Source: a virus
Strand: one strand, 5' to 3'
DNA: 21,118 nucleotides
IMG/VR virus record: IMGVR_UViG_3300025732_001604
Location: 1-21,118 of that record
Shown here: positions 1-21,118 of the stretch, in pieces
Numbering within the stretch: position 1 is the stretch's first letter
How the letters are laid out: the number at the start of each line of letters is the position of its first letter
The notes under the pieces: model-generated
Told to the model about the DNA's origin: nothing
The model's database searches: none
The model's input: the letters and a program-made list of their open reading frames with translations, nothing else
Translations under genes and position numbers: made by a program

Positions 1-1338
1 CCCCCAGCAGCCACCCCTGCTGCTTCTGCCGCTCCGGTACCTACAGCATCACCGCCAGCCACAACAGTAGCAAGTAATCCAGCATATGGTACACAGGCAG
101 ATCCACGACAAGGTCGTAGTTATGGCCAAGCCACTACCGTAGCAACTGCTAATGATCCGCGTGCAAGAGGATACCAAACTAATTACCCAGGGCAACCTAA
201 TCAATTCAGTGGAGTAACACCAATGCGTAATGTAGCAACTTCTGCAGATGCAACGGTACCAACAGATCTAGTACAGCAGACACCAGTTAGTGGCCGAACC
301 ACACTCGGCGCACCAAGTAAAAATACAAGTACAATAAAATCCAGCCAAGACAAACCACGAACTAACATGGTCATGGAATATGCAGCAATGTCAGCTGTTG
401 AAAAAATGCAGCACCTACGCAGTATTGTAATGGAGGCACCGCCCAATCCAAATGTACCTGCCTCAGGACAAAGTCGCCAAGCAACTAACTGGCAAGCTCA
501 AAGAGCACAACAATTAAGAAATTTACCAACATCTACTGTAACAACCCCCTCAGGTGCAACATCTACTACAACAACGGGCACAGGAGCACCTAGTGGCCCA
601 AGTAGATTTAATCAAAGTTCAGGTGGTAGAGCCTTTACACCACGAGCCGGTTTAGGCCTAACAGGACAATCACCAGTCACTCCGCAACAAGTTACACAAA
701 TTTTTAATAAACAAAGAGCACTACAGATGGTTTTAAGTGGCCTAGGTGAAGTAGCTCAACTAATACTTAGACCAACTATGCAAATTGCAAGGGGAGCAGC
801 AACGGGTATAGGAACAGCAGGTGGTATTGCTGCTGGTATAGGAGGTGCTGCATTAATTGGTGGCTTAGTCTATGCAGATTACAAGCAAGATTGGCGAGTG
901 ATGAAAAGGTTTTTTGATCTTGCTAAATCAGGGTTAGGTATTCTAGGTGACATCACAGGCTTTACAAAAGATACAGCTACTAGCCCCGACAGTGGATCAG
1001 CAGGCACACCTACCCCACTACCACAGGCAGGCAGTGAACAAACTAATGCCAAAGTGAAAGAATTAATTCAAGACCTTGAAGCTATTAAGCAATTTTATCA
1101 AAATGAGGCAACATGGCGACAAAACATGGCAGACCCACAGCAAAAAGCCAAATTACAAAGGTTCTTGGTATGTGTGATTCGTGGGCTACAAGCAAATGGT
1201 GCCAAAGTAGATGAATTAGTCACAGGGTTCAAATCAGACGATCCCAATGCTTTCTATGCTGCCAAAGGGATTGATGCAGAGTTCGCAAAAAACATTGCCT
1301 GTAAGTACTTGCCAAGTGGAGCAGTAGAGGGGCACTAG
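1..1338 (+). CDS. Low-complexity Pro/Ala/Thr-rich protein, 5' end outside window
   Basis: The frame is open from the first base of the window to a TAG at 1336-1338, so this is the C-terminal 445 residues of a longer protein; internal ATGs such as 223 are not needed as starts. The first ~200 visible residues are a disordered stretch rich in Pro, Ala, Thr, Gln and Ser. At about residues 262-293 there is a Gly/Ala-rich hydrophobic segment of glycine-zipper type (around positions 785-880). A charged helical C-terminal domain follows, with two cysteines (..LVCVI.. and ..NIACKY..). I do not recognise the family. The composition would fit a virion-associated or membrane-interacting phage protein, but that is inference. 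The following gene is in the same frame, separated by TAG and then an in-frame TAA at 1342. Confidence 0.75.
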   Translation, partial: PPAATPAASAAPVPTASPPATTVASNPAYGTQADPRQGRSYGQATTVATANDPRARGYQTNYPGQPNQFSGVTPMRNVATSADATVPTDLVQQTPVSGRTTLGAPSKNTSTIKSSQDKPRTNMVMEYAAMSAVEKMQHLRSIVMEAPPNPNVPASGQSRQATNWQAQRAQQLRNLPTSTVTTPSGATSTTTTGTGAPSGPSRFNQSSGGRAFTPRAGLGLTGQSPVTPQQVTQIFNKQRALQMVLSGLGEVAQLILRPTMQIARGAATGIGTAGGIAAGIGGAALIGGLVYADYKQDWRVMKRFFDLAKSGLGILGDITGFTKDTATSPDSGSAGTPTPLPQAGSEQTNAKVKELIQDLEAIKQFYQNEATWRQNMADPQQKAKLQRFLVCVIRGLQANGAKVDELVTGFKSDDPNAFYAAKGIDAEFAKNIACKYLPSGAVEGH

Positions 1339-1347
1339 AATAACCAA

Positions 1348-1962
1348 ATGTTATTGCGTAATAAAACCAGTCTGCGGACTGATTTACATTGCGACAGATT
1401 ATGTCTGGACCTGCACAAGGAAGATTTCCTTTATTTCGACAAAGATGGCTTTGAATTAAACATAGCCGAACAGAAATATTACACGCTAATGGGCTATAAA
1501 CTTAGTCAATGTCTCAATCATAATACTTTCACTACAACCTGGTACACGAGCACAGATCCACAATTAATTATAGATCATAGTTTATTGTTATATAGATGTT
1601 CGTATGCACGAGATGCACGACGACAGTTAGAATGCCTTAAAAAATCAGTGCCGCAAGCATCATTGTTATTGAATACTGAATCTAAATGGGGATTTGATTT
1701 TGCGCTAGACAGTATAGACTCAGACGGAAATGTATTTGAAGTCTTACACATAGAATTTGATAGTAAAAATTTCATGCACTTTCAAGACGAATTAAATACT
1801 GTACAAGAACTCATTGACACAATAGATTGGCATGATGCTGCTCGAACAGTATCAGCTAATCGAGCACAATGGCAATCATTAACTGGTTTTGCACAGAATG
1901 ATTGGAAATCAAAGTATATTTTGAACTGGACTAGGTCAGAATATACAGAAAAGGCTATTTGA
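1348..1962 (+). CDS. Hypothetical protein (204 aa)
   Basis: This is an intact frame from ATG 1348 to TGA 1960-1962, directly behind the previous gene. Only 9 bases separate them and there is no good Shine-Dalgarno at normal spacing (GAGGGG at about 1326-1331 is too far), so it may be translated by coupling. The protein is soluble-looking with no signal or membrane segment. It has an acidic, aromatic middle (WGFDFALDSIDSDG, then FEVLHIEFDS) and ends in a Trp-rich helical part. No catalytic motif or family was recognised. Confidence 0.7.
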   Translation: MLLRNKTSLRTDLHCDRLCLDLHKEDFLYFDKDGFELNIAEQKYYTLMGYKLSQCLNHNTFTTTWYTSTDPQLIIDHSLLLYRCSYARDARRQLECLKKSVPQASLLLNTESKWGFDFALDSIDSDGNVFEVLHIEFDSKNFMHFQDELNTVQELIDTIDWHDAARTVSANRAQWQSLTGFAQNDWKSKYILNWTRSEYTEKAI

Positions 1963-1965
1963 GCT

Positions 1966-2015
1966 GGGCGGCTGCTGCCCTGTAGATCCGACCTCCACGC
2001 CCACCCCGGGTCTAC
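1966..2015 (+). other. GC-rich tandem hairpins between genes
   Basis: Immediately after the stop at 1962 the sequence becomes strongly GC-rich in an otherwise roughly 40-45% GC region. Two hairpins follow each other with one base between them. The first pairs GGGC at 1966-1969 with GCCC at 1977-1980, extended by a G-U and a G-C pair. The second pairs GTAGATCC (1982-1989) with GGGTCTAC (2008-2015), with one G-U pair and an 18-nt C-rich loop. No T-run follows, so it is not a classical intrinsic terminator. It could be an mRNA-processing or stability structure at the operon boundary, or part of a small RNA. Confidence 0.5.
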
Positions 2016-2035
2016 TAAAGTGAGCGTACCTACCA

Positions 2036-2064
2036 TTGCATTTCCCAGACTAATAGTCTATACT
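2036..2064 (+). promoter_or_regulatory. Sigma70-like promoter with internal dyad, upstream of dsbA-like gene
   Basis: TTGCAT (2036-2041) and TATACT (2059-2064) are 17 bases apart. The -10 matches the consensus at 5 of 6 positions and the -35 at 3 of 6. The spacer holds a near-perfect palindrome AGACTAATAGTCT (2047-2059), two 6-base arms around one A, which looks like a small operator. The gene starts at 2088 behind AAGGAG (2077-2082). Confidence 0.5.
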
Positions 2065-2087
2065 TAAATTTTTCTTAAGGAGTCACT

Positions 2088-2348
2088 ATGAGTGATCGTA
2101 TGTTCAGTGCTGAGCAAAAGCTCAAGCTAACACAAATCATCAACGAAGGTATCCAGGTCATGACCGAAATCGAAGACCTTAATGCCGGATTGAATGACAC
2201 AGTCAAAGCCGTAGCCGAAGAACTCGAAATCAAGCCCGGTATACTCAAAAAGGCTATACGTATCGCAGCCAAAAGTAAACTAGGTGAAACTAACAAAGAC
2301 AACGCCGAACTAAATGATATTCTGGAGACAGTTGGTCGCACTCTATGA
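2088..2348 (+). CDS. dsbA: DsbA-like small DNA-binding protein
   Basis: An 86-residue protein with a good ribosome site (AAGGAG, 5 bases before ATG 2088). It is all-helical and charged, with no cysteines and no signal. The middle reads LNDTVKAVAEELEIKPGILKKAIRIA, shaped like a helix-turn-helix. This resembles the small double-stranded DNA-binding proteins annotated DsbA in T4-like marine phages; in T4, DsbA is an 89-residue protein that binds late promoter regions. The identification rests on size, helix pattern and position within a replication cluster, not on a catalytic motif. Its stop overlaps the start of the polymerase gene as ATGA, so the two are translationally coupled. Another small helical phage regulator remains possible. 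Confidence 0.5.
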   Translation: MSDRMFSAEQKLKLTQIINEGIQVMTEIEDLNAGLNDTVKAVAEELEIKPGILKKAIRIAAKSKLGETNKDNAELNDILETVGRTL

Positions 2349-4999
2349 GTTACGTTGACGCACTGTTTAGTCGAGACGAAAACCGTATCTATGTAGTAGA
2401 ACGAGTCGACGGCGAACGAGTTTACAAGGATTATCCAGCTAATTATGTTTTCTACTACGATGATCCACGTGGCAAATTCCGTACCATTTATGGCACACCA
2501 GTAAGTCGCTTCAGTACTCGCAACTACAAAGAGTACAACAAAGAACTCAAGATGCACTCAGGCGCTCGATTATGGGAGTCTGATATCAAGCCAGTAAATA
2601 GGTGCTTGGAAGAAAACTATCTAGGTCGTGATGCTCCTAAACTACATACAGCGTTTTTCGACATTGAGGTAGACTTTGACCCGGTACGTGGTTTCAGTCG
2701 ACCAGAGGATCCTTTTAATCCTATTACTGCTATCACAGTATACTTGGATTGGATGGAACGTTTAATCACACTGGTAATACCGCCAAGTACCTTGAGCTGG
2801 GATTCGGCTACAGAACTTACTTCACGTTTTGAAAACTGCTTTTTGTTTGAACGTGAACAGGATCTTATTCAAACGTTTTTTGACTTGATTGAAGATGCTG
2901 ATGTGTTATCCGGCTGGAACTCAGAAGGATTTGATATTCCTTATATGGTAATGCGTACTAGGCAAGTGCTCAGTAAGGATGATACTCGTAGGTTTTGTTT
3001 ATGGGAGCAATTTCCTAAGGAACGTACATTTGAGCGTTTTGGCGCCGACCATATCACGTTTGACTTGATTGGGCGTATTCATATGGATTATATGCAATTG
3101 TACAGGAAGTACACATATGAAGAACGTCATAGTTACAGCTTGGACGCTATCGGTGAGTATGAATTAGATGAAAGGAAAATTCAATACGAGGGCACACTAG
3201 ACCAATTATACAACAGAGATTTCGCTACTTTTGTAGATTATAACAGACAAGATACCTTGTTACTGGCTAAGTTAGATAAGAAACTAAGGTTCTTAGACTT
3301 GGCTAATGAATTGGCACATGATAATACTGTGCTATTGCCCACCACAATGGGTGCTGTAGCAGTAACCGAGCAGGCTATTATTAATGAAGCACACCAAAAA
3401 GGTTTAATCGTTCAAAATAGGAAAAATACAGATGGTGATACACAAGCGGCAGGTGCCTATGTTGCTACGCCCAAAAGCGGAATGCATGAATACATCGGAG
3501 CAATCGACATCAACAGTCTGTATCCGTCGGCGATCCGCGCTCTTAACATGGCGCCAGAAACCATTGTCGGACAATTGCGACCAGTCTATACCGATAGACA
3601 TATTGAAGATAGAATGAAGCAAGGAGATAGTTTTGCTGACTCATGGGAAGGTATGTTTGGTAGCATTGAATATACTGCTGTAATGAATCAAGAACCCGGG
3701 CGTGAAATCACCATAGACTGGGAAACTGGTGGGTCAGACACACTATCGGCACGTGATATATATCATTTGATCTTTGAAGGTCGTAACCCTTGGATATTGA
3801 GTGCAAATGGAACTATCTTTAAGTATGACGCGAAAGGTATTGTGCCTGGTTTACTCGAGCGTTGGTATGCTGAACGCAAGGAGCTACAAGCAAAAAAGAA
3901 AGATGCTCAGACTGCTGAAGACAAAGCCTTTTGGGACAAGCGACAGTTGGTTAAGAAGATTAACCTTAACTCACTGTATGGTGCTATTCTTAATCCTGGA
4001 TGTCGCTTTTTTGACAAGCGTATTGGCCAGTCGACAACTTTGACCGGTCGTGTTATTGCTAGACACATGGATGCACACGTCAATGAATGTGTCACAGGTG
4101 AATATAATCATGTGGGGTCAGCTATCATATACGGTGACACTGACTCTGTGTACTTTTCAGCATATCCAATCCTGAAGCCCGAGATTGATGCTGGTACCAT
4201 GGCATGGAATCGTGATATCTGTATTCAACTATACGATACCATAGCCGACAGTGTGAACGAATCCTTTCCGGGTTTTATGGAACGTGCATTTGGTTGTCCA
4301 CGTGACATGGGCAGTATAATTAAAGGTGGGCGCGAACTGATCGCTAGTAAAGGCTTGTTTATTAAAAAGAAACGTTATGCTGTACTAATCTATGATTTAG
4401 AAGGCGCTAGACTAGACACAGAAGGCAAGCCCGGCAAAGTCAAAGCCATGGGCCTAGATCTAAAACGCTCGGACACTCCTAGAGTAGTACAAGACTTTCT
4501 CAGTCATATCTTGTTGAAAGTATTGACTGGTAGTGAGCGTGAAGAAATCTATAACCTAGTACGTGACTTCAAGTTAGAGTTCCAAAAACGCCCACCTTGG
4601 GAAAAAGGTACGCCCAAACGTGTTAACAATCTTACTCATTATGGTGATCTAGAGCGTAAGCATGGCCGTGCTAACATGCCAGGACATGTTCGAGCTGCAC
4701 TAAATTGGAATACATTACGACGTATGCATTCTGACAACTATAGTATGGCCATAGTTGATGGTATGAAAACCATTGTGTGCAAACTTAGATCTAATCCTTT
4801 AGGATACACATCTGTGGGTTACCCTACTGATGAAAGCCATATACCCGAGTGGTTCAAGCAGTTACCATTTGATGATGGCTTAATGGAATCTACTATTGTG
4901 GATCAGAAGGTTGAAAACTTGCTAGGTGTACTTAAATGGGATATACAAAACCATACTGATATTAAAACTACGTTTGATCAGCTTTTTACTTTTGAATGA
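2345..4999 (+). CDS. 43: Family B DNA polymerase (T4 gp43)
   Basis: This is the replicative DNA polymerase with 3'-5' proofreading, 884 residues against 898 in T4. The exonuclease motifs are complete: Exo I FFDIE (D106, E108), Exo II WNSEGFD (191-197) and Exo III YNRQD (299-303). The polymerase motifs are motif A DINSLYPS (388-395), motif B KKINLNSLYG (537-546) and motif C YGDTDS (596-601) with the two metal-binding aspartates. The C-terminus ends DQLFTFE, resembling the clamp-binding tail of gp43. It would work with the clamp encoded next door. The start ATG 2345 overlaps the dsbA-like stop (ATGA), and all motifs lie in one uninterrupted frame with no intein or intron. Confidence 0.98.
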   Translation: MSYVDALFSRDENRIYVVERVDGERVYKDYPANYVFYYDDPRGKFRTIYGTPVSRFSTRNYKEYNKELKMHSGARLWESDIKPVNRCLEENYLGRDAPKLHTAFFDIEVDFDPVRGFSRPEDPFNPITAITVYLDWMERLITLVIPPSTLSWDSATELTSRFENCFLFEREQDLIQTFFDLIEDADVLSGWNSEGFDIPYMVMRTRQVLSKDDTRRFCLWEQFPKERTFERFGADHITFDLIGRIHMDYMQLYRKYTYEERHSYSLDAIGEYELDERKIQYEGTLDQLYNRDFATFVDYNRQDTLLLAKLDKKLRFLDLANELAHDNTVLLPTTMGAVAVTEQAIINEAHQKGLIVQNRKNTDGDTQAAGAYVATPKSGMHEYIGAIDINSLYPSAIRALNMAPETIVGQLRPVYTDRHIEDRMKQGDSFADSWEGMFGSIEYTAVMNQEPGREITIDWETGGSDTLSARDIYHLIFEGRNPWILSANGTIFKYDAKGIVPGLLERWYAERKELQAKKKDAQTAEDKAFWDKRQLVKKINLNSLYGAILNPGCRFFDKRIGQSTTLTGRVIARHMDAHVNECVTGEYNHVGSAIIYGDTDSVYFSAYPILKPEIDAGTMAWNRDICIQLYDTIADSVNESFPGFMERAFGCPRDMGSIIKGGRELIASKGLFIKKKRYAVLIYDLEGARLDTEGKPGKVKAMGLDLKRSDTPRVVQDFLSHILLKVLTGSEREEIYNLVRDFKLEFQKRPPWEKGTPKRVNNLTHYGDLERKHGRANMPGHVRAALNWNTLRRMHSDNYSMAIVDGMKTIVCKLRSNPLGYTSVGYPTDESHIPEWFKQLPFDDGLMESTIVDQKVENLLGVLKWDIQNHTDIKTTFDQLFTFE

Positions 5000-5036
5000 A
5001 CCGACTCTTGTGCGGTCTAAATAGATCTTATATAAT
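5000..5036 (+). promoter_or_regulatory. Composite promoter for gene 45 (sigma70-like plus T4-late box)
   Basis: TTGTGC (5008-5013) and a perfect TATAAT (5031-5036) are 17 bases apart. Inside the spacer lies GGTCTAAATA, containing the late-type box CTAAATA (5017-5023). Just upstream, ACCG (5000-5003) can pair with CGGT (5013-5016) and AC with GT around one bulge, giving a small hairpin right behind the gene 43 stop. The gene could therefore be transcribed both early, by host polymerase, and late, which would suit a clamp also used for late transcription as in T4. Confidence 0.6.
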
Positions 5037-5060
5037 ACTACAAACTCAAAAAGGACTAAC

Positions 5061-5792
5061 ATGAAAGATGCATTACATGATATTGTACAACACACTAACG
5101 GCATTGGCATCGAGCTAATCAAAGTCACTGGTGATAAAAAATCCACAGTGATTAATGGTGTAGCCGAAGACCGTAGCGTGATCTTAGAGGCTCAATTCCA
5201 TAACGTGATTCCTGAATTCCAAGGCTTGTTTGGTATGCCTAACTTGAACAAGTTAAACATTATCCTAAACATTCCTGAGTATCGTGAAAACGCTAAACTC
5301 AGCATTGCTCAACAACAGGATGCAGATGGCAACATGGTACCTTGTGGTATCAACTTTGAAAACAAAGATGGTGACTTTAAGAACAGTTTTAGGTTTATGG
5401 TAGCCAGCGTAGTAAATGAACAACTTAAATCTGTTAAGTTTCGTGGTGCTACGTGGGATGTTGAAATAGCCCCAACTGTACAGGCTATTCAGCGTATGCG
5501 ATTCCAAACTCAAGCTAACAGCGAAGAATCTACTTTCGTAGCCAAAACTAATAACGGCAACCTAGAGTTTCACTTTGGTGTAGCTAGTACCCATGCTGGT
5601 AACTTTGTGTTTCATCAAGGCACTAATGGTAAATTAGCAGTAGAGCGCTATTGGCCTGTCACAGTGTTTAACACTATCCTAGCATTGCCTGGAGACAAAA
5701 TGGTTAGGTTTGCCGATCAGGGTGCTGCACAAATCACTGTTGATTCAGGCATGGCTACTTATAACTACACTATTCCTGCACTGACAAAATGA
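5061..5792 (+). CDS. 45: Sliding clamp (T4 gp45)
   Basis: A 243-residue protein (T4 gp45 has 228) recognised as the trimeric DNA polymerase clamp. It has the typical alternating beta-strand pattern with no catalytic residues, the N-terminal helix with NGIGIELIK, a strand with LNIILNIPEY, and a C-terminal half containing NGNLEFHFGVASTHAGNFVF, which resembles the second clamp domain. It tethers gp43 to DNA and in T4 also activates late transcription through gp33 and gp55. A ribosome site AAGGA (5051-5055) precedes ATG 5061. It follows gene 43 directly but has its own promoter. Its stop overlaps the next gene as ATGA. Confidence 0.9.
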   Translation: MKDALHDIVQHTNGIGIELIKVTGDKKSTVINGVAEDRSVILEAQFHNVIPEFQGLFGMPNLNKLNIILNIPEYRENAKLSIAQQQDADGNMVPCGINFENKDGDFKNSFRFMVASVVNEQLKSVKFRGATWDVEIAPTVQAIQRMRFQTQANSEESTFVAKTNNGNLEFHFGVASTHAGNFVFHQGTNGKLAVERYWPVTVFNTILALPGDKMVRFADQGAAQITVDSGMATYNYTIPALTK

Positions 5793-6145
5793 TTAAAACG
5801 CTTACAACACACGATCCCTACCTTGTAATAGAGGGTGGCTACAATTCTTCTCCATACATTAGTCCAGGTGCCGGTGGTTCGGGACACCTTAGATGGAACA
5901 GCAGTATGCAGGAAATGGAAGTAAATGATGGTGTTACTTGGCGTAGTCTGGGGTCTAATGCAACCACAATCTATCTAGCCGAGGACGCTAAAAATGCAAT
6001 TGGTTGGGCACTTAAGAAGATGCAGGAAGAACGTGACCTAGAACAGCGTATTCAACGCCATCCCGGCTTGCGTGATACCTGGGAAAAGTTCAAAATAATG
6101 GAAGCACTATGTCAGGAAGAAGATGCAAGACAACCTAACAGCTAA
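5789..6145 (+). CDS. Hypothetical protein (118 aa)
   Basis: A small protein coupled to the clamp gene through an ATGA overlap; no separate ribosome site is visible. The N-terminal half (HLRWNSSMQEMEVNDGVTWRSL, about residues 33-54) resembles short beta motifs common in phage tail and virion proteins. The C-terminal half (about residues 64-112) is a charged helical segment. The function is unknown. The last 23 bases overlap the start of the DpdA-like gene in another frame. Confidence 0.7.
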   Translation: MIKTLTTHDPYLVIEGGYNSSPYISPGAGGSGHLRWNSSMQEMEVNDGVTWRSLGSNATTIYLAEDAKNAIGWALKKMQEERDLEQRIQRHPGLRDTWEKFKIMEALCQEEDARQPNS

Positions 6146-7679
6146 ACAAAACGATTACGCAGTATTCCTGCCAGCTATCTCTGGATTCTACGCCACCTTT
6201 ATTGGTCGCCAGCGTAATGAACAATATGTAGATCCTGCTCGCTTTCCACCTGGACTCACCGACATGGAACAACTAAACTGGCTCAACAGCCAGAAATCCT
6301 TGTTCCCGTATAAGTGGAGTCTGTACTCAGGCGGACATGCCAATCTTGATCTAAGCAAACAAGATTGGTCCGAGGACATGGTGCGTAATCGTGAACCCGG
6401 CTCTTTCATACTAGGTGACTCTGGTGGATTCCAAATTGCTAAAGGTGTATGGGAAGGCGACTGGCGTGCTAACTCGGGCTGCCCTAGAGCACAAGAAAAA
6501 CGTGAACTAGTTCTAAAGTGGTTAGACGGTATAGCCGATTATGGCATGATCATGGATATCCCCACTTGGACACCTATGGTGCCCGGCGCTACTAAGAAAA
6601 CTTGTATTGCTAACTATCAAGATGCAGTTGACGCTACCAAATTCAACAATGACTACTTTATAAATAATCGACGCGGTGTAGCTGATGGTGGTACTAGATT
6701 CCTGAATGTATTACAAGGTGCCAATCATGCTGACGCAGATTCATGGTATGATACCATGAAGCACTATTCCGATCCCAAACGATACCCCGGTAGACATTTT
6801 GATGGTTGGGGTATGGGTGGACAGAACATGTGTGATGTACATCTAGTATTGAAACGATTGGTTACACTAAAACATGATGGATTATTGCAGGAGGGTATAC
6901 ATGATTGGATGCACTTTTTGGGAACCAGTAAGTTGGAGTGGGCGGTATTACTTACAGTCATACAGCGAGCAGTACGCAGATACGCGAACCCAAACTTCAC
7001 GATCAGCTTTGACTGTGCTAGTCCATTCTTGGCAACCGCCAACGGCCAGGTCTATTACGAAAACGTATTCCCCCATAATGACAAATGGAGTTATCGAATG
7101 GCGCCAAGTGCCGACGATAAAAAATATGCAACCGATACACGTCAGTGGAGTACTGGGGTACTAGCCGACGGCGTTCATACCAATTGGCAAGAAAGTCCCA
7201 TTAGTCGGTTGTGGCGTATGCAGGATATATGCTACTATAAGCCCGGTGACCTTAACAAGAATGGCAAAGAAGGTGCTACTAGTTGGGACAGTTTTAGTTA
7301 TTGTTTGTTGATGGGTCATAATGTTTGGATGCATCTTACCGCAGTACAAGAAGCTAATCGCAGACTGGATTCAGGAGAATATCCATCAATGTTGCGTGAT
7401 CGTAAGCATGATTATGAAATGTTTGCTGATATTGTGGATCGTATATTTAGAGCACCTACATTATCTGCTGCAATGAGCATAATTGAAGATCCTAAATATG
7501 CTAGGAAATCTGGCTATTGGAACAAAATTATAGGTACTCGTGGTGTAAAAGGTGAAAATATTACCAGTTCAGAAGTTATGTTGCAACAGTTATATGACTT
7601 AGAACTTGCTGCACGAATGGAAAAAGTCAAGCGTGAACGCCCACAAGTAGATTTAGATAACCCACTTTTTGAGTTTTAA
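6123..7679 (+). CDS. dpdA: DpdA/TGT-like 7-deazaguanine DNA transglycosylase
   Basis: The 518-residue protein has the tRNA-guanine transglycosylase barrel signature. DSGGFQ is at 99-104 (D99 equivalent to the base-binding Asp of TGT). MDIPTWTP starts near 144, FLNVLQGA near 193, and WGMGGQN at 229-235. HFLGTSK follows at 264-270 in the place of the TGT Gly-rich loop. SFDCASP.....NG at 295-308 puts D297 in the position of the TGT nucleophile. The TGT zinc site (CxCxxC...H) is absent; only C298 and two lone cysteines remain. Phage DpdA proteins are diverged TGTs that exchange guanine in DNA for a 7-deazaguanine base. FolE, QueD, QueE and a YhhQ transporter in the same window support a DNA rather than a tRNA role. 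The start at 6123 is supported by AGGAAG about 5 bases upstream, despite the 23-base overlap. Confidence 0.85.
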   Translation: MQDNLTAKQNDYAVFLPAISGFYATFIGRQRNEQYVDPARFPPGLTDMEQLNWLNSQKSLFPYKWSLYSGGHANLDLSKQDWSEDMVRNREPGSFILGDSGGFQIAKGVWEGDWRANSGCPRAQEKRELVLKWLDGIADYGMIMDIPTWTPMVPGATKKTCIANYQDAVDATKFNNDYFINNRRGVADGGTRFLNVLQGANHADADSWYDTMKHYSDPKRYPGRHFDGWGMGGQNMCDVHLVLKRLVTLKHDGLLQEGIHDWMHFLGTSKLEWAVLLTVIQRAVRRYANPNFTISFDCASPFLATANGQVYYENVFPHNDKWSYRMAPSADDKKYATDTRQWSTGVLADGVHTNWQESPISRLWRMQDICYYKPGDLNKNGKEGATSWDSFSYCLLMGHNVWMHLTAVQEANRRLDSGEYPSMLRDRKHDYEMFADIVDRIFRAPTLSAAMSIIEDPKYARKSGYWNKIIGTRGVKGENITSSEVMLQQLYDLELAARMEKVKRERPQVDLDNPLFEF

Positions 7680-7681
7680 TT

Positions 7682-8185
7682 ATGGACAGACCCGGATTCA
7701 ATGACGAGGTACCATTCTTCTATGGTACCGAAGTAGAACAAACACCGGCATTTGGTAAACGTACTTTGTTTGTGGTAGGCGTACAATCAATTAATCGAAT
7801 CGCAGAACATGTCATAGGATGTGATCATATTTACTTTGGTGCTAATATGAGCTTTCCTAGACGCCCTACCTATCAGGAATACCGACCTTGGCATGATATG
7901 ATTGAGTATTTCCTAGAACGTGATTACTGGTGTACCCTAGACATGGATGTCGATAGTATGGGCGAATTCCATGACGGAAATCTATGCGAATATCGTAGAT
8001 TTATTCCCATGATTAGTGTTAAACTACCATATATTAACTTACTTAATTATAATGCGGTACTAAAAATAGATGACCGTGACTTTGAATCAACTAACCCAGG
8101 AGTATGGTGCCACCGTGTACACAAACTTACAAACCCAGAATCCTTCACCGACTGGGATCAATACAAAAATGACTCAATCGCCTAA
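7682..8185 (+). CDS. Hypothetical protein downstream of dpdA (167 aa)
   Basis: The ATG lies 2 bases after the dpdA stop (TAATTATG), so it is almost certainly co-translated; there is no strong ribosome site. The protein is soluble and rich in aromatic residues and Asp. Notable stretches are FFYGTEVEQTP (12-22), HIYFGANMSFP (49-59), CTLDMDVDSMGEF (84-96) and KIDDRDFESTNPGVWCH (about 127-143). It has several conserved-looking Asp, His and Cys residues but no motif I can name. I believe similar proteins occur in marine T4-like phages, but this is from memory. Position suggests a partner in the base-modification pathway; that is inference. Confidence 0.75.
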   Translation: MDRPGFNDEVPFFYGTEVEQTPAFGKRTLFVVGVQSINRIAEHVIGCDHIYFGANMSFPRRPTYQEYRPWHDMIEYFLERDYWCTLDMDVDSMGEFHDGNLCEYRRFIPMISVKLPYINLLNYNAVLKIDDRDFESTNPGVWCHRVHKLTNPESFTDWDQYKNDSIA

Positions 8186-8735
8186 ACCGCGTGTCAAAAA
8201 AATTAAATCACGCTTGGTAGGTAAAAAAGTCAGTCTCAAGCCTGTTCAACGTGCTAGAGAATTAGAAGATGCCATAGCTGACATTGGGTTCACACTTAAT
8301 CTAGGACGAGGTGTAGATTTACCTGAAGTTGGGATAGACATCAAAACTAGAGATGTAGATGCTGTTTCTCCACATACTGTAGCTAGTATGACTGCTGATA
8401 GTATTGTTGTTACACCTTATCGTAATAGTAATGTGTTTGATAAAATTCAAAAACAACATAGGATCAAGACTCAAAACGGTGTTGTGGTAGATGAATTTAC
8501 TTACGATTTCAGCGCACCTTATATTCAAGAATGGATTGAATCGGCTTATGAGGCAGCTCGTGCTCAAATGATTGCTGGAGCAAGGGGTAGCTACATATCT
8601 GGCACGGAATATGGTTATTTTGAACAGAGCACTACATCAGAAAATACTTACAGTTTTAGGATGTCGGATTCGGCAATGACTCGTATTGAACGCATTGCTC
8701 GCAGCACTTACAGTGATTTATTTACAGAGAACTAA
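8169..8735 (+). CDS. MutH/Sau3AI-like PD-(D/E)XK endonuclease (putative)
   Basis: I place the start at ATG 8169, giving 188 residues; an earlier in-frame ATG at 8070 would run deep inside the preceding gene. The N-terminus is very basic (PKPRVKKIKSRLVGKK). Around residues 50-60 the sequence GVDLPEVGIDIKT gives D50-x6-D57-x-K59. This is the same spacing as the metal-binding D-x6-E-x-K of MutH (D70, E77, K79), with Asp in place of Glu, and is followed by a Thr as in MutH. The rest is mixed alpha/beta with a helical C-terminal part. MutH and Sau3AI cut at GATC, but the target here cannot be predicted. Lying in the dpdA run, it might cut unmodified DNA. The overlap with the upstream gene is 17 bases. 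Confidence 0.6.
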   Translation: MTQSPKPRVKKIKSRLVGKKVSLKPVQRARELEDAIADIGFTLNLGRGVDLPEVGIDIKTRDVDAVSPHTVASMTADSIVVTPYRNSNVFDKIQKQHRIKTQNGVVVDEFTYDFSAPYIQEWIESAYEAARAQMIAGARGSYISGTEYGYFEQSTTSENTYSFRMSDSAMTRIERIARSTYSDLFTEN

Positions 8736-8736
8736 T

Positions 8737-9183
8737 ATGGACCAAAGAGACCTAGCACTAGCAGACACACGTAAACGAATTCAAGATCGTGCTCGTCGTA
8801 TGATTTGGGTTACTTTTCGCAAGGAAGGTATTCACAAATATCCAGCGGCAGCTACAGACCCGGCACTAGCCACTGGCGACGAGTACGATGTCTCGTTTTT
8901 AGGAACACCACACAGACACATCTTTCACTTTACAGTAGCTATTGAAGTATTCCATTCAGATCGTGATATCGAATTTATACAATTTAAGCGATGGCTTGAA
9001 AAGTTGTACTCTGGCACTCTTGAATTAAATTTTAAGAGCTGTGAGATGATCAGTGACGACTTATACCAAGCGATTGCCACTCGTTATCCCAATCGTGACA
9101 TCGAAATTACCGTCGCAGAGGACGGAGAGAATGGTGCCACTGTTTATTATCTTAAATCTCAACCACAACTTATCTCAGTATAA
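8737..9183 (+). CDS. QueD/PTPS-like T-fold protein (divergent)
   Basis: I choose ATG 8737, one base after the preceding stop, giving 148 residues; the in-frame ATG at 8686 lies inside the upstream gene. The layout matches 6-pyruvoyl/6-carboxy-tetrahydropterin synthases: a first strand with a His (WVTFRKEGIHKYP, H33), a HxH pair (H59, H61 in TPHRHIFHF), the strand ending DIEFIQFKRWLEKL (like the IDF..LK segment of QueD), then SCEMISDDLY (C102, E103), and a last strand ITVAEDGENGA with E128. These could form the zinc and active site of a T-fold enzyme. It is a second QueD-like gene besides the one at 14071. Its substrate is unknown; it may be a pterin/7-deazaguanine enzyme or a non-catalytic relative. 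Confidence 0.55.
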   Translation: MDQRDLALADTRKRIQDRARRMIWVTFRKEGIHKYPAAATDPALATGDEYDVSFLGTPHRHIFHFTVAIEVFHSDRDIEFIQFKRWLEKLYSGTLELNFKSCEMISDDLYQAIATRYPNRDIEITVAEDGENGATVYYLKSQPQLISV

Positions 9184-9194
9184 GGAAAAACAAA

Positions 9195-9425
9195 ATGTCT
9201 AGAAAAGGCATCAAGAAGTACCTGCAATTCAAACCCGAAGTAACACGCATTTTTGACGAGTTGGATCGGTTCCGTGACTTTTGTCGCGAGTTTGGCTATG
9301 TGTTCAATGAAGCACACCTTGGCAACAACCACAGCCCCTATGCCGACTTTGTTCGTTGGCAAAATGGCAAGTTCCCACGCGACAATTGGGGGTACATGAT
9401 CAAGCAGGCCAAACGCAATGCGTAA
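9195..9425 (+). CDS. Small hypothetical protein (76 aa)
   Basis: The start ATG 9195 follows TAAGGA (9181-9186), which overlaps the previous stop. The protein is basic and aromatic: MSRKGIKKYLQF, then FRDFCREFGYVFNEAHL and a conserved-looking end, PRDNWGYMIKQAKRN. No cofactor or membrane motif is visible. Its 3' end overlaps the glycosyltransferase gene by 8 bases. Function unknown. Confidence 0.7.
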   Translation: MSRKGIKKYLQFKPEVTRIFDELDRFRDFCREFGYVFNEAHLGNNHSPYADFVRWQNGKFPRDNWGYMIKQAKRNA

Positions 9426-10608
9426 GTTATTCTATATGGGCTTGGAGCCCTACAAGGCCAGATACACTCTACAGTTACAAGAGTGGAATCGGTCTGTGTT
9501 CGAGCGTAGGCGTATCAATTACTTTATTGTTGAGGGAGAAACATTGAGTAATGATCAAGCCATTGTAACTGGTCAGGTCTTAGATGCACATGGACGCAGT
9601 TACTTTGGCATGAGCCAAATGATGAACTTGGTCAAGTTAATGAAAGCAGGAGCAGTTACCAGTGACGATGTTATCTACTTTGAAGACATGTTTCAACCAG
9701 GCATCGAGAGCTTACCTTACATTCTCGATCAAGTTGACGCCGCTCATCGCCCTAGGGTATTTGTGCGTTGTCTTGCACAAGCCATTGACCCTGATGACTT
9801 CGTTCATGTATGGAACATGGAATCGTGGATGGCTTGTTATGAGCACATGGTTAATTCCTTTGTTACAGGTGTGCTGGCCACTAATGAAGAAATGGTAGCA
9901 CACATGAAGATTGCAGGTTGGCAGGCTCCAATCTACAATATTTCTGGCTTGGCATTTGGTAAGAATGAAGTACGTGGTCGTGTACTAGGACCACTGAAAC
10001 CATTTGAAGATCGTGCGTTTCGTGTAGGCTTTGCTGCACGTTGGGATCAAGAAAAACAGCCTGACTTTTACATGGATCTAATCGAACGCTATCATGCACT
10101 AGCAGATAGCCTAGATTACTTGCCTTGGGTTGAGTTCGCTGTGTTTTCCGGTGCCAAATTGCGTAGTAATAACGCAAGTTATATGGAACGTACTAGAAAG
10201 TTACAAGCAGAGGGCAAACTGGTCATATATGAGGACTTAGAAAAGAATGACTACTATGATCTACTTAATGATACTAGGGTTCTTTTTAATTGTGCTCTAC
10301 AAGATTGGGTGTCAAACACAGTTAGTGAAGCCGACACACTTGGCGCTAATGTTCTGTATCCTGCTTATCGCAGCTTTCCTGAAACTTTTGCCAATGATCA
10401 CGAACGACTTTATGTCCCTTGGAGCCTAGATGATGCTGTACAGAAGTTAATTCCATTACTGCGTCATCCACATAAAAACATGGGTCGAATCAGTGACTAC
10501 AACGACGGTACCATTGATCGTATTTGTGATATCTTAGCGGGCAAAGGCGAGCATATGTTGCGTATGTCTAAGGACTATAGAAAGCATGTAGCGCCAGCTA
10601 AATATTAA
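9418..10608 (+). CDS. GT-B fold glycosyltransferase
   Basis: A 396-residue protein with two Rossmann-like halves. The second half begins near FRVGFAARWDQEKQPD (201-216), a usual opening of the donor-binding domain in GT4-like enzymes. It ends with W297-x-SNTVSEADTLGANVLYP and SFPE (319-322), then RLYVPWSLDDAVQKL; this acidic/Gly pattern normally contacts the nucleotide sugar. No signal peptide is seen. Possible acceptors are the phage's own modified DNA base, virion proteins or host envelope glycans. The GalE gene 375 bases downstream could supply or interconvert the UDP-sugar, which is inference. The start overlaps the upstream gene by 8 bases. The last codons contain a late-type promoter box for the next gene. 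Confidence 0.75.
   Translation: MRKLFYMGLEPYKARYTLQLQEWNRSVFERRRINYFIVEGETLSNDQAIVTGQVLDAHGRSYFGMSQMMNLVKLMKAGAVTSDDVIYFEDMFQPGIESLPYILDQVDAAHRPRVFVRCLAQAIDPDDFVHVWNMESWMACYEHMVNSFVTGVLATNEEMVAHMKIAGWQAPIYNISGLAFGKNEVRGRVLGPLKPFEDRAFRVGFAARWDQEKQPDFYMDLIERYHALADSLDYLPWVEFAVFSGAKLRSNNASYMERTRKLQAEGKLVIYEDLEKNDYYDLLNDTRVLFNCALQDWVSNTVSEADTLGANVLYPAYRSFPETFANDHERLYVPWSLDDAVQKLIPLLRHPHKNMGRISDYNDGTIDRICDILAGKGEHMLRMSKDYRKHVAPAKY
10598..10604 (+). promoter_or_regulatory. T4-late-type promoter box (CTAAATA)
   Basis: CTAAATA lies in the last codons of the glycosyltransferase gene. A late start about 6 bases downstream would give a very short leader containing AGGAGGT (10614-10620). The same arrangement, CTAAATAT followed by TATAGGAGGT, occurs before the homing endonuclease at 12801-12820. 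Confidence 0.5.
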
Positions 10609-10625
10609 TATATAGGAGGTGTATG

Positions 10626-10940
10626 ATGCGTACCTTGATTACTAGTATGATTGCAGCCAGTCTATTAACCGTGGCTATGCCAGTCGAAGCTCATGGAACT
10701 AGACACATGGTAGCAAGAGGGTGGCACCACGCACCTCCAGTATATAGAAATTATTGGGTAGGTCCTGCCATTGTAGGCGGTGTCATTGCTGGTGCCGCCC
10801 TTAGTCATTACGCTAATCCGCCTGTGGTTTACGTAGAAACTGTACCAGTTCAACGAGCTGCTCCTATTTGTACAGAGTGGCGTGAAGTGCGTACTGAAGA
10901 TGGTCGCATAATTCAAGAGCGTACCTGCACACAGCAATAA
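10626..10940 (+). CDS. Small exported protein with signal peptide and glycine zipper
   Basis: Two adjacent ATGs (10623, 10626) follow AGGAGGT (10614-10620). The second has the better spacing, so I use it (104 residues). The N-terminus is a clear Sec signal: MRTLITSMIAASLLTVAMPVEA, probably cleaved after VEA. A His/Pro-rich stretch follows (HGTRHMVARGWHHAPP). Then comes a Gly/Ala glycine-zipper segment (VGPAIVGGVIAGAALSH) and a C-terminal strand with two cysteines. This resembles bacterial periplasmic/outer-membrane glycine-zipper proteins more than a standard T4 protein, suggesting acquisition from a host. It probably acts in the host envelope, perhaps in exclusion or lysis; this is inference. 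Confidence 0.65.
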   Translation: MRTLITSMIAASLLTVAMPVEAHGTRHMVARGWHHAPPVYRNYWVGPAIVGGVIAGAALSHYANPPVVYVETVPVQRAAPICTEWREVRTEDGRIIQERTCTQQ

Positions 10941-10978
10941 GTAAATAGATAATCAACAAGCCCAAGACAGGGCGGAGG
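10941..10978 (+). promoter_or_regulatory. Leader of galE: late-like box, mini-hairpin and Shine-Dalgarno
   Basis: The 42-base gap begins with GTAAATA (10941-10947), one mismatch from the CTAAATA box. GCCC (10960-10963) can pair with GGGC (10970-10973), ending at the ribosome site GGAGG (10974-10978) before ATG 10983. A role in control is possible but weakly supported. Confidence 0.3.
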
Positions 10979-10982
10979 TTCA

Positions 10983-11972
10983 ATGTCAAAAACAATCATT
11001 ATCACAGGTGCCGCCGGTTATGTAGGCGGACATACTGCCTTACGATTCAAAGAAGCCGGATATACTGTAATTGGCGTAGATAGAGCAATAACTATTCCTG
11101 CTGCTATAGAACACTTAGATGAATTTCTTTGTACAGACTTTGTGGACATAGTAGATTACTGTGCTCCGCTTAGAGAAGCCGGTGCTATTATTCATTGTGC
11201 AGGTACCAGTCTAGTGGGGCCTAGCCTATCCAATCCAGGTGAATACTACAATAACAATACTGCCAAAACTAATCGCATGTTGGCGTGGCTAGCCGATAAA
11301 GGTTGGGCAGGTAGTATTATTTTCAGTAGCTCGGCTGCTATATACGGTAACTATGCTCATTGTCCTATTGCTGAATCATCAGCATATAAGTCTACACCTA
11401 TTAATCCTTATGGTTGGTCTAAGTTAATGACCGAACGTGTCATAGCAGACCACTGTAATGCACATGGGTTTCGTGGTATCAGTCTGCGGTATTTTAATGC
11501 CGCTGGTTGTGATCCCGAAGGTAGAATGGGTTGTGCTCAAGATGGCACTCACCTAGTTACTCGTATCGTAGATGGTACTCTAAGTGGCAACGAAATTGTT
11601 ATTTTCGGTAACGATTATGATACTAGAGACGGGACCTGTGTACGCGACTACATTCATGTATCAGACCTAGCCGATGCTCATTTAGAAGCAGTATGTTTGG
11701 CAGAAGGCATGAAGACCGGAGAACATCGTAGTTATAACTTAGGCACAGGGCGTGGATACAGTAATCGAGAAGTTTTAGAACAAGTTGCTGCCTATGCTGG
11801 TACTAAGTTAAATTGGCGGTTTGGTCCAAGGCGTGAAGGGGATCCTGATCAACTATATGCAGATCCACGTAGGTTCATGCAAGATACAGCCTGGCGGCCA
11901 AGTCATAGTAGCATAGCCGATATCGCTAGTACAACATTTAATTGGATGAAAAAAACCTATTATAACAATTGA
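10983..11972 (+). CDS. galE: UDP-glucose 4-epimerase family (GalE)
   Basis: An extended short-chain dehydrogenase of 329 residues, the normal size of GalE. The NAD-binding motif GAAGYVG (9-15) follows the first strand. The active-site serines are in SSSAAIYG (115-122), and the catalytic pair Y143-x3-K147 lies in YGWSK. FNAAGCDPEG (171-180) and GTCVRDYIHVSDLADAH (217-233) are typical of UDP-hexose 4-epimerases. It would interconvert UDP-Glc/UDP-Gal or their N-acetyl forms. It lies between a glycosyltransferase and the folE/queD/queE genes, so it may feed a sugar onto DNA or the virion. GGAGG precedes ATG 10983. Its stop codon TGA is part of the -35 box TTGACA of the next promoter. Confidence 0.9.
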   Translation: MSKTIIITGAAGYVGGHTALRFKEAGYTVIGVDRAITIPAAIEHLDEFLCTDFVDIVDYCAPLREAGAIIHCAGTSLVGPSLSNPGEYYNNNTAKTNRMLAWLADKGWAGSIIFSSSAAIYGNYAHCPIAESSAYKSTPINPYGWSKLMTERVIADHCNAHGFRGISLRYFNAAGCDPEGRMGCAQDGTHLVTRIVDGTLSGNEIVIFGNDYDTRDGTCVRDYIHVSDLADAHLEAVCLAEGMKTGEHRSYNLGTGRGYSNREVLEQVAAYAGTKLNWRFGPRREGDPDQLYADPRRFMQDTAWRPSHSSIADIASTTFNWMKKTYYNN

Positions 11973-11997
11973 CACAGCGGTCTAAATACATTACACT
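11969..11997 (+). promoter_or_regulatory. Composite promoter for folE (sigma70-like plus T4-late box)
   Basis: A perfect TTGACA (11969-11974) and TACACT (11992-11997, 4 of 6) are 17 bases apart. The spacer contains GGTCTAAATA with CTAAATA at 11982-11988. The same 10-base string in a 17-base spacer occurs before gene 45. This suggests a dual early and late promoter. Confidence 0.6.
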
Positions 11998-12038
11998 TAC
12001 ACATATGGCAATCCTCTGCCTTATCATCGGAGAACAAT

Positions 12039-12776
12039 TTGAATCACAATCAACAACTAGTAGAAGAAGCACCTTACCATCCTGGCTATGAAGGTGCTGT
12101 ATTTGGTAGACCCATGAGCGAAGTAATTCGTGACAGGATCCGCCAAGCAGGAGCCAGATTCCACGCTAACGACAACATCGCAGACTACATCAACAGCGAC
12201 GAAGAAATCAATCGCTTGGTTGATGAGGTCGCTGGTCAATTTCAGGGTGTACTAAATAGTTTAGTAATCGACACTGTTAATGATCATAACACGCAAGACA
12301 CTGCAAGGCGTGTGGCTAAGATGTTTGTACGTGAGACTTTTAGTGGACGGTATCGTTCAGTTCCTAAAGTCACAGCATTTCCCAACTTGGGCTATAAAAG
12401 CCTTTATACCACAGGACCAATTAGTATCAGATCAACATGCGCTCACCATTTTCAAAATATCGTTGGACGATGCTGGGTGGGGATAGTGCCCGAAGGCGAA
12501 GTAATTGGTTTGAGCAAATTCAACAGGCTCGTGCATCACATCTGCGAGAGACCGCAGATCCAGGAGGAAATGACCACACAGATTGCGTCTGCACTCCGCG
12601 ACTATGCTCGGACCGAAAATATTGCCGTCGTAGTGAAAGCTGAACATCATTGCATGACCATGCGTGGTGTGAGGGAGCATGAGAATGACATGGTTACTGC
12701 TATCATGTTAGGTGCTTTTGAAACAGACCAAGCACTAAAGAAAGAGTTTTATGACATACTAAAACTTAATCGTTAA
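12039..12776 (+). CDS. folE: GTP cyclohydrolase I (FolE)
   Basis: This enzyme makes dihydroneopterin triphosphate from GTP, the first step towards 7-deazaguanines (and folate). The catalytic core is complete: STCAHH (C134, H136, H137) and HHCMTMRG (C205) provide the zinc and active-site residues. GLSK (157-160) and RPQIQE (171-176) are family hallmarks. The start is a TTG at 12039 with GGAGA (12029-12033) at good spacing. The first in-frame ATG (12114) would lose 25 residues and has no comparable site. In this window it would feed QueD and QueE and finally DpdA. The N-terminal ~65 residues are an extra helical region, as is common in FolE. Confidence 0.95.
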   Translation: MNHNQQLVEEAPYHPGYEGAVFGRPMSEVIRDRIRQAGARFHANDNIADYINSDEEINRLVDEVAGQFQGVLNSLVIDTVNDHNTQDTARRVAKMFVRETFSGRYRSVPKVTAFPNLGYKSLYTTGPISIRSTCAHHFQNIVGRCWVGIVPEGEVIGLSKFNRLVHHICERPQIQEEMTTQIASALRDYARTENIAVVVKAEHHCMTMRGVREHENDMVTAIMLGAFETDQALKKEFYDILKLNR

Positions 12777-12790
12777 AAGCTGGATTTTGC

Positions 12791-12829
12791 GACATGACAA
12801 CTAAATATATTATAGGAGGTTGTCATGTC
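12791..12829 (+). promoter_or_regulatory. Late promoter inside an inverted repeat that covers RBS and start codon
   Basis: GACATGACAAC (12791-12801) is the exact reverse complement of GTTGTCATGTC (12819-12829). The interval holds CTAAATA (12801-12807) and the ribosome site TAGGAGGT (12813-12820). The right arm contains the ATG (12825) of the homing endonuclease. RNA that reads through from folE can fold and hide the ribosome site and start codon. A late transcript starting near 12813 would lack the left arm and be free. Confidence 0.75.
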
Positions 12830-13679
12830 AAGTTACTTTTATATTATTCAGTTTGTATTGACAAAACAATATTACGCAGGTAGTAGATATACCAAACGAT
12901 TAAATGAGAATAGTATCAAGAATGATCTTTGGCACAGGTATTTTACTTCATCGAAACTAGTCAAAATGCTCATTAAAAAATTTGGTAAGGAATCTTTTGT
13001 AATTAAAAAAATAAAAATTTTTCAAGATCAAGATAGCGCCAAGATTTACGAAACGCGATTTCTAAAAAAAATTAATGCAAAACTAAACCCTAAGATGCTA
13101 AACCAATCTAACGCAGTATTTGAAAATGCTCCTGAATTACAATGGATCACTGATGGTATTGTTAGCACTATGATTCCAAAAGGCAAGCCTCTAATTCCAG
13201 GTTTTAGATTAGGCAGAACACAAAATCCTAAAAAAATTACCAAATCTAGAGGACCCAAAAACAAAACTCATGTTATCGATATTAACACTAACAATCACAT
13301 TATGATTCCAAAAGATGAATTCGACCCTTTACTTTACCGTAGGCCGAATCTAGCACATAACAAAGATAGAATTTGGATTTATAACGCACTAACAAACGAA
13401 TCAAAAATTGTGAAGAATTTAAGTGAAATCCCGCCTGGTTGGCATAAAGGTAACCCTCGTAGAAAGAGTAGCGTTTGGTATCATGATCCTATTACCCAAG
13501 TTAATTACCAAGTAAAAGACGGTGATGATCCCTTACCTAATCTTAAAAAAGGAAGATTTTACCCATTTGCTTGGTACACTAATCCGTTAACAAATGAAAA
13601 TATTTTGTGTAAAATAACTGATAATCCGCCCAATGGATTTATCAAAGGAAGAAACTTATCAATGAAAGGACATGGATAA
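12825..13679 (+). CDS. GIY-YIG-like homing endonuclease with tandem DNA-binding repeats
   Basis: The 284-residue protein opens with a GIY-YIG-type module: YFYIIQ (4-9) and QYYAGSR (15-21) correspond to the GIY and YIG strands, R21 to the catalytic Arg and E76 (IYETRFL) to the metal-binding Glu. After about residue 100 there are Trp-led repeats near 107, 184, 218 and 250, plus a weaker one near 150. Each has a [DN]-G/P-x-T turn and a P..GW/F..G end, spaced 32 to 34 residues from 150 on. Such repeats are typical DNA-binding tails of phage homing endonucleases. The gene is clearly more A+T- and Lys/Asn-rich than its neighbours, pointing to a mobile free-standing element. Strong GGAGG precedes the ATG. 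Its TAA overlaps the next ATG by one base. Confidence 0.75.
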   Translation: MSSYFYIIQFVLTKQYYAGSRYTKRLNENSIKNDLWHRYFTSSKLVKMLIKKFGKESFVIKKIKIFQDQDSAKIYETRFLKKINAKLNPKMLNQSNAVFENAPELQWITDGIVSTMIPKGKPLIPGFRLGRTQNPKKITKSRGPKNKTHVIDINTNNHIMIPKDEFDPLLYRRPNLAHNKDRIWIYNALTNESKIVKNLSEIPPGWHKGNPRRKSSVWYHDPITQVNYQVKDGDDPLPNLKKGRFYPFAWYTNPLTNENILCKITDNPPNGFIKGRNLSMKGHG

Positions 13680-13990
13680 TGGCGACTAAGAAACCTGCTG
13701 CTAAACCAGCAGCCGAGCCTGCTGCTAAGAAAGCATCAGCAAAGAAGGCACCAAAAGCCGATTACCCAAAGGACGATGGTGCTTTAACTAAAAAACAAGT
13801 TAAGCAGGTTGCAGAGTCAGCACCCAAGGCTAAAAAACCTTCCAAGGTTAAGACTGAACTAGTTGAAGTCAAGCCCGAAGAACCTGGAGTATATGTAGGC
13901 AACTATAGTGTACGCACAGTTCATCCCAGTGGTAAGGTTGACTTTGCCATTGATTGGGATCGGCTCAGAGAGTACATGAAAACTGTTTAA
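13679..13990 (+). CDS. Lys/Ala/Pro-rich basic protein (103 aa)
   Basis: The start ATG 13679 overlaps the endonuclease stop (TAATG), with AAAGGA at 13665-13670. Residues 1-60 are a disordered basic tail of AKKP/PAAK repeats, like the tails of histone H1-like proteins. Residues 65-103 form a short folded-looking piece (VGNYSVRTVHPSGKVDFAIDWDRLREYM). The tail suggests binding to nucleic acid. The family is not recognised. It may originally have been transcribed from the late promoter now in front of the endonuclease; this is inference. Confidence 0.65.
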   Translation: MATKKPAAKPAAEPAAKKASAKKAPKADYPKDDGALTKKQVKQVAESAPKAKKPSKVKTELVEVKPEEPGVYVGNYSVRTVHPSGKVDFAIDWDRLREYMKTV

Positions 13991-13992
13991 GT

Positions 13993-14028
13993 AGTAAGTG
14001 GACTTTGGCTTTCATCCCACTCTAAATA
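13993..14028 (+). promoter_or_regulatory. Late-type promoter with hairpin, upstream of queD
   Basis: AGTGGA (13997-14002) can pair with TCCCACT (14015-14021) around one bulged C, and the late box CTAAATA (14022-14028) follows at once. As before gene 45, a hairpin abuts the box. AGTAAGT (13993-13999) also has its complement ACTTACT at 14045-14051. The ribosome site AAGGAGG is at 14058-14064. Confidence 0.5.
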
Positions 14029-14070
14029 TTCTGCAAGTCATCAAACTTACTCAATACAAGGAGGCAAGAG

Positions 14071-14583
14071 ATGACCAAGTTTGAACCAGTAGTATACCGA
14101 TATACCAGCACTAAAGAGTATCACGATGCTTTTCCATGTGCGTATCGACAGTGGCGAGCAGATAGTCACTGTAACATGATACACGGTTATAGTTTTTCAA
14201 TGAAGTTTTACTTTGGTACCAACGAACTAGATGTACGTAACTGGGCTGCCGATTATGGTGGCCTTAAGGAACTCAAGAAGATCTTAGAAGACCAATTTGA
14301 TCATACCTTATTGGTAGCTCGTGACGATCCCGAATTCGAAACATTTAAGTTGCTGGAATCAAAGAAACTTGCTAAACTCACAGTACTGCCTCGGTTAGGT
14401 TGTGAAGGCTTAGCTGACATGCTTTACAAGTATGTCAATGGTGTTTACATTCCCGAAATGTGGGGCCTGGGCGAGCACAATCGCTTATGGTGTTATCGTG
14501 TAGAAGTAAGAGAGACACAGAGTAATATGGCTTTCAGGGAAGGTCATAGAGAATGGAACGAAGACCTTTTCGAAGGCCTATAA
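14071..14583 (+). CDS. queD: 6-carboxytetrahydropterin synthase family (QueD)
   Basis: QueD turns dihydroneopterin triphosphate into 6-carboxytetrahydropterin, the second step of the 7-deazaguanine pathway. The T-fold pattern is clear. CAYRQWRADSHCNMIHGYSF (23-42) replaces the classical CxxxHGH region, and ELDVRNWAADYGGLKELKKIL (52-72) matches the D-[FY]-x2-LK strand. FDHTLL (76-81) carries the catalytic His. GCEGLA (110-115) and RVEVRETQSNMA (143-154) hold the C-terminal Glu residues. H38-G-Y40 has Tyr where QueD usually has the second zinc His; I recall this FRQW...HGY form from phage and alphaproteobacterial relatives. The strong site AAGGAGG precedes ATG 14071. The protein is 170 residues, longer than E. 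coli QueD (about 120). Confidence 0.85.
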   Translation: MTKFEPVVYRYTSTKEYHDAFPCAYRQWRADSHCNMIHGYSFSMKFYFGTNELDVRNWAADYGGLKELKKILEDQFDHTLLVARDDPEFETFKLLESKKLAKLTVLPRLGCEGLADMLYKYVNGVYIPEMWGLGEHNRLWCYRVEVRETQSNMAFREGHREWNEDLFEGL

Positions 14584-14595
14584 CAAGGAGAAATC

Positions 14596-15222
14596 ATGTT
14601 TGATCGTATGTTAGCAGGTGTGGATCGTACATTAGCCTACAAACTAATGTTACTACACATCATTATTATTGCTGTTAGCAATTATATCGTACAATTCAAA
14701 TTCACAGTGTTTGGTGCGCCGCTGGCAGCAGCAGCGTTTACCTTTCCACTGGTGGTAGTTCTAACTGACCTTACTGTACGATTACTAGGCAAGGAAACCG
14801 GGCGTGCTGTAATTGCTCTAGCTTTTATTCCAGCCATTGTGGTCAGTATGGTAGTAGTTAAAGCAGGCGGAGCGCCGGACTCTGTGGCATTTAGAATTGG
14901 CTTAGGTTCTGGTATGGCTTACTTTATTAGTAATCTACTTGATGTATATGTGTTTCAATATTTCCGTGAGCGTTATACTACATGGTGGATCGCACCAGCA
15001 TTGAGTTCAATTGCCAGCACATTTATTGACACTTATGTATTTTTCTTTACAGCATTTGCTGGCGGAGAAAACGAGTTCATGGCTGCTAACTGGCATATTG
15101 TGGCTACTAATAATTCGATTAGCAAAGTCATTGTTAGCCTGTTAGTAATCTTACCAGCATATGGTATTTTACTAAATCATCTACAAAAGAAACTTGTTGA
15201 ATCCCCAGTAGAGGCAAAATGA
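14596..15222 (+). CDS. yhhQ: Queuosine-precursor transporter (YhhQ family)
   Basis: A 208-residue inner-membrane protein with about six hydrophobic segments. It has the YhhQ hallmarks: HIIIIAVSNYIVQF near residues 21-34, FTFPLVVVLTDLTVRLLGKETGR near 48-70, NLLDVYVFQYFRERYTTWWIAPALSS near 113-138, and a final segment with LPAYGILLN. YhhQ imports preQ0/preQ1 into the cell. In a phage it would top up the precursor pool for DNA modification, alongside synthesis by FolE, QueD and QueE. AAGGAG precedes ATG 14596. The stop overlaps the next ATG (ATGA), so it is coupled to the FAD oxidoreductase. Confidence 0.9.
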   Translation: MFDRMLAGVDRTLAYKLMLLHIIIIAVSNYIVQFKFTVFGAPLAAAAFTFPLVVVLTDLTVRLLGKETGRAVIALAFIPAIVVSMVVVKAGGAPDSVAFRIGLGSGMAYFISNLLDVYVFQYFRERYTTWWIAPALSSIASTFIDTYVFFFTAFAGGENEFMAANWHIVATNNSISKVIVSLLVILPAYGILLNHLQKKLVESPVEAK

Positions 15223-16403
15223 CATCAGTAGCAGTAGTAGGGGCCGGGATAACCGGCCTTACCACAGCATATTATCTAGCCAGTGCAGGATGTGCGGTCA
15301 CTGTATATGATCAGGAACGCTATCCTGCACAACGCACTAGTTATGCAAATGGATGCCAGGTTTCAGTTAGCAATAGTGAAACCTGGAACACCTGGGCTAA
15401 CGTAGTAAAAGGCGTAAAGTGGTTGCTTAAAAAAGACGCACCATTACTAATTAGACCCAGCATGGACTGGAATCAGATTCGATGGTTGTTCAAATTTCTG
15501 TATCACACAGCCAACAATGATTATGCTCGTAATACTGCTCAAACTATTCGAATGGGGTTGGTAGCAAGAGATCTTTACGAAAACATTATCTTCAAAGAAG
15601 ATATTGAATTCGATCGTATGCGGTCGGGCATACTGCACATTTATCGTGATCCTGAATATATGCAAGCGGCCGCTCTAGTACAAGAAATGTACAGAGCTAA
15701 TGGCTGCGAGTGGGACATATTGAACAACCGTGAGGTATGTGAGCTAGAACCTACCCTATATAACTGTAGAGGTATCATTGGCGGTGCTTGGACAGAATCG
15801 GATTGGACCGGTGATATTCATAAATTTTGTCAAAAATTATCTCAAGTATTAGTTGACAAATACGGTGTAACTTTTCAATACAGTTATACAGCAGATATCA
15901 AAGATTTAGACGCCCAACATGACAGCATTGTCGTGTGTGCCGGTGTCGGCAGTGAACAAATTGCTAGTAGTATAGGCGACAGTCTAGGCATTTACCCAGT
16001 AAAAGGTTACAGTGTAACTATTAATATACAAGATAGTACATCACATCGTGCCATGCCCAGAACCAGTCTACTTGATGACCAAGCTAAAATCGTCTGCGCT
16101 AACTTAGGTAGTCGATTTAGAGTAGCCGGTACTGCTGAACTAGCCGGCGAAAATTATGACATTAGACGTGATAGAATAGAACCACTGTTACGTTGGGTAC
16201 ACCAAAACTTCCCCAATATCGACGCCAGTGACCATTCTAGTTGGGCTTGTTTAAGGCCGATGACACCTAATATGATGCCTATAGTAGGTCGCAGTCGACG
16301 TAAATCTAATGTATACTATAACACCGGACACGGCCACTTAGGTTGGACTCTTGCTCCGGTCACAGCGTTTGATATTGCACAAGAGGTTATGCATGGATCC
16401 TAA
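15219..16403 (+). CDS. DadA-like FAD-dependent oxidoreductase (DAO family)
   Basis: A 394-residue DAO-fold flavoprotein. The dinucleotide-binding motif VVGAGITGLTTA is at residues 6-17, with the Asp at the end of strand 2 (YDQ). TSYANGCQVS (41-50) corresponds to the ANGGQ/ANAGQ segment of DadA. The C-terminal signature WACLRPMTPNMMPIVG (342-357) and TGHGHLGWT (369-377) matches D-amino acid dehydrogenases. In bacteria these oxidise D-amino acids or glycine-like amines. The fold also occurs in MnmC, which trims a base side chain in tRNA. The ATGA overlap with the 7-deazaguanine transporter suggests an aminomethyl-type deazaguanine or its adduct as substrate; this is inference. Catabolism of host amino acids is the alternative. 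Confidence 0.85.
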   Translation: MTSVAVVGAGITGLTTAYYLASAGCAVTVYDQERYPAQRTSYANGCQVSVSNSETWNTWANVVKGVKWLLKKDAPLLIRPSMDWNQIRWLFKFLYHTANNDYARNTAQTIRMGLVARDLYENIIFKEDIEFDRMRSGILHIYRDPEYMQAAALVQEMYRANGCEWDILNNREVCELEPTLYNCRGIIGGAWTESDWTGDIHKFCQKLSQVLVDKYGVTFQYSYTADIKDLDAQHDSIVVCAGVGSEQIASSIGDSLGIYPVKGYSVTINIQDSTSHRAMPRTSLLDDQAKIVCANLGSRFRVAGTAELAGENYDIRRDRIEPLLRWVHQNFPNIDASDHSSWACLRPMTPNMMPIVGRSRRKSNVYYNTGHGHLGWTLAPVTAFDIAQEVMHGS

Positions 16404-16671
16404 AGTAAGAGAAACCTTGTTAATTTTACAAGAAGAATGTGCCGAAGTTACACAGGCAGTTAGTAAATGTTTTAGATTTGGCCTAGATAACTTCAAACCC
16501 GGTAAACCCGCTACTAATGCCGAACACCTAGAGGCAGAAATCGGCGATGTCTTAGCCATGATTGATATCTTAATAGAACAAGGTATTGTTGACAGAGACC
16601 GCCTAATTTCTGCTACAGCCGCTAAGAAAGAAAAACTTAAACAATGGTCAAATATATATGAAAATGCGTAA
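16393..16671 (+). CDS. mazG: MazG-like nucleotide pyrophosphohydrolase
   Basis: I start at ATG 16393, which has AGAGG 6 bases upstream; an earlier in-frame ATG at 16351 has no such site. The 92-residue protein has the all-alpha NTP pyrophosphatase pattern: LQEECAEVTQAVSK (EExxE) and EAEIGDVLAMIDIL (ExxxD), which bind Mg2+. It would hydrolyse NTPs/dNTPs or alarmones. Phage MazG proteins are common in aquatic T4-like phages. Here it might also clear non-standard nucleotides from the pool. It overlaps the end of the oxidoreductase gene by 11 bases and the next gene by 14. Confidence 0.85.
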   Translation: MDPKVRETLLILQEECAEVTQAVSKCFRFGLDNFKPGKPATNAEHLEAEIGDVLAMIDILIEQGIVDRDRLISATAAKKEKLKQWSNIYENA

Positions 16672-16870
16672 ACGATTACTAGAAGCCACTAGGGAACACC
16701 TTAAAAGCCACATTACTAAACATGTAACCAATGTAGAAGTAATGTTGGCTAATCCTATTGCTATACCCGAGCACACTGACATCATGGCAGCAATTGAAGC
16801 AGAATTAGCGCACATCAGTGACTATCATGATAAATTAGAAGTATTGGAGCTGTATTTCAAAAATGAATAA
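16658..16870 (+). CDS. Small helical hypothetical protein (70 aa)
   Basis: Two possible starts, ATG 16658 and ATG 16664, both lie inside the end of mazG, so translation is probably coupled. The protein is almost all helix: RKRLLEATREHLKSHITKHVTNVEVMLANPIAIPEHTDIMAAIEAELAHI is split by a Pro-rich turn, then YHDKLEVLELYF. No catalytic motif is seen. It looks like a conserved T4-like hypothetical protein; function unknown. Confidence 0.65.
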   Translation: MKMRKRLLEATREHLKSHITKHVTNVEVMLANPIAIPEHTDIMAAIEAELAHISDYHDKLEVLELYFKNE

Positions 16871-17081
16871 CGAACTCGCTCAACAACTTATAGCACAGGC
16901 TGGGTTTAGCCGAACTTATGAACCCGAGCGTACTCGTAGACTTATTGAACTAGTTGTGCTAGAATGTGCTCGTGCAGTAAATCATAGTCCAGTTATGAAC
17001 TACCAATATCCAGCATATACACCTGGATCATACATAATCAATCATTTCGGAATCAATAATGAGCAAGATCAAGATAAGTGA
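16863..17081 (+). CDS. Small hypothetical protein (72 aa)
   Basis: The start ATG 16863 overlaps the previous gene by 8 bases. Residues 1-40 are helical with ERTRRLIELVVLECARAV, a pattern common in small phage proteins. The C-terminal half is Tyr/Pro-rich and probably unstructured. It overlaps queE by 23 bases. No function can be assigned. Confidence 0.6.
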   Translation: MNNELAQQLIAQAGFSRTYEPERTRRLIELVVLECARAVNHSPVMNYQYPAYTPGSYIINHFGINNEQDQDK

Positions 17082-17904
17082 GCTATTCTATAGCATCCAA
17101 GGAGAGGGAAGATATATGGGGGTTCCCAGTGTGTTCCTAAGAACATTCGGTTGTAATTTTACATGTGACTCTTTCGGAATGCCACGAGGAGAAAAATCAA
17201 ATGAGCGAAACCAAATTGCAGATCGTATTGCAGAGTTTAAGCAGTATCGAGATCTCCCACTTGTTAGTACCGGTTGTGATTCTTACGCTAGTTGGGATCC
17301 TAGGTTCAAGGACCTTTCACCGTTACTTACAACAGAGGCGATCGTTGAACGCATTAAAGAACTCTTACCCTACAAAAGGTGGATGAGAGAACATCTTGTT
17401 ATTACAGGCGGTGAACCTTTATTGGGTTGGCAACGTGCTTTTCCAGACTTGTTAAACAATGAGTTCATGCACGACCTAACCGAGATCACTTTTGAAACTA
17501 ATGGTACTCAACGCCTTACAGAAGATTTCAAGTCATATTTGGCAGCATGGACTGATAGAGCCGATAGAGAAATCACATTCTCGGTTAGTGCTAAATTGCC
17601 TGCCAGCGGCGAACGTTGGGAAGATGCTATCAAACCCGATATTGTGTGTCAATATGAGACCATAGGTTGGACTTATCTCAAGTTTGTTGTTGCTACAGAA
17701 CAAGATATCTATGACGCACTAGCGGCTACAATCACCTTTAGAGATGAAGGTTTTAAGGGAGAAGTATATCTTATGCCTGTAGGTGGTGTCGAAAGTGTTT
17801 ATAGCTTAAACAATAAGAACGTGGCACTAGCTTGCATGAAACATGGGTTACGTTATAGTGATCGTCTTCAAGTACCGCTATTTAAGAACGAATGGGGTAC
17901 ATGA
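17059..17904 (+). CDS. queE: 7-carboxy-7-deazaguanine synthase (QueE, phage type)
   Basis: This radical SAM enzyme forms 7-carboxy-7-deazaguanine from 6-carboxytetrahydropterin. The N-terminus ELFYSIQGEGRYMG (8-21) and VFLRTFGCNFTC are typical of QueE. The cluster cysteines are C32 and C36, and a third in TGCDSYASW (C73), with a 36-residue insertion between the second and third; classical radical SAM spacing is Cx3Cx2C. GGEP (117-120) binds SAM, and ITFETNGTQ, VYLMPVGGVE and LQVPLFKNEWGT are further family segments. I recall this long-insert form from aquatic T4-like phages. It is the last 7-deazaguanine enzyme visible; QueC is not in the window. The stop overlaps the next ATG (ATGA at 17901). 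Confidence 0.92.
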   Translation: MSKIKISELFYSIQGEGRYMGVPSVFLRTFGCNFTCDSFGMPRGEKSNERNQIADRIAEFKQYRDLPLVSTGCDSYASWDPRFKDLSPLLTTEAIVERIKELLPYKRWMREHLVITGGEPLLGWQRAFPDLLNNEFMHDLTEITFETNGTQRLTEDFKSYLAAWTDRADREITFSVSAKLPASGERWEDAIKPDIVCQYETIGWTYLKFVVATEQDIYDALAATITFRDEGFKGEVYLMPVGGVESVYSLNNKNVALACMKHGLRYSDRLQVPLFKNEWGT

Positions 17905-18377
17905 CAAATTCAGCTAAAGGCAGGACAAGCTTCGACATTACGGTAGGAGAGCAACTTGTTAACTTCTTCAATCGTAATGTAACACCATATCCTACAGAAG
18001 TGGGTGCGCCTAAATTTGACATGGTTGACGTTGAATCTGAGCGTGATTTACAACTTAACCAAGCTAGACAGTTTGCCAATGAGGAATTATCTAGACTAAA
18101 TGAACATGCAGAAGTACTACAACGCCAATATCGTGCCCTGGAGCGTAGAGTAATGTTAACTGAACTAGTACATCAAGCCCACTATATGTTTATACCACAA
18201 GTGGGACAAACATATCATCTCTATCAAGAATCTACTCGATTTCAAAATCGTGCAGTACTTATGCGTAACGGTCCAGATCAATGGAGCTCGGGTATTCCCG
18301 AAGGTCTAACATTCTTAGGATCAGTGCGTAAGTTAGGCGATAACACATGGGAGGGTGTAGGTGAAACAGATACTTAA
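17901..18377 (+). CDS. DUF2452-like protein
   Basis: I prefer ATG 17901, forming ATGA with the queE stop, over ATG 17892; this gives 158 residues. The sequence follows the DUF2452 layout: a start with TPYPTEVGAPKFDMVDV, a coiled-coil middle (about residues 50-90, LNQARQFANEELSRLNEHAEVLQRQ in two parts), then FIPQVGQTYHLYQ, a short RNGPDQW and a final strand LTFLGSVRKLGDNTWEGV. The domain's function is unknown. Its coupling to queE may be incidental, as phage operons are mixed. Confidence 0.65.
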   Translation: MTNSAKGRTSFDITVGEQLVNFFNRNVTPYPTEVGAPKFDMVDVESERDLQLNQARQFANEELSRLNEHAEVLQRQYRALERRVMLTELVHQAHYMFIPQVGQTYHLYQESTRFQNRAVLMRNGPDQWSSGIPEGLTFLGSVRKLGDNTWEGVGETDT

Positions 18378-18780
18378 ACGGATTTTTGGTAGCACAGAAC
18401 CGGCACCAGTGCCAATTGAGCCGGCACCTACTGAACCTAAACCCAAAAAATCTCGTGCACCCAAAGCAGAAAAAACTGCTAAGGAACTAGCCACAGAACG
18501 TGGTGAACCCTATGTCAATGTAGTCGCAGTAGAATTGGACCCAGATAACATTGGCGCTGGTGCATTTGAGCTAGACTGGAATGACAAATTCCTAGCTAAT
18601 TTGGTTAGGGCAGGCTATCAAAAACAGGCGAATGAACCCGAACATGTCATTGTCGACCGCTGGTTTCAGGACATTTGCCGTAACGTAGTTTTGGAAACTT
18701 ATGAACAAGAACAAGCCGATCCCGACCTACGTAGAATATCTCGACGCAATTTGGGTGACGGGCGTACCGAAATTAGTTGA
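18361..18780 (+). CDS. Hypothetical protein with Pro/Lys linker (139 aa)
   Basis: A GTG start at 18361 has GGGAGG (18349-18354) 6 bases upstream, and overlaps the previous gene by 17 bases. Residues 10-45 are a Pro/Ala/Lys/Glu-rich disordered linker. The remaining part is compact: ELATERGEPYVNVVAVELDPDN, then GAFELDWNDKFLANLVRAGY, then IVDRWFQDICRNVVLETYEQE. I recall similar proteins as widely shared hypotheticals of T4-like aquatic phages. No enzymatic motif was seen. The stop TGA is part of the TTGACA box of the next promoter. Confidence 0.7.
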   Translation: MKQILKRIFGSTEPAPVPIEPAPTEPKPKKSRAPKAEKTAKELATERGEPYVNVVAVELDPDNIGAGAFELDWNDKFLANLVRAGYQKQANEPEHVIVDRWFQDICRNVVLETYEQEQADPDLRRISRRNLGDGRTEIS

Positions 18781-18816
18781 CATCTCATGTCGTTAACTGC
18801 TAATATAACGACATGA
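18777..18816 (+). promoter_or_regulatory. Extended -10 promoter with 11-bp inverted repeat over the rnh start
   Basis: TTGACA (18777-18782) is followed after 18 bases by TAATAT (18801-18806), preceded by TGC as in an extended -10. TCATGTCGTTA (18785-18795) and TAACGACATGA (18806-18816) form a perfect inverted repeat. Its right arm holds the ATG (18813). Transcription would start at about 18812-18815, giving an mRNA with little or no leader. Confidence 0.65.
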
Positions 18817-19802
18817 AAACATATCTACTTATTGATCTAGCGAACATGTACTTTCGTGCTCGCCATTCCGCCCACCGTGCGACCTCCACTGAGGAGAAAG
18901 TGGCCTTTGCTATTCATGTCACACTGAGTAGCGTAAACAAGTGTTGGCGTGATCAAAAGGGCGATCATGTAGTATTTTTCAACGAGGGTCGTAGCTGGCG
19001 CAAGGATTTCTATCCCGCCTACAAGCGTAATCGAGCTGAAGGTCGTGCTGCTCTTACCGAAAAGGAAGCAGAAGAAGATCGTGCGTTTTGGGACGGCTTA
19101 GACGCTCTGAAAGAGTTTTTAGACGCTCGTACCAATTGTACTGTATTACGTCATGCCGAACTTGAAGCTGATGACTTAATCTCAGGTTGGATACAGGCGC
19201 ATCCCAATGATATGAATATCATTATCAGCAGTGACAGTGACTTTCATCAACTCTTAGCTAAGAATGTCAAGCAGTACAATGGTGTAGCCGATGAACTTCA
19301 TACACTAGAAGGTATATTCGATCGGAGAGGTAAATTGGTTGTTGATAAAAAGACCAAAGAACCTAAACTGATTCCCGATCCAGAATGGATCTTGTTTGAA
19401 AAATGTATGCGTGGTGACCCTACAGATAATGTGTTTAGTGCATATCCTGGAGTACGTGTAAAAGGTACTAAAAACAAAGTAGGGTTGTTGGAAGCCTATG
19501 CAGACAGAACCACACGTGGGTTTAACTGGAATAACTTGATGCTACAGCGTTGGACTGATCATGAGGGACAAGAGCATCGTGTGTTAGACGACTATAATCG
19601 TAATCGTATTCTAGTCGACCTTAAGGCACAACCCGATGAGATTAAGGCCAAGATAAATGAGACTGTTCAAACAGGTGCTCAAGCTCGTAATCGACCCATG
19701 ATTGGAGCTCAATTCCTTAAGTTTTGCGGTAGGTTTAACTTGGAGAAACTAAGTGAAAATAGCCAGCAATTTGCAGAAATCTTTAGTAGTGAGTACAAGT
19801 AA
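18813..19802 (+). CDS. rnh: RNase H / 5'-3' exonuclease (T4 Rnh, FEN family)
   Basis: A 329-residue relative of T4 RNase H (305 aa), which removes RNA primers and short flaps from lagging strands. The metal-site motifs are present in order: LLIDLAN (D8), WRKDFYPAYKRNR (62-74), ELEADDLI (116-123), SSDSDFHQL (139-147) and RGDPTDN (200-206). NRNRILVDL matches the T4 NRYKENLVLIDF region. ATG 18813 must be the start, because the next in-frame ATG (18846) would remove the catalytic D8. Yet there is no Shine-Dalgarno, only AATATAACGAC, so the gene is probably read from a near-leaderless mRNA. It has its own promoter and an inverted repeat over the start. It overlaps the next gene by one base. Confidence 0.92.
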   Translation: MKTYLLIDLANMYFRARHSAHRATSTEEKVAFAIHVTLSSVNKCWRDQKGDHVVFFNEGRSWRKDFYPAYKRNRAEGRAALTEKEAEEDRAFWDGLDALKEFLDARTNCTVLRHAELEADDLISGWIQAHPNDMNIIISSDSDFHQLLAKNVKQYNGVADELHTLEGIFDRRGKLVVDKKTKEPKLIPDPEWILFEKCMRGDPTDNVFSAYPGVRVKGTKNKVGLLEAYADRTTRGFNWNNLMLQRWTDHEGQEHRVLDDYNRNRILVDLKAQPDEIKAKINETVQTGAQARNRPMIGAQFLKFCGRFNLEKLSENSQQFAEIFSSEYK

Positions 19803-20269
19803 TGACCATAGAAGCTAAACCTGTAGTCAAAAATAAATATTGGATTGTAGAAGACAATGGGCAAAAAATTGCCACTATTCAAGCCGCAGAAGATGGCGTT
19901 GTATTAGTACAGGATAATCATAGACTTAAATATCCTAGCTTAAAAGTGCTAGGCACTGCCCATAATATACGATTCGTTCCTGGGCAGAAGAAACTGTCAA
20001 AGTCAGTAGACTCGGTCTACGATTACCCAAGTCGTGGTACTCCATATAACGCCATCTATGATCTTAGATTGAAATTACCACTGTATACAACCACACGTAA
20101 ATCACGTAGTTATCGCTGTGCAGGGTATTATCTTGTACAGTATGGTTCGAGCTGGGCTACTGAATTCAGCCCTAAAAAAATTGTACTCACACGCAATAAG
20201 TATCTAGGCCCATTTAAGACTGAACAAGCAATGTTAGATAATTTACATTCATTAACTAAGCATAAATAA
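19802..20269 (+). CDS. Hypothetical protein (155 aa)
   Basis: ATG 19802 overlaps the rnh stop (TAATG). The protein is mostly beta with KYWIVEDNGQKIATIQ (12-27), VVLVQDN, a central YDYPSRGTPYNAIYDLRLKLPLYT and RCAGYYLVQYG, ending KYLGPFKT.EAM-like. I believe this is a conserved hypothetical of marine T4-like phages. No catalytic residues can be named. Confidence 0.7.
   Translation: MTIEAKPVVKNKYWIVEDNGQKIATIQAAEDGVVLVQDNHRLKYPSLKVLGTAHNIRFVPGQKKLSKSVDSVYDYPSRGTPYNAIYDLRLKLPLYTTTRKSRSYRCAGYYLVQYGSSWATEFSPKKIVLTRNKYLGPFKTEQAMLDNLHSLTKHK
20262..20268 (+). promoter_or_regulatory. T4-late-type promoter box (ATAAATA)
   Basis: ATAAATA sits in the last codons of the preceding gene. A start about 6 bases downstream would give a leader holding AAGGTGG (20281-20287) before ATG 20291. 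The match to the T4 late consensus TATAAATA is 7 of 8 or close to it. Confidence 0.45.
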
Positions 20270-20290
20270 TAGTGTATATCAAGGTGGAAC

Positions 20291-20581
20291 ATGAGTAGAC
20301 CCAAGCCGCGTGTTATTCTAGAAAATTTGGACAAGGCCACATATAAATGTGATCAAGTCTTGGCCAGCGAAGGCATATGGGCTGTCTACTATGATGGGCA
20401 ACCTGTCAATCTAAAGACACAGAATATATTAGTAAGCTATCCTGGTCCTAAGTACCGCAAAGTCAGTTTTTCGAACCCTGGCCACGCAATCAGTCTAGCT
20501 AAAAAATTAAACACTCAATTTCGGACCGATAAATTTACAGTGGTCTTGCTTAATCAAGGTTCGGTAGTATATAAGCAATAG
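20291..20581 (+). CDS. Hypothetical protein (96 aa)
   Basis: The start follows AAGGTGG at good spacing. The protein reads MSRPKPRVILENLDK, then a compact domain with IWAVYYDGQPVNLKT, LVSYPGPKYRKVSFSNPGHA and ISLAKKLNTQF, ending in a strand VVLLNQGSVVY. I recall close relatives as conserved hypotheticals in aquatic T4-like phages. Function unknown. Its TAG overlaps the next GTG by one base. Confidence 0.7.
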   Translation: MSRPKPRVILENLDKATYKCDQVLASEGIWAVYYDGQPVNLKTQNILVSYPGPKYRKVSFSNPGHAISLAKKLNTQFRTDKFTVVLLNQGSVVYKQ

Positions 20582-20973
20582 TGCGCCTAGATCAACCAAC
20601 CTTTACTCGTTGGCTTATTGATAATAGCAGTGTATATGCTAACAGTATGTTCTATGGCTCTGTACGCGACAATATAGACCATTTTCGTAAAGTTTGGTTC
20701 TTTAATCCTCTTAATGCGGCTAGTATGCGTCTTACTAAGACCGGCTTTCAATTCTGCACCAAGAATGCAGAAATCCAGTACTATAAACACGATTTAGACT
20801 CGGTTTTACTACCAAAAACACTCCTGCAGATGGAGAAATATTTTCCTGCTCCCTACTATATAAGTTATCAAAACGAACTTAGAGTGTTCGATGAACGTAC
20901 CAGTATGACTCTAATTCTATACAATAATGACTTACAAAAGTACTTAGACAACACCTCCGACCTTGATAAATAA
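20581..20973 (+). CDS. Hypothetical protein (130 aa), GTG start
   Basis: A GTG start at 20581 overlaps the previous TAG by one base, so it is translationally coupled. The sequence has FTRWLIDNSSVYANSMFYGS, a Trp/Phe-rich middle (VWFFNPLNAASMRLTKTGFQF) and a C-terminal half with LLQMEKYFPAPYYIS and LILYNNDLQKYLDN. Soluble, no known motif. It resembles conserved T4-like hypotheticals by memory only. The final codons GAT AAA TAA form a late-type box. Confidence 0.65.
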   Translation: MRLDQPTFTRWLIDNSSVYANSMFYGSVRDNIDHFRKVWFFNPLNAASMRLTKTGFQFCTKNAEIQYYKHDLDSVLLPKTLLQMEKYFPAPYYISYQNELRVFDERTSMTLILYNNDLQKYLDNTSDLDK

Positions 20974-20993
20974 TTATGCTGCAAAGCAGCATA
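20965..20993 (+). promoter_or_regulatory. Late-type box (ATAAATA) followed by a strong hairpin
   Basis: GATAAATA (20965-20972) overlaps the stop of the preceding gene. TATGCTGC (20975-20982) pairs perfectly with GCAGCATA (20986-20993) around an AAA loop, an 8-bp hairpin. No T-run follows, so termination is doubtful; it may stabilise or process RNA ends. A late start near 20978 would cut into the left arm. Confidence 0.5.
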
Positions 20994-21012
20994 CACATTT
21001 ACAGAGGATAAA

Positions 21013-21118
21013 ATGTTTATTTCACAATTCATGCTCACGATCCTTGAGCGTCTAGCCGAAATGTTTCCGCAAGATGGTTACCAATCACGTTTAGAAGCAT
21101 ATTTGGCACGCCGCAGTA
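21013..21118 (+). CDS. Partial hypothetical protein, 3' end outside window
   Basis: ATG 21013 follows AGAGG (21003-21007) and the frame stays open to the last base. The visible 35 residues begin MFISQFMLTILERLAEMFPQD and continue helical and amphipathic (SRLEAYLARRS). Too short to assign. Confidence 0.6.
   Translation, partial: MFISQFMLTILERLAEMFPQDGYQSRLEAYLARRS

Follow-up and report, generated by a model that had tools for sequence, protein, structure and literature searches.

At what stage of infection would a homing endonuclease be made when its start codon lies in one arm of an inverted repeat that also holds a putative late-promoter box? The question is raised by a gene in the window, the whole 21,118-nucleotide stretch analysed here, a fragment taken from the record of a T4-like phage. 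The present analysis suggests that this free-standing GIY-YIG homing endonuclease gene very probably carries a timing switch confining its expression to the late phase, a reading in which we infer the start site, the difference in translation and the timing. A mechanism familiar from T4 textbooks would then also apply to an uncharacterised endonuclease of uncultured phages, relatives of the large T4-like phages, and its support comes from conservation across copies, beyond a single sequence.

The endonuclease gene and its folE host

The DNA polymerase encoded in the window is closest to that of Sinorhizobium phage Phosso (51.5%), followed by those of other large T4-like phages. The genes and signals flanking the hairpin are as follows.

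11969 to 11997, plus strand: sigma70-like promoter TTGACA-17-TACACT, 5′ of folE, with CTAAATA in its spacer (11982 to 11988)
12039 to 12776, plus strand: folE (GTP cyclohydrolase I; PF01227, E 5.5e-46; start codon uncertain), the upstream cistron and insertion host
12825 to 13679, plus strand: free-standing 284-aa gene resembling GIY-YIG homing endonucleases (PHROG 314 homing endonuclease, E 8.5e-9)
13655 to 13682, plus strand: endonuclease 3′ end (LSMKGHG and stop), differing little from the folE 3′ end in uninterrupted alleles

The endonuclease also matches PF19835 SegE_GIY-YIG (E 8.9e-5; 23.2 bits, under the 25-bit cut-off), and the same gene in G010 matches PF01541 (E 2.7e-4, likewise under the cut-off). 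Most uninterrupted folE alleles end in ...FYDICLSMKGHG and a stop. In the occupied genomes folE ends in ...FYDILKLNR or a slight variant of it, and ...LSMKGHG, encoded by nearly the same DNA, closes the endonuclease. Because the 3′ end of the endonuclease matches that of uninterrupted folE, the insertion is placed inside the folE 3′ tip: the endonuclease brought a substitute folE end with it, and its own C-terminus is the former folE C-terminus (window 12740 to 12776 and 13655 to 13682). The site is occupied in the window, L003, L005, L006, L004 and L012 and empty in L008-L010 and others. The ILKLN end of folE is also present in some unoccupied relatives (L007, L011 and L017), where it perhaps reflects loss of the endonuclease.

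A terminator scan found none on the plus strand between folE and the endonuclease gene, and the sigma70-like promoter before folE is the likely source of early read-through RNA; for both reasons read-through from folE into the endonuclease gene is plausible. The left arm of the repeat begins 14 nt past the folE stop codon, so that a ribosome terminating at folE should leave it unmelted.

A conserved hairpin over the endonuclease start codon

The start region of the endonuclease gene reads, in 5′ to 3′ order, GACATGACAAC TAAATATATTATAGGAG GTTGTCATGTC, and its elements are the following.

12791 to 12801, plus strand: left (anti-start) arm, pairing with the right arm; unchanged at all 11 positions in L004 and with a single compensatory substitution in L012
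12801 to 12807, plus strand: candidate late-promoter box CTAAATA, assigned by upstream enrichment, position peak and invariance among homologues
12813 (+/-1), plus strand: predicted late transcription start, at box start + 11 from box-ATG statistics, which would remove the left arm
12814 to 12819, plus strand: Shine-Dalgarno sequence (SD) AGGAGG, largely in the loop, its terminal GG in the stem
12819 to 12829, plus strand: right arm, holding the ATG (12825 to 12827), defined by inverted repeat, fold and conservation

The two arms match fully as a perfect 11-bp inverted repeat with a spacing of 17 nt, and the ATG falls inside the right arm, both as the first-pass annotation had described them. 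Its further statement that the arms bracket the late box and the ribosome site holds for TAAATA and most of the SD, which lie in the loop proper; CTAAATA itself overlaps the left arm by one base, its initial C (12801) being the arm's final position, and the last GG of the SD is in the stem. On folding, an additional U-G pair (12802-12818) extends the structure to a 12-bp hairpin in which AGGA is largely unpaired, and the final GG and the entire AUG are paired.

The folding energy of the 91-nt region, which that annotation had proposed comparing with shuffled sequence, is -22.3 kcal/mol against -12.9 +/- 2.7 for the shuffles, 3.5 sd below their mean, and 0 of 200 were equally stable. The computed cost of opening the SD and AUG is 15.9 kcal/mol in read-through RNA; it drops to 4.1 kcal/mol in the predicted late RNA, where a weak residual fold over the AUG persists. 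When the upstream 48 nt were shuffled with box, SD and ATG held fixed, the observed cost was reached in 6 of 2000 cases. These values support the proposals that read-through RNA from folE would hide the start and that a transcript beginning inside the loop would free it.

The hairpin is retained in diverged copies of the gene. The homologues L004 and L012, with 69% and 67% amino acid identity in the endonuclease, keep both arms, CTAAATA and GAGG, and the other loop bases and the bases 5′ of the left arm differ. In L012 the second pair has changed from A-U to G-C, a compensatory change, and in both homologues the outermost stem pair is a G-U wobble. Shifting the pairing partners by 1 to 3 columns lowers the paired fraction from 98% to 19-67%. 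Covariation support is thin because only three diverged sequences carry the hairpin, and the formal control on these three was not significant (reached by 126 of 500 shuffles). The near-identical record L003 has one stem pair broken. The endonuclease gene is intact in the diverged copies and under purifying selection (dN 0.26, dS saturated). A DNA similarity search of annotated phages returned no match, tblastn against them gave only partial 39% matches, in three records, and a profile search for more distant endonuclease copies found no contigs beyond those already found. A minus-strand sigma70-like promoter overlapping the hairpin (12831-12804) was considered and set aside: by inspection it is degraded in L004, and sites of this class are no more numerous than shuffled sequence would give.

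Perfect 11-bp repeats are not rare per 21 kb, and the window holds a second one (18785-18816). The possibility that the repeat at the endonuclease start arose by chance, or is an intrinsic terminator, gains something from that second example; it is nevertheless very improbable, given the conservation in diverged copies, a stem that no U-run follows and an empty plus-strand terminator scan. The weight of the case lies in position and conservation rather than in the repeat as such, and a hairpin with a late box and a trapped ATG at the endonuclease start is confirmed.

A palindrome of this kind could also act as DNA, as an operator at which the endonuclease or another protein represses the promoter, in the way that I-TevI acts at its own late promoter. 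Such autorepression is established for I-TevI (PMC2988022), the promoter here is likewise overlapped by a palindrome, and the compensatory change in L012 preserves the DNA palindrome as well as the RNA stem. The I-TevI operator, however, resembles its own homing site, whereas the best likeness between the promoter region here and the uninterrupted folE site is 13/20, found in 51 and 42 of 200 shuffles and not significant; nor would an operator need the AUG and SD to be in register with an arm. An operator as the explanation is thus unlikely, although operator and hairpin switch could coexist.

The second hairpin, spanning 18777-18816, has an ATG (18813) in its right arm and a sigma70-like promoter (TTGACA-18-TAATAT) with the -10 element mostly inside the loop. 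That promoter would yield a leaderless RNA of a 5′-3′ exonuclease gene, and the inner stem GTCGTTA/TAACGAC and the promoter are also found in L174, L175, L176 and L177.

The candidate late-promoter box and the predicted transcription start

Upstream motifs were surveyed in 2.31 Mb of related contigs (L092-L129, L158-L237) together with the window, 2678 genes in all. (A)TAAATA is the most enriched upstream motif in the related contigs. ATAAATA is the top upstream heptamer in long relatives (23 observed versus 0.86 expected in G005, 45 versus 2.1 in G006), CTAAATA is the top one in the window (5 versus 0.28) and is among the top heptamers in the nearest relatives (8 versus 0.52 and 4 versus 0.22), and the genes preceded by boxes include tail sheath, tail fibre and virion genes. 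Homologues of the gp55-type late sigma were found in 7 of 16 records tested, each of them a longer relative (E 1e-43 to 1e-89); gp55 is absent from the 21-kb window fragment. Enrichment, position and gene content together support the assignment of CTAAATA to the late-promoter motif class of the phage group, as had been proposed from the sequence. One of these homologues (L236:16386-18206, in G043) carries an in-frame insert, roughly 327 aa long, whose ends (CVDTDTE...LTGN, followed by T) are intein-like; Pfam returned no intein match.

The position of the box gives a calibrated late start for this phage group. When TAAATA-to-ATG distances are tallied over the 2678 genes, a sharp peak stands at precisely 11 nt (44 genes); a second class sets in abruptly at 22-23 nt. 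The 11-nt class fits leaderless RNA, which would fix the start at box + 11 and suggests that a large set of late mRNAs in these T4-like phages is leaderless; the second class would have the minimum leader length able to accommodate an SD. At 23 nt, the box of the endonuclease gene falls at the abrupt lower limit of the leadered class (27 genes), and its late RNA should therefore start at 12813, within one nucleotide, a predicted position that agrees with the start near 12813 claimed in the first-pass annotation.

Taken together, these data are consistent with the following sequence of events. Transcripts entering from folE would carry both arms and form the 12-bp hairpin, which would sequester the AUG together with the last bases of the SD, and such read-through RNA would be poorly translated. 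Once a gp55-type late sigma takes over, transcription would begin at about 12813, in the loop and beyond the left arm; the resulting late RNA would start essentially at the SD, with a 12-nt leader. The hairpin could not form on this RNA, which would be translated, and the endonuclease would be made only in the late phase.

Alternatively, the hairpin might dampen translation at all times; in that case CTAAATA would not function as a late promoter, and read-through from folE would supply the whole of the RNA. CTAAATA indeed departs from ATAAATA, the commonest box of the group, and two of its copies in the window, one before a clamp-like gene and one before folE, are embedded in sigma70-like promoters, and the box could therefore act at other times as well. 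Yet CTAAATA is invariant in a loop that has otherwise diverged, its distances to start codons peak at 11 and 23-24 as those of ATAAATA do, and in L111 it stands 24 nt ahead of a virion gene (with ATAAATA also close by), all of which makes constant dampening quite unlikely and favours the late-only switch. The CTAAATA copies in sigma70-like spacers (window 5017-5036 and 11969-11997) are conserved among relatives, where the CTAAATA/TACACT arrangement is seen again, and are possibly overlapping early and late promoters.

Recurrence in related phages and comparison with known systems

Among the genes of the related contigs (2.31 Mb), 328 are preceded by a box at a distance of 15-48 nt. A difference in opening cost of at least 12 kcal/mol was found in 11 of these 328, compared with 6 of 2350 genes without a box, for which a start at -12 was assumed (Fisher p 5e-7). 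The strongest cases include unrelated endonucleases.

L107:9460: HNH-like endonuclease, by inspection
L110:7919-8626: HNH (phrog_681)
L211:13951: NUMOD3-containing endonuclease
L110:2765-3628 and L180:1775-2404: GIY-YIG endonucleases
L176:7171: endonuclease VII; its homologue in T4, gene 49, is under the same switch

Endonucleases make up about 8 of 30 switch genes. Matches to homing endonuclease families also occur in several of the 81 genes that have a box and no hairpin, and in these contigs not every endonuclease gene has a hairpin; both observations weaken the idea that the switch is specific to endonucleases, and their enrichment among switch genes relative to other box genes is only suggestive. 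In several relatives a hairpin and late box, with different stem sequences, are also carried by a conserved protein of about 100 aa (MSRPKP...; window 20291-20581; L186:18773-19075, minus strand; L188:14430-14729; L194:13578-13871; L159:17173-17478), which has no PHROG or Pfam match where tested.

Whether the late box in a hairpin is a common module in these uncultured T4-like phages, one that arose repeatedly on unrelated endonucleases (GIY-YIG, HNH and endonuclease VII) and on further late genes, including that of the roughly 100-aa protein, beside the large class of apparently leaderless late mRNAs, is in our estimate evenly balanced. Early silencing of a mobile endonuclease may be a repeatedly favoured way of life in phage genomes.

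The mechanism itself is already known, and the endonuclease described here would add a further case with unusually good comparative support. The precedents in I-TevI, soc and e cited in the first-pass annotation follow the same logic, but the precedent is broader: the switch has been described for I-TevI, I-TevII, I-TevIII, T4 segB and Aeh1 mobE (PMC2988022) and for the T4 late genes e, soc and 49 (PMC3014915). With the same code, opening costs in read-through and late RNA are 16.1 and 1.9 kcal/mol for e, 15.7 and 5.5 for segB, 13.5 and 0.3 for I-TevII and 13.0 and 3.2 for gene 49, a range into which the 15.9 and 4.1 of the endonuclease here fall, but by this simple measure only 7.5 and 5.4 for soc; most other T4 genes tested, without a box, gave 1.8-4.2, and segF 8.7. 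T4 e, soc and gene 49 share the switch but are late genes, not mobile endonucleases. In I-TevI, I-TevII and I-TevIII the hairpin likewise contains the late promoter and the early RNA is silenced; these endonucleases are intron-encoded, whereas here no intron is seen by inspection and folE is a complete frame. Aeh1 mobE resembles the present gene in lying within a metabolic gene and in having a ribosome-binding-site-trapping hairpin and a late promoter (PMC2988022), but it is a free-standing HNH endonuclease that splits nrdA, in contrast to a GIY-YIG endonuclease at the 3′ tip of an intact folE. T4 segB is, like the endonuclease here, a free-standing GIY-YIG gene with a TAAATA box in a hairpin and its SD and AUG trapped in read-through RNA; it lies in a tRNA cluster, whereas the present gene has folE as its host, and the sequences of the two stems are unrelated.
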